From the NCBI GenBank assembly GCA_038380435.1, contig JAWZYU010000025.1, forward strand, positions 50,476,691-50,540,690: 64,000 nucleotides of DNA. Direction: 5' to 3'. The position numbers were made by a program, and so were the translations under genes. The first letter of the stretch is position 1. Each line of letters starts with the position of its first letter. Shown in pieces: positions 1 to 64,000 of this stretch. This DNA comes from Ryuthela nishihirai (Eukaryota; Arthropoda; Arachnida; Araneae; Heptathelidae). The notes below the pieces were generated by a model. That model saw nothing but the letters and a program-made list of their open reading frames with translations, made no database searches and was not told where the DNA came from.

Positions 1-606
1 TTTTCAACCTTTTTCACCGTTAGAGGGCGCAATTAAAGTGTTCCGAAAGATTCCGAAAGTGCGTAATTATAGTTTTAGAGGGCATAATTACAGCTTTAGA
101 GAGATTAATTAGGAAAGTGCACATCGTAATATTTCATCAATACCTATCCAACACAAAAATAATTTTTAATTTATCTCTGTAAATAAAAATGTTCGATGTC
201 TACAGACAGACAGACGACAAAGCGAAACAATTATCTCGTTTTCTTTGAAAACGAAATAAAACGGGTAATTGTATCAAAATGATCTTGCTTTTAATCTACT
301 GCTTATGCATTTCCCCGAATAATAAGCTCTATTGCAATAGCAATTAAAGTTATTAAATAAGGTAAAGAATCGCTTCCAGTGACATTTAAAATAAGTTCTT
401 GAAAGAAATACTCTTAAATTATATTACATCTTTTTCTTTATGGAGAGTTTAAGTGAATATTCCCGTTGCATCTCTAAGAATGATTCTAGTTTATTGCATT
501 TGATTAACCATTTGTCTGATTGTTTATTATCTGATTTTCAAGAGATTGCTATACACGTACTTACCGTTAGCTTACTGCGGAACGGTGCTGCCTTCAGGTA
601 GCAAGT
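1..606. other. AT-rich single-copy DNA, nothing recognised
   Basis: No gene, RNA gene or repeat family seen. The stretch is AT-rich with scattered stops in all frames. A TAGAGGGCGC motif near position 23 resembles short motifs seen in other repeats of this window, but no element edges are visible. Confidence 0.5.
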
Positions 607-618
607 TCTGAAGCTTCC

Positions 619-985
619 GGGGCGGGGGTGGCTCAGTCGGTAGCATGCCAGACTCGTAATCTGTAGTTCCCAGGTTAGAGTACCAGCTGGGTCAGCGTTG
701 AGATTTATCTCCGCAAAATTCCCCGCCCTGCCCACGATCAGTAGGGGACACCGATGGGCTTGGAAAGGCCGCCGTCCGTCGGATGGGACGTTAAGCCGTG
801 GCCCCGTGTGCGGGAGAGAGCCATACCCTGTGCACGTTAAAGAACACGCTGGATGGCCATGACGGGAGACTACCAGCTGTTCCAATGGGTCCCCTCCCCC
901 AACCTTCTCTGAGCCTTCGGGGTCCATGTGACCTGGCCATTTAGCCCATGGTGTGCAAAAAAGTGCCGCTCAGAGGTAAAACAAC
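619..985 (+). mobile_element. SINE1, full-length copy
   Basis: tRNA-derived SINE with Pol III A box and B box in the first 70 bases, then the central domain and a tail ending AAAACAAC. It is flanked by a perfect 12-bp TSD, TCTGAAGCTTCC, at 607-618 and 986-997, which fixes both ends. Confidence 0.93.
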
Positions 986-997
986 TCTGAAGCTTCC

Positions 998-1331
998 AAT
1001 ATGCAGCTGTCAATACGGGGATTGGCGACTTTGTATTTTGAAATTCAGTTCCATTCAAAAAAACATGGTTGATGCAGCCTCATGCTATTGAAGATAGGAA
1101 GTGTCGACATTGATTGATAGCGCTTTTAAAATTGACAAAAAACGAAGTTTAAAAATTATTTTAAGAATGTGGGTTGTTTATTATTTCAAAAGTGAAGCTC
1201 TGAATTAAAAAAAAAATTCTAATTTTTTTTTAACTCAGTTGTGTTTCATTTTATTAATTTTTATATATTTTTTTTTATTTTCTTCATTTTGTTTTTGAGA
1301 AAAATGAGCATAATGCGAAAGTCATAATTGG
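998..1331. other. AT-rich DNA, nothing recognised
   Basis: Long A and T runs around 1206-1300; no coding signal or repeat family recognised. Confidence 0.5.
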
Positions 1332-1508
1332 ATGGGCTGATCCACTGGGCAGAGAAGAAAGCCTTCCATCAAGTCCGTAATCTACAGTTGCCATGTTCGT
1401 GTCCCAGCTGTGTCAGCGTTTAGATTCATTTCCGCTAGCCCTCCCACTCTGACCTCGGTGAGAAAGGGGACACCGATGGGCTTGGAAAGGTTACCGTCTG
1501 TCGGATGG
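1332..1508 (+). mobile_element. SINE1, diverged 5' part
   Basis: A degenerate tRNA head and the start of the central domain are readable (GGACACCGATGGGCTTGG near 1469). The copy stops at the TACAGTCGCTC terminus of a Tc1-type MITE, so it was interrupted or truncated by that insertion. Confidence 0.75.
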
Positions 1509-1606
1509 TACAGTCGCTCAAAAAAATATCCGAACACTGTGGTTGATTACAGAATTCAGGAAAAATATCTAGCAACGATTTTTTTAGAAAAAAAGACTGT
1601 AAAATA
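1509..1606. mobile_element. Palindromic Tc1-type MITE, one arm
   Basis: The left TIR (TACAGTCGCTCAAAAAAATA) and the arm through ATATCTAGCAACGATTTTTT match the other MITE copies. The right arm is almost wholly missing; AGACTGTA near 1599 may be its remnant. Confidence 0.7.
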
Positions 1607-1683
1607 CTGGAACTGTGTTTGCGAAACTGAAAACGGATGTGTGTGTGCAAAGCCCAGGAGAACAGCCGTTCGAGAGATGTCAA

Positions 1684-2467
1684 TTCATTAGGTACACTTC
1701 TCCTCGTCGCATAAATGGTTCATTCCAACACGTAACCACGTTCATTCAATTCCGGCCATTCGGAAGATGGTAAAACTGGCACGACTAGCACCAACTATCA
1801 TGACACGTTCAAAGTCTCAAGGAGAGATGCTGGAAGCGGCATGCCTAGCACAAACTATCATGCTGTATTCAAAGTCCGTCAGGTTGCTTGTTTTGACCAT
1901 TCTGACACTCAATCCAACTCTAACTGATGCTTGAAGAGCTGGTCTGACTGATGTATACCGCATGTCACGTGATGCCGAACATGTGACATGTCACATGTAT
2001 GCGGAATAGAATGAACGTGGTTACGTGTTGGGTTGGGTTGTTTTACCTCTGAGCGGCACTTTTTTGCACACCATGGGCTAAATGGCCAGGTCACATGGAC
2101 CCCGAAGGCTCAGAGAAGGTTGGGGGAGGGGACCCACTGGGACAGCTGGTAGCCTCCCGTCAAGGCCATCCAGCGTGTTCTTTAACGTGCACAGGGTATG
2201 GCCCTCCCGCACACGGGGCCACGGCTTAACGTCCCATCCGACGGACGGTAGCCTTTCCAAGCCCATCGGTGTCCCCTACTGACCGTGGGCAGGGTGGGGA
2301 ATTTTGCGGAGATAAATCTCAACGCTGACCCAGCTGGGACTCGAATCTGGGAATTACAGATTACGCGCGCTACCGACTGAGCCACCCCCGCCCCGGTTAC
2401 GTGTTGGAATGAACCATTTATGTGACGAGGGGAGGTGTACCTAATAAACTGGTATCTCAGTGTAAGG
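1684..2467 (-). mobile_element. Tc1-like element A, internally deleted
   Basis: Inverted termini: 1684-1728 reads inward through GGTACACTTCTCCTCGTCGC, and 2395-2466 is its reverse complement, ending near TCAGTG followed by TA. The interior (about 1730-1930) aligns with the transposase start region of the neighbouring element B (compare CAACTATCATGACACGTTC with 3598-3617). A SINE1 sits in the right arm. A short piece at 1640-1680 looks like another Tc1 fragment just outside. Confidence 0.6.
2032..2394 (-). mobile_element. SINE1 inserted in Tc1-like element A
   Basis: Tail at the left (GTTGGGTTGTTTTACC), tRNA head at the right (CCACCCCCGCCCC). A perfect 13-bp TSD GGTTACGTGTTGG lies at 2019-2031 and 2395-2407, splitting the right arm of the host element. 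Confidence 0.95.
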
Positions 2468-2559
2468 TTTTCCCCCAGTTCATTACTCATTGGAAATGTA
2501 TGCTTTTTCTTTTTATACGAAAACTTTTCTTTAGGTTCTTTTAGAATATTTTTTAGGAG

Positions 2560-3645
2560 TTGTTCATTACTAAGCAACAATGTTGAAATACGCCATGGCG
2601 TTCAGATGTTCTACGATGGATATCAAGGGGCCTAATGTGTGCCAGGAAAACATTCTGCACACCATCACACCACCACCACCACCTTCCCGTACTGTTGACA
2701 TCAGACAAGATGGTTTCATGACCTGGTGTTGCTTGCACCAAATTCTGACCTTCCATTAGCATCATGCAAAAGGAACCTTGATTTGTCCAACCATGCTATC
2801 CTTTTCCAGTCCTCAACGATGGTCCAGTGTCGATGTTCCTGCATCCACAGCTGACGCAATTTCGTTTCTTCGCTGACAGCATTGGCACTCTACACAGTCG
2901 GTGGCTGTTGTACCCAATTCATCATAAGGTCCATACCGTTCAGATAGACCTTCTGCACACCAATGTTTAATTCTGCTGTGATTTGCCTGGTTGGGTTGGG
3001 TTGGGTTGTTTTACCTCTGAGCGGCACTTTTTTGCACACCATGGGCGAAATGGCCAGGTCACATTGACCCCTAAGGCTCAGAGAAGGTTGGGGGAGGGGA
3101 CCCACTGGAATAGCTGTTGGGAGACAGATGGTAGCCTCCCGTCAAGGCCATCCAGTGTGTTCTTTAACGTGCACAGGATATGGCTCTCCCGCACACGGGA
3201 CCACGGCTTAATGTCCCATCCGACGGACGGTGGCCTTTCCAAGCCCATCGGTGTCCCCTACTGACCGTGGGTAGGGCGGGGAGTTTTGAGGAGATAAATC
3301 TCAATGCTGACCCAGCTAGGACTCGAACCTGGGAACTACAGATTTCTAGCCTGGCATGCTACCGACTGAGCCACCCCCGCCCCGATTTGCCTGGTTGTAG
3401 CCTATTTGTTTGCTTACAGGATTATCGCCAGTCTCCTTTGACCCCATCTAATCCAAAAGCTGTTTTCGTCCACAGAATCTCTGATCACTTGTAGTTTTTG
3501 TTTTTCGCACCATTCTCGGTAAATCCTGGAAATGGCTGTGTCTGCAAAGCCCAGGAGACGGTCATTCGGTAGATGGTAAAATTGACACGACTAGCGCCAA
3601 CTATCATGCCACGTTCAAAGTCTTTCAGGTCGATCGTTTTGCCCA
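2560..3645 (-). pseudogene. Decayed Tc1-family transposase (element B)
   Basis: Read on the minus strand, the start region at 3500-3645 encodes a Tc1-type N-terminus (MGKTIDLKDFERGMIVGAS, then several frame changes). Past the inserted SINE1, 2600-2870 encodes a stretch like the first catalytic block of Tc1 transposases (DWKRIAWLDKSRFLLHDANG), with the usual SDES altered to LDKS. Several stops and frameshifts are present, and the C-terminal third is missing because the frame ends near the border with element A. The right terminus near 3741-3795 repeats the terminus of element A (GTGTACCTAATAAACTGGTA). The element cannot make an active enzyme. The family call rests on recalled Tc1 motifs; a protein search would settle the clade. 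Confidence 0.75.
2993..3383 (-). mobile_element. SINE1 inserted in the Tc1 pseudogene
   Basis: Full-length, with a perfect 13-bp TSD GATTTGCCTGGTT at 2980-2992 and 3384-3396. It separates the transposase N-terminal and catalytic segments, so it arrived after the Tc1 copy. Confidence 0.95.
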
Positions 3646-3792
3646 TTCTGACGCTCAATCCAACTCTTACTGAATCTACGGAATTGCTGGTCTGCCTGAT
3701 TTATACTGCACACTGCAGTCACGTGATACATTACATGTCGGAATGAAGAATTTACGTGACGAGGGTGGTGTACCTAATAAACTGGTATTTCA

Positions 3793-3825
3793 GTGTGTGT
3801 ATGTGTGTGTGTGTATATATATCGA
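3793..3825. repeat. TG/TA microsatellite
   Basis: A (TG)n run followed by (TA)n at the outer edge of the Tc1-like element. Confidence 0.8.
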
Positions 3826-3830
3826 AACTG

Positions 3831-3955
3831 TCCCGTGGCTGAGTGGTTCAAACTTGTGCTACTGATCAAACGGACCTCGGTTCGAGCCCTGGTAAGGCAT
3901 GGATGTTTATGTTGTTTTCTGCTGATATCCCACTATCTTCATAGACCTTCTACTC
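3831..3955 (+). mobile_element. SINE2, 3'-truncated
   Basis: The tRNA-like head is clear (GTGGCTGAGTGG, then GGTTCGAGCCC at 3878-3890). The body runs to the CCTTCTACT block, where it abuts the (ATC)n end of an RTE copy on the other strand. Confidence 0.8.
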
Positions 3956-4353
3956 ATCATCATCATCCTCAAGCAGCCATGGTCTACGGAGGTCCAACCA
4001 CACCATGTAATTTAGTTCTCCAAGCATATCTGTCCTGAGCTACATCTACTGCATCTGGCCACTGCACACCAATTCTAACAAGGTCCTGTTTCACATTGTC
4101 TGCCCACAGCATTCTAGGTCTCCCCTTATTTCTGAGGTCTTTAGGCACACTGTTCATAACCCTATTCACCAATCTATAATTATTCATACGGACAACATGG
4201 CCAAACCAACGGAGTCTCTGCACAATATGCTGCTTAAAGGAGGTTGTCGACTCATCTACCTAACCTCATCATTAGTTACAAAGTTGAACCACCCAATGCC
4301 CAAGATACGGCGTAAGCATCTGGAATCAAAAGCATCTAGTTTCCTGAGTAGTA
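3956..4353 (-). pseudogene. RTE-type LINE, 3' end of reverse transcriptase ORF
   Basis: The minus strand encodes the C-terminal tail typical of RTE/BovB-like ORFs: LRWFGHVVRMNNYR, GRPRMLWADNVKQDL and a terminal WRTKLHGVVGPP, about 79 residues in frame. It ends in a short (GAT)n run, the usual RTE 3' terminus. The copy is 5'-truncated at about 4353, where it meets a CRE module. Confidence 0.85.
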
Positions 4354-4371
4354 TCATCACACCCGGCGGAT

Positions 4372-4450
4372 CCCCTTTGCACAGTGCTTTCCCCCCACAT
4401 GACGTCACAGGCCACGCCCCTTATGACGTAACCATTACGTAACATGCCAC
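4372..4450 (-). promoter_or_regulatory. CRE-containing module, copy 1
   Basis: It carries TGACGTCA at 4400-4407, TGACGTAA at 4424 and TTACGTAA at 4435, interleaved with CCACGCCCCTT. Read on the minus strand it matches the module at 30948-31015, which lies upstream of a LINE ORF1. It may be a copy of a retrotransposon 5' UTR promoter. CRE is the known binding site of CREB/ATF bZIP factors; activity here is inferred. Confidence 0.55.
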
Positions 4451-4519
4451 GCCCCTTTATTAACATTCATAATTAATAATTCATAATTAAAAAACCCTTT
4501 CCACCCCCCTTTAACCCGT

Positions 4520-5090
4520 GGCACCATCTGGTGACAATGAAGAGTACTATTTTCCCAAAAACCCCTATTTTAGCTCTAATTTCTCGATTTTTGATTTCCT
4601 CTTCATAAAAAATTCCTCCCCCTTGTTAAAAAAAACCATGCGCCATCTGGTGGCAATGAGGAGTACTATTTTCCCAAAAACCCATATTTTACCTCTAATT
4701 TCCCGATTTTTGATTCCCCTTTATAAAAAATTCCTCCCCCTTATTAAGAAAAACCCTGGTGCCATCTGGTGACAGTGAGAAGCACTATTTTCGGAAAAAC
4801 CCCTATTTCAACTCTAATTCCTTGATTTTTGATTCCTCCTTTATAAAAAATTCCTCCGCCCCGGATAAGGCATGGTTGTATGTGTTGTTTTTCTGCTGAG
4901 GTCCTGCCATCCTCTCAGATCTTCTACTTTGGCATATAAACTGACAGGCTCCTGTCAGACCTCTGTGGCAAGCAGCTGCTTGAGGGGGTATTTATTTATT
5001 TATTTTATTAAAAAAAAACCTGGCGCCATCTGGTGCCTATGAGGAGCACTATTTTCGGAAAAATCGCTATTTAATTCTAATTTCCCATCA
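4520..5090. repeat. 119-bp tandem repeat, four units
   Basis: Units begin at about 4522, 4641, 4760 and 5024 with a motif like GCGCCATCTGGTG, followed by an ACTATTTT block and TTTTTGATT. The first two spacings are 119 bp. A SINE2 fragment splits the third from the fourth. Confidence 0.85.
4859..5010 (+). mobile_element. SINE2, 5'-truncated, inside tandem repeat
   Basis: It starts at CCGGATAAGGCATGG, lacking most of the tRNA head, and ends AGCTGCTTGAGGGGGTA followed by (TTTA)n. It interrupts the third 119-bp unit. Confidence 0.88.
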
Positions 5091-5279
5091 TTAAAGGCTC
5101 CCAGTTGACCTACCTATATTTTAAGCCCTCCTTCTCAATTTTTTAGACCCGCCTATATTTTAAGCCCCCCTTCCCGAAAAAGTCCCTTACCAACGATCGG
5201 TCGATGAAAGCCTCAGAATAATTGCATTTCACACACAAAGGGGTGATACGAGTCTCAATTGTAAAACCAGCTCCTCACA

Positions 5280-5870
5280 TAAAATCAACTCCCAAAGCTG
5301 TATTTATTCCTTATTAATTAAACACCCGTTAAAAACCACCCACCCTTTCTATTAAAAATTTTATCGGTGACGTTCAATGCGCATTTTAGTACATCTCCTG
5401 TATTTAAAAACTCCCTCAGTTTCTGCTCTTTTACAAGATCACTAAACTCTTTTTGAATAGTGACACTCAGAATGTCTAATGCAGGTCTCTAAACAAAACT
5501 TTCGTTAACAGTTGCTCACAGAAAATCAACTCCCAAAGTTGTATATGTATTTACCCCTTAGTAATTAAACACTTATCAAAATTCCCTCACCTTTATTAAA
5601 ACTTCACCAAGCTCCTTTGGTGTCCACGTTCATTTTGTCAACCCCATTAATCAATTCCCTAGTAATTAAAACCCTTTTATTAAAAATCAAAAGTTACCTC
5701 TATTAAAACTCCTTTGCTATTCACATTCATTTTGCCAAGTCTGTTGAATAATTCCCTAGTAATTAAAATTCCCTTTTATTAAAAATCAAAAGTTACCTCT
5801 ATTAAAACTCTCTTGTTATCCACGTTCATTTTCCAAGTCCACATATTATTCCCTAGTAATTAAACACAAA
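5280..5870. repeat. Diverged AT-rich tandem repeat, about 100-110 bp
   Basis: Recurring blocks: AAAATCAACTCCCAAAG (5281, 5522), CCCTAGTAATTAAA (5658, 5756, 5851), AAAATCAAAAGTTACCTC (5685, 5788) and a GTTCATTTT block. The clearest spacing is about 103 bp. Confidence 0.7.
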
Positions 5871-6974
5871 AAACTCTGTTCCTCATCGTACGGTCGTAAT
5901 AAAACATGGTAAAACAGTTTTCTCTAGACGTGCTTAATCGAGAAAAAAATCCTTCCCTAATGGCGTGATTTGATCCCGATACCTCGGTGTCTGCGTTCAT
6001 TTTATCAAGTCCAGCTACAGAATGGTTGATGGAATCCTTGAACAAGGGCCCCGTATTTTGCGACCTTCGCTAGAAGAAGAGAGAACTACCCCGCCGTAAC
6101 TGTCCCGCAGAAAATAACATAGGGTAAAAAAAAATTAATAAAAGAAAAAAAAATCTGATTTTATTCGTCATGATGAAAAATATTGAGGGGTAATATGGTC
6201 TGGTGACCTAATAGACCCGTGTTCGGAGTCTCACCCCGGACCACGATTTACTGATGAATGGTTAAGTCCTGTGAAATTATTCCAAACGGGGAATCACAAG
6301 GGTTTTATTGACGGGTGAATCTTGGATCTATGCTGCTACCACATCAGGAGCTGTAAAACCACGATAAAAAGTGCCAGTGAGTTTGCACGATGTAAGACAA
6401 CGCTACACATTTTCCCAACAAAACCCCTCATATCCTGTCTTTCACACAAAACGTCTCGCCCAAAAACCACGTCAACGCTCATCTCCCCAAAAGTGTCCCA
6501 TAGGTTAACATGGAATCCCCTATACTTTAACATTGTTCCAGAACTCTCATTTCCTATACTACTTGTATATATATAGTATACATATGAGTACAGTTCAGTA
6601 TTTTAAGTAAACGAGAAGTGCGTTTCCTGTCAACATAGTTAACGAAAAGTACCTATAGATTATAATCTCACACGTACTGGCGGGTTGAGGACCGCGATTG
6701 GTTACAGCTATTTTTCGCTTTTAATCACCTGCAGAGGAGATTTTTCCCATATTTCCCTGCCTACCAATTGCAAATAGAAAATCCCATAATAAAGGCTTTT
6801 CAATTGCCATTTTAAGAGCTCTGAATCATTTCTGATCTTTAATTGCAGCTAAAACAGAATATAGAAATCGTTTTTCTCTATCTATCATCTGCAAGAGTAA
6901 AAACAAATTCAATATTCGTGGATGGGCAAAATATACTCTTTGCCTATTCTCCAAAATTTCAGCGGGGGAAAATA
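5871..6974. other. Single-copy DNA, nothing recognised
   Basis: Moderately AT-rich, with a short TA run near 6570. I see no gene or repeat edge; open frames here are short and have no recognisable motif. Confidence 0.5.
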
Positions 6975-7630
6975 TGCACACCTTGCCCACTCCCTTGGCA
7001 GGCCACTGCTGTGAATTTCACTGCTGTAAAAATTGCACACCTTGCCCACTCTCTTGGCAGACCACTGCTGTAAAAATTGCACACCTTGCCCACTCTCTTG
7101 GCAGGCCACTGCTGTGAATTTCACTGCTGTAAAAATTGAACACCTTGCCCACTCTCTTCGCACGCCACTGCTGTGAATTTCACTGCTGTAAAAGTTGCAC
7201 ACCTTGCCCACTGTCTTCGCATGCCACTGCTGTAAAAATTGAACACCTTGCCCACTCTCTTCGCACGCCACTGCTGTAAAAATTGAACACCTTGCCCACT
7301 CTCTTCTCATGACACTACTGTAAAAATTGAACACCTTGCCCACTCTCTTCGCATGCCACTGCTGTAAAAATTGCACACCTTGCCCACTCTCTTCGCATGC
7401 CACTACTGTAAAAATTGCACACCTTGCCCACTCTCTTCGCATGCCACTGCTGTAAAAATCGCACATCTTGCCCATTCTATTCGCACGCCACTGCTGTAAA
7501 AATTGAACATCTTGCCCACTCTCTTCTCATGCCACTACTGTAAAAATTGCACACCTTGCCCACTCTCTTCGCATGACACTGCTGTAAAAATCGCACATCT
7601 TGCCCATTCTATTCGCACGCCACTGCTCTT
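6975..7630. repeat. 44-bp minisatellite, about 14 units
   Basis: The unit is built on CACCTTGCCCACTCTCTTCG, then GCCACTGCTGTAAAAATTG. Unit starts at 7038 and 7082 give the 44-bp period. Some units carry an extra GTGAATTTCACTGCT insert. Because 44 is not a multiple of 3, a 188-codon minus-strand frame cycles through three repeat translations; it is a by-product of the repeat. Confidence 0.92.
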
Positions 7631-7631
7631 A

Positions 7632-8539
7632 TTGGTAAGTTATCCCTTTGAATTTTGCTTTCAAATACCTTGCAGGTAGTTCATAAAAACAAGATTTCGA
7701 CTGTTATTTCCATTGCTTTTTTTACTCTGAAAAAAGCTATAATGAACTATATATATATATTAATTAATTTCATCCCGTTTCTAAATTAATATTCAAAATC
7801 AGATATTTTTTCTCAGTAGAACAAGAGTAACTAAAATTGAGAGTTTCAAGACGAAAGGCGAAAAACTGTAAGAAGAGCATAATTGTAGAAACTACAGAAG
7901 CAATTACCATAAACCAGCGTCTTCAGGTCCTGAAGCTCTAACTGGGCAAGAAGTAACTTAACAAGCCACCTATTAATGCAATTTCTTCTCGTTTCCATGT
8001 ACTTAATTGCAGCACAAATTCTTAAGGTGATTACTTTGTTACAACCGCTTGATGATTAAGTCAATTAACTAAGCAAACAAACTAACTCAAACCAACGCAA
8101 CAATTGACACTGCTATGTAGATAATTTGGGCTTTTTCTAAAAAAAAAAGAAGGAAGAGAAGATGTAACGCATTTCTAAAGTATGTAACAAATTAAGTTAG
8201 CTGTAGAAGGTCTTGACACATCAAACCATTTTGTGAAAAAAAAAACCCCAGTTCAACGGAAAGTGTAAGGGCATGGGAGACCCGAAACGTCAAACTGTTC
8301 AAAGAAGACCGTTGCCAAAAGCCATCTTGGTTCAGTAAATTCTTGTAATGAGCTCGGCTGACATCCTCATTTTCAAGGAAATGGGAAGAGGATAAAGTGA
8401 GACAGAAGATACAGACAAAAGATACAGCACAAAATAAAGAAAGAGGAGGACTGATACAGAAAAAAAGGAAGAAAGAAATGGCGAAAGCTAGTGCCCCACA
8501 CTTCTCCCTCCCCTCCACAGTCCGCTGCTGAGCCGTAAA
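7632..8539. other. AT-rich single-copy DNA
   Basis: TA dinucleotide run near 7750, otherwise no gene or repeat family recognised. Confidence 0.5.
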
Positions 8540-8760
8540 GCGACCCTAGCTCTCCAGACGCCAATAAAGGCGGCAAACTGTGGCAATTACGTGACCGCAA
8601 ATCCTCTCCCACACTCGGCTTGTCTCCGCAAATGAGGCCTCTGCTCATTAGGCCTAATCGGAACGGAAGGCTAATCCTTACAGCTGGCACCTCGTAGGAG
8701 TCCTTAGACGCCCCTTTTGGTTCGATGAACGGCGCATGCGCTGGACACCGATCTTTACCC
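8540..8760. promoter_or_regulatory. Possible conserved non-coding element
   Basis: A GC-balanced island in AT-rich surroundings with clustered homeodomain-like cores (GCAATTACGTGACCGC, GCTCATTAGGCCTAATCGG). No coding signal. The call is from composition and motif look alone. Confidence 0.3.
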
Positions 8761-8822
8761 CCTATTTCATCCCCCACTTTGATGTGATGAGGTCATCTCA
8801 TCTTGAGAATAAAAAGGCCGAA

Positions 8823-9030
8823 ACTACACTATTTTATCAGAAGTATTGGGACACTTCTATGTTATGTGAACGGTAAGCCACATTCAAAGCTACCTAATCT
8901 GAAATGAGATTGTTTTAAGGAAAATGTGACAAGAAATAACTTGACGATGTTGATCAAATCTCTCTCTATATATATATATCGATTTTGAACGATATTCGTT
9001 TTATGTTTAAAGAGTTATGGAAGCTGGAAC
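8823..9030. mobile_element. MITE related to the 40.7-kb TIR element
   Basis: Positions 8855-9030 resemble 40765-40930 block by block (ATGTTATGTGAACGGTAAG / ATGTTATGTCAATGGAAAG; AGAGTTATGGAAGCTGG / AGAATTATGAAAACTGG). Only the left side is clear; I cannot place the right terminus. Confidence 0.5.
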
Positions 9031-9326
9031 ATTTAACAACAGATTCTTCAGTTACACTTTTCCTAACCGTTTTTCCAAAAATTACCGAAAATTCAGAGTC
9101 CGCAATCTTTACACAAATGTCTATAATTATTTATTTTTTTCACTAAACAATTTGTTGCAACAGTTATTATTTGTATTTAAGGTTATGTTTTGAGGTAAAT
9201 TCTTACAACACTAACGTATTTAAAGTTCCAACTTTTATAAAACTTTAAATATTAAACAAATGGTGTTCAAAACCAAGATTTGGATAAATTTGAATAAGTT
9301 CCCGCACTGAAAAAAAAAAAGAGTTT

Positions 9327-9445
9327 AGGGTTACACCAGTTTATGGTGTTACCTTAGACCACAGATTGGTGTATGGTCATGAAGTTATACTTCTTCCGTA
9401 TTTTTCCGTATTAGGTTATACCACACTGTGGTGTAACCTAACACC
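9327..9445. repeat. Two related imperfect palindromes
   Basis: GGTTACACCAGTTTATGG...TGTTACC at about 9330-9354 and GGTTATACCACACTGTGG...TGTAACC at about 9413-9437. Each is an imperfect hairpin and the two resemble each other. Function unknown. Confidence 0.6.
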
Positions 9446-9794
9446 AGTTCCTACTAGATCAGTTTAGCTTGTCTGTATGGTTGCGTTGCTTGCAATGCAG
9501 CCACACAGGCAACTTATACCCGACAAAAAATGCTCTGTTTTGTAAGTGTTCTTGGTAGCATACAAATAAGTACAAATGTTCATTATAATCAACATGTCTG
9601 CAGGAATAAATAGGTCAATCGCGGATTATATTAATTCTGTGAGTCAGTTATTGATGCCTTTTTTATATTACGTTATTGTACTGTTTGTTTTCAAAGTCTT
9701 AAACGAAGATATTTTTAAACTACAGAGCAATTCGAACAATTTTTGAACTTGTAGCAAGTTCCTTCATCCCTACCTTTCCTTCTTTCCTTCTACC

Positions 9795-9838
9795 CATCGG
9801 TGTCCCCTACTGACCGTGGGCAGAGCGGGGAATTTTGC
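9795..9838 (-). mobile_element. SINE1 internal fragment
   Basis: CCCATCGGTGTCCCCTACTG through GCGGGGAATTTTGCG matches the SINE1 interior, with nothing of the family on either side. Confidence 0.75.
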
Positions 9839-9958
9839 GATCACAGAATGAAATCACACACAGAGTTATGACTGAAGCTCACTAAAGTGTTCTCAAAAAG
9901 TTAGAAAATAAAAAAGTTACCTCTCAAACAGCTGATTGCAAGAGAGGTCTGATAGGTT

Positions 9959-10364
9959 GTTGGGTTGTTTTACCTCTGAGCGGCAGTTTTTTGCACACCA
10001 TGGGCTAAATGGCCAGGTCACATGGACCTCGAAGGCTCAAAGAAGGTTGGGGGAAGGGACCCACTGGAACAGCTGTTGGGAGACAGATGGTAGCCTCCCG
10101 TCAAGGCCATCCAGCGTGTTCTTTAACGTGTACAGGGTATGGCTATCCCGCACACGGGGCCACGGTTTAACGTCCCATCCGACGGACGGTGGCCTTTCCA
10201 AGCCCACCGGTGTAATAAAACTTTAATTACCTGCCCTGCCTACTGACCGTGGGCAGGGCAGGGAATTTTGCGGAGACAAATCTCAACGCAGACCCAGCTG
10301 GGACTGGAACCTGGGAACCACAGATTACGAGCCTGGCGCGCTACCGACTGAGCCACCCCCGCCC
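9959..10364 (-). mobile_element. SINE1 with a 24-bp internal insertion
   Basis: Full-length copy with TSD AGGTCTGATAGGTT / AGGTATGACAGGTT (2 mismatches) at 9945-9958 and 10365-10378. About 24 extra bases (AATAAAACTTTAATTACC and following) interrupt the GGTGTCCCCTACTG block near 10213. Confidence 0.9.
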
Positions 10365-10465
10365 AGGTATGACAGGTTTCTATCGATACAAAATGTCATA
10401 GAGGTTTGTCAGGAAGGCTAAACACAGCTAGATAACACACACAAAGACAAAAAATCTATATCACA

Positions 10466-10512
10466 TTCGGGACTCGAACCCTGGTCCCTTTGATCAGTAG
10501 CCTAGCATCCTC
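10466..10512 (-). mobile_element. SINE2-like tRNA head fragment
   Basis: GGGACTCGAACCCTGGTCCC then TGATCAGTAGCCTAGCA matches the B-box and anticodon-side part of SINE2. The body is absent. Confidence 0.55.
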
Positions 10513-10695
10513 TAAACTTGGTAACCGGACCAAAGTGAAACTGTTTTGGTATATTTTGGAGAAGGATATAATCACAGCAAGGTTACTGCGGTATATCTCA
10601 GTGACAGTTTCACTTACTGTGTCCTTAACGTCACATTTACCCGAAGCAATGCCTTTATTTTGATACAGTTAAATCCCATCATTTTGTCCCATCGA

Positions 10696-10912
10696 GAACG
10701 GACACACAGAAAGAGATTTGAGGAGTTTAACGTTATGAACATTTCCAAAGTTTCTCGCGTCTTAAGACAAAAAGCCATTACTAGCAAAAGAGAAGACCTC
10801 ACAGCAAACCGGAACGTATGCAGTTATTTCTGTTGTCAAAGGTTTTGTTCCAAGAAGTCAAAAACTTTGAAGATGTTCATAACGCTGTGTCGTTCAAACT
10901 GCTTTTCGTGTG
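10696..10912. repeat. Imperfect inverted repeat, about 55-bp arms
   Basis: The arm at 10698-10755 (containing AACGTTATGAACATTTCCAA) pairs with the reverse complement of 10848-10908 (AGCGTTATGAACATCTTCAA). It looks like a decayed MITE; long open frames across it have no recognisable domain. Confidence 0.5.
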
Positions 10913-12062
10913 GCCTTACCCAGAGAGCAACTTCTCCCCAACCTGAAGTCCAGTGGGAAATATTTGCCTCAGTTGCTAGCCTCAGCTGCTGATGGCTGCC
11001 ACCGTCTCTTGCACGCTCTCTGTTCTGATTGGTAATTGGCCGGTCTGCTGCTAGGCGACCACTTATCCAATCAACTATGCATCGCTTCCCGTCCTGATGA
11101 ACTCCGGGCTTCTCTTCTGGCCCCTGTAACTTGCAGACTGGACACCAGGCATTCATTATCTACATCACAGATGACTTCCAGAAGGGTCGGGCTCCAGTGT
11201 CATGTCGCCCTCGTGTGTTTTTGTTGCACACGCAATAGCAGAAGAGTTCAGCTTTTCTTCATTACGAAGGAATTTAATTTCATTATCCCTATTTGTTCTC
11301 CAGCATCAACAAGCACGTTCTTTGCCTGTGTTTTTAATTATATCCAAGTGACAGAATCATGTATTGGGAATTAATTAATGCCTTTTGAGTTTGAGATGTC
11401 GGCACTTGGGGCACCCCAGAGACAATATATTTGAGAAGGGAAAAATGGGAGGGTTGGCAGTAGACAACAAAGAGAATACAAAAAAACACAAATTTGGAAG
11501 TATGTAATCTTTCTCCCGTTCATAGGATATTATCTTTTAATCAACTCGTCACTTCTAATTTGTCTCATGACGTTCTAAAGTTTGTTAAATGGAACAATAA
11601 AAACTGTTCAAGAAGCTTTAGAGCCCAGCGCTTCTGACGTAGCTCTTTGCAAATCACGAAAAATATACGCAGTTTAATATTAATACATTGTAGTGTCCAT
11701 ATCTGTCATACATTTCGATTTTTCAGCTGATGTTTGCTTTTCTTTAAACAGAATTTTGAAACAGAGTGAATCGTTGAAATTTTCAATAAAAAGTAGGACG
11801 ATATTTTTGAAATAAATGAGATGCTGGGCTTTTGTGTCAGATCATACTTTTCTCTTGTTTTTTTTTTTCACTCCCCTCAGAGTTTGAATGATAGCTTTTG
11901 CGTTTCTTCTGCTTACCATCTGCTCTTGATTGCTTGAAACTTTCTGTTTGTAAAATTCACCCGCTTTGTAAGTCAAATGACTGAATCCCTGTCAAGTGTA
12001 TTTTTAAGGAGTGCCATGTAAATAGCGTTTAGAGTTAGACGGTGAAAATAAAGATAAGGCTA
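10913..12062. other. Single-copy DNA, nothing recognised
   Basis: Moderate GC at 10960-11180, AT-rich afterwards. No domain in any frame and no repeat family seen. Confidence 0.45.
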
Positions 12063-12065
12063 AAT

Positions 12066-12165
12066 AAATAATAAAAATAAATATCCCCTCAAGCAGCTGC
12101 TTGCCACAGAGGTCTGACAGCAGCCTGTCAGTTTATATGCCATAGTAGAAGATCTGAGAGGAGAG
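12066..12165 (-). mobile_element. SINE2, 3' half only
   Basis: AAATAAATA tail at the left, then the CCCCTCAAGCAGCTGCTTGC block through TAGAAGATCTGAGAGG. The tRNA head is missing. Confidence 0.85.
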
Positions 12166-12462
12166 ATCATTTAGGAGAGATCCCACTTCGCAAGCTTTCT
12201 TGGCATAAAACACATAATGCCTCTCCCCCCTAAAGTTATAGTAGATGGTACTCCCATGTGATTTTTAACAACTGCTCATGCCAGGTCTATGAGAGACATC
12301 AACTTTTAACCGTTAATGTTAATTCTGAGGATTTCTAGAAATTGAAATTCGCTCACTCTACTTTCGATTGATCCCAGCGGGTTGACACTTAGCGTATATT
12401 CTTCTCCTCGGTGAAGGGAACATTTATGCAAAGTTTAGTGCCTCTGGTCTTCTGAGGGCTGA

Positions 12463-15167
12463 GTGGATAAATGGTTCACTAAACTCTCAGAAAGGATAAA
12501 TGATTCACTCAACCCTCAGAAGGGATAAATGGTTCACTCAACCCTCAGAAGGGATAAATGGTTCACTTAACCCTCAGAAGGGATAAATGGTTCACTCAAC
12601 CCTCAGAAGGGATAAATGGTTCACTTAACCCTCAGAAGGGATAAATGGTTCACTCAACCCTCAGAAGGGATAAATGGTTCGCTCAACCCTCAGAAGGGAT
12701 AAATGGTTCACTCAACCTCAGAAGGGATAAATGGTTCACTCAACCCTCAGAAGGGATAAATGGTTCACTCAACCCTCAGAAGGGATAAATGGTTCACTTA
12801 ACCCTCAGAAGGGATAAACGGTTCACTCAACCCTCAGTAGGGATAAATGGTTCGCTCAACCCTCAGAAGGGATAAATGGTTCACTCAACCTCAGAAGGGA
12901 TAAATGGTTCACTCAACCCTCAGAAGGGATAAATGGTTCACTCAACCCTCAGAAGGGATAAATGGTTCACTTAACCCTCAGAAGGGATAAACGGTTCACT
13001 CAACCCTCAGTAGGGATAAATGGTTCACTTAACCCTCAGAAGGGATAAATGGTTCACTCAACCCTCAGAAGGGATAAATGGTTCACTTAACCCTCAGAAG
13101 GGATAAACGGTTCACTCAACCCTCAGTAGGGATAAATGGTTCACTTAACCCTCAGAAGGGATAAATGGTTCACTCAACCCTCAGAAGGGATAATTGGTTC
13201 ACTTAACCCTCACAAGGGATAAATGGTTCACTCAACCCTCAGAAGGGATAAATGATTCACTCAACCCTCAGAAGGGATAAATGATTCACTCAACCCTCAG
13301 AAGGGATAAATGGTTCACTCAACCCTCAGAAGGGATAAATGTTTCACTCAACCTCAGAAGGGATAAATGGTTCACTCAACCCTCAGAAGGGATAAATGGT
13401 TCACTCAACCCTCAGAAGGGATAAATGGTTCACTTAACCTCAGAAGGGATAAATGGTTCACTCAACCCTCAGAAGGGATAAATGGGTCACTCAACCCTCA
13501 GAAGGGATAAATGGTTCACTTAACCCTCAGAAGGGATAAACGGTTCACTCAACCCTCAGTAGGGATAAATGGTTCACTCAACCCTCAGAAGGGATAAATG
13601 ATTCACTCAACCCTCAGAAGGGATAAATGGTTCACTCAACCCTCAGAAGGGATAAATGGTTCACTCAACCTCAGAAGGGATAAATGGTTCACTCAACTCT
13701 CAGAAGGGATAAATGGTTCACTCAACCCTCAGAAGGGATAAATGGTTCACTTAACCCTCAGAAGGGATAAACGGTTCACTCAGCCCTCAGAAGGGATAAA
13801 TGGTTCACTCTCAGCCCTCAGAAGGGATAAATGGTTCACTCTCAGCCCTCAGAAAGGATAAATGTTTCACTCTCAGCCCTCAGAAGGGATAAATGGTTCA
13901 CTTAACCCTCAGAAGGGATAAATGGTTCACTCAATCCTCAGAAGGGATAAATGGTTCACTCAGTCCTCAGAAGGGATAAACGGTTCACTCAACCCTCAGA
14001 AGGGATAAATGGTTCACTTAACCCTCAGAAGGGATAAATGGTTCACTCAATCCTCAGAAGGGATAAATGGTTCACTCAGTTCTCAGAAGGGATAAACGGT
14101 TCACTCAACCCTCAGAAGGGATAAACGGTTCAACCAACCCTCAGAAGGGATAAACGGTTCAACCAACCCTCAGAAGGGATAAACGGTTCAACCAACCCTC
14201 AGAAGGGATAAACGGTTCAACCAACCCTCAGAAGGGATAAATGGTTCACTCAACCCTCAGAAGGGATAATTGGTTCACTCAACCCTCAGAAGGGATAAAT
14301 GGTTCACTTAACCCTCAGAAGGGATAAATGGTTCACTCAACCCTCAGAAGGGATAAATGGTTCACTCTGCCCTCAGAAGGGATAAATGGTTCACTCAACC
14401 CTCAGAAGGGATAAATGGTTCACTCAGCCCTCAGAAGAGATAAATGGTTCACTCAACCCTCAGAAGGGATAAACGGTTCGCTCAACCCTCAGAAGGGATA
14501 AACGGATCACTCAACCCTCAGAAGGGTTAAACGGTTCACTCAACCCTCAGAAGGGATAAATGATTCACTCAACCCTCAGAAGGGATAAATGGTTCGCTCA
14601 ACCCTCAGAAGGGATAAATGGTTCGCTCAATTCTGAGAAGGGATAAATGGTTCACTCAACCCTCAGAAATGATAAATGGTTCGCTCAACCCTCAGAAGGG
14701 ATAAATGGTTCACTCTACCCTCAGAAGGGATAAATGGTTCACTCAATCCTCAGAAGGGATAAATGGTTCACTCAACCCTCAGAAGGGATAAATGGTTCGC
14801 TCAGCCCTCAGAAGGGATAAATGGTTCACTCAACCCTCAGAAGGGATAAATGATTCACTCAACCCTCAGAAGGGATAAATGGTTCACTCAACCCTCAGAA
14901 GTGATAAATGGTTCGCTCAGCCCTCAGAAGGGATAAATGCTTCGCTCAGCCCTCAGAAGGGATAAATGGTTCACTCAACCCTCAGAAGGGATAAATGGTT
15001 CACTCAACCCTCAGAAGGGATAAATGGTTCACTCAGCCCTCAGAAGGGATAAATGGTTCACTCTCAGCCCTCAGAAGGGATAAATGGTTCACTCTCAGCC
15101 CTCAGAAAGGATAAATGTTTCACTCTCAGCCCTCAGAAGGGATAAATGGTTCACTCTCAGCCCTCCA
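12463..15167. repeat. 29-bp minisatellite, about 94 units
   Basis: The unit is GGGATAAATGGTTCACTCAA plus CCCTCAGAA. Variants include TTAACCC, CTCAGCCC, AACGG and 31-bp units with an inserted TC. A run of three 31-bp units occurs both at about 13800-13890 and 15052-15150, showing block duplications of about 1.25 kb inside the array. The array starts in diverged units (AAACTCTCAGAAAGG) and stops sharply before CATCTTTCTTC. Confidence 0.97.
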
Positions 15168-15855
15168 TCTTTCTTCTTATATATCAGATGTTATTTCATA
15201 CATGTAACTCACTTTTGCAGAAAAGATACAATAATAAAGGAAGAAACACAAAAAAGTCGAAATATAGTTTAATTTAATAACTGAATATGTAGGTGATAAT
15301 CCAGTAAGGAAGAGTGAAATGAGAAATTAAGTATTGTAATAATTGTTATCAAGTAATGCATACGACTAACTAGGTTTACAATCTTTTCTACTCTGCACGT
15401 GGCAAGTTATAATTTTCAACCAATCAGTGTTAATTGTCAGTGGTCTAATATGTGTTATAGTTGTTTAAATCCACTAATATTTCTAAGAAAATGTAAAAAA
15501 AAAATTTTTTTCGAAATGCTAAAATTATGAACAAGGATAGATCAGATAGGTGAAGCAAGTTAAGCAAGCACCCAAGTTGTGTACTTGTATGGTAAACACG
15601 ATAATATTAATGATCATAGAAAAGTAGTGGAAAACTCGCCTTAAATCGAAAACCAGCTCTACTTTAATAACCGTGTTAAACAGAAATCGCATTAGTAAAA
15701 TTCGTATTAGTCCGAGACGATGCATATTCATTTTTTGTGAACTGAAGGTTGCTTGATCACAACACTCTGCTTATTTAGGCTTATCCCGTTTATTACTTCA
15801 TACTCAGCTTGCAACAAAAGTGGAGGTCTACTTTTGGCTATCTCTAATGATCCTT
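15168..15855. other. AT-rich single-copy DNA, nothing recognised
   Basis: No repeat family or coding motif seen. An A/T homopolymer run lies at 15496-15510. Confidence 0.5.
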
Positions 15856-15869
15856 CCCTAATGCATTCC

Positions 15870-16253
15870 GGGGCGGGGGTGGCTCAGTCGGTAGCGCGCC
15901 AGGCTCGTAATCTGTAGCTCCTACGTTCGAGACCCAGCTGGGTCAGCGTTGAGATTTATCTCCGCAAAATTCCATGCCCTGCCCACGGTCAGTAGGGGAC
16001 ACCGATGGGCTTGGAAAGACCGCCGTCCTTCGGATGGGACGTTAAGCCGTGGCCCCGTGTGCGAGAGAGCCATACTCTGTGCACGTTAAAGAACACGCTG
16101 GATGGCCTTGACGGGAGGCTACCATCTGTCTTCCAACAGCTGTTCCAGTGGGTCCCCTCCCCCAACCTTCTCTGAGCCTTCGGGGTCCATGTGACCTGGC
16201 CATTTAGCCCATGGTGTTCAAAAAAAGTGCCGCTCAGAGGTAAAACAACCCAA
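15870..16253 (+). mobile_element. SINE1, full-length copy
   Basis: tRNA head to AACCC tail, close to consensus. Perfect 14-bp TSD CCCTAATGCATTCC at 15856-15869 and 16254-16267. Confidence 0.95.
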
Positions 16254-16452
16254 CCCTAATGCATTCCATCGCGAAAACAACACTGCAGGATATTTTCTTC
16301 TGACGAAATAGTTGCTCTAATATTAACTATATTTCGTCGACAACGTTTTCCCAAGAAACACTCTTATTTTGCATGACTTAAAGGTTCAGAATTTTAACAA
16401 ACACAATTCGAAAGATTTTTTTTTTGATTTGCGACACATAGGACAGAGTATT

Positions 16453-16622
16453 CTAGAAGCTACTCCTAGCTTAATACAGGCCTTCTCATACAAGGACATG
16501 CCCTACTACGACAGAAGTCACTGCTGACCACTGCCTTAGTTAGAGCTAACAAAACACACAAAGTTTGCCCTGCTGGAACAGTCGCTAGCTGCCTAACCAC
16601 TATGCCAGTTAAGGCATATTGA
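16453..16622 (-). mobile_element. SINE3, copy 1
   Basis: It shares several blocks with 49940-50116 (CATACAAGGACATGCCC, GAAGTCACTGCTGAC, CCACTATGCCAGTTAAGGC). On the minus strand the end reads AACTGGCATAGTGGTTA, a Pol III A box, so this is probably a third tRNA-derived family. A clean B box is not visible. Confidence 0.65.
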
Positions 16623-16751
16623 TTATTTTACCACTGAGGTGCATTTCCCCACCTCCCTGATTTTAAATTCGATAACTTAAAAAATTTAAAAAGATTGGTT
16701 TATTTTGCCATTGAGCTTCGCTTTTTTTTTTTTAACATAACGGTCAAATAG

Positions 16752-16956
16752 CCGTCCCTTAGGCCGAGTGGTTAGCGCGCTTGGCTGCTGATCAAAGGGA
16801 CCTGGGTTCGAGCCCCGGATAAGGCATGGACGTTTGTGTTGTTTTCTGCTGAGGTCCTGTCATCCTCTCAGATCTTTTACTTTGGCATATAAACTGACAG
16901 GCTCCTGTCAGACCTCTGTGGCAAGCAGCTGCTTGAGGGGGTATATTTTTCTATTT
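16752..16956 (+). mobile_element. SINE2, full-length copy
   Basis: A box AGGCCGAGTGGTTAGCGCG, B box GGGTTCGAGCCCC, body through GCAGCTGCTTGAGGGGGTA. TSD AACGGTCAAATAG / AACGGTCAAATGG at 16739-16751 and 16957-16969 (1 mismatch). Confidence 0.93.
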
Positions 16957-17317
16957 AACGGTCAAATGGCCAAGTCACAAGGACTCCAAGGACTCGGAGA
17001 AGTTTTTGTGCAATCAATAACATAAGCAAAATCAATATGATTACTGTCAGATATATTAAATTTCATGAAAGTTGAACTATTTACTTAAATTAAATTAAGC
17101 TATGCATTCTGTTAAATATTGCATTTTTCAAAGATCATACATATACATATATATAAACACAAGGTCTGATTTGGGGGCCAGCAAGGGGGGCATCTCCTTG
17201 AAAATGTATTAAACTTATGCATTCATTTTTTCAAGATTTTTTAAAAGCATATAGATATAAAGGAAGGAAAAGGTTATATCGCAATGGAAATCCAATCTCT
17301 TGTCTCCCCCCCCCCCA

Positions 17318-17475
17318 CCCTTTATTTATTTCCGGCTCGATGATGTTTCTTGCCCTCCCCTCCCTCCCTTTATTTATTTCCGGCTCGATGGTGTTTCTTG
17401 CCCTCCCTCCCCTCCCTTTATTTATTTCCGGCTCGATGGTGTTTCTTGCCCTCCCTCCCCTCCCTTTATTTTTTT
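17318..17475. repeat. 48-bp tandem repeat, about 3.2 units
   Basis: TTTATTTATTTCCGGCTCGA starts at 17321, 17369 and 17417, with a truncated unit at 17465, giving an exact 48-bp period. As 48 is a multiple of 3, all frames stay open for short stretches; not a gene. Confidence 0.93.
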
Positions 17476-17641
17476 TTTCTAGGTACGGGTTTCTACATAC
17501 ACAGAAGCAAAAAAAAGACAAATACAAGCAAATGAAAGTGGAAAGCATAGTGTAACTTTTTGTTAACGATCAGTGGCTCTTTTATAGTTTGTTTTCCTTT
17601 ATAGATGTTAAGATGAAGGTGTCCTTTATATTTAATGGGAG

Positions 17642-18030
17642 TTGGGTTGGGTTGTTTTACCTCTGAGCGGCACTTTTTTGCACACCATGGGCTAAATGGC
17701 CAGGTCACATGGACCCCGAAGGCTCAGAGAAGGTTGGGGGAGGGGACCCACTGGAACAGCTGTTGGGAGACAGATGGTAACCTCCCGTCAAGGCCATCCA
17801 GCGTGTTCTTTAATGTGCACAGGGTATGGCTCTCCCGTACACGGGGCCACGGCTTAACGTCCCATCCGACGGACGGTGGCCTTTCCAAGCCCATCGGTGT
17901 CCCCTATTGACCGTGGGCAGGGCGGGGAATTTTTGCGGAGATAAATCTCAACGCTGACCCAGCTGGGACTCGAACCTGGAAACTACAGATTACGAGCCTG
18001 GCGCGCTACCGACTGAGCCACCCCCGCCCC
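17642..18030 (-). mobile_element. SINE1, full-length copy
   Basis: TSD TATTTAATGGGAG / TATTTAGTGGGAG at 17629-17641 and 18031-18043 (1 mismatch). Close to consensus. Confidence 0.94.
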
Positions 18031-18043
18031 TATTTAGTGGGAG

Positions 18044-18380
18044 AGTTTTACCTTCCCAGTATCGCGCACCAATGTCCCACCAAATGTGATTCCTCTGGAA
18101 TAGGTTCCAAGAGAGAGGAGATGACATACAGAGTCGTCCATTTGCTGCAACAGCTGCTCAAGACAGCCACCTATCATTACTGGACAGAACAGACTGACAG
18201 CATCATCCATTGCTAGAAAGGCTCAATTGGTTTCTGGTATCTCCAATGAATGGTCTCAACTGACAGAAATCGCGTGCATAATGTCTGCTTCTATACGTAA
18301 TTACATTGTATTGCAAAAAGTAATCGGAGATTTGAGGGGAAGGCCACATTCGGCGCTCGCTAGCTGTAGAAATGGTTTTT
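18044..18380. other. Single-copy DNA, nothing recognised
   Basis: No motif or repeat recognised between the flanking SINE copies. Confidence 0.45.
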
Positions 18381-18381
18381 T

Positions 18382-18588
18382 TTATAAAAATAATAAATAC
18401 CTCCTCAAGCAGCTGCTTGCCACAGAGGTCTGACAGGAGCCTGTCAGTTTATATGCCATAGTAGAAGGTCTGAGAGGATGGCAGGACCTCAGCAGAGAAA
18501 CGACACAAACAGCCATGCATAAGGGACCGGGGCTCGAACCCAGGTCCCTTAGATCAGTAGCCAAGCGCGCTAACCACTCGGCCATGGA
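18382..18588 (-). mobile_element. SINE2, full-length copy
   Basis: Tail TAATAAATA at the left, body, then tRNA head ending CTAACCACTCGGCCATGG. All blocks are near consensus. Confidence 0.9.
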
Positions 18589-18819
18589 AATTTTTTTTAG
18601 ATTATCACTGTAAATTGAGGATCTCACTGGGATCTCGCGAAATATCTGTTTTCCACAATATTCAGTTAATATTTACGGAATTACGGAAGCCGAAACATTT
18701 TACTCTAACTTTTGCTACTCGTGAAATTTACTGTTATAACGAATCTTTCTTTAATATAAATTTAATATTTGAAGTTTGCATAACTTTTTTTTTTCAAATT
18801 TTTTTATCATTTGGAGTTT

Positions 18820-19690
18820 GTACAGACACTTTGTAAGCAGAGTAACAATAAACTTGATGCCTTTGATTCTAGATGCTTGCGCAGTATCTTGGACATTAGG
18901 TGGTTTGATTTTATAAGTAATGATAATGTTAGAAGAAGGATTCAGCATCTCCGTTGAGCAGCATTTTGTGCAGAGAGAGAGACTATTGGTTCGGCCATGT
19001 TCCCCATATGCATAGCTGCAGATTCGCAAATAATATTATGAACAATATGCCCAAAGGCTTCAGGAAAAGTGGGAGACCTAAGATGCGATGGGCAGTTGGG
19101 TTGTTTTACCTCTGAGCGGCACTTTTTTGCACACCATGGGCTAAATGGCCAGGTCACATGGACCCCGAAGGCTCAGAGAAGGTTGGGGGAGGGGACCCAC
19201 TGGAACAGCTGTTGGGAGACAGATGGTAGCCTCCCGTCAAGGACATCCAGCGTGTTCTTTAACGAGCACAGGGTATGGCTCTCCCGCACACGGAGCCACG
19301 GCTTAACGACCCATCCGACGGACGGCGGCCTTTCCAAGCCCATCGGTGTCCCCTACTGACCGTGGGCAGGGCGGGGAATTTTGCGGAGATAAATCTCAAC
19401 GCTGACCCAGCTGGGACTCGAACCTGGGAACTACAGATTACGAGCCTGGCACGCTACCGACTGAGCCACCCCCGCCCCGCGCTGGGCAGACAATGCAAAC
19501 AAGACCTTGTTGGAATTGACCTATAGTAACCAAATGCAGCAGCTGTAGCATTTATCAAACTTATTAACTCCATTACCGTTACACTCTCTGACTAGAAACA
19601 AAGTCTGGAGAGTCGAATTACACTATCTGGTAAGACCTCCGTAGCTCCCGGCGGCATGAAGATTAAATGATGATGATGATGAAATCTTCG
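18820..19690 (+). pseudogene. RTE 3' end, split by SINE1
   Basis: The plus strand carries the RTE C-terminal coding blocks in two pieces, 18820-19095 (ATGCTTGCGCAGTATCTTGG, TTGGTTCGGCCATGTT) and 19479-19680 (GACAATGCAAACAAGACCTT), and ends in (GAT)n at 19667. Several frameshifts. Removing the SINE1 at 19096-19478 restores the order seen in the intact copy at 22864-23353. Confidence 0.85.
19096..19478 (-). mobile_element. SINE1 inserted in RTE 3' end
   Basis: TSD GCGATGGGCAG / GCGCTGGGCAG (1 mismatch) at 19085-19095 and 19479-19489, inside the RTE segment that encodes the RW/A region. Confidence 0.94.
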
Positions 19691-20561
19691 ATAACTGACC
19701 ATTACCTAGTTTTAATCCAAATAAAAATGCTAAACATGTTTACAAGATTCTATTATATTAACAGCTATAAAAAGGTTTTTAATTATTCAGAATTTGAGAA
19801 TTATATTACAAATATCTCCTGTATTCTCATTGTCCATATGAAACTATTTATAGTAATAAGAATGCTAATGATTTACATAACACGCTAATTAGCTTAGTTT
19901 TCCTTAAGGGTAAATGTCTCTCGAAGCTTAAGAAGAAACTTTCACAAGGATGAAAAATGGATCTCCAGGGATCAGATAAAATTAATTAATAAAAAAGAAC
20001 TCTTGTACCATAAATATAAGAAATATCAAGGAAATAATCAAATTAAAGAGGAATATAAAAATTTCAATAAATTTTCAAATTAAAAATTTCTGAAGCTATA
20101 TTATCAGACTGAGTTTAATAAATATGATAATAATTCTAATAAACAATGGAATTTTTTAATTCTTTAAACAAAAGCCACTCCTCTGCAAAAGAATGAAGAT
20201 AGCCAATAACCACCATTGGGCTTGGCACGGCTTCTCATACAACATACGAACATTTTTAAAAATAATGTTTTGGAAAATAAAATAAAGTTGAATATAAGGC
20301 CATTAACTGATAATGAAAATAGTTTGGTAAATGATATTGCTAAGAGTTTCATACAAAACGATAGTTATACGAAGATGATGCTAATACACATGTTAAAGAA
20401 ATTTTTACTTTATTACATTATACTAGTGCGGATTCTAAGGTGCTCTATAATGTTTGTGAAATTGCGGTTAATTCCACTATCTCATATTTAAAATCTAACA
20501 CAGCAGCGTTTTTCAAACTGTAGGTCATGAAATCAACTTAGTGGGTTGTAAAATCAATTTA

Positions 20562-20733
20562 ATAATAAATACCCCCTCAAGTCACAGAGGTCTGACAGCT
20601 TATATGCCATAGTAGAAGGTCTGAGAGGATGGCAGGACCTCAGCAGAAAAACGACACAAACAGCCATGCTTTACCAGGGGCTCGAACCCAGGTCCCTTAG
20701 ATCAGTAGCCAAGCGCGCTAACCACTCGGCCAT
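20562..20733 (-). mobile_element. SINE2, left half of an inverted dimer
   Basis: Minus-oriented copy lacking the CAGCTGCTTGCCA block, ending at its tRNA head (CTCGGCCATGG) directly against the head of the next copy. Left TSD AAAATCAATTTA at 20550-20561. Confidence 0.9.
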
Positions 20734-20895
20734 GGGCCGTCCTTTAGCCGAACGCGCTTGGTTACTGATCTAAGGGATCTGTCGTTTTTCTGCTGAGGGC
20801 CTGCAGTCCTCTCAGACCTTCTACTATGGCATATAAACTGACAGGCTCCTGTCAGACCTCTGTGACAAGCAGCTGCTTGAGGGGGTATATTATAT
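20734..20895 (+). mobile_element. SINE2, right half of an inverted dimer
   Basis: Plus-oriented copy starting GCCGTCCTTTAGCCGAACGC, with the B-box region deleted (GGGATCTGTCGTTTT). It ends in the TATATTATAT tail, followed by AAAATCAATTTA at 20896-20907, the second half of a TSD that flanks the pair as a unit. Confidence 0.9.
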
Positions 20896-21450
20896 AAAAT
20901 CAATTTAGTGGGTCGCGACCAGTAATTTTTTTATTAAATAGAATAGAAAATATCAGAGGGAATCTCACAAACTGGGTCGTGATGTAAAAAATTTCTTACT
21001 GTGGCTCGCAATCAAAAAAGTTAGAAAAACACTGTATTAAAGAATAGTGAAATATACTGACAGCTCAAATATTGCAGCTTTTTTCGTAACTACATTTGAA
21101 ATTTATTACTCATTTAGTTTCGCTTTTGAAAAACGACATTTTACAGATGCTATGAAAAAATTCAACTGTTACACCTATTTATAAATAAGGAAATCTTAAA
21201 TGATACTTGAATTATGGCCCAATCTCAATTCTTTCAATATTTCCAAAAGTTCTATAAAAGCTTATGAAAAAAGTTTCATGAATTATTTATAAAATAAGGA
21301 AATATAAAAAAATTAGTATGGTTTTCGGAGAAAATATACAAAGAAAGCAATACTTAAATTTACTGGGCATGATGATTACTGGACATTTAACGAACACAAA
21401 AACACAGCGTCTTTGTTCACTGATATTCGTAAAGCATTGACTGTCTAGGT

Positions 21451-22292
21451 CGGGAATCGGCGGTTCTGAGCACTCAAAAAATGGCTCTTGGCATTTTTTT
21501 GTTTCCACATTCAACTCAGAAAAAGTTTCAATTCTTGTTATTGAGAAGCAAGCATTAGAGTAGGTTGGCAGACCTTAGTTTGCGGGGAGGGGGTGGCTCA
21601 GTCGGTAGCGCACCAGGCTCGTAATCTGTAGTTCCCAGGTTCGAGTCCCAGCTGGGTCAGCGTTGAGATTTATCTCCGCAAAAATTCCCCGCCCTGCCCA
21701 CGGTCAGTAGGGGACACCGATGGGCTTGGAAAGGCCGCCGTCCGTCGGATGGGACGTTAAGCCGTGGCTCCGTGTGTGGGAGAGCCATACCCTGTGCACG
21801 TTAAAGAACACGCTGGATGGCCTTGACGGGAGGCTACCATCTGTCTCCCAACAGCTGTTCCAGTGGGTCCCCAACCTTCTCTGAGCCTTCGGGGTCCATG
21901 TGACCTGGCCATTTAGCCCATGGTGTGCAAAAAAGTGCCGCTCAGAGGTAAAACAACCCAACCTTAGTTTGAGGGAACTGATGCAATGTAAATGCTCTTA
22001 ATACACTCTAAATTTAAGTTGGTCGAGAAGATTGCATTTCAAACGTCACACTAATGAATGGAAGATTTTTTAATAATTATTTGCAATAGTTTTATTGCAT
22101 AAACTTGAATTACACCTTTTTTTATATTTACACTTTAAGGTTTTATTTTTGTTCGTAAAATAATCTGCGATTTCTTTTTTCTGTTACTGCTCTTGACTCA
22201 ATAAAGATTATGATTTGTTGCTCTCAAAATTTGTTGGTCTACCTTTTTTATTCTGTTTTGGTTCTTTACCCAAGAAAGATTGCGAACCCCTG
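21451..22292. mobile_element. hAT-type element carrying SINE1
   Basis: The right end, read inward, is CAGGGGTTCGCAATCTTTC, a typical hAT terminus. Flanks GTCTAGGT (21443-21450) and CTCTAGAT (22293-22300) match at 6 of 8 bases, and removing the segment rejoins LINE coding blocks. The left terminus is degenerate. Confidence 0.65.
21583..21960 (+). mobile_element. SINE1 inserted in hAT element
   Basis: Perfect 11-bp TSD ACCTTAGTTTG at 21572-21582 and 21961-21971. A short deletion in the GGGTCCCCTCCCCCAACC block near 21868. Confidence 0.94.
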
Positions 22293-22414
22293 CTCTAGAT
22301 CATAGTATCCCATTAACAACTTTTTGATATTGGTATTAGAGGTAGAATTTATTATTGGTTTAAGAGTTACCTCGAAAACAGAATGGAAGCAGTTAAAACT
22401 AATAATAGGTATAG

Positions 22415-22577
22415 TAGAGTCGCTAAAAGATATCCGAACCCTATGGTTGTTTACAGAATTCAGAAAAAATATCTGACACGAAGGTTGCCAACTAATTTCT
22501 AAAAAAAATCGTTGCCAGATATTTTTCTGAATTCTGTAATCAACCATAGGGTTCGGATATTTTTTTGAGCGACTGTA
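22415..22577. mobile_element. Palindromic Tc1-type MITE in the LINE
   Basis: Arms read TAGAGTCGCTAAAAGATATCC at the left and GGATATTTTTTTGAGCGACTGTA at the right (inverted). It lies between two consecutive reverse-transcriptase blocks of the LINE. Confidence 0.85.
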
Positions 22578-22764
22578 GTTTTTTTTTTAGTTTGTTCAAG
22601 AGGTGTTCCTCAAATATCTCTTCTTGGACCTGTTCTGTTTATTATTTACATAAATGATTTATGTTCTTACAATCTAGAAAACAAAATTATTAAATTAATA
22701 TTAATGATTCTGTGAGGTTCATTTCAGTGAATTGTGTGAATACTGAGAATTTACTCCTACATGG

Positions 22765-23321
22765 ATGGGAGTTGACTTAACTGGTCACAACATGCTCGTA
22801 ATCTGCATTCCTCATGTTTGAATACCACTGTGCCAGCTTTGAGATTTATCTCCGCTAAACCCCTAATTAGACTGTATAATAGTTTGGTTCTTTCTAGGGT
22901 TAGTTATGGGAGTGAAACTTGGACACTTTGTAAATAAGATAACAGGAAACTAGATGATTTTGATTCCAGATGCTTACGCAGTATCTTGGACATTAGGTGG
23001 TTCAACTTTGTAACTAATGATGAGGTTAGGCAAAGGAGTTTGCAACCTCCTTTAAGCAGCATATTGTGCAGAGAGAGACTGCGTTGGTTTGGCCATGTTG
23101 CCCGTATGAATAATTATAGATTGGCGAATAGGGTTATGAGCAGTGTGCCCGAAGGCCTCAGGAAGAGGGGGAGACCTAAGATTCGGTGGGCAGAAAATGT
23201 CAAACAGGACCTTGTTAGAATTGGTGTGCAGTGGCCAGATGCAGTAGATGTAGCTCAGGATAGACTTGCTTGGAGAACTAAATTGCACGGTCTGGTTGGA
23301 CCTCCGTAGCCGATGGCTGCT

Positions 23322-23355
<34 letters not shown>

Positions 23356-23635
23356 ACCCCACTTTATCCTCAGTCAGAAAGGAGACACCAGTGGGCTTGG
23401 AAACATGCCGCCCGTCGAATGGGTTATAGAGTCTTGTTACCTTGTGTAGGAGATGCACACTTTATGCACGTTAAAGAATACGCTGGATGGCCTTGATGAG
23501 AAATCTTAATCCACATCGTAACAAGTGTCCATGGATTCCCTTCCCCTATCCAACGCTGAGTCTTAGGGTCCTTGTGACCTGACCCTTTAGCCAATTGTGT
23601 GGACAAAATTGCTGCTCACAGGCAAAACAGCTTAA
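22765..23635 (+). mobile_element. Old SINE1 split by an RTE insertion
   Basis: The head part is at 22765-22863 (GCTCGTAATCTGCATTCC, GAGATTTATCTCCGCTAAA). It continues after the RTE at 23361-23635 (GTGGGCTTGGAAAC, GCACGTTAAAGAATACGCTGG, tail CAGGCAAAACAGC). More diverged than other copies. Confidence 0.88.
22864..23353 (+). pseudogene. RTE-type LINE, 5'-truncated 3' end
   Basis: The best-preserved RTE tail here. A YGSETWTLCK block precedes a 107-codon frame at 22986-23309 with DIRWFNFVTNDEVR, LRWFGHVARMNNYRLANR, GRPKIRWAENVKQDLVRIG and a terminal WRTKLHGLVGPP. A (GATGAT)n tail at 23321-23353 ends the element. TSD AAACCCC at 22857-22863 and 23354-23360 within the host SINE1. Such tails belong to RTE ORF2 proteins (endonuclease plus RT); only the end of the protein is present, so it is inert. 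Confidence 0.9.
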
Positions 23636-23764
23636 TCCAACTCAGTTGGAAGCACGCCAAGCTCGTAAACTGATGTTCCCAGTTGGAGCTGGCAAAATGC
23701 CTGAATTGATATTTACTATCATAACAGCACACTACCCTCAATATAAAAGAAGACATCTATGTGA

Positions 23765-24137
23765 GGGGCGGTGGTGGCTCAGTGGGTAACGCGCCAGGCT
23801 CGGTAATCTTCAGTTCCCAGATTCGAATCTCAGCTGGGCCAGCGTTGAGAATTATCTCTGCAAAACTCTCTGTCCTGCTCACGGTCAGCAGGGGACACCG
23901 ATGGACTTAGAAAAGCAGCTGTCCATCGGATGGGATGTTAAGTCTTGGCGCCGTGTGCAGGAGAGCAATACCCTGTGCGCGTTAAAGGACAAGCTGTATG
24001 ACCTTGATGGGAGACTATCATCTGTCTCGTAACAGCTGTCCAGTGGGTCTCCTCTCCCACCTTTCGGTGAGCCTTCGGGGTCTTTATGGCCTGGTCATTT
24101 AGCCCATTATATTAAAAAAAGTGCCGCTTAGAGGTAT
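23765..24137 (+). mobile_element. SINE1, diverged full-length copy
   Basis: Starts GGGGCGGTGGTGGCTCAGTG and ends GTGCCGCTTAGAGGTATAG; all blocks are present with many substitutions. Confidence 0.88.
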
Positions 24138-24139
24138 AG

Positions 24140-24320
24140 TAGATACTATTCCCTACCCAGCTCTGAACTCTTGGGGTCTTTGTGACCTGACCATTTAGCT
24201 CATTCTGTCATAAAAGTGTCACTCCGAAGAAAAAAAAAACCCTTCTAACAGCTGTCCAACACTAAGCTTTTAGAATTCATGTGGCCTGGCCATTTTTCCG
24301 TTACTTGCCAAAAACAAACG
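24140..24320 (+). mobile_element. SINE1 tail fragments in tandem
   Basis: Two further tail-like pieces follow (CTTGGGGTCTTTGTGACCTG... then AATTCATGTGGCCTGGCC), each matching the SINE1 3' section, as if the tail was repeated or re-inserted. Confidence 0.65.
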
Positions 24321-24882
24321 TTCAACCCCGTTTTAAATCAACCCAACTACTCTATTACATTAAAAACATCTTTTTAAGTGTAATAAAAAAGCAAGTAGAA
24401 ATTAGCCGAAGTATCATTGCTATTAGGACGTAGATAGGTAAAAAAAATAAAAGTCTGTCAAATCTAGTTTTTAATAGATTAAAGTCGAATTCGTGAGCGA
24501 TGTTTCTCTCCTTTCCTGAATCGGTGTGGGGGAAAAAAACAAGCAATAACCGGAGACGGGGAAGTGGTAAAAGACGAAATGGCGTGTCACTAATTGCCGA
24601 ACGCAATGCCCGTAGTCCATTACCCAGTTCACCACAGAATGTGTGGCTACCAGATGTGATTGGCATCACGTCTGCAGAGAGGCCATTGCTGACCTCTGGG
24701 TGAGAATCTCCTGGGCTGTGAAGAAAGGAGAGATTCTGCTACTCTCTACGTCATTTTGTGTGCTCTGTCTGTTCTCCTCTTTGGGAAATTATACCTCACC
24801 TAGAAAAGAAAAAACATTCTTTTCCACAGACGTGGCAAAATTGCGTCGGTGTGAGATGTTGGTGATGATCCACAAGTGAATG
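24321..24882. other. Single-copy DNA, nothing recognised
   Basis: GC is higher at 24500-24720. Short overlapping open frames have no motif I recognise. Confidence 0.45.
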
Positions 24883-25102
24883 TACAGTCGCTCAAAAAAG
24901 TATCCGAACACTACGGTTGATTACAGAATTCAGAAAAAATATCTGGCAACGTTTTTTTTTTAGAAATTAGTGATTTGGCAACCTTTGTGTCACGTGACAC
25001 GAAGGTTGCCAGATCACAGATTTCTAAAAAAATCGTTGCCAGATATTGTTTCTGAATTCTGTAATCAACCATATTGTTCGGATACTTCTTTGAGCGACTG
25101 TA
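24883..25102. mobile_element. Palindromic Tc1-type MITE, full copy
   Basis: TIRs TACAGTCGCTCAAAAAAGTA and its inverse at 25080-25102. The arms are long and end in a central CGTGTCACGTGACACG palindrome. TA target site typical of Tc1/mariner. Confidence 0.92.
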
Positions 25103-25164
25103 GGTGGTGATATTATTTTGATACTAGATCGTGTGGGCTCACTCACGGAAATATTGAGCGTGTG

Positions 25165-25265
25165 CAGTTACCGTTCACAGGAAACTGGAGTGTGTGCAGT
25201 TACTGCACACGCTCTAGTTTGCTGTGAACGGTAACTGGAGCGTGTACAGTTGCTGTACACGCTCC
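25165..25265. repeat. Nested hairpin cluster between MITE copies
   Basis: Outer perfect arms CAGTTACCGTTCACAG (25165-25180) and CTGTGAACGGTAACTG (25222-25237) enclose an inner hairpin at 25188-25214 (GAGTGTGTGCAG/CTGCACACGCTC). Next to it is another at 25237-25265 (GGAGCGTGTACAG/CTGTACACGCTCC). Confidence 0.85.
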
Positions 25266-25267
25266 AG

Positions 25268-25402
25268 ATATTTGTCCTGAATTCTGTAATCACGTGACAC
25301 GAAGGTTGCCAGATCACAGATTTCTAAAAAAATCGTTGCCAGATATTTTTTCTGAATTCTGTAATCAACCGTAGTGTTCGGATACTTTTTTGAGCGACTG
25401 TA
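25268..25402. mobile_element. Palindromic Tc1-type MITE, right part
   Basis: From GTCCTGAATTCTGTAATCACG through GTTCGGATACTTTTTTGAGC and GACTGTA. Most of the left arm is lost; the hairpin cluster lies just left. Confidence 0.8.
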
Positions 25403-26213
25403 CCACCACAATTTACGCTTGACTGACATTAAATTGGATTGGTCATAATCTCCAAAGACAAGGAAAAATGGAGCAGAAGTATAATACTCAGGGAATTATT
25501 TCGGGGGGGGGGGAGAGGCAAGCCCCTTTTCGGAATGCTAGTAAAGTTCATGGAGGCAAAATATTAAATTTATGCATCTTTCATGCATTTTTCAAGGAAG
25601 TTTTAAAGACCTCAAAAAAAGAAGATGGAAATGCTCCAGTGGAATTCCATCCCCCACCACATACCATACAAAAAACACACACAATTTTTCTTTATATCCT
25701 GGCCTAATCGCGATCACTATAGACTGTAATTTATGGAACTTTTAGATTATAATTTTATCGTCGAGAAAGCCAACTTACAGGAAGTAGGAATAAGAGTGGA
25801 TATCGTGTTCGACTTTTAACAATTCCTAGCGAGTATAATTATTATAATATGTTGCTGAAGTATGAAATATCAAAGTTTATCTATTAAAGGTAGCAGCAAC
25901 ATTATTCTCGATTTTAAAGGAACATTTTTGAAAATCGAGACTTCCATACACTTAATCGAGATTTCGAATTTGTGTCCAGTAACATTTCTACCTTAAAAAG
26001 ACATTCTCAAAGTTAGGCAGCGTTGAATACGAATGCAAGTGTTACTCACCAACGGTAACATAGGTTTTTTTTTTCTTTATAAAACTGTATTTTTAAATTC
26101 TGAAGCTTAGCATTTAAAATTTGTTAACCTTGCGATAACATGGAAGGCTCATTTCATTCTCCCAAGTCAAAGTGAATTGCCTTTTTGAAAGGTATTCCAT
26201 ATAAACACACAGA
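25403..26213. other. Single-copy DNA with a G run
   Basis: A poly-G tract lies at 25503-25512. Segment 25560-25620 (ATTAAATTTATGCATC..TTTTTCAAGGAAG) weakly resembles 17205-17250. No gene recognised. Confidence 0.4.
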
Positions 26214-26223
26214 CCCTTGAAAT

Positions 26224-26598
26224 ATGGGGGTGGCTTAGTCGGTAGCGCGCCAGGCTCGTAATCTGTAGTTCCCCGGTTCGAGTCCCAGCTGTGTCAGCGT
26301 TGAGATTTATCTCCGCAAAATTCCCCGCCCTGCTCTAGGTCACTAGGAGACACCGATGGGCTTGGAAAGGCCGCCGTCCGTCGGATGGGACGTTAAGCCG
26401 TGGCCCCGTGTGTGGGAGAGCCATACCCTGTGCACGTTAAAGAACACTCTGGATGGCCTTGACGGGAGGCTACCATCTGTCTCCCAACAGCTGTTCCAGT
26501 GGGTCCCCTCCCCAACTTTCTCTGAACCTTCTGGGTCTTTGTGGCCTGGTAATTTAGCCCATGGTGTGCAAAAAAGTGCAGCTCAGAGGTAAAAACAA
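26224..26598 (+). mobile_element. SINE1, full-length copy
   Basis: TSD CCCTTGAAAT at 26214-26223 and 26599-26608. The first bases of the head are altered (ATGGGGGTGGCTTAGTCGG). Confidence 0.92.
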
Positions 26599-26703
26599 CC
26601 CTTGAAATGTCACCACGAGCCACAGCAGTACCACTGGGCCACCAGAGGGAATAGTTCGTTGTTGTTTTACATTTGGTAAAATTAACGATATCAGTTAATA
26701 CAA

Positions 26704-27081
26704 GGGGCGAGGGTGGTTCAGTCGAATGCGCGCCAGGCTCGTAATATGTAGTTCCCAAGTTAGAGTCCCAGCTGGGTCAACGTTTAGATTTATATGCGCA
26801 AAATTTCTCGCCTTGCCCACGGTCAGTAGGGTACACCGATGGGATTGGAAAGGTCACCGTCCGTCGGATGGGACGTTGAGCCTTGGCACCGTGTGCGGGA
26901 GAGCCATAACCTGTGCACATTAAAGAACACGCTTGATAGCCTTGACGGGAGGCTACCATCTGTCTCCCAACAGTTATTCCAGTGCGTCCCCAACCTTCTC
27001 TGAGCCTTCGGGGTCCATGTGACCTGGCCATTTAGCCCATGGTGTGCAAAAAAAGTGCCGCTCAGAGGTAAAAAAAACCCA
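26704..27081 (+). mobile_element. SINE1, full-length, somewhat diverged
   Basis: GGGGCGAGGGTGGTTCAGTC head through GCTCAGAGGTAAAAAAAACCC tail. The central domain is intact; the B-box region reads AAGTTAGAGTCCC. Confidence 0.9.
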
Positions 27082-28231
27082 AAGCCTCCAGATTTCTACT
27101 TTTATCAGCTTTGTGGAGTTCCAGTTATTCATCCGTCTATGTGAATTTTATTCCGAAATTCAGACACATGGCAAAAAAATGGCATGAATAATCGAGTTGC
27201 TAATGCACAAAAATAACTTTAGACATAAAAGTTTAAAGAATTCATTCTAATACTCCAATCTTTTTTGTCCTGTAATGTGACCTAACATCGTCTTCAAATC
27301 TAGTCTACAAACCTATTGGTTTCCTGTATCAGTTTAACAGCGGCCGCCATCACAAATATCGGAGTGAATCATTCCAACTCGCTATCTTATGAGGTAAACA
27401 AGCCGGAAACACAGATAGCAGACCGCCACGTAATGTAACAAGTTCGCAGACTTCTTCCAAAAGTAGATAAACGCTACACCCCAAAAAAGAAGGAAACTAA
27501 GAGAAAAAAGAGCTTAAAACTTCTCTTTCCCGGCAAAGTGCCAAGTAAGCGAGTGGACCACCAGATTCCTACCTTCATCAACGTCGTGGAGTTCCAGTTA
27601 CTCATCGGCGTGTGCGAATCGGGAACAAAGACAACCACACCTTTAGAGTTTGGGGACAGCAATGCCTTGACTCCGTCCGCTTCTCTATCGCGTTTTCGTT
27701 CGCATTCGGCGGCAAAGAGAGAGTCTTCTATCGGGGAAGGAAAAGCAGCTATCTCGCAGACACGCCCCGCCGCTTCCGACCGACGTCGGGCGGGTGAAGG
27801 AAGTTGAATCAATCTCTCATTTGCCCGGAGTTTTTAAAGCGGAAATTTAAATTGAGCGTTTCTCTGTGATGTAACTTCACGACCCATCAGGCCTTGGGTC
27901 GGCAAAGCCGCTCGCTGGATGCTTGTGACGTTTTCCAACTTAGCTTGGGGGAAGAGAAAAGCAACGTTGGTTTTTTCTTTCCAGAGTTGGTGACGCTCTT
28001 TTCGGTTTCTTCATTTAATTGATCATCTACGTTATTAACTTTTCTTCCAATGTCGCGACATGTCGCTTTGCTTTCTCGCTCTCGCACGTATGAAAACGAA
28101 ATCCTCGTGTCGAGTTTGGATTTTAATTAGTTGTTCATCCATCTGTTAAGAAGAAATATGTACCTTGACCAATATTTTTCACAATGTTCCTGTTGAGGAA
28201 AAGGACACGGACAGATAAGTTGCATTTGGAT
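27082..28231. other. GC-richer single-copy DNA
   Basis: 27330-27960 is richer in GC (contains GCGGCCGC at 27341). Overlapping frames of about 90-110 codons occur on both strands without any recognised domain, so I do not call a gene. It could be a promoter or a conserved non-coding stretch. Confidence 0.35.
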
Positions 28232-28541
28232 GTTGGGTTGTTGGGTTGTTTTACCTCTGAGCGGCACTTTTTTGCACACCATGGGCTAAATGGCCAGGTC
28301 ACAAGGCCCCTGAAGGCTCAGAGAAGGTTGGGGGAGGGGACCACTGGAACAGCTGTTGGGAGACAGATGGTAGCCTCCCGTCAAGGCCATCCAGCGTGTT
28401 CTTTAACGTGCACAGGGTATGGCTCTCCCGTACACGGGGCCACGGCTTAACGTCCCATCCGACGGACGGCGGCCTTTCCAAGCCCATCGGTGTCCCCTAC
28501 TGACCATGGGCAGGGCGGGGAATTTTGCGGAGATAAATCTC
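28232..28541 (-). mobile_element. SINE1, 5'-truncated
   Basis: Tail at the left. The copy stops at GCGGAGATAAATCTC, so the tRNA head is missing. Confidence 0.92.
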
Positions 28542-29591
28542 TATACGAGGGGGAATTTCAGTGAATCGTTTTAGCACGGCAAGCAACAAGCATTTAGAAT
28601 GAAAGCCCGATTGCAAGTTTGTTTAAACTAACTCTTCAGATGCACGTTTCTCCATAGATTCATAAAACTCTCATTATGTATTCTTTGCTTTCTCTCTCAC
28701 AAGATAATTAAAGTTCAAACACTAATACATCTTCCCTATGTGTATCTTTCTAATAAACCATACGACCAAAGTAAATAAATCTCAAGCATCATCTGCATCA
28801 GATCTGATTCCATATATCTGCTTACGAAGAAAATCTCACAATAGCCTGAAATGGACAGTACTTTACCTACGACACAGCATGTGACTAGGTCGTTTAGTCA
28901 AATTACATGCATAAACGAAAATTAGAAAAACAACGAAATGGTTGGTAAATTCAATGAGAATCACTAAAATGTAAAGGGTGTTGGAATATCTGTAAATGCA
29001 CACACATTTCAGTGGATAGGTGAACATTTTCACAATTCTTTGGAAGTGGAAGACACAAAAACTGTAAAATATACTGTGACGAGAGAGAAAGTATAAAAAT
29101 GCAGTGGGGTGGCTGTAAAAATCGCTTCAAAACAACAAATTACAGCGCAAATACTGTAAGATAAAAAAAGACTATTAACAAGCGCCATCTAGTGTGTAAA
29201 ATAAGTGAACCTAAGGAGTAACTGATAAAAGTCACTCTTTAGCGGAAGAAGTAATACAAGAAAAATCATAAAATATTAAGGTGCCACGCTAGTAAATCAC
29301 GGTCCATTGCGTACACACGGATGGATGAATATCACAAAATTCTTTGCATATAGAAAACATCAGTAAAGAACCACAGAAGTTTGGAAATTTAAAATCTCAA
29401 AACTCACTGTTTATAAGAAAACAACAATATTTTCAGTATTTCCATTAAAAGTTGGGCCCCAGAATCGAGACCTAACTTTGCATTCTCGTAACGTAAGCTC
29501 TCTCGACGGTTATTCCAAGGCGCTATCTCTTTTCAGAGTTCCTGGTCCCCTGGTACGTTAACCATTCATTGGTACGTTAACCATTCCTGGT
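28542..29591. other. AT-rich single-copy DNA
   Basis: No gene or family recognised. A GCGCCATCTAGTG motif at 29184 recurs at the ends of the duplicated blocks further right. Confidence 0.45.
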
Positions 29592-30472
29592 ATGGTTTAA
29601 CCATTCATTTTTTAAGTATTAGGACGTTCATGTTACAATTTCTTGCAATAACGTTCATAGCTAGTGAAGATACAAGTCTGCAACATTCACACTTCTGTGT
29701 AAGCACGCGAATATTACATTTTAGCTGTTTGTGAACCGAACATTCAGTTGAAAAGAATATTAAAAACATAGGATGAACTCATGGATGCATAAAACGTGTC
29801 TCCTTCTTCTGTCTCTTCATATCTATATACTATTCTTACGAGTACAAAAGATAGAACTTTCGAAGGAAGATGACCAGTGCAACAGTTAAAAAAAGTGATT
29901 TTCAGCGTTTCGGGCATTTAACCAGCGCCATCTATCAGGTAGAGGAATCCTGAAAACTAAGTAACAATACTAGAAAAATCACTGTCCATAACATTAATAT
30001 TCATGTATTTCAAACTATTTTCTTGTTACGAGGCATCTGACAGAAAATGTAAGCATTCATCCCCACAAAACAGAAAAGACAGAGGGCGCTAAGTGTCGGC
30101 TTGAAAAACAGCAAGAAGGTTAGTAACCATGGTTTAACCATTCATTTTTTAAGTATTAGGACGTTCATGTTACAATTTCTTGCAACAACGTTCATAGCTA
30201 GTGAAGATACAAGTCTGCAGCATTCACTCTTCTGTGTAAGCATGTGAATATTACATTTCAGCTGTATGTGAACCAAACATTCACTTGAGAAGAATATTTA
30301 AAAACATAAGTGTGAACTCATGGATACATAAAACGTGTCTCCTTCTTGTTTCTCTTCATATCTATATACTCTTCCTACGAGCACAAAAGATAGAACTTTC
30401 GAAGGAAGATGAAGCATGTATCAGTTTAAAAAAATGATTTTCTGTGTTTTGGACGTTTAACCAGCGCCATCT
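29592..30472. repeat. Direct duplication of a 343-bp block
   Basis: 29592-29934 and 30129-30472 align along their whole length, starting ATGGTTTAACCATTC and ending ACCAGCGCCATCTA, with roughly 90% identity by eye. The 194 bp between them include CAGAGGGCGCTAAG, an inverse form of the end motif. Confidence 0.9.
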
Positions 30473-30499
30473 AGTGAGAAATATGTTGACTATCCGATT

Positions 30500-30599
30500 C
30501 GAGTAAACGTAAGACAACAGCTGTTGTCTTACGTTTACTCGATCAGAGAAACCGTACATAAGACAGCTGGCAGTTGTCTTATGTACGGTTTCTCTGATC
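30500..30599. repeat. Two adjacent palindromes
   Basis: 30500-30541 is a perfect 42-bp palindrome with no spacer (CGAGTAAACGTAAGACAACAG and its complement). Sharing its last base, 30541-30599 is a hairpin with 25-bp perfect arms (from GATCAGAGAAACCGTAC) and a 9-bp loop. Both would extrude as cruciforms. Confidence 0.97.
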
Positions 30600-30947
30600 T
30601 GATGCAAGGTATATTCATTTTTATGTGGTGTATGGTGTTATACATAAGTGTATGCGTACATCCATGCGATGGAATAAGTTTTTCTCATATTGTGTCACGC
30701 ACTTGTTTTCGTCTCTGTAATGTGTTAATTGTATGTGCGTGCGTGTGTTGCGTTGCGTGTGTCAGTGTGCTTTCATGTTTGTTACTGTGAATCGGATGTG
30801 TGTGAATGTGTGGGTGTTTCTATGAATCGTGTGTTCAAACATGTTATCACTTGCTTCCTACAGAAGAAGCTAACAATTTACAAACCTCAACAGATTGGCA
30901 TTATAGCTCTATTAGGAAATCTCATCGAAAAGTCACTAAACAGATGG

Positions 30948-31015
30948 TCGGTGACGTCATAGGGGGGCGTGGTCAGTGACGTCATAGGGGGAAGCACAGT
31001 GCTTGGGGGGCTGGG
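30948..31015 (+). promoter_or_regulatory. CRE-containing module, copy 2, upstream of ORF1
   Basis: Two TGACGTCA palindromes at 30952-30959 and 30977-30984 with GGGGGGCGTGG between them, then GGAAGCACAGTGCTTGGGG. It matches 4372-4450 inverted. Its place just upstream of the gag-like reading frame suggests an internal LINE promoter; this is inferred. Confidence 0.6.
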
Positions 31016-31305
31016 TTGCGAACTCACTACTGAGCTCATTGCTGCCACCAGTGTTGATATTACGGATCATTCACCTATTGAAGATAATGACAAAAGCAAG
31101 TTAAATTAGAGTGGTTTCAAACCTGTTAAAAAGGGATGCAAAAGGCCCTTAAATATAGATATCACTAGTCAAAACAAGGTATTCCTTACTCTTTAACCAG
31201 TGTGCTTCAGAGGAAGAATATGACATAAGTGACAACATAGGAACATCCTCACAAACACAGAAAGTTTCCTCGCTTCAGAAAAAAGACAAAATACCACCAA
31301 TAGTT

Positions 31306-32304
31306 TTGAGGCAACTTAGAAATTGGCTGAACACTCATAAAAAGATGGTTACATTCGCTGTGGAAGCATTTACAGCAAAAAAATCTGGTGAGACAATTAG
31401 AGTCCAAACGAAATGTAACCAAGACCATAGAAGTTTCATAAACTTCTTTGATAAAGAAAAGTTTACTTTTCATACATACCAGCTGAGGTCAGAAAAGAAC
31501 TTAAAGGTGATCATCAAGAACATTCCTGATGACATCACCTGTGAAGAATTGGCTCAGGAATTGTCCGAAATGTGCTTCATGACCCTTAAAGTTTCTCAAC
31601 TTAAGAAATACAGGGAGAAGACTCCCTTACCTATATTTCTCATTGAGTTCGCAAAAACAGATGCCAACACACAGATCTTCAAGCTGACAGATCTTTTCCA
31701 CCTAAAGATCACTGTTGAGTCCTTTCAAAGAAGGAAAGGATCAACACAATGTCACAAATGCCAACGTTATGGGCACACTAATGGTAACTGCTTCAACACC
31801 CTTAGATGTGTCAAATGCACTGGCAACCATCTTAATACTACGTGTGCCAGGACACGCAAGGATGGTTCATCGACCTGTACTAATTGCGGGAAAGAGCACA
31901 TGGCCAATTACAGAGGCTGTGAGCTCTTTCCCAAACTTCCCAATAAAGGAGTACCTTTGGAAAAACCCAAGAAAGGTAAAAATAAGGTATCCCAATATGC
32001 ACAACCCAATAAGACCTACGCACAAGCTACCAGACTTCCTGAAGAGATTCCAGGAAAATCTAACACTGCTCCACCAGATACTAAGCTTTCAGGAAAAGGG
32101 AAGGCCAAAGTTAACGTACCAAGTAAAAAGAGCAAAGCAAATGAGGAGGAAACGTTAGATTTTGCTAATAAAGTTAAAGATATCCTGGAATTCTTCAAGA
32201 AATTGAATTTGGGTAATATATTGCTCAAAGTTAAAACATTTGTCTTAAATTTCAGATGGATAAGGATTGGACTGAGAGAATTTCGTAGGCATCCAATACT
32301 TTGA
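31306..32304 (+). CDS. gag-like ORF1 of a Jockey-type LINE
   Basis: An open frame of 332 codons from the first ATG; the same frame is open upstream to about 31167 without an ATG, so the true start may lie further 5' beyond a frameshift. Residues 60-140 resemble the PRE_C2HC region of Jockey/X-element ORF1 (NLKVIIKNIPDDITCEELAQ). Three CCHC-type knuckles follow: CHKCQRYGHTNGNC (about 147-160), CVKCTGNHLNTTC (167-179) and CTNCGKEHMANYRGC (188-202). After that comes a lysine-rich tail (VPSKKSKANEEETLDFANKV). Such proteins bind the element RNA. No endonuclease or RT frame follows, so the copy lacks ORF2 or is a gag-only derivative. The tail of about 20 residues after KVKTFVLNF may be past a frameshift. 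Confidence 0.85.
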   Translation: MRQLRNWLNTHKKMVTFAVEAFTAKKSGETIRVQTKCNQDHRSFINFFDKEKFTFHTYQLRSEKNLKVIIKNIPDDITCEELAQELSEMCFMTLKVSQLKKYREKTPLPIFLIEFAKTDANTQIFKLTDLFHLKITVESFQRRKGSTQCHKCQRYGHTNGNCFNTLRCVKCTGNHLNTTCARTRKDGSSTCTNCGKEHMANYRGCELFPKLPNKGVPLEKPKKGKNKVSQYAQPNKTYAQATRLPEEIPGKSNTAPPDTKLSGKGKAKVNVPSKKSKANEEETLDFANKVKDILEFFKKLNLGNILLKVKTFVLNFRWIRIGLREFRRHPIL

Positions 32305-32953
32305 TTTTGTTGCATCTCTCTTGGACGGTTAAGTGACCCGGTCTAAAGATTCTTGATCTATTACGATCCCTTGGTTTTTTCCAATTCAAGCGTCCAAAGA
32401 TTTGTGTTTGAAGCTCGCTTGTTTTACTTTTAGTTGTGCCTTTTTTAGCAAATTTGTTTTGCCCTTGTGGCCCCTTTCGGCTTTATGTGTATTAACGTTT
32501 GCCAATCAGGCACTATTCTAGACTTCGAGATATAAGCTCTAGGCTTGGAGCTCATAATATTAATTAAAGATATCCGATATCAACTCCCATAGACCCCAAG
32601 ATTGTAATGAAACAATCGCAACGCTTCTATTTGCAAAGCCACGAAGCTAAAAATAGCCAGCCAAGAAAATAAAACTCTATAATCACGGATGATATCGAAT
32701 CGAAGACATACGTACCATGAATTAGGAGACTTCAAAACGTTAAGTGTTGCTACTAAAACGTTTTGTTAAAGTCTGATACTAGAATTCCATTTAAATCAAA
32801 TATCCAACGCAGTGTTATGTTATTATATTCAATTTGTTTCGTATTATAGATTAACTAATTTAGCAGCATTTTTCAGCCATTATTTCAACACTTCTCAGAA
32901 CTCAATAAAGAGTAGCATTTCGGTAACTTTTATAATGTTAAATACTGAGATTT
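32305..32953. other. Region after ORF1, no ORF2
   Basis: Stops in every frame; no RT or endonuclease motif seen. It could be the 3' UTR of a gag-only element, but I cannot identify its end. Confidence 0.45.
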
Positions 32954-33112
32954 CTGGATGGCCTTGACGGGAGGCTACCATCTGTCTCCCAACAGCTGTT
33001 CCAGTGGGTCTCCTCCCCCAACCTTCTCTGAGCCTTCGGGGTCCATGTGACCTGGCCATTTAGCCTATGGTGTGCAAAAAAGTGCCGCTCAGAGGTAAAA
33101 CAACCCAACCCA
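32954..33112 (+). mobile_element. SINE1, 3' part
   Basis: Starts inside the central domain (CTGGATGGCCTTGACGGG) and ends AAAACAACCCAACCC. Confidence 0.9.
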
Positions 33113-33440
33113 AAGCCATTTAGCCTATGGTGTGCAAAAACGTGCCGCTCAGAGGTAAAACAACCCAACAACAACCCTTTTTCCAACCTTCTCTGAGTCT
33201 TTGCAACCTGGCTCTTTAGTTCATTGTGTTTAAAAACGGAAGAGCCTCCCATCAAAACCATCCGGCCCGTTAAAGGCACACTGAATTGCCTTGACGAGAG
33301 GCTTCCATCTGTCTCCTAACAGCTATTCAGTGGTTCCTTTCTCAAACTTTATCTGAACCCTATGGGTCCTTGTGGCCTGGCCATTTAGCCCATTATGTGC
33401 GAACAAATTTCTTGCTGAGAGTTAAAACAATTTAACAACT
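33113..33440 (+). mobile_element. Tandem SINE1 tail fragments
   Basis: A second tail (GCCATTTAGCCTATGGTGTG..) follows at 33114-33175 and repeats the preceding tail nearly exactly. Two more diverged pieces follow up to AGTTAAAACAATTTAAC. Confidence 0.75.
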
Positions 33441-33604
33441 TAAATCAGGTGCTTTACGAACTTTTTCAGCAGCTGAAACCTTTTTCAAATTAAAAACAAT
33501 TTAATTTTAGAAATTTCTAAAATTGTGCACAAAAACAAGCGCGTAAAATGGAAACATTTTGTTACAGTCAAACTGACGGGGAGTAGCGCTCCAGGTAGCG
33601 CTAC

Positions 33605-33868
33605 GACTCGAGCTTGGAGGCTCAGTCGGTAGCGCTCCAGGCTCGTAATTTGCAGTTCCCAGGTTCGAGTTCCACCAGAACAGCAATGAGATTTATCTCC
33701 ATAAAATTCCTTTCCTGTCAATAGGAAGCACCAATGGAGGACTTGGAAAGGCCGCCGTCCATCTGATGAGACTTTAAGCCCATGTGCTGGAGAGCCATGC
33801 CCTTTCCACGTTAAAGAGCACATTAACATAGTCTTGACGGGAGTCAACCATCTGTCTCCTAACAACTC
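33605..33868 (+). mobile_element. SINE1, truncated at an RTE end
   Basis: Head GGCTCAGTCGGTAGCGCTCC and B box GGTTCGAGTTCC are present. The copy stops after CTGTCTCCTAACAACTCTCC, where the (ATC)n of an RTE begins. Confidence 0.85.
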
Positions 33869-33870
33869 TC

Positions 33871-34130
33871 CGGCGAATCATCATCATCATCATCTTCAAG
33901 CAGCCATGGGCTACGGAGGTCCAACCATATTATGTTATTTAATTCTTCAAATACATCTCTCTTTAGCTACATCTGCTGCATCTCGCCACTGTAGACCAAT
34001 TCTAGCGAGGTCGTATTTGACTCTGTCCTCCCACTGCATCCTAGGTTTCCCACTCTTTCCGAGGCCTTTAGGCACACTGTTCATAACACTATTCACTAAT
34101 CTATAGTTATGCATACGGGCAACATGGCCA
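33871..34130 (-). pseudogene. RTE 3' end, short copy
   Basis: The minus strand has (GAT)n at its 3' end, then blocks matching the RTE C-terminus (complement of GGCTACGGAGGTCCAACC, GCAACATGGCC). About 260 bp, 5'-truncated, with an inverted snap-back at the 5' end. Confidence 0.85.
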
Positions 34131-34148
34131 TATGCATAACTATAGATT
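34098..34148. repeat. Perfect 18-bp snap-back at RTE 5' end
   Basis: AATCTATAGTTATGCATA (34098-34115) is repeated inverted and perfect at 34131-34148, with a 15-bp loop. It joins the truncated RTE to the next sequence; ACTATAG repeats follow. Confidence 0.95.
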
Positions 34149-34300
34149 ACTATAGATAACTATAGAACCGGCTACCAGTCTTTCTATCTGCCTCTCTGTC
34201 TGCCTGTGACTGTTGATCTGCTATCTGTCTGTTTTGTTCTCTGCTTTTCTGTTCTGCTGAATTTCCATCTGTCTCTCTGTATGTGACTCTCTCTCTTCCA

Positions 34301-34691
34301 TAGGGGCGGGGGTGGCTCAGTCGGTAGCGCGCCAGGCTCGTAATCTGTAGTTCCCAGGTTCCAGTCCCAGCTGGGTTAGTGTTGAGGTTTATCTCCGCAA
34401 AATTTCCCCGCCCTGCCCACGGTCAGTAGGGGACACCGATGGGCTTGGAAAGGCCGCCGTCCGTCGGATGGGACTTTAAGCCGTGGCCCCGTGTGCGGGA
34501 GAGCCATACCCTGTGCACGTTAAAGAACACGCTGGATGGCCTTGACGGGAGGCTACCATCTGTCTCCCAACAGCTGTTCCAGTGGGTCCCCTCCCCCAAC
34601 CTTCTCTGAGCCTTCGGGGTCCATGTGGCCTGGCCATTTAGCCCATGGTGTGCAAAAAAGTGCCGCTCAGAGGTAAAACAACCCAACCCAA
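34301..34691 (+). mobile_element. SINE1, full-length copy
   Basis: Near-consensus, with TSD CTCTCTCTTCCA at 34289-34300 and 34692-34703. Confidence 0.93.
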
Positions 34692-34799
34692 CTCTCTCTT
34701 CCACAGTTTTGTTGCTCAGCATATCTCTGATATTTATCTGAATTTGTAGATTATTGTTTAGTTCATCTCTCTGCTTAATAGACCGTCTATCTGCGTAAA

Positions 34800-34998
34800 A
34801 AAAAAATAAATAAATACCCCCTCAAGCAGCTGCTTGCCACAGAGGTCTGACAGGAGCCTGTCAGTTTATATGCCACAGTAGTAGGTCTGTGAGGATGGCA
34901 GGACCTCAGCAGAAAAATGCCACGAACATCCATGCCTTATCCGGGGCTCGAACCCAGGTCCCGTAGATCAGTAGCCAAGCGCGCTAACCACTCGGCCA
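34800..34998 (-). mobile_element. SINE2, full-length copy
   Basis: (AAAT)n tail at the left, body, and tRNA head ending AACCACTCGGCCACT at the right. Confidence 0.92.
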
Positions 34999-35819
34999 CT
35001 CTTGTTGATCTGCTTATCAGTTTCTCTGTCGGTCTATTTGTCCACTGCTCTTTCTGCCTGCCCATCAACCACTTCATATGCTCCTCGCCAATTGCTTACC
35101 GAAGCTATTCGCCCTCAAAGATCCGTCAAAAATCTGAAAACTCTTTATCGATTGTCTATAGATTGCTTAAAGGAATTAAAATAAGTGCGGGTAATAATAA
35201 CAAGAGAAAAAAAAAAAATCCTCGCTTCCAAAAGGCGCTTGCTTTTCTACTGTCGCAGCTTGTGGATGAGTATCAGAGGCAAGAAATGTGCCGTATTAGA
35301 TGCGGTATGTGATTACCATCGATATCCCGTTGCTCCTTTCTCCCACCTGAAGCGGTTCCTCGCGGGCTCCTTCTCCCGAATGCAAAGCAAACGGCTGTCT
35401 CCGCGAAGCGTGTTGGGAGAGAAATGAATTTTACATGAATTCCTAGCTTCATCCAATAATCACCCGAGACAGACGTGGGCGTTGCGAACGATATGTGAAG
35501 CTATCATTTTCCACTCATTTCATCAAGACTCGGAACAAATGGGAAAACCAAGAGCAGCTATCTGACCATGGATGAAGACGCATCCCAACATCTCTCTCTC
35601 TCCCACGTGCTTGCCGAGCTTTCTGTTATTTCCACCGGGGTCCAATATTTCTGGGTATGCGAGAGAACGACACAGTAAGCAGTCGCGCGCGCATGGGTAC
35701 AAAAGGAAAACGTATCCACGCGCCAGTAGGATCCCCCCCCCCCTCCCAACTGGTCCTCTCTCTCTCCTCTACTAGTCCTCCTCTACCTTACAAGTGACGC
35801 TGGATCAGGAGAAATGAAA
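34999..35819. other. Single-copy DNA, no gene recognised
   Basis: Mixed composition. Overlapping open frames at 34917-35430 and 35558-35775 include SINE2 sequence or low-complexity C and CT tracts (35738, 35755). Confidence 0.4.
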
Positions 35820-36175
35820 ATTTAATTTCGACGCAAGCCGCATCCGTGAAGATGCCCATTAAATTACCATTACTGGTGTGGCGGGCCGGCCGGGTGCCGC
35901 TGTGGGTGACAGCGCCAGGGCAGGGGGACGCCGGCAAAGCGGTGCAGGTGGCATTAAAAACCCATCAGTTAAGACCCCCCCTTTCCGTCCCCTCTTCAAG
36001 CCTTTGCCAGTTCTGTCCGCCAGGCCTGGATCAAATGAGACAGCCTCTTGTCTAACGGCGCAGCAGGTCCTGACAGCGGTGCACGCCTGCAGGGCCTGTT
36101 TCACGTCCGCTATGCCGAGACAAATTAAGCCTAATGTATTCGGAATTGGCAAATTTATAACGTTGCGCTCGTTTA
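35820..36175. promoter_or_regulatory. Candidate conserved non-coding element
   Basis: Unusually GC-rich for this window (35880-36110) and bounded by homeodomain-like AT cores: GCCCATTAAATTACCATTAC at 35850, GGCATTAAAAACCC at 35950, CAAATTAAGCCTAATGTATT at 36121. Frames of 70-134 codons cross it on both strands without a recognised domain. It is free of SINEs. The enhancer idea is inferred from look only. Confidence 0.35.
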
Positions 36176-36765
36176 GAGAAACAGAGAGGCTTTACCCCCC
36201 TCCCCCTCCTACTCCCCTCCCCCTTTCCGTTTCTTCTTTTCCTCTGTTTCTAGCTCTTCCCTACTTTTGTGCTTGTTGTTGAATCTGGCAACCGTACCCC
36301 TTCTGGGGGGGGGGGGACTCTTCATCTGTAGAGGGTAGGCAATTGTTTTGTTTAAAGCTCTGTTATCATTTCATGCAATCCTCTATCTCTCTTTTTTTTA
36401 GTTTTTTTTTTTCATCCGTTTGGCTTTTTCTTTTTCGGTCCCCCACCTCTGCCCCCACGTCTTTTGACGTTTTATCGTGGATATTGTTATTTTATATTCG
36501 CTGCAGTGTTGAATTGCTTAATGATCAGTAAGAGAGAGCTACTCTCCTAAGTTTATCCGAGAACTTAGAGGAAGTTTTCCTTAGCAGGAGTCAATGATTC
36601 CGAGGAGTCGGGAAAACATAATCGTTAAGAACACATGCTTGGCTTCTTTAGTCTGATTCCCACACTGCAGTGGGATGCTCAGCTCTCAGCGTCCGTTTAC
36701 GAAGAGAGAAATGTTGACGCCACACTCTTCTTTCGGCTGCCGTAGAAGGAGCCTTCTTGATTGCA
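36176..36765. other. Single-copy DNA with C, G and T tracts
   Basis: CT-rich at 36190-36250, G run at 36305-36315, T runs at 36395-36410. Nothing else recognised. Confidence 0.4.
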
Positions 36766-36859
36766 GCACATTAAGCTCCTAACTTCGAATTCAATACGAA
36801 ATAGAATTGCAAGTGCAATTCTATTTCGTATTGAATTCGAAGTTAGGAGCTTAATGTGC
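36766..36859. repeat. Near-perfect palindrome with 46-bp arms
   Basis: Arms 36766-36811 and 36814-36859 are perfect inverted copies separated by 2 bp (AG). Just after it, TTATTAAGTGACTTAT is repeated three times to 36930. No TSD or known terminal motif seen. Confidence 0.97.
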
Positions 36860-36992
36860 TTATTAAGTGACTTATTTCTGAAATTTTATTATTAAGTGAC
36901 TTATATTATTAAGTGACTTATTTCTGAAACGGGAAAAAAGACGAGAACTGTTTGTCTGGCAAGCTTCATTCTTGTATAAGAAGCGATTATGT

Positions 36993-37358
36993 TGTTGGGT
37001 TGTTTTACCTCTGAACGGCACTTTTTGCACACACACAGTGGACTAAATGGCCAGGTCATAAGGACCCCTGAGGCTCAGAGTTGGGAGGGAGAAGCAGATC
37101 CGCTGGACATCTGTTAAGAGACAAACGGAAAACGTAATCCAAAAGTAATCCCGTAAAGGTATTCCAAAGTATTCTTTAACGTGCACAGGGTATGGCTCTC
37201 CTGGGACCACGGCTTACATCTTATCTGGTTGACGGCATTTTTTTTAGTCCACCAGTATCCCATTTCTGACTGAGACAGGGATTTTAAATTTTGAGGTTAT
37301 CACAGTTTCGAATTGGACATGGAAACTGCAGATTATGAGCTTCGCACAGCAACTGACT
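36993..37358 (-). mobile_element. SINE1, old diverged copy
   Basis: TTGGGTTGTTTTACCTCTG tail, TCTTTAACGTGCACAGGG core, and a decayed head (GCAGATTATGAGCTTCGCAC). It lies head-to-head with the next copy. Confidence 0.85.
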
Positions 37359-37364
37359 GGGTTG

Positions 37365-37735
37365 GGTTGAGTGGCTTTGTCGGTAGCGCGCCAGGTTCGT
37401 AATCCACAGTTACAGGTTCGAGTCCCAACTGGGTCATCTTTGAGATTTATCTTCACAAAACTCCCCAACCTGCCCACGGTCAGTAGGGAACACTTGTGGC
37501 TTGAAAAGGCCGCTGTCCGTTGGATGGGACGTTAAGCCGTGGCTCCGTGTGCGGGAGAGCCATACCTTGTGCACGTTAAAGAACACGCTGGATGGCCTTA
37601 ACGGAAGGTTACCATCTATCTTCCAATAGCTGCTCCAGTGGGTCCCCTCCCTCAACTTTCTCTGAGCCTCGAGGTCATTGTGACCTGGACATTTACCCAT
37701 TGTGTGCCAAAAAGTGCCGCTTAGAGGTAAAACAC
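37365..37735 (+). mobile_element. SINE1, full-length copy
   Basis: Head TTGAGTGGCTTTGTCGGTAG, core GGGACGTTAAGCCGTGG, tail CTTAGAGGTAAAACACAC. Confidence 0.9.
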
Positions 37736-37751
37736 ACAAATGTAGCCACAT

Positions 37752-37800
37752 AATGGGCTAAATGGTCAGGTCACAAGGATCCTAAATGCTCAGAGAAGGT
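37752..37800 (-). mobile_element. SINE1 tail fragment
   Basis: AATGGGCTAAATGGTCAGGTC then CTCAGAGAAGGTT, ending at a C/T run. Confidence 0.75.
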
Positions 37801-38034
37801 TCTCCCCCCACCTTTTTTTTTTTTCAATAATTTTTATTTGCATATTTAAGTTTTTTAATGTTCTGTTGATGGTAAAAAAACTTAAGGTTGTGATAGCTTG
37901 ATAGAAAAAAACGACACGATACATCATGGAATCAGTTTTGAAATCTTCAAACAAAAACTGGCATGTCGAGACTGATTCCGTTCGATTGGAAAATAAGATC
38001 CAATGGATACTAATGGAGGATCTAGATCAGAAAA

Positions 38035-38535
38035 CTATGCCGCATACGTAACTGAAATGGAAGGGAGGACCTCATAGGTTACTGAAATGAAAGGGACGGC
38101 CGCTAGGTAACTGATATGGAAGTGAGCATAGAAAATGGAAATGGAAGAAAAGGCCGATAGGTAACTAAAATGGGAGGGTCGCATAGGTAACTGAAAATAG
38201 AAGGGAGAGCCAATAGTTAACTGAAATAGAAGGGAGAGCCGATAAGTAACCGAAATGGAAGAGAGCATAGGTAACTGAAATGGAAGGGAGCATAGGTAAC
38301 TGAAATGGAAGGGAAGGCAGATAGGTAACTGAAATGGAAGGGAGGGCCTCATAGGTTACTGTAATGAAAGGGAGGGCCGATAGGTAACTGAAATGAAAGG
38401 GATGGTCCCATATGTAACTGAAGTAGAAGGGAGGGCCGTTTAACTAAAATGGGAGGGCCGCATAGATAACTGAAAATGGAAGGGAGGGCCAATAGATAAC
38501 TGAAATAGAAGGGAGGGCCGATAGGTACCTGAAAC
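38035..38535. repeat. About 29-bp variable tandem repeat, about 18 units
   Basis: Units are built on TAACTGAAATGGAAGGGAGG plus GCCGATAGG, with unit lengths of about 21-29 bp. Minus-strand frames across it (FQLPIGPPFHFSYL-like) are repeat translations. Confidence 0.9.
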
Positions 38536-38737
38536 GGAAGAGCAGGCCACCAAAGAAATATATAAAGTGTAAGCATAAACAAAGCCAAAAAACAACTAAA
38601 GTGAAACATAATAATCATCCGGTTAGTTAATCCTGAGAATGCTGGTTCTGCTGTTTTCTAAGTTCTGCTTTTATGAGGATCAAATAACTGAAATAAAATC
38701 TGAGGATGGACTAACTGAAAATCAAATTCACAGGGTG

Positions 38738-39123
38738 GTTGGGTTGTTTTACCTCTGAGCGGCACTTTTTTTGCACACCATGGGCTAAATGGCCAGGTCA
38801 CAAGGACCCCGAAGGCTCAGAGAAGGTTGGGGGAGGGGACCCACTGGAAAAGCTGTTGGGAGACAGATCGTAACCTCCCGTCAAAGCCATCCAGCGTGTT
38901 CTTTAACGTGCACAGGGTATGGCTCTCCCACACACGGGGCCACGGCTTAACGTCACACCCGACGGACGGCGGCCTTTCCAAGCCCATCGGTGTCCCCTAC
39001 TGACCGTGGTCAGAGCGGGGAATTTTGCGGAGATAAATCTCAACGCTGACCCAGCTGGGTCTCGAACCTGCGAACTACAGATTACGAGCCTGGCGCGCTA
39101 CCGACTGAGCCACCCCCGCCCCC
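38738..39123 (-). mobile_element. SINE1, full-length copy
   Basis: Perfect 12-bp TSD ATTCACAGGGTG at 38726-38737 and 39124-39135. Confidence 0.95.
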
Positions 39124-39201
39124 ATTCACAGGGTGAACTAGGCGCAAACAGAAATCTGAGAATGAGCAAATCGAAACAAAATTCTGAGAATGGACTAATG
39201 G

Positions 39202-39577
39202 TTTGGGTTGGGTTGTTTTACCTCTGAGCGGCACTTTTTTGCACACCATGGGCTAAATGGCCAGGTCACATGGACCCCGAAGGCTCAGAGAAGGTTGGGG
39301 GAGGGGACCCACTGGAACAGCTGTTGGGAGGCAGATGGTAGCCTCCCGTCAAGGCCATCCAGCGTGTTCTTTAACGTGCAAAGGGCCGTTAAGCCGTGGC
39401 CCCGTGCTCTCCCGCACACGGGGCCACGGCTTAACGTCCCATCCGACGGACGGCGGCCTTTCCAAGCCCATCGGTGTCCCCTACTGACCGTGGGCAGGGC
39501 GGGGAATTTTGCGGAGATAAATCTCAACGCTGACCCAGCTGGGACTCGAACCTGGGAACTACAGATTACGAGCCTGG
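39202..39577 (-). mobile_element. SINE1, tail-side part, host of the 7.1-kb element
   Basis: Near-consensus SINE1 up to GATTACGAGCCTGG, where the TIR of the large element begins. Left TSD ATGGACTAATGG at 39190-39201; its partner is at 46742-46753. An extra short inverted copy of GCCGTTAAGCCGTGGCCCCG lies inside the core near 39386. Confidence 0.94.
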
Positions 39578-40732
39578 CCAACACCACCTAGAGGAGAAGG
39601 CCGTACCACTGATTTGTGACGTCAGCATTACTAGACCGGACTGCCGGCAGAATAGATTGAGAGATAGCTTATCCTTGTTAATAGAACTTCCCATTTAGAT
39701 TTTGAATATTCACTAATAAATCATTAAAATAATTTGTTTTCATATAATTAAAAAAAAAATCCCACATTTTTCTAATTTTTTTTTTAGAGATAACTTTTTT
39801 TTTGCTTTGACTAGTATTGTAAACCATTAATTACCGTTTCCGATTATACAAGCTTTAAATTATTATTTAGATAATAACACTCTTTAAATGTTCGGAAATT
39901 TCAAAACTTTTAACGAATTTTGCAAACGATCGATTAATGTATTGAACAAGTACTAAATTTTCACTCTTAAAGGATTCTAGAAGAGCGAAATATATTTAGA
40001 AAAAAACTACTTGTTACAAAATACCACAGATATCTATTTTTTTTCACAAATATGTATGTATATATATATGAGGTCTAAAACATTATTTAATGAAAACATA
40101 TGTTTCAATATTGCATATTTTAAGAAAAACAACCAACAAATTCCACATTAAAAATACTTTTATTTACAATATGAGAAAACAAATATATATAGGATACACA
40201 TTACAATGAAACAAATATTTCATTGTTTACTTTATTTTTAAGAAAATTGTGCAATTAAAACAGGAAAATTCACCAATCATATGGGAGAATTTTTAAGCAA
40301 TATGAAGGAACTTAATATTGTGCAATACTATTTAAATTGAAAAGGAAAATTTTATGATATTCAATTCATCCCTGTTGAACTCTTTTTTTTTTTAAATAGT
40401 TTAATAATGAAAGCTGTTTTTAAAATGCATCACATTAATAAAAACTGTTTCTAGGACAACTATGACTTTTAAATAAAAAGAAAAGAAAAATTGCTTTCCC
40501 AAACTTTTTCACCCTAATGCATATTAAAACTAATTTCTTCACATAACATAGAAATTTTTATCCTTTTTGCTATTATAATAAACTTTAATAATAGGAAAAA
40601 AAAATTCTGAAGAAACATGAAAGCAACATCTAAATACATGTGGTCAAAAGGTTTGAACAGATTCAAAATACAACAGAAATATAAAATACAATGAGTATTA
40701 TACAATGTAAAGGTCACATTGAAATATCCATA

Positions 40733-41432
40733 TACACTCAGTAATTATGAAACCTAATTCCATGTTATGTCAATGGAAAGCTAATTTCAAACCTTTGTAA
40801 CTTTTAAAATGAGCTTTTATGAAAAAAAAATGAAATGAAGATGAATTAAAGATCTCAATCAAATTTATCTAAATCTATGTTCATTAAAAATCAAAGAATT
40901 ATGAAAACTGGGATATTTAATATGAAATAAAATTTAAAATATTGATCTGGGAAGTAGTTGAAATAAGTTAATCTCAAAACAGTATCCCATATTAAATTTT
41001 ATTAGCATAGTTTTAGCAGAAAATGTAACAATTATTTAAATTTTCACCAACTCTGCAGAATGCGCATTACTGTTTAAGATGTTGATATATAGTAAAATAC
41101 CCCTTCAAACAGCTGCTTACAACAGAGGTCTGACATGAGCCTGTAAGTTTATATGCCATAGTAGGTCTGTGAGGATGGCGGAAACTCGGCAGAGAAACAA
41201 CACGAACAACCATGCCTTACCTAGGGCTCGAACCCAGGTTAGTAACCAAGCGAAGCCTCTTTAAATACTAAATGAATATTATTGGAATATAGAAAATTAA
41301 GATAGATTTTTAACTTATATATATTCAGTCATATTTTCCCATGAAATGTTTATTTTAGAAATTACAGAGCTTTGAAATTATCTTTCCATTGACATAACAT
41401 GGGATTGGTTGGTCATAATTAACAGAGTGTAT
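40733..41432. mobile_element. 700-bp MITE with about 60-bp TIRs
   Basis: The left arm TACACTCAGTAATTATGAAA... runs to GGAAAGCTAATTTCAAA (about 40795). The right arm is its imperfect inverse, ending GAGTGTA (41370-41432). TA at the termini suggests Tc1/mariner type. An old SINE2 lies inside. A related left end is at 8823. Confidence 0.8.
41096..41262 (-). mobile_element. SINE2, degenerate copy
   Basis: CCCCTTCAAACAGCTGCTTAC, GTCTGACATGAGCCTGTAAG and a head GGCTCGAACCCAGG followed by a deletion. More diverged than other SINE2 copies. Confidence 0.85.
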
Positions 41433-42181
41433 ATGGGGTAGTTTCATGGCAGCAAACACAGACTTTTATAACACAGAATTGAAAATATTTATGATAATAT
41501 ATTTGTACATACATGTAATAAGAAAATATTTAACTTGTAAAATTTGCAGCTATATATATAATTAGTAGAATTGTAGCATCATCAGCAACTCAGATTTAAT
41601 GACATTGCAAAACTTGAATTGAGTAAAATTAAAGTACTACAAGCAATATATATCAACTATTGAACATTTTACTAACATTGAATAGATAGAATTAGCATCT
41701 AAAATTTTCTTATATTTTTATAGAGGTCAAGCTGTTTCAAATGATTCAGTATACTCCAAATGTGCAAATCAAATTGAAGAATTAAAAAAATATCTAGATG
41801 TCATTTACATAAAGGTTGATGAAGTGGCAAAAATAAACTACACCAGTAGGTTCTTAATAGGCTTCCTTCCCAAAGGCAAGTCGACAAAATAACTTTAAAT
41901 TTGTATGGGGTCAAAAATATACAGAACAGAAAAAAATGTTTTGCTATTTTGTAAAGAGCATATACTTAACATGCCTGGAAACATATTAAATAAAAACATT
42001 ATTCTAATCTTGACCTTCTGCAGAGTTTTTTAAATTTAAGTCATTAACTATTATGCATATCTTAACTGCCATATCTGGTGAAGATGCTTTCAAATGCTAA
42101 GAGCAACAGGGTATATTTCCTTTATAAACAGATATCCTTACACCAAAATTTTAATATTACTTGAACTCACTATCAGTGTGA

Positions 42182-42462
42182 AACCAATTATTAACAAAGA
42201 ACTTGGAGGAAGAAAATATGTATCAGAACCAGTACAAGGTTTCTAATAACATAGTCAATCATCTCCCTCCAAGCAGAAACTGACATCCCCCCAATGATAC
42301 AGAAAACCTTATTGATCTGTTGACCAGGCTAGTTCATAGGCATATCAAACACCCATTGGCAATCACTATTAGAAATTTAAAAAATCCTACATTTGCAAGG
42401 CAGAAGAAGCCACATTTGCAAGGCAGAAGATATGCATATATATTAAAGAAAATCAAGGAATA
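42182..42462 (+). other. Coding-like stretch with one stop, unassigned
   Basis: On the plus strand about 93 codons are open except for one TGA: a first part ending VSNNIVNHLPPSRN, then HPPNDTENLIDLLTRLVHRH and a basic end RRYAYILKKIKE before TAA. That is long for DNA this AT-rich. I do not recognise the family. It could be a captured or decayed gene piece, or chance. Confidence 0.3.
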
Positions 42463-43929
42463 AATTAACTTCCTAAATCTCCCATGGCTTTTACAAAAAC
42501 CAAAGATTGACACTTAAGTTTTCTGCTTATAATGTTCTCAATTTAAAGTAAGGAAGGAAAAATAATATTCAGAAAATTCTATTTGCAGTTTAATGAGTTT
42601 CAGTTGATCATTTCATCCAGAAACTGGTGGTATATGTTCCAACAGAAAATTATAAATTTCATACCCCACTAAATGCATGTATAACAGAAGCAATGAAATG
42701 GATTGGAAAGAAAACCATATACAGTCACATACTGCATCCATACTGAATAGCTGTCCAAACAAAAGCATCCACCCCAAGTATTTGATACATTGATAAAAAA
42801 ATTTAAAGACAACCAAAAATATAATTTATCTTCAGGGGTCCAGCCATAAGAGTATAGTAGGAAGTGAAAATGTTGTGGAATTGGCAAAAGATCACTCAAA
42901 AGTAACACTAAACACAATATTAAGAAAAAACCTACTGACAAGTGCAGGTAGAGATTCCCTTTGATCATAGATTTAGCTACAAAAGACATGAAATCAGTAA
43001 AATAAAAATGAAATAAATCTAGTTGACCCTGTACAGTAGCAAAATATAGTTAAAGGAACTGAAAATAGCTATTGCAGCTTGCATGCAATAAAATTTCCAC
43101 TAAAATATTGCAAAACATTTGACAATAAAGTTAACCAGTTTTTGTGTCTAAAAAACAATGGTTGAAACAATAGCACACCATTCCAAAGGGTTTTCCACCA
43201 TTGTATTCATTGGGCTATAATTATTTGAAGGTGGGTCTATGATGTTGTGGAGACTTTTCCATTACAGTGTATCATTACTTTCCAAAAAGCTTCATGCTAA
43301 CTGATGAAAATGACAACCAGCTATTTTTACCTCCCTCCAAATTTGATATTTCTTAACCTACTTTTTAACATTAGGTACTTTCAGGTACTTGCAGACTAAC
43401 CAAGTACACGAGCAGATGGACAATCCAGAGACTCGTGTAATAAGAAAAATCAAACAGCATGCTTTATAGAAGATCCACGTTCAATTCCTGTGGAAATTGT
43501 TTTCCAGATATTAAAGATGAATGAAGATTAATAATTTCTTTATTTAATTATCTTTATTTAACAGTTTAAAATAAATTATCTGCATTGGGTGAAATTAAGA
43601 CATTGGATTCTGGACTCAATAAAATATTTACTTAAAAATATATTTACTTAAAAATATCAACCACTGATATCAAATTTGTAACATGATTGAGATTACCAAA
43701 CATAAATTTTTGAATTATACTAAATCTCATAAGAGTAATTTTTAAGGTGTGAAATTAGACAATCAGCATTTTGACTTTAACACAATATCAAATTGTATAA
43801 AAATCTTAATATAATTTTCTCAAAGTGAAAGTAACATATACAAATTAATCCACAGTACCTCATTGATTTACTAACATTTAATCACTATCAAACTCCTTAA
43901 GTATTATGATGATAATGAGTATTGTGGAA

Positions 43930-44018
43930 AAATTACCTTGAGCCAGGTGAGATCCAAACACATAACCACCAGACGTAGGGTTACTCGATGCCAGTGTTAT
44001 AAAAGGAGGATATGCTTT
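43930..44018 (-). mobile_element. SINE4-like tRNA relic
   Basis: ACCTTGAGCCAGGTGAGATCC resembles the end of the better copy at 59482-59562 (CCTTGAGCCGGGAGGAATAC). On the minus strand it can be read as a short spliced exon, but the match to a tRNA-type repeat makes that unlikely. Confidence 0.45.
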
Positions 44019-44329
44019 CTTTGTGAAATAAAATAAGTTTTTTCATACTAAGTTTTTTGCCAAGTACTAACAGTTGAGTCAAAAAAATAATACTCATTAA
44101 ATATACTATAAAATATATGGTGCAGTGATTTTTATTCCTATTTCATAAACAATCAAAGGTTATTTCTACTAAAGTGTCATAATGATTAGTAACTATGCAC
44201 TGTCATAAAAGGTAAACTTTCTGTTACTTCAAACTCTGACTGAGGTAGTGGTCAGCAATGATTTCAGTTTTGGGCGTAATATTTTTTTAAAGTGTATTTG
44301 TGGATGCTTTAAAAGTAGTTGAAGAGTAC

Positions 44330-44441
44330 CTCTCCATCAGTATATGGATACTTTAGAGGTCAGAAACACTCTCCCAGTTTTCATGTCAAACATGCTGGTT
44401 TCTCTTTCAACATCAGATGGTGCAAAGTGGAGTTCACACAC
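44330..44441 (-). pseudogene. THAP domain, exon 2
   Basis: The minus strand has an acceptor (TTTTGCATACATAG) and then VCELHFAPSDVERE, which supplies the third cysteine and the histidine (C-x2-H) of the C2CH THAP zinc finger, followed by TSMFDMKTGRVFLTS. In frame it stops soon after, at 44337 (TGA). A frame change near GTGTTTCTGACC would let it run into PLKYPYTDGE and a possible donor (GAG/GTACTC) at 44329. The exon joins in phase 0 with exon 1 only if exon 1 is read past its frameshift. It lies about 1.9 kb from exon 1. THAP domains bind DNA; which partner protein followed is unknown because no later exon was found. Confidence 0.75.
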
Positions 44442-45074
44442 CTATGTATGCAAAAGAAATATTGAGAATATGTACAAAAAACCTCTGATGAATGATAAAC
44501 ATTAAAACAAAAATCCAAACACCAGGAATATTCACCTAAATAACACCAGTGAATATTCACTAAAAAATTTTATTCAGAACTGAAGACTTTTTACCTTCGA
44601 AAGTAAAAGCTATAATTGTATTCAAAACAATTCTATAATCAGTGTATTTTCTAAGATTTCAATAAAAATCCATGGTTAAAAGAATGAATTCTCCCAAGGA
44701 ATGCACCTATTCTACCAGTAAGCTGGTTTTTCTCAATATTTCTAGCACTTCTTTTATCATATATAGTTCACCTTGAAACTAATGCTAACCATCTAATAGC
44801 ATTCCACTGCTAGTACTAACCATAAAGTGCTTTTGGTAATGCCACTATAAGGTGATAATGTAAAATAAAATGCGAAAAATCATACTGAGATGAAAATCAT
44901 TTAAAACAACACTCTTATGAATGAAAGTTTAAAGGTTTGAAATATTCCAGTCCAGGAATTGAGCCTGAAAACAACTCCAGTAATAAGTTTATTGTTTCAG
45001 ACAATTTCCTCTTACTGTAATTTTCAGTTTATTAGGCATAAATTTGTTTATATAGACAGCACCTGGTATTATAC

Positions 45075-45750
45075 TAATGCTGAAAGGTATTAGGAATTGA
45101 TTGGTCAGGAAGTTTACTGTTGTCGACAGTTTCTACAATAAACTTTTACCATTACATATCAGTAAAATCAAAAAACATCAAACTTTTGTGATAATTTTTG
45201 GATTTCTTCAGTTGTAAAATCCAAACCAGTGGTCAGTACAGAGGATAAACTTTGAAGTTAACTAGAAAACAATATTGTATGCATTTGTGGTGTTTAACAT
45301 ATTTATATTCACATAATAGATGAAATGACAGATATCCCCTCAAATATTCTCTAATATGATTATAGAATACATTTGTAACAAAATTAAAACAAAATCTGCA
45401 GTCACATGCAATAAAGATATGACAGTAGACTGTTATACCTTTATTATAATATACCTGACTTATCTCATTTTACAATGAAGAGTGATTGGAAATATATGCA
45501 CTTTTAATTACTCCTTTGAAAGTAAAAAATTCTTTAACTTTACTATTAAATCCTTTTTCAAAATATCCTTTTATTTATTAATCCATATGTACGCTAGATG
45601 TAGCCCACACATTCTTTAATATCCCTATAACTTGACCTGATTTCAGAGATATAATTATGCGGAATAATTTAATGCTGAAAGTTATTAGGAATTGATTGGT
45701 CAGGAAGTTTACTGTTGTCGACAGTTTCTACAATGAACTTTTACCATTAC
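45075..45750. repeat. Direct duplication of 81 bp inside the THAP intron
   Basis: 45075-45155 and 45670-45750 are about 95% identical (TAATGCTGAAAGGTATTAGG to AACTTTTACCATTAC), 595 bp apart. Origin unknown. Confidence 0.9.
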
Positions 45751-45767
45751 CTGTCCTGCTTCTATTA

Positions 45768-45885
45768 AAAAAAATAGCTGTGAGGTAGGCAAAACTTCAG
45801 CAGGAAAATAATACATATTCACAAAGCCATCTCTAGGCTTTGAACATGGGTCCAATTTGTATCCAAGTATACTAGTAATAGCACC
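45768..45885 (-). mobile_element. Possible very old SINE2 relic
   Basis: CTGTGAGGTAGGCAAAACTTC, then CAGCAGGAAAATAATAC and GAACATGGGTCC line up weakly with the SINE2 body and head. Confidence 0.4.
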
Positions 45886-46365
45886 AAAATAATTTCTAAT
45901 ACTTATGCAGAGATTTTATATTTAAAAGTAGGTTTTCCCATGATCTTGCCTTTGGCTTATATATGTATTCCAAGTTTAACAGTATTATCGTATTAACTTA
46001 TACGAGATATATTTGAACTCTATGGATATATAAATATAGTGATATAACATTAGACCCTGAAACTATCCCAACAAAAGTACCAATTTCTTAACTTACTACT
46101 GTAATCTATTAAATAAAAAGTCTGGTCACTGTGAAATATTCTTTTCTATTTAAGCATTTTAGCATATGTACATTCGACATTTTTTATTCCAGCATATTAG
46201 GTTTCTTACTTAATAAAAATAACGTCAAATTAATCCATAACAGATCAATGATATTATATATGTATATTATATAAACGTAACATACAATAGTTAAAACGAT
46301 AATTTTTACTTTAGAAGTTCATAAGTATGACAACAGATATTAATACAGAATAAAGTTCTTCTTAC

Positions 46366-46526
46366 CTTGGATGCTTTCGTTGGACAGAAGTTTTGCCTTG
46401 GTATTGAACTTTCTGAACTTGCCATTTCTGTCGCAAATCGATATCTTCTGGAAATTTAAAAACTGAGAATATTTGCTCCCCATCGTAATTGCTCCTGCAC
46501 TGAGGAACGCAGCAGCGCGATGGCAT
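46366..46526 (-). pseudogene. THAP domain, exon 1
   Basis: The minus strand starts at ATG (46526) with MPSRCCVPQCRSNYDGEQ, then FSVFKFPEDIDLRQKW. It holds the first Cys pair of the C2CH finger and the FP..D..R..W core typical of THAP domains. After W the original frame is lost: the expected IPRQNFCPTKASK lies two bases out of frame, and the junction contains a tandem 8-bp repeat (AAGTTCAG/AAAGTTCA) that explains the shift. The exon ends at a good donor (CCAAG/GTAAGA). Read in frame 0 the peptide ends at the donor TAA. The finger is therefore broken unless the shift is an assembly error. Confidence 0.8.
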
Positions 46527-46559
46527 TTCGCTAAAAAAAATCAATGAACGTAATAACAA

Positions 46560-46665
46560 ACCACACTAAATCATACGTTTTGCCGAACTAGCTAAACACT
46601 AACAAAGGCAAGATGGAGGCGACGCTACTAGCTACGGGTCGACTAAAATTGACGTCATCAGAATC
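46560..46665 (-). promoter_or_regulatory. Putative promoter of the THAP gene
   Basis: Upstream of exon 1 on the minus strand: TGACGTCA (CRE) at 46652, and CCTCCATCTTGCC at 46610-46622, the complement of a YY1-like AAGATGG core often found near start sites. The CRE lies about 55 bp from the TIR end. No TATA box is obvious. Confidence 0.4.
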
Positions 46666-46707
46666 GCTTCACCGACTGGTAAGGCCTTCTCCTCTAGGTG
46701 GTGTTGG

Positions 46708-46741
46708 CCTGGCGCGCTACCGACTGAGTCACCCCCACCCC
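46708..46741 (-). mobile_element. SINE1, head-side remainder
   Basis: CCTGGCGCGCTACCGACTGAG then CACCCCCACCCC continues the SINE1 broken at 39577. The right TSD ATGGACTAATGG at 46742-46753 matches 39190-39201. Confidence 0.95.
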
Positions 46742-46861
46742 ATGGACTAATGGAAACAGAAGTCTGTGGATGAACTGACCGAAAACAAAAGTCCGAGGAT
46801 GAATCCACCGAAAAAAAAACAGTTTTTTTTTTCAATGAAAAGCAGTGCTTGTCATTGAAAT

Positions 46862-47063
46862 AAAAAAAAAAATAAAAACCCCCTCAAGCAGCTGCTTGCC
46901 ACAGAGGTCTGACAGGAGCCTGTCAGTTTATATGCCAAAGTAGAACGTCTGAGAGGATGGCAGAACCTCAGCAGGAAAACGACACAAACAGCCATGCCTT
47001 ACCCGGGGCTCGAACCCAGATCCCTTAGATCAGTAGCCAAGCGCGCTAACCACTCGGCCATGG
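46862..47063 (-). mobile_element. SINE2, full-length copy
   Basis: AAATAAAAA tail, CCCCTCAAGCAGCTGCTTGC, body, head CTAACCACTCGGCCATGG. It ends just before the foldback element. Confidence 0.93.
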
Positions 47064-47428
47064 GATCTGAATGTAATCTGTTACTCTATTGAAAGATGAC
47101 GCGTCGACATCTGTAGTAGCAAGAGTTTTAAATCTCTTGTTTTTCTTGTTTTTCTTATTGCCAAATGTTTTGCCTATCTTTAAATGAAAAGCTTTTCAAG
47201 GCAAGACTAGAAGAAATTTCAAACCACAAGAAAAGCATGTCGCATCTTGCGGAATGAGATGATCGTTTTCAAAGAGAATGAATATTTTTTAATTTCGGTC
47301 TTTAGCACCATCTAACAGTGGAAATTTGAACTAATAATGATAATATTTTATTAGTGGATAAAAGCACAATAAATATTTTCCGTTTATCTCTTTAAAAAAA
47401 ATTGCTTTTGCCCCCCCCCCCCCCTCTG

Positions 47429-47714
47429 GCGCAAAAACTCCCCGCCCTATCCACGGTCAGTAGGGGACACCGATGGGCTTGGAAAGGCCACCGTCCGTCG
47501 GACGGGACGTTAAGCCGTGGCCCCGTGTGCGGGAGAGCCATACCCTGTGCACGTTAAAGAACACGCTGGATGGCCTTGACGGAAGGCTACCATCTGTCTC
47601 CCAACAGCTGTTCCAGTGGGTCCCCTCCCCCAACCTTCTCTGAGCCTTCGGGGTCCATGTGACCTGGCCATTTAGCCCATGGTGTGCAAAAAAGTGCCGC
47701 TCAGAGGTAAAACA
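47429..47714 (+). mobile_element. SINE1, head-truncated
   Basis: After a poly-C run, starts GCGCAAAAACTCCCCGCC and continues to GCTCAGAGGTAAAACAATC. Confidence 0.92.
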
Positions 47715-48023
47715 ATCAGAGGTAATAAATTGAATATTTGGGGTTATTTGCGAAATGTGAATCGTAAAATTCTATCAATATCTTATCCAACCCAAAAAAA
47801 GTGTTATATCACGCAAAAGAAGTGATTTAAACGATTCGTATTTAGCAAATAACCCAGTGCATTCAATAGCAGCCTCTAACGCTGGAAAACTTTGAAAAAT
47901 AGCAAAATTATAAACGAATATTGCAAACGATTTGTTTATGCTAGAAATAAGAAATTTTGGTAATGCAGTGTGATTGCCAAGGAGTTCCCACTGATAGCAG
48001 GGATTTAAACCCTTAACCCTAAA

Positions 48024-48221
48024 ATTAAATACCCCGTCAAGCAGCTGCTTGCCACATAGGTCTGACAGGAGCATGACAGTTTATATGCCATAGTAGAAGA
48101 TCTGAGAGGATGGCAGGACCTCAGCAGAAAAACGACACACACAACCATGCCTTACCCGGTGCTCGAACCCGGTCCCATTAGATCAATAGCCAAGCGTGCT
48201 AACCACTCGGCCACGGGACGG
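48024..48221 (-). mobile_element. SINE2, full-length copy
   Basis: 13-bp TSD CCTTAACCCTAAA at 48011-48023 and 48223-48235. Tail at the left, head CTAACCACTCGGCCACGGG at the right. Confidence 0.94.
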
Positions 48222-48735
48222 CCTTAACCCTAAAGGGGTGTAAAAGCATTTTTTTAAAGAAATAAACGAAAAAACACTTTTTGTGTTTTTATATACTAAA
48301 AAACATTATTATTATTTCATTTTCCTAATCATCAATTACTTTGAATTGTCACTGTTAGAAGGTGCTAAGGACCGAAATTAAAAAAAAGAATTCCTTCTCT
48401 TTGAAAACGATCATCTCATTCCGCAAGATGCGACATGCTTTCTTGTGGTTGGAAATTTCTTCTAGTCTTGCCTTGAAAAATTTGGCATTTAAAGATAGGC
48501 AAAACATTTGGCAATAAGAAGGTTTAAGACTTTTGCTACTACAGATGTCGAGGTATCATTGCTCGATGGAGTAACAGATGCTCTATTCCACCACGCGGAT
48601 TTTACAGTAGTGTCGGCTTGCTGTTTATCTATCACCTACCAGTCAAAAATTTAAAAAACCTTTTTTAAGTGATATGTAATTTTATGAAAAGAAGAAGAAG
48701 TTAAAACTAGGAATAAAATCTAAACTTTTCTAAGT

Positions 48736-48939
48736 TACATTCGCTCAGAAAAATATCCGAACACTATGGTTCATTGCAGAATTTAGAAAAAATATCTGGC
48801 AACGATTTTTTTAGAAATTAGTGATTCACGTGACACGAAGGTTACCAAATCACTAATTCAAAAAAAAAATCGTTGCCAGATATTTTTTCTGAATTCTGTA
48901 ATCAACCGTAGTGTTCGAATATTTTTTTGAACGACTGTA
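48736..48939. mobile_element. Palindromic Tc1-type MITE, full copy
   Basis: Diverged termini TACATTCGCTCAGAAAAATA and ATTTTTTTGAACGACTGTA, with a central TTCACGTGACACGAAGG. Confidence 0.9.
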
Positions 48940-49027
48940 CAAAAATTGGGATATCAGGTAGCCAACCAGGCTGCCAATTTTCCCTTAGCCCCGTTATTCC
49001 GTCAAGTTACAAAAATATTACGAGATA

Positions 49028-49062
49028 ACGTGGCAAGCAGCTGCTTGAGAGGGTATCTATTA
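49028..49062 (+). mobile_element. SINE2, 3' stub
   Basis: CGTGGCAAGCAGCTGCTTGAG then AGGGTATCTATTATTATTTA; only the last 35 bp of the family. Confidence 0.75.
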
Positions 49063-49242
49063 TTATTTATTTAAAATAAGAATTCAAGAGATATAATTAT
49101 CATTTTGTTATTAAAAGTCTGATAGCAGTCTATTAATATAATAGGTCATAGAGAAGATCTATAAGCAAGACTAGATCTCAGAAAAAAAGAGAGCTCCCAA
49201 GTTTATCCGAGAGATTGAACTCATGTTCCTTTGTTCTACATG

Positions 49243-49323
49243 TACACTGCTCAAAAAAATTAGGTGATATTTCTTGGCTTCATATTCATTTTGAAATATA
49301 CTCTAATTTTTGTGAGCAGTATA
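49243..49323. mobile_element. 80-bp Tc1/mariner-type mini-MITE
   Basis: TACACTGCTCAAAAAAATTAG at the left and CTAATTTTTGTGAGCAGTA at the right form inverted ends, a common Tc1/mariner terminus pattern with TA outside. Confidence 0.75.
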
Positions 49324-49939
49324 CAATGTTTTTTGAAAGTTTGAAAAGTTCAACTAGACATTCTTCGAATTTAAACGTAGAATCTTCTGACAACGCATTT
49401 AGTTACTCTGTTAGTTAAGCTACCAGGAAATCCTGAGTTGAGTACAAAAGAGACTTCTGGTTAAAAACATTCTACTTGCTTACTTACCAAATCATTATTA
49501 TCAGGATTTTATCCTCTATATGTACCTGTAGGCCCAATTTATTGCCACATTTCCTGTCTTCACAACTAATCAATGTTATCAATGGCTGCTCATTGATAAG
49601 ACCAGATACATATGTCTACTTCTTTCAGAGAGTACATAATATTTCAGACAGTCAATAAGCAGAAAGTTACAGTTCAGTTAAATTCTTTGAATAACTTTAT
49701 TTCAGTGTGACTGAATTTCAAAGAGAAGCGAAAAATTCTTTTCGTTCCATTTCGAGATTAATTTTGTTTGTTTCTTTAGAAAATTTGCTCATTTGTCAGC
49801 AGGAGGTTGGAGGAATGCCCTCCACTAGACTTTAGTACTAAGCTTGCTAGTACTGAGGCTTCTAATAGCTAGAACGGAGGCGAAAAAATACAGCAAAATG
49901 TATTACATGAAGAATTTACAGTGAATAATTCTAGAAGAT
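49324..49939. other. Single-copy DNA, nothing recognised
   Basis: Short open frames without recognised motifs. Confidence 0.45.
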
Positions 49940-50116
49940 ACTAGGTTACAGAAGCTAGAGCGTCCTAGGTTTTACAAGCCTTTTCATACAAGGACATGCC
50001 CAACTAAGACTGAAGTCACTGCTGACATTCCCTCAGCTACAGCTAACACAACACATAAAGTTTGCGCTGCTGAAACAGTAACTAGTTCCATAACCACTAT
50101 GCCAGTTAAGGCTTAA
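49940..50116 (-). mobile_element. SINE3, copy 2
   Basis: Aligns with 16453-16622 through CATACAAGGACATGCCC, ACTGAAGTCACTGCTGAC, AACACAACACATAAAGTTTG and CCACTATGCCAGTTAAGGC. Confidence 0.65.
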
Positions 50117-50216
50117 GTGGCAGTTGTTGCCTTTTTTGAAAAACATTTTTAAAGACCACTAAAACAGAGGCAAAGATTTTATACTATAACAATTCTCCAT
50201 TACGTCCTTTTCACTA

Positions 50217-50435
50217 ATCTTTGAGCCTTTGGGGTCCTTGTGATCTGTCCATTTAGCTCATTGTGCGCAAAAGGTGGACTGCTCATTGATAAACCACACA
50301 TCCCTTACGATCCTTAAGATCATTTACGATCCTTAACATCCCACACATCCTTAAGACTTTGGATCCTTTGCGTTTAGTAATTTAGCCCATTGGGCAAAAC
50401 AGTACTACTCAGAAATAAAACAACCCAATCCAAGC
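50217..50435 (+). mobile_element. SINE1 tail fragments
   Basis: CTTTGAGCCTTTGGGGTCC at 50217 with ATTTAGCTCATTGTGC, then a second piece at 50353 ending AAAACAACCCAATCC. Both strongly diverged. Confidence 0.7.
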
Positions 50436-50467
50436 TTCTAACATCTTCTACGAATTTTCATCATTCC

Positions 50468-50640
50468 CTGGGTTCGAGCCCCGGGTAAGGCATGGCTGTT
50501 TGTGTCCTTTTTCTGCTGAGGTCCTGCCATCCTCTCAGACCTTCTACTGTGGCATATAAACTGACAGGCTCCTGTCAGACCTCTGTGGCAAGCAGCTGCT
50601 TGAGGAGGTATTTATTTATTATTTATTTATTATGACACAA
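50468..50640 (+). mobile_element. SINE2, 5'-truncated
   Basis: Starts just before the B box (CCCTGGGTTCGAGCCCCGGG) and ends GCTTGAGGAGGTATTTATTT. Confidence 0.92.
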
Positions 50641-51544
50641 GTGAGATTTTTAAAACACCTACGCAATGAATGACATATGCTATTATTTTGTCTCTCAGCA
50701 TAAAACACACACAAAAAGAAAAGCTCCTTTTGAAATACATAATTTTCATTAGAGACCAATCAAGTTATTAACTGCTCTAAAATTAGAATCAGTAGCTTCT
50801 CAACATAAACTACCAGCTGTGAGAGAATATCCATTTCCTTCGTTGATAGTAATGAAACTCTCCTCTGCTATACCATCAACCCTACGAAGCTTAAAACATG
50901 GCCAAATACGCGAAATTGGAGGACCCCCTATCAGTTTGCTTGCGTGGGGGAATGTTGAGCTCCTCATTCCTCCAAACTGCCTTCTTGTCTGCTCCCTTAA
51001 TAGGCGGCCATTTGTTTAAGTGGCCGTTACGCCTACAGCGCACAGAAGGAGACCAACAAGAAAGGTTTATGTTTATTTATCATGACAGAGTGTCCGTCCC
51101 AGCCAGTGATGTGTGTGTAGACAGGCCGCAGCACACGCGAAATTATCTAAATACACATTTCCAGAAAGGGGCCATAAAATTTCTCATTTCTTTTATGTCT
51201 GGCGTGGAGATACCACACACTATGCCAGGAGTGGATATTTCTTCTTGCACATCACTTGAGGCTCGCAACACCGTTAACACTGCTGCTTGGCTCTTGGTTA
51301 TTCAGAACAGAACGAAAGAGTAGTTTAATGTTCACAGGCAGTAGCATGAAGCTCATGGGCTTCTAAAGATTCAGTAGTCTCACTTTACTCCTCTCGTGAA
51401 AGGATGTAGATTTGAACAAAAATTATTAGCACCACTGAAATGCTTTCTTGAACGTAACATCCTGTATGCAAAGGGAAAAATAGACATGGTGTCTTAGAAA
51501 TGAAAATTTAGCTTCAGCGGTGTAAATTCAGGCAATTAGTTCAT
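50641..51544. other. SINE-free single-copy stretch, possibly conserved
   Basis: 51005-51200 is GC-balanced and has motif-like runs (AGGTTTATGTTTATTTATCA, GGGGCCATAAAATTTCTC). A 141-codon plus-strand frame at 50898-51323 has no recognised domain and an overlapping frame competes with it, so I do not call it a gene. CTGCCTTCTTGTCTGCTC at 50986-51003 recurs in the SINE1 at 51.6 kb. Confidence 0.35.
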
Positions 51545-51557
51545 TAAAGTTGAAAGG

Positions 51558-51866
51558 GTTGGGTTGGGTTGTTTTACCTCTGCCTTCTTGTCTGCTCTTT
51601 TTTGCACTCCAAGGGCTAAATGGCCAGGTGACATGGACCCCGAAGGCTCAGAGAAGGTTGGGGGAGGGGACCCACTGGGACAGCTGTTGGGAGACAGATG
51701 GTAGCCTCCCGTCAAGGCCATCCAGCGTGTTCTTTAACGTGCACAGGGTATGGCTCTCCCACACACGGGGCCACGGCTTAACGTCCCATCCGACGGACGG
51801 CGGCCTTTCCAAGCCCATCGGTGTCCCCTACTGACCGTGGGCAGGGCGGGGAATTTTGCGGAGATA
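51558..51866 (-). mobile_element. SINE1, head-truncated, with a replaced patch
   Basis: TSD TAAAGTTGAAAGG-like at 51545-51557 and 51866-51878. In the tail, the usual GAGCGGCAC is replaced by CCTTCTTGTCTGCTC (51583-51597). The copy ends at GCGGAGA. Confidence 0.9.
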
Positions 51867-51979
51867 AAAGTTGAAAGGAAGTTAATGCACACCGTAAAGT
51901 TAATATACGCATAAATGGTTCATCTGCTTATCAGTTTAATAGAGTTTACTAAATGTACTGATGGGAAAACCATAAAGTG

Positions 51980-52357
51980 TTATGTTGTTTTACCTCTGAG
52001 CAGGAATTTTTTTTGCACACAATGGTCTAAATGGTCAGGTCATAAGGGCCCCGAAGGTTCAGGGGTTGGGGGAGGGGACCCACTGGATAGCTGTTGAGAG
52101 ACAGATGGTAGCTTCCCATGAAGGCATCCACATATTTTTAACGTGTACAGGATATGTCTCTCCTACACACGGGGCCACGGCTCAACGTCTCATCCGACGG
52201 ACGGTCACCGTGCAATCCCATCGGTGTCCCCTACTGAGCGAGGACAGGGTGAGGAGTTTTGCGGAGATAAATCTCAATGCTGGTACAGTTGAGACTCAAA
52301 CCGGGGTAGTGAAAATTACAAATCTGTCACGCTATCGACTGAGCTAACACCCTCCCA
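51980..52357 (-). mobile_element. SINE1, old diverged copy
   Basis: Tail GTTGTTTTACCTCTGAGCAG, core ACGTGTACAGGATATG, head CGCTATCGACTGAGCTAACAC. Many substitutions. Confidence 0.87.
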
Positions 52358-52645
52358 CTAACAGCTACGACTACAGCTGTCGGCATTTTATGTAAACCCC
52401 AGGAACGAAAGATAACATCATGAACATTGTGTTTGATGAAACACTAGCACCAGAAGAACAGCAGCATGTACTAGTGCATTACAAACTTTTGTGTGGGAAA
52501 CACTGCGCGAGAATCTACTGTGCTCATGTCACATCTGGCTTGTGAAGACTTTGTTACCAGCAGAAACACCTCCATGAAGTTACGCTTTCTGTCGGATACT
52601 ACTATGAATTTGTGCCATATATTTCCAAAATGAATTCGGATGACG

Positions 52646-53030
52646 ATTGGGTTGTTTTACCTCTGAGCGGCACTTTTTTGCACACCATGGGCTAAATGGC
52701 CAGGTCACATGGACCCCGAAGGCTCAGAGAAGGTTGGGGGAGGGGACCCACTGGAACAGCTGTTGGGAGACAGATGGTAGTCTCCCGTCAAGGCCATTCA
52801 GCGTGTTCTTTAACGTGCACAGAATATGGCTTTCCCGCACACGGGGCCACGGCTTAACGTCCCATCCGACGGACGGCGGCCTTTCCCAGCCCATCGGTGT
52901 CCCCTACTGACCGTGGGCAGGGCAGGGAATTTTGCGGAGATAAATCTCAACGCTGACCCATCTGGGACTCGAACCTGGGAACTACAGATTACGAGTCTTG
53001 CGCGCTACCGACTGAGCCCCCCCCCGCCCC
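52646..53030 (-). mobile_element. SINE1, full-length copy
   Basis: TSD TCGGATGACG at 52636-52645 and 53031-53040. Near consensus. Confidence 0.94.
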
Positions 53031-53040
53031 TCGGATGACG

Positions 53041-53340
53041 GAAAAGATATTTGTCTTGTGGAATGCAATGATGAACCTGCACATATGAGAATATGAGAAC
53101 AACCTTCATCCTCAGCAATATCCATAGCCCCCTCCACACTCACATATACCCACGTTTTCTCTACAAACGTCTCTTTTAATTCTCATTGGCCCCTGCATCA
53201 AATTCTTCCATGTACTGGACCTCGCGAGCACCCAACTTACTCTATGTAGTGTTAAAGGTTTTGGTAGAAATGTAAAAGATATACGACGTTTCGAATATTG
53301 AATATACTACGATACGATATTGCCAATATTGGATGAGTAG
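53041..53340. other. Single-copy DNA, nothing recognised
   Basis: No repeat or coding motif seen. Confidence 0.45.
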
Positions 53341-53469
53341 TACAGTCGCTCAAAAAAGTATCCGAACACTATGGTTGATTACAGAATTCAGAAAAAATAT
53401 CTAGCAACGATTTTTTTTCTGAATTCTGTAATCAACCATAGTGTTCGGACACTTTTTTGAGCGACTGTA
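53341..53469. mobile_element. Palindromic Tc1-type MITE, minimal copy
   Basis: 129 bp, almost a perfect palindrome: TACAGTCGCTCAAAAAAGTA at the left, its complement at the right, and arms of about 60 bp meeting near CTAGCAACGATTTTTTTTCTG. It lacks the central CACGTG part of longer copies. Confidence 0.95.
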
Positions 53470-54142
53470 TTTCGGAGTCCATGGAACTAATATGAATTCT
53501 AATGGAAGGGGAAGAGGCGTTATGCTTGAGTCTAATTGAAGGATGACATACTCGAGGCTGTGATTTTCAGGTACTGTCTTAAAAAGTGTAAATTTTTCAA
53601 GCCTTAAAAGGTGAGGAGGGTGGGTAATAACACAATATCCCCTCTTCCGTACGAAAATCACAGTGACTAAGATACCGCCTACAGATAAGGACTTAGGTTA
53701 TAATAATTGTCAATACTAGTATTGGGTCACGCAAAGTTCCGAACCTCAGATTACGATCCTGTCATATTATTAAAGAACCAAAGGAAAACCTCCTGCAACA
53801 GAAGGCCTTACAACTAAGTTATGACATACATGTAGTCCTAAAAATCTAGACATTTCTTATATATGTATTATTACTGGGGAATTTTAATATTTATGTATAT
53901 TTTAATATATTTATGTATATTTTAATATATTTATGTATATTTTAGTAATTTTAATCAGGGGCAAGCACAGTTAATCAGGGCACAGAAAATTAATAATATT
54001 AATTTTCAAATATACCTTACTTTAGAGAGAAAATTGTTCTTATTTATTGGCATTATCACAATGCTAATATATACGAATAATGTTTTTCTAAATAATGTGT
54101 ATTTATAAATAAACATTAGTATAAAGATTAGTACGACTATTT
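53470..54142. other. AT-rich DNA with a short tandem repeat
   Basis: A 20-bp unit TTTAATATATTTATGTATAT repeats three times at 53884-53945. GAACCTCAGATTACGATCCTG at 53740 looks like a SINE1 head remnant (minus) and resembles the 58-kb array units. Confidence 0.55.
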
Positions 54143-54736
54143 GAAGGGTAGAAGAGAACAGGCCAAAATCGGAGAAGTTTTGAGTGAAAAAAAATTATTC
54201 GTTTTGGTGTTCCACAGGGTTCTGTTTTGGGACCTCAATTATTCTCAATATATGCAAATGGTCTGCTGTATTAAACACTAAATTCAAGGAGAAGGTTGTT
54301 TCTTTCGCAGATTACACTGCTCTGGTTTATGAAAAAACTGATGAAGAACTATTAAGTAGTAATGCTGAAGATTTCGAACATTTCAAAATTGCAAAGAAAT
54401 AAATTTATAATAAATGTAAATAAATGTAAATGTATTTCAATACTGTTAGAGAAATGTACAGAGATCTGGGAAATTAATTTATAATATGAGTGATTGCAAG
54501 CTTTTCAAACAAAACTGTGTTTCTAAACTGTGCTTGCCCCGGATTAAAATTACTGAAACAATAATATTTTTAGGAATTAATTTCGACTGTTATCTAATCT
54601 GGCATGATTATGTTAATAACGTAGTGTTAAAACACAAAAAAAATTCCCAAGATGTATCTTTTAAGAAATATGATGAATATAAAAATTTTATAGAACATAT
54701 ATATTATGCACTAATTTATTCTAGAATGCAGTATGC

Positions 54737-55331
54737 TAAGGGTTCTCAGGGGGCGGGGGTGGCTCAGTTGGTAGCGCGCCAGGCTCGTAATCTGTAGTTC
54801 CCAGGTTCGAGTCCCAGCTGGGTCAGCGTTGAGATTTATCTCCGCAAAATTCCCCGCCTTGCCCACGGTCAGTAGGGGACACCGATGGGCTTGGAAAGGC
54901 CGCCGTCCGTCGGATGGGACGTTAAGCCGTGGCCCCGTGTGCGGGAGAGCCATACCCTGTGCACGTTAAAGAACACGCTGGATGGCCTTGACGGGAGACT
55001 ACCATCTGTCTCCCAACAGCTGTTCCAGCGGGTCCCCTCCCCCAACCTTCTCTGAGCCTTCGGGGTCCATGTGACCTGGCCATTTAGCCCATGGTGTGCA
55101 AAAAAGTGCCGCTCAGAGGTAAAACAACCCAACCCAACTAAGGGTTCTCAACGTAGGGGTACGCCATGAAAGCTCAAAAGTCGCTAGATACATGTTATAT
55201 ATATATATATGTTTTATTTTATTCCCATTGTTATGCTATAACTATAGTTTTATCTTTCTATAAATGGCGTAAAACCAGTTGCATACACATTTCCAGGAGG
55301 TACGTGAAGCATAAAAGGTTGAGAACCACTG
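54737..55331. mobile_element. hAT-type element inside the LINE
   Basis: Perfect 8-bp TSD CAGTATGC at 54729-54736 and 55332-55339. Ends TAAGGGTTCTCAACG and, inverted, CAGTGGTTCTCAACCTTTTA, the hAT pattern. About 193 bp without the SINE1 it carries. Confidence 0.9.
54749..55137 (+). mobile_element. SINE1 inserted in the hAT terminus
   Basis: Perfect 13-bp TSD CTAAGGGTTCTCA at 54736-54748 and 55138-55150. Near consensus. Confidence 0.96.
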
Positions 55332-56045
55332 CAGTATGCATTTCTAATTCGGGACAGAATATCCTGAAGTTCTTTAAGTCAATTTCAGCAAATAGAAAAA
55401 TAAACGACTCATCAACAAAGTTTCAAAAAACTAGAAATATTTAAATTAAAACAAATTCGCAATATGTCTTTAGCAATGCATATATTTAATAATAGGCAAA
55501 TATTTGATGTAGTGATAAATAAATATTTTACAAGAGCAATAGTGGTTCAGGAATTTTACATTCCAAAGCCAAACACAGAATTATTCAAATAATATTTTGG
55601 ATGTCGTGGCTTAAATCTATTTAATTCGCTGCCAAATAACCTGAAAATTACTAATAATAAAATACAATTCTCTAAAGAACCAAAAAATGGTTGTTGAAAG
55701 TTAGAGATCACAACTGATGTGTGATTTCTACCATTATTTACTCTATCAATTGATTGCATTGACTCGAAATCACACGAAAAGAGATATCAGTAGCAGGAGA
55801 TAAGTTTGTATAATACAGAGGCTGAAACTGCTATGTTTGCATATTTTTATGTTTACATATTTATACAGGGTGTTTCAAAACTCTCTGTACAAATTTCAGT
55901 GGGAGATAGGGAACACCAAGACAAACCTTTTACGTTTATGAATTTATGTCTACTGTCTAACCCTTTGGTGCTAGAGGGCGCTGACAGAAATATCTGTGGA
56001 GGTGGTACATAAATGAATGGAAACAAGTAGAAAGAACATGTTTAT

Positions 56046-57243
56046 TTAAAAAAGATGCTCAGAGTTGCGACCGGCAACAGCATTGCATGCATGACAGGGT
56101 CGAAGCATTGATTGCCGTACATGTAGAAAGATTTCCGGAATTTTTCGAACAGTTACAGCGGCGACAGCGATTCTTGTGACGAGGTCTTCATCTGAGTCAA
56201 TGGGAGTTTCGTACACGAGATTCTTCATGTGTCCCCAGAGGAAGAAATCGATACATGTTAAATTGGGCGATCTTGGTGACTAAGCGACGGGTCCATCCCG
56301 GCCTCTCCATCGCCCCTCAAAAGTGGTGTTCAGATAATCTCGCACATCATTGCTGAAATGTACTGGCGCTCCGTTGTGCTAAACTACATTCGTCTGGGAA
56401 GACCCATGGGAACATCTTCCAGCAGTCCCGGCAATGTTTCTTCAGAAATACCCGATAAATTTGCCCGTTGAGTCGGGGAGTCAGCAGGTATGGCCCAATC
56501 AAAATATCATGGACGATACCCGCCCAAACATTGATAGCGAACCGTTGTTGATGACCATGCGCCATTGTGGCATGTGGATTTTCGTGCGCCCAAACCTGAG
56601 AATTGTTCACATTAAACACACCCTCACGTATGAAAGAGGCCTCATCTGAGAAGAGCACATGAGCCAAAAAATCAGGCTGTACCGGTCTGCTGAAGAAACC
56701 AGCGCACGAATTCCACACGAAGAAGGTAATCCTGAGGTTGCAATGTCTGGACTCTCTGACGATGAAAAGGATATAACTGCTGCTCGTGCAACACTCTCCA
56801 CACGAGGGCGTGATTCACACCGAGGCTACGTGCAACAGTTCGCGTGCTTATGCCTGGATTGTCCTCGTAGGATCCTCATAGGATGTCCGTCGCATGATAG
56901 ATCCTCATAGATGTCCGTCGCCTCATAGGATGTCCGTCGCATCCTATGAGGATAGGATCCTCGTAGGATGTCCTGGATTGTCCTCATAGGATGTACGTCA
57001 TAGGATCTCTTCTTCCATGTCAGGAGTGCGCCTGGTTCTCTCCTGACTAGTGTCATGCATGTTTTCATGGAATGTTCCAGTTTCTCGTAGTTGCCGGTGG
57101 AAACGAGCAAAGGTTTGATGGTTTGACACACGTCTGTTTGTGAAGCGCTGTTGGTACACCCTCACAGCAGCTCTTCCGTTTCCATTGGCAGTTCCATACG
57201 TCAGATGCATGTCAGCCATTTCATTAGTCATGAAACACTCCAT
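56046..57243 (-). pseudogene. Dead mariner-like transposase
   Basis: Minus strand. 57243-57000 gives the N-terminal helix-turn-helix region ([20 protein letters not shown], as in DUF4817-type mariner proteins). 56718-56560 gives the first catalytic block (LFSDEASFIREGVFNVNNSQ, HQQRFAINVWAGIV). Near 56370-56350 the second reads HNGAPVHF, where the family has HDGAPAHF, so the second catalytic Asp is Asn. A TAG precedes it. Around 56270 comes SPRSPNLTCIDFFLWGHMKN with a stop in place of a Trp, and the end is at 56228-56046. Frameshifts and the duplicated patch at 56862-57003 separate the parts. Confidence 0.85.
56862..57003. repeat. Short direct/inverted repeat cluster in the transposase gene
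   Basis: CTCATAGGATGTCCGTCGC and variants occur several times, interspersed with the inverse GCATCCTATGAGGATAGGATCC. It lies where the DNA-binding and catalytic parts should join. Confidence 0.85.
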
Positions 57244-57471
57244 GTTACTCGTAATGTGTCTGATTTACGAATGCCGACTGCAAACACAAGTCCGTCCCCA
57301 CTTCGCCCCTCTAGCCAATTGAAGCACCACCAAACAGCGCCTTCTAACACCGAAAGATTGCGTCAGCGGACATACATTCATAGACGAAACGGGTTTGTCT
57401 CAGTGTTCCCTATCTCCCATTGAAATTTGTACAGAGAGTTTTGAAACACCCTGCATATTGATGCACTCAGG

Positions 57472-57860
57472 TTGGGTTGGGTTGTTTTACCTCTGAGCGG
57501 CACTTTTTTGCACACCATGGGCTAAATGGCCAGGTCACATGGACCCCGAAGGCTCAGAGAAGGTTGGGGGAGGGGACCCACTGGAACAGCTGTTGGGAGA
57601 CAGATGGTAGCCTCCCGTCAAGGCCGTCCAGCGTGTTCTTTAACGTGCCCAGGGTATGGCTCTCCCGCACACGGGGCCACGCCTTAATGTCCCATCCGAC
57701 GGACGGCGGCCTTTCCAAGCCCATCGGTGTCCCCTACTGACCGTGGGCAGGGCGGGGATTTTTTGCGGAGATAAATCTCAACGCTGACCCAGCTGGGACT
57801 CGAATCTGGGAACTACAGATTACGAGCCTGGCGCGCTACCGACTGAGATACCCCCGCCCC
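57472..57860 (-). mobile_element. SINE1, full-length copy
   Basis: Perfect 13-bp TSD TGATGCACTCAGG at 57459-57471 and 57861-57873, beginning 6 bp beyond the mariner terminus. Confidence 0.95.
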
Positions 57861-57873
57861 TGATGCACTCAGG

Positions 57874-58129
57874 AGACTGCAGCATATACAGTATATGTAT
57901 ATATGTTTTACAATTATCCACTTGAAAGTTAAAGACTAACTCTTGTGGAAGTTGACTACTTATTGTATATATATTTAAATACTGTATGAATAAATTAAAA
58001 AAATTTTAAAATTCACCAATAATAGCAATAAATATGAAAGAAATGTCTAGATTTTAGGACTACCTATGCCGACAGTCACAACTTAGTTGTACGACTTTCT
58101 GTAACATAAGATGTTAATCGAACGCAGTA
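57874..58129. other. AT-rich DNA, nothing recognised
   Basis: TA-rich at 57885-57905; no gene or repeat recognised. Confidence 0.45.
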
Positions 58130-58680
58130 AATGACTTCAGGTTACGATCATACTAGGCACTGAGCCACCCACATACAATATAAGAACATCACGTTATTAT
58201 TCTGATAAAAAAGATTGGCGTCCACAGTCCTGAACCTCAGATTAGGATCTTAACACCCTAGTGATTGAGAACCACCCTGAAAAAAGTTCTCCAGGTTACT
58301 GGAGGTTTACCAGGATCTGCACATACCTGTGACTCAGAACCACCCACAGCTAAGAATTTCAGGTTACGATCCTGACATACTAAGGACTGAGCCAATCACA
58401 GTTAGTACCTCAGGCTACGATCTTGACATACTAGTGGCTGAGCCAACTCCAGAGAAGCTAACAGCTAAGAACACTAGCTAAGACACACACAGCTAAGAAA
58501 TCCAGGCTACGATTTTGACATACTAATGACTATAACCCACAATCAGTTCAATCTCAGTTCATCGTATTACTTACGATCTTGGCCTGCTAGTGACTGAGCC
58601 AACACAAGATAAGCACTTGAATTTATGAGCCTGACATACGTACTAAGGACTGAGCCACTAAGCGTGCGCCTCCGTACTTT
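58130..58680 (-). repeat. Diverged array of tRNA-head-like units
   Basis: Seven or so units, roughly 60-100 bp apart, each like CAGGTTACGATCCTGACATACT, then GACTGAGCCA. On the minus strand GGCTCAGTC-type A boxes recur; the B-box side is short. Clear units start near 58137, 58235, 58364, 58410, 58500, 58575 and 58620. Confidence 0.7.
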
Positions 58681-58685
58681 CATAT

Positions 58686-58736
58686 TTTAGCTCTGAGTGG
58701 CACTTTTTATGGCACACAATGGGTTAAATGCCCACC
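58686..58736 (-). mobile_element. SINE1 tail fragment
   Basis: AGCTCTGAGTGGCACTTTTTATGG then CACAATGGGTTAAATG; the rest of the family is absent. Confidence 0.75.
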
Positions 58737-59478
58737 ATATCTCCATGTTATTTCATTCTAAACATTTTTCACGAAAACTGACTCCTTGCAAAAACAGAAC
58801 ACATTATATAAGCATGTTTTTTATGGAATAACTCATTTTTCATTCCTCCCTAAATAATGGCTACAAATCGAGAAAATATTTCGGAGTTTGGAAATAAAGC
58901 ATATTTAAAGAACTTCAACCGGAATTCCTTCAGAAAATGATGAATTTCATCAGAGAGAAATGAGCAATAAAGACCACGTTCAAAACGGAACAGAAGAGAA
59001 AAAGCAAGAGAAAAAAAATGTCAAAGAAACGCCGAACCAGAAAATGTCTAATATGCTCTATCTGTGGGAGTTGAAGGTTTAAAATTTCTTGAATTTTTTT
59101 TTTCTTGATGAAAAGACCTTGAGATGCATGTGAAGGGAATAATGGTCACAGGTTGCGTTTCAATGGAAAGGAAAGCAAAAATGAAAAGCTATCACTAGAT
59201 TTCTTTTTCCAAAAGTGAACATCTCCTACGCGAAACCCTGCAGCTACTTATCCAAAAAAGAAAAGCTCTCTCTGAAACTAGTAGTAATAATGATATTCTT
59301 AATGTCTTTGAGATGCTGTAAGAAGTCCTAAGACTAATTTTGGTCCTTAAAGATAAATTTTATAAGAAAATTATTTTGAGGTAGATCCTGTTGTATAAAT
59401 TGAAGAAATTTCTCGGCGTTTTTGTTCAATTGTCAAGGAAGTTATCATTTTTAATTTAACGTCAACATCAATTTTAGA
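58737..59478. other. AT-rich single-copy DNA, nothing recognised
   Basis: No domain or family seen. Confidence 0.45.
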
Positions 59479-59481
59479 GGA

Positions 59482-59562
59482 AAGATTTCCTTGAGCCGGG
59501 AGGAATACGAACCTGCGACCTGTTGATGAAAAGTGAGTTTGACCACTGGGCTACCAGCCGCC
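59482..59562 (-). mobile_element. SINE4-like, tRNA-type head
   Basis: On the minus strand: GGCGGCTGGTAGCCCAGTGG (A box), then GCAGGTTCGTATTCCTCC (B box), then CGGCTCAAGG. No body is recognised. It could also be a decayed tRNA gene; the acceptor stems do not pair well by eye. Confidence 0.5.
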
Positions 59563-59676
59563 AATCAGGATTTCCTCCAATTGATGTTACGAACATTTCT
59601 ACCTACAGTAACAGTTTTCTATCTCATGATGTCATTGTCTCAGGGCTTACAAAGAATCTCAATAAGCAGATGCATT

Positions 59677-60055
59677 GGGTTGTTTACTTCTGAGCGGCAC
59701 TTTTTTGCACATAATGGGCTAAATGGCCAGGTCACATAGACCCTGAAGGCTAAAAGAAGTTTTGGGGGAGAAACCCACTGGACACTTGTTAAGAGACAGA
59801 TGGTAGCCTCCTGTCAAGGCCATCCAGCGTGTTCTTTAACGTACGCAGAGTATGGCTCTTCCGTACAAGGACCACGGCTTAACGTTCCATCCGACGGACG
59901 GCGGCCTTTCCAAGCGCATCGGTATCCCTGACTGACCGAGGGCACGGCGGGGAGTTTTGCGATGATAAATCTCAACGTTGACCCAACTGGGACTCGAACC
60001 TGAGAACGGCAGATTACGAGCTTGGCGCTCTACCGACTGAGCCACCCCTGCCACC
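59677..60055 (-). mobile_element. SINE1, diverged full-length copy
   Basis: Tail TTGGGTTGTTTACTTCTGAG, head GCTCTACCGACTGAGCCACC. It lies 55 bp left of the satellite that derives from the same family but in the other orientation. Confidence 0.9.
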
Positions 60056-60109
60056 CACAGAGAGTCGCATGAATCAAGTGCATTTATTTACAAACTGTTT
60101 TCTCTTACA

Positions 60110-62142
60110 GCTAGTCTATGGAGTTGGAAAGGTAGCCTTCCATTGTATGTGATGTTAAGTCTATGGACTGGGGAAGGTAGTCGTCCACAGTACGTGATGT
60201 TAAGTCTATGGACTTGGAAAGGTAGTCGTCCATCGCACATGATGTTAAGTCTATGGACTGGGGAAGGTAGACATCCATAGTACGTGATGTTAAGTCTATG
60301 GACTGGGGAAGGTAGACATCCATAGTACGTGATGTTAAGTCTATGGACTTGGAAAGGTGGCCGTCCATCGTACGTGAAGTTAAGTCTATGGACTGGGGAA
60401 GGTAGCCGTCTATAGTACGTGATGTTAAGTCTATGGACTTGGAAAAGTAGTCGTCCATCGCACATGATGTTAAGTCTATGGACTTGAAAAAGTAGTCGTC
60501 CATCGCACATGATGTTAAGTCTATGGACTGGGGAAGTAGCCATCCATAGTACGTGATATTAAGTCTATGGACTTGGAAAGGTGGCCGTCCATCGTATGTG
60601 AAGTTAAGTCTATGGACTGGGGAAGGTAGCCGTCTATAGTACGTGATGTTAAGTCTATGGACTTGGAAAGGTAGTCGTCCATCGCATATGATGTTAACTC
60701 TATGGACTTGGAAAGGTAGTCGTCCATCGCACATGATGTTAAGTCTATGGACTGGGGAAGGTAGCCGTCCACAGTACGTGATGTTAATCCTATGGACTTG
60801 GAAAGGTAGTCGTCCATCGCACATGATGTTAAGTCTATGGACTGGGGAAGGTAGCCATCCGTAGTACATGATGTTAATCCTGTGGACTTGGAAAGGTGGC
60901 GGTCCATCGTACGCAATGTCAAGTCTATGGACTGGGGAAGGTAGCCGTCCATCATACGCAATGTCAAGTCTATGGACTGCGGAAGGTAGCCGTCCATAGT
61001 ACATGATGTTAAGTCTATGAACTTGGAAAGGTAGTCGTCCATCGCACATGATATTAAGTCTAAGGACTGGGAAAGGTAGCCGTCCATCGCACATGATGTT
61101 AAGTCTATGGACTGGGGAAGGTAGCCATCCATAGTACGTGATGTTAATCCTGTGGACTTGGAAAGGTGGCCGTCCATCATACGCAATGTCAAGTCTATGG
61201 ACTGGGGAAAGTAGCCGTCCATCATACGCAATGTCAAGTCTATGGACTGGGGAAGGTAGCCGTCTATAGTACGTGTTGTTAAGTCTATGGACTTGGAAAG
61301 GTAGTCGTCCATCGCACATGATATTAAGTCTATGGACTTGGAAAGGTAGCCGTCGATCGCACATGATGTTAAGTCTATGGACTGGGGAAGGTAGCCGTCC
61401 ACAGTACGTGATGTTAATCCTATGGACTTGGAAAGGTAGTCGTCCATCGCACATGATGTTAAGTCTATGGACTGGGGAAGGTAGCCATCCGTAGTACATG
61501 ATGTTAATCCTGTGGATTTGGAAAGGTGGCCGTCCATCGTACGCAATGTCAAGTCTATGGACTGGGGAAGGTAGCCGTCCATCATACGCAATGTCAAGTA
61601 TATGGACTGGGGAAGGTAGCCGTCCATAGTACATGATGTTAAGTCTATGAACTTGGAAAGGTAGTCGTCCATCGCACATGATATTAAGTCTATGGACTGG
61701 GAAAGGTAGCCGTCCATCGCACATGATGTTAATCCTGTGGACTTGGAAAGGTGGCCGTCCATCGTACGCAATGTCAAGTCTTTGGACTGGGGAAGGTAGC
61801 CGTCCATCATACGCAATGTGAAGTCTATGGACTTGGAAATGTAGCCGTCCATAGTACATGATATTAAGTCTATGGACTGGGAAAGGTAGCCGTCCATCGC
61901 ACATGATGTTAAGTCTATGGACTGGGAAGGTAGCCGTCCATAGTACGTGATGTTAATCCTATGGACTTGGAAAGGTAGTCGTCCATCGCAAATGATGTTA
62001 AGTCTATGGACTGGGGAAGGTAGCCGTCCATAGTACATGATGTTAAGTCTATGGACTTGGAAAGGTAACTGTCCATCGCATGTGATGTTAAGCCTATGGA
62101 CTTGGAAAAGTAGCCGTCCATCGTATGTGATGTTAAGCCATG
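60110..62142 (+). repeat. 45-bp satellite derived from SINE1 core, about 45 units
   Basis: The unit ATGGACTTGGAAAGGTAGCC plus GTCCATCGTATGTGATGTTAAGTCT matches the SINE1 core (ATGGGCTTGGAAAGGCCGCC and following) base for base in length (45). Two subtypes tend to alternate (ACTTGGAAAGG and ACTGGGGAAGG). 60631-61260 and 61261-61890 are copies of a 14-unit, 630-bp higher-order repeat, with one 45-bp unit lost in the second near 61731. Because 45 is a multiple of 3, frames of 597 and 581 codons stay open on the minus strand; they are 15-residue repeats (e.g. VHRLNIMCDGRLPFQ) with no sign of selection as protein visible here. Confidence 0.96.
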
Positions 62143-62305
62143 GATGCGTGAGATATATATATATATATCCAGTGTACGTTAAAGAACACGCTGGATTGGC
62201 CTTGATAGGGAACTTCCAACTGTTCAAGGTATACTCTGGGCATTGGGGTCGTTGTGAACTGCCCATTTATCCCACTGTATACCCGAAAGTGCTGCATAAT
62301 GTCGA
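62143..62305 (+). mobile_element. SINE1 remainder to the right of the satellite
   Basis: After CCATGGATGCG and a TA run, it reads GTACGTTAAAGAACACGCTGG, GGCCTTGATAGGG, a TTGGGGTCGTTGTGAACTGC block and CGAAAGTGCTGC: the 3' part of a plus-strand SINE1 in the right order, with a deletion in the middle. Confidence 0.85.
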
Positions 62306-63164
62306 AAAGCATGATGGGTAAAAGGGTAGAATACTTCTGTTACTGGAAAATAAAACTGCAAAAATATTTGTTTTGCAGCAGCGAATGCTCTGACGATCAT
62401 CTTGGTCTTCATTGGCCCATGCTCATCCAACCCATGATGAAGAACGACAAGTTTTCTTCGAGAGATGAGCACGAGGCTCCAAAGCTAAAAAGGAATCGGT
62501 GATCAAGGTTGACAACATGACAAGAACACGCTGGTGGCTTGAAAAATGACTGAAAGCGATGATAAATGACAGACTATTTGAGTAGACAGAATTGAAAACT
62601 TCAACTGGTAATAGGAAAAGAGCTCACATAAGAGCTGCGGCATTCCCCGGTGCTTCGTGATTACAGTGATGCCCGAGGTTAACGGATCACGAGGTGACAA
62701 TGTAATAGATCCATCTATCATTCATTTAGTGGAACGAATTGCCGACAAATTCTGATGTTTGCGAATATTGTAGATTTTTAAGGTACCCTTGACCGAAGGA
62801 GGGAAAAATGAGAGGAGCTCCAGTAACAGTTCAGCCAAGGTCTCATTTCTCCCTTGGCGTACTTCTACTGGCGTTGTAAAAAATAAGATTATTCAGCCTC
62901 AGTATTACTGACCAGAGACTAAAGTTTGCTAGTGAGGAGCAAAAGTAGTGGATGGGGGAAGATCTAAAGCTGGGGGTTGAGGAGTGGGATCGACAGTAAG
63001 ATAGACAAGATGACAACCACAGGCAAAGAGGATGAAAGTGACAGAATGGGATAACAAATTGCCGACGGAGACTGTTTGCAGTGGAGAGAATTAAAAACTT
63101 CTGCAATTGGTAGGAAAAGGGCGCACATAATAGCTCAAGTAATCCAGTATTCCTGATGACTTCA
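62306..63164. other. Single-copy DNA, nothing recognised
   Basis: Overlapping frames up to 115 codons have no recognised motif. CAATTGGTAGGAAAAG and GAATTGAAAACTTC parts at 62588-62640 and 63088-63130 resemble each other (a diverged duplication of about 80 bp). Confidence 0.4.
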
Positions 63165-63240
63165 GTGTGTGCGAGGCCGTTGAAATGCAAATGATGAGGG
63201 CAGCCTGTATGTGTGTGCTAGCTGGTGGCGCCCCCGGGTC
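63165..63240. promoter_or_regulatory. Candidate regulatory patch with octamer
   Basis: GTTGAAATGCAAATGATGAG contains ATGCAAAT, the POU octamer, in a GC-balanced, repeat-free patch. Inferred only. Confidence 0.3.
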
Positions 63241-64000
63241 TGTTGGCACAGGGGAGGAGGATTCGGAGAAGAGAGTGATGAGGAATGGGACGGGTGGAGG
63301 CAAGGAAACTTTGTTCTTCGCCTTGTCGGAGGCAGAACGAAAAGGGGAAGATGTTTGGAGGAACGGGAGGGAACGGAAAAGGGGGACGAAGAGAGCAAAA
63401 AGATAGGAAAGAATGGAACCGCGGAGATAAATCAAAACTCGGTCGCAAATGAAAAGAAGAATGCACAAATTTTAGAGAGAATGTCAGAGTCAGGCTTGAC
63501 ATGATTTGTGTGAAGTGCGGCGTATGTGCCATTAGCTAGAGTTGTGACTCTGCGCCTGGAGGAACTTCGCGAAGACCAGGAAGACCAGGATTCGCGTTTA
63601 GTTTGGCTTTGCGGTAGCTTCTTATGTGATTGAAGGTGGTGACCTTTCTTGTGATGGCGCAGGGAAACGAGCACTTAATAAAAACGATTAGGAGTGCAAA
63701 AGATTGAAAAGAATAATTTGGCGTTTGTTCAAGTGGATTGTTTAGAAGAATATCCTCCACATGGCTCGGGTGATTAAAAAATTCCGGGCCACTGATCTTT
63801 CTGATCATTAACTTGATTGGTTTTAGCATTTGGAAGGCTAAGGAAGCTATGATAAAATAATGATTTTTTTACCCTATTTAGTTAAGAGAAATTCCAAAAT
63901 TGTCAAGTGCCTGCCTAGCAACGTGGGTTGTTAGTAGCAATATGGTTTACTATAAGCTGATAATTCTGTGAGTCTAAGTACTACGAAAGATTAGCCAAAA
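63241..64000. other. Single-copy DNA, nothing recognised
   Basis: Purine-rich at 63250-63420 (GGAGG, GGGGACGAAGAG), which opens several overlapping frames on both strands; no domain recognised. Confidence 0.4.

Follow-up and report, generated by a model that had tools for sequence, protein, structure and literature searches.

The window, a 64,000-nucleotide stretch of Ryuthela nishihirai DNA, contains a 7128-bp element with inverted ends that lies within a SINE1 and carries the remnants of a THAP-encoding gene. The gene is on the minus strand of the window, so the right end of the element is the gene's 5′ end. The features are listed below by window position, with strand where one applies.

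39190..39201: outer 12-bp SINE1 TSD, left, ATGGACTAATGG
39202..39578 (-): host SINE1, 3′ part, left of the insertion
39572..39578: 7-bp TSD GCCTGGC, left
39579..46706 (-): whole element
39579..39608 (+): 3′ (left) TIR, perfect over 24 bp, 30 bp with one mismatch
39579..44267 (-): A+T-rich 3′ part of 4.7 kb, family-wide, no known domain found
39617..39624: inner box TGACGTCA, left, candidate THAP site at bp 39-46 counted from the 3′ end
41095..41237 (+): inner SINE2
44312..44345 (-): deletion junction
44370..44441 (-): remnant of transposase exon 2, 24 residues forming the end of the THAP domain, preceded by an AG acceptor
45778..45853 (+): second, more decayed SINE2 relic, a weak match (65% identity, 77 columns)
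46366..46526 (-): THAP exon 1, with its start codon 181 bp in from the right end, followed by a GT donor
46650..46657: inner box TGACGTCA, right, candidate THAP site at bp 50-57 counted from the 5′ end
46677..46706 (-): 5′ (right) TIR, partner of the left TIR
46707..46713: 7-bp TSD GCCTGGC, right
46714..46741 (-): host SINE1, 5′ part (tRNA-like head)
46742..46753: outer SINE1 TSD, right, ATGGACTAATGG, exact over 12 bp

An earlier note on this DNA had described perfect inverted ends of 25 bp. The inversion is indeed perfect, over 24 bp (CAACACCACCTAGAGGAGAAGGCC, 39579-39602, reversed at 46683-46706), and the 25th base belongs also to the TSD. Because the TSD is nearly palindromic, the element end could also sit one base further out; we used the convention of a 7-bp TSD and a 24-bp TIR, under which the 7-bp duplication that the note had reported is exact on both sides. 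When the first 20 bases of the TIR were searched with up to three mismatches, the matches in the window were these two ends only, and two matches were reached in 0 of 100 shuffles. The 24-bp end had no exact copy in a viral sequence collection.

The two SINE1 parts directly flank the TSD-bordered element, as expected from the claim that the SINE1 had been cut at the TIR, and the outer 12-bp duplication of that SINE1 persists on both sides, as had also been described. All 18 other window SINE1 copies in the empty-site alignment continued uninterrupted across the insertion site, one of them with a 7-bp deletion there; this set consisted of SINE1 copies aligning in one piece, a filter that would drop copies split by a long insert. 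The host SINE1 differs from its consensus at 8 of 385 positions (2.1%, gap columns excluded) and the inner SINE2 at 17 of 143 (11.9%; Fisher p = 1.4e-5), in agreement with the earlier reading of a near-consensus host and a decayed inner repeat. Moreover, each of the 17 SINE2 differences was common to at least 12 of the 16 other element copies compared, and the element therefore moved after these differences arose, which bears out the proposal that the unit moved whole after its inner repeats had aged. The window element jumped recently, into a young SINE1.

The genome search with the element ends that the note had proposed excluded the possibility of no other copy: the exact 22-bp end occurs in 894 copies in the 3.1-Gb genome, with none for the reversed control sequence, and an 18-bp end gave 1037 matches genome-wide. 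The family thus numbers hundreds of copies. From 21 end pairs among the matches listed for the 22-bp end, 19 copies were fetched; these relatives span 3.6-9.9 kb, and every one of them can be aligned with the window copy. Exact 7-bp TSDs flank 14 of the 19 (15/20 counting the window copy), and the duplications of the other five carry one mismatch in three copies, two in one and three in one.

Within the window copy, THAP exon 1 was recognised by Pfam with E = 9.8e-7, and exons 1 and 2, bridged with X over a frameshift, with E = 1.8e-12. The frame of exon 1 is broken by an 8-bp length change that is common to five other fetched copies (6/20). A protein database search with the THAP exon gave no match. 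No P catalytic domain was found in the window element, in its six read-through frames or in ten short plus-strand fragments, and the profile search of the interior for P proteins suggested earlier returned THAP remnants only. The claim that the element is non-autonomous accordingly stands: only the frame-broken exon 1 and 24 residues of exon 2 are left. The long, uncharacterised interior noted earlier was likewise confirmed, except that it is a family trait, since 7.1-, 6.5- and 6.3-kb forms recur, and not peculiar to this copy.

A candidate for the autonomous relative that the note had suggested searching for is a copy on contig C20 (L066), which has the family TIR at its 5′ end, THAP exon 1 and exon 2, and a spliced open frame of 767 aa that joins a THAP domain to a P-element catalytic core. 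Its THAP exon 1 scored E = 7.9e-9 in Pfam and its exon 2 matched PF21787 (8.8e-15) and PF12017 (5.5e-5), and residues 208-671 of the protein aligned to PDB 6p5a with E = 2.9e-10. The GTP-binding insertion domain PF21788 was uncalled in this protein and called in another lineage of the same genome, P813; the 6p5a alignment spans that region. A relative with the same 5′ end thus encodes THAP together with a P-type RNase H core, and the earlier description of the element as P-like holds. The first 2.3 kb of the C20 copy differ by 0.5% from L018 and by 4.2% from the window copy; a further 5 kb read downstream showed no 3′ TIR, so that the copy may be incomplete at that end. Furthermore, a copy of 11.97 kb (C24:22855263-22867232) has both ends, a TSD GCCAGGC in SINE1 and an internal transposase match with one stop, and a further copy (L026) has both ends, the 7-bp TSD GTTTAGC and a C20-type transposase broken into fragments. 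Compared with the C20 relative, the window copy has kept its two ends together with 2362 bp of the relative's 5′ region and lacks almost the whole catalytic exon at the deletion junction, after which follows a 46-bp match to a region further 3′ in the relative; the 4.7-kb 3′ part was unmatched in the C20 stretches read.

On this evidence, the window element is very likely an internally deleted, non-autonomous member of a P-superfamily family that makes 7-bp TSDs, and was mobilised in trans by a cut-and-paste mechanism. Movement in trans follows from the internal deletion and the broken frame, and is further indicated by the six of 20 copies that have the same lengthened, frame-broken exon 1. 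The open C20-type enzyme gene probably moves the family members: the enzyme would bind the TGACGTCA boxes inside the element as well as its inverted ends, cut the element out and insert it into 7-bp palindromes matching GCYNRGC. The family is new and its kind is already known. Here a large family of the P superfamily, marked by 7-bp TSDs, can be seen at work, with an open source gene and several 6-7-kb forms spreading in trans.

The inner boxes admit a second reading. The earlier note had reported a CRE near each end, and TGACGTCA, the palindromic CRE, does occur at both positions, one box preceding the THAP start codon by about 120 bp; the boxes could thus be cyclic-AMP response elements driving the gene instead of transposase sites. 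This reading is doubtful, since 19 of 20 copies have an exact second box at bp 39 of the far end of the element, away from the promoter, and since the positions of the boxes are close to those of the P-element THAP sites given in the available part of PMC3688188, namely bp 53-63 (5′) and 41-51 (3′). PMC7776569 and PMC3688188, as far as their available parts go, differ as to the P end at which the spacing is longer, and the coordinates of the latter were followed. Their location, about where the P-element sites are, leads us to regard the boxes as candidate binding sites of the transposase and not of CREB. The box at bp 50 is present in all 20 copies, exactly in 16 and otherwise as a one-base variant. 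An inner-box match in one copy arose in 28 of 2000 shuffles, only moderately beyond chance, and the fixed box position across the 20 related copies partly reflects mere descent.

Whether the 7-kb unit might still be self-sufficient, or its 4.7-kb 3′ part encode something useful, was also considered, as much of the 3′ part is kept in many copies and a THAP-only frame of 76-80 aa is open in six of the 18 spliceable copies. This is very unlikely, given that the longest ORF of the window element (126 aa) was equalled in 9 of 200 shuffles, that Pfam gives THAP alone at a meaningful score and that the window THAP frame is broken. Kolobok elements make TTAA TSDs, and hAT elements combine 8-bp TSDs with a hAT transposase. 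Capture of the THAP exons from a host THAP gene by a carrier of another superfamily (hAT, Kolobok, Dada or other) is scarcely credible: the window alone shows only THAP, and the solved structures that it matches are cellular THAP1, THAP2 and THAP11 and one hypothetical protein, but the copy with the same 5′ end encodes THAP and a P-type catalytic core in a single reading frame, the both-ended C24 and L026 copies hold pieces of that transposase, and the TSD is of 7 bp, neither TTAA (Kolobok) nor 8 bp, with no hAT transposase; TIRs and the relative's P-type transposase likewise set the element apart from Dada.

The P-superfamily assignment places the element beside several known systems. The Drosophila P element is alike in its THAP domain and RNase H core (6p5a), ends of about 30 bp, palindromic target, and the spacing of its inner sites, wider at the 5′ end than at the 3′ end; it differs in its 8-bp TSD, its end sequence and its non-autonomous forms, which measure 0.5-2.8 kb in the portion of PMC7776569 at hand, compared with the recurring 6-7 kb here. 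The ends resemble those of fly P in another P lineage, the box-to-end distances differing by 11 bp here and by 12 in P; if the boxes bind transposase, unequal P-end spacing would predate the fly element and extend beyond it. Galileo and 1360, also of the P superfamily, share a 7-bp palindromic TSD (GTANTAC in an excerpt of PMC4168063 and GTTNAAC in one of PMC3276498, respectively), whereas the target here is richer in G and C, and the Galileo TIRs of 0.5-1.2 kb (from the PMC3688188 excerpt) contrast with 30 bp here. Zebrafish Pdre2/THAP9 has a P-type transposase, ends beginning CA and internally deleted relatives (PMC10983969, in part), but a 13-bp TIR and an 8-bp TSD.

The target is of the palindromic type GCYNRGC. 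When 15 TSDs, including four from the one SINE1 site, were tallied symmetrically, 24 of 30 outer positions were G/C and 24 of 30 second positions were C/G; G was the first base in 9 of the 11 exact TSDs outside that site (background 0.21, p = 2.9e-5). Genome-wide, 159 of 1037 ends adjoin one single SINE1 base, a pile-up that fits a palindromic target. The tRNA-like head of SINE1 would supply a GCCTGGC site in very many copies, so that insertions would accumulate there. GCCTGGC/GCCAGGC words fell within SINE1 in 11 of 17 cases in the window, and 78 of 112 GCCTGGC-flanked ends genome-wide lay in SINE1; this comparison gave no sign of an extra SINE1 preference, but it uses a SINE-rich window. The pile-up offers a natural setting in which P-type target choice can be tested by counting, the empty SINE sites serving as built-in controls. 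A bolder proposal, which we consider improbable, is that the transposase, or a Pol III-occupied SINE head, actively steers the family to one base of a tRNA-derived SINE, a Dada-like safe haven within the P superfamily, and that the 80-aa THAP-only protein of non-autonomous copies competes for the ends. Dada resembles the present family in making many insertions at one site of tRNA-like sequence; it differs in targeting true tRNA and snRNA genes, with U6 and U1 families that have no TIRs according to the available text of PMC3706591, whereas a P-type transposase and a SINE head are involved here.

The P813 lineage similarly encodes a P-superfamily transposase in a long element (~9.2 kb). It was rejected as the mover of the present family, having other ends (CATGGAGGTAGG) and 8-bp TSDs (CATTTACT, GCACACGC) in the two copies read. 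P813 was the source of many of the best PF21787 matches in the genome.

Analysis of the window placed the element within a single SINE1, at the following positions:

39579-46706: whole element, 7128 bp, delimited by its inverted ends and target-site duplication (TSD)
41095-41237: inner SINE2, 17/143 differences (11.9%) from consensus
46526, minus strand: start codon of THAP exon 1, 181 bp from the right (5′) end

The element's G+C content is 29%, against 42% for the remainder of the window. Its ends form a perfect inverted repeat of 24 bp, or of 30 bp with one mismatch; of the perfect 25 bp that the earlier note had described, the last base is shared between the end and the near-palindromic TSD. 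GCCTGGC adjoins the element on either side, the host SINE1 is interrupted at this point, and its own 12-bp TSD, ATGGACTAATGG, survives unchanged on both sides (39190-39201 and 46742-46753), confirming an insertion caught within a SINE1. At 2.1% from consensus (8/385, gap columns not counted), the host SINE1 is indeed near consensus, 18 other copies of the window ranging from 1.0 to 18.3%. These 18 are what was left of 36 BLAST hits once partial hits and the host's own halves had been set aside; each aligns continuously over the insertion point and has no insert (18/18), under a filter that would have rejected any copy split by a long insertion. Separately, a hairpin of 24 nt (39383-39440, 96% complementary) that the consensus lacks is present in the host SINE1; the additional segment is reverse-complementary to the sequence immediately downstream of it, the pattern expected from an intrastrand template switch.

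The search for further copies that the note had proposed was run on the 3.11-Gb genome: the outermost 22 bases of the end matched exactly at 894 places (417 forward, 477 reverse) and the reversed control at none, while the outermost 18 bases gave 1037 (493 and 544). Among the places listed for the 22-bp end were 21 facing pairs, of which the 19 within the length limit were fetched, and all 19 aligned to the window copy. Seven (L010, L013, L014, L016, L022, L025 and L027) are near full length at 96.4-97.3% identity, five have internal deletions in common (L018 with L021; L011 and L012 with L017), and the remaining seven are more diverged or rearranged. The TSD is an exact 7-mer in 15 of the 20 copies, window included, and has one mismatch in L023, L024 and L027, two in L019 and three in L013. 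The eight copies of the 7.1-kb type differ from their own majority by 0.35-1.05% (alignment without L015); the spread is therefore recent, in agreement with the 2.1% of the host SINE1. On C2 (113267396-113268288), five family ends spaced at 217-220 bp may form a tandem array of 5′ ends; a transposase piece lies some 2 kb away.

The inner SINE2 is further from consensus than the host SINE1 (p = 1.4e-5). It was found in 18/20 copies, split in L026 and absent from L009 and L015; with these three excluded, the comparison covered 16 other copies, and each of the 17 differences recurs in 12 or more of them; they are therefore older than the family's spread. The proposal that the unit moved whole after its inner repeats had aged thus holds for the order of events, while decay and an older SINE2 variant fit the differences equally. 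This SINE2 lies between inverted arms some 130 bp long (79%; 40728-40855 and 41304-41436), one of which overlaps a 123-bp stretch that matches an element of P813, another P lineage of this genome, at 70.7%. Elsewhere in the interior, an 81-bp repeat with imperfect inverted ends (TAATGCTGAAAG/CTTTTACCATTA) occurs at 45075-45155 and 45670-45750 (97.5% identical); 14 of the 20 copies, the window's included, hold two, L011 three and five copies one.

Reading the 15 exact TSDs on both strands revealed a preference for GCYNRGC, with 24/30 at the outer and second positions. Four of the 15 represent the one SINE1 site (L020 in opposite orientation); without them the first base is G in 9/11. GCCTGGC is present in the tRNA-like head of SINE1, and genome-wide 78 family ends follow TACGAGCCTGGC and 81 follow TAGCGCGCCAGGC, such that 159 of 1037 (15%) adjoin one SINE1 base. 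When ends within 20 kb of each other were paired, 35 insertions were represented by both ends and the total came to 124 places; ends more than 20 kb apart would count twice. Of 112 family ends after GCCTGGC, 78 are in SINE1, as are 11 of the 17 GCCTGGC/GCCAGGC words in the window. Three 4.9-kb copies in SINE1 on C22 (40707750, 40719159 and 40730191), about 11 kb apart, are probably one tandem segmental duplication.

Exon 1 of the window copy carries a frame-breaking 8-bp lengthening common to 6/20 copies; L016 has lost a further 2 bp, and its frame ends earlier. Among the 18/20 copies that could be spliced, six others keep an open THAP reading of 76-80 aa, including L025, which is changed at conserved places. 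Further transposase pieces are retained in L026, and a genome search with its 198-aa piece gave at least 151 matches, one of which (C20:56901058) lies in an open 716-aa frame. This C20 locus, L066, has a family end at base 324, followed by a 51-codon exon 1 (THAP, E = 7.9e-9) that splices in phase with exon 2 to give 767 aa. Exon 2 matches Pfam TNP-like_RNaseH_N (8.8e-15) and Tnp_P_element (5.5e-5), as well as the solved P-element transposase 6p5a (2.9e-10), with LMMDEIH/LAFDEMK, SIDSVHLLK/FSDTPHLIK and DKLEERFG/DIVEHFFG aligned; we take these motifs to hold the catalytic acidic residues. The suspected P relationship is thereby borne out, and the open spliced frame makes L066 the putative autonomous relative.

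The window copy has 2362 bp in common with the L066 5′ region (93.6%); beyond this it keeps just 24 residues of exon 2 and one 46-bp match further 3′. With its exon 1 frame broken and the catalytic exon missing, it is non-autonomous, as had been suggested. The first 2.3 kb of the C20 copy differ by 0.5% from L018, 0.8% from L021 and 4.2% from the window copy. The 4.7-kb 3′ part of the window copy, common to family copies, matched nothing in the stretches of C20 that were read, and 5 kb of further sequence did not reveal the 3′ end of the C20 copy. A copy of 11,970 bp on C24 (22855263-22867232) has family ends on both sides, the TSD GCCAGGC and SINE1 flanks, and contains a transposase match (22864179-22864766; 92% identical, one stop).

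The ends, the TSD, the common 5′ region, the P-type source gene and the missing catalytic exon argue strongly that the window copy moved by cut-and-paste transposition in trans, very probably through a C20-like transposase. Such an enzyme would be active and would bind the box TGACGTCA. The earlier note had placed one such box near each end of the window copy; counted inward, they start at bp 50 (5′ end) and bp 39 (3′ end). The bp 50 box is present in 20/20 copies, unaltered in 16 and with a single substitution in four, and the bp 39 box is exact in 19/20, L019 having it at bp 58; in one copy, the inner-box match alone was equalled by 28/2000 shuffles. According to PMC3688188, the THAP sites of the P element occupy bp 53-63 (5′ end) and bp 41-51 (3′ end). 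Because the polarity is the same and the offset between ends nearly equal (11 bp here, 12 bp in the P element), the boxes are candidate transposase sites.

Three features place the family in the P superfamily: its transposase (via the C20 relative), the length of its TSD and its palindromic target. It resembles 1360 and Galileo in its 7-bp TSD (PMC3276498, PMC4168063) and differs from P813, a separate young lineage with 8-bp TSDs and other ends. We judge the family to be new within the superfamily, its large non-autonomous forms and SINE1 pile-up being what sets it apart; no account of it appeared in the portions of the open literature covered, on P elements that bear THAP, have 7-bp TSDs, are non-autonomous or target SINEs, and a Repbase entry may exist.

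P813 is very young, with copies on C13, C54, C58, C6, C23, C24 and C25 (L033-L039, L060-L065) and open frames of up to 813 aa; its C23 and C24 copies, about 9.2 kb long with 8-bp TSDs, are 99.3-99.8% identical in the stretches read. A third P lineage has six copies among the matches listed (C6:97262431, C7:65148704, C12:66872646, C22:25204560, C53:2863739 and C129:184189), with open 804-aa frames and identical scores. Outside the element, a 381-aa frame at 31159-32304 of the window contains a PRE_C2HC zinc-finger domain and is, by its look, a LINE-type ORF1.
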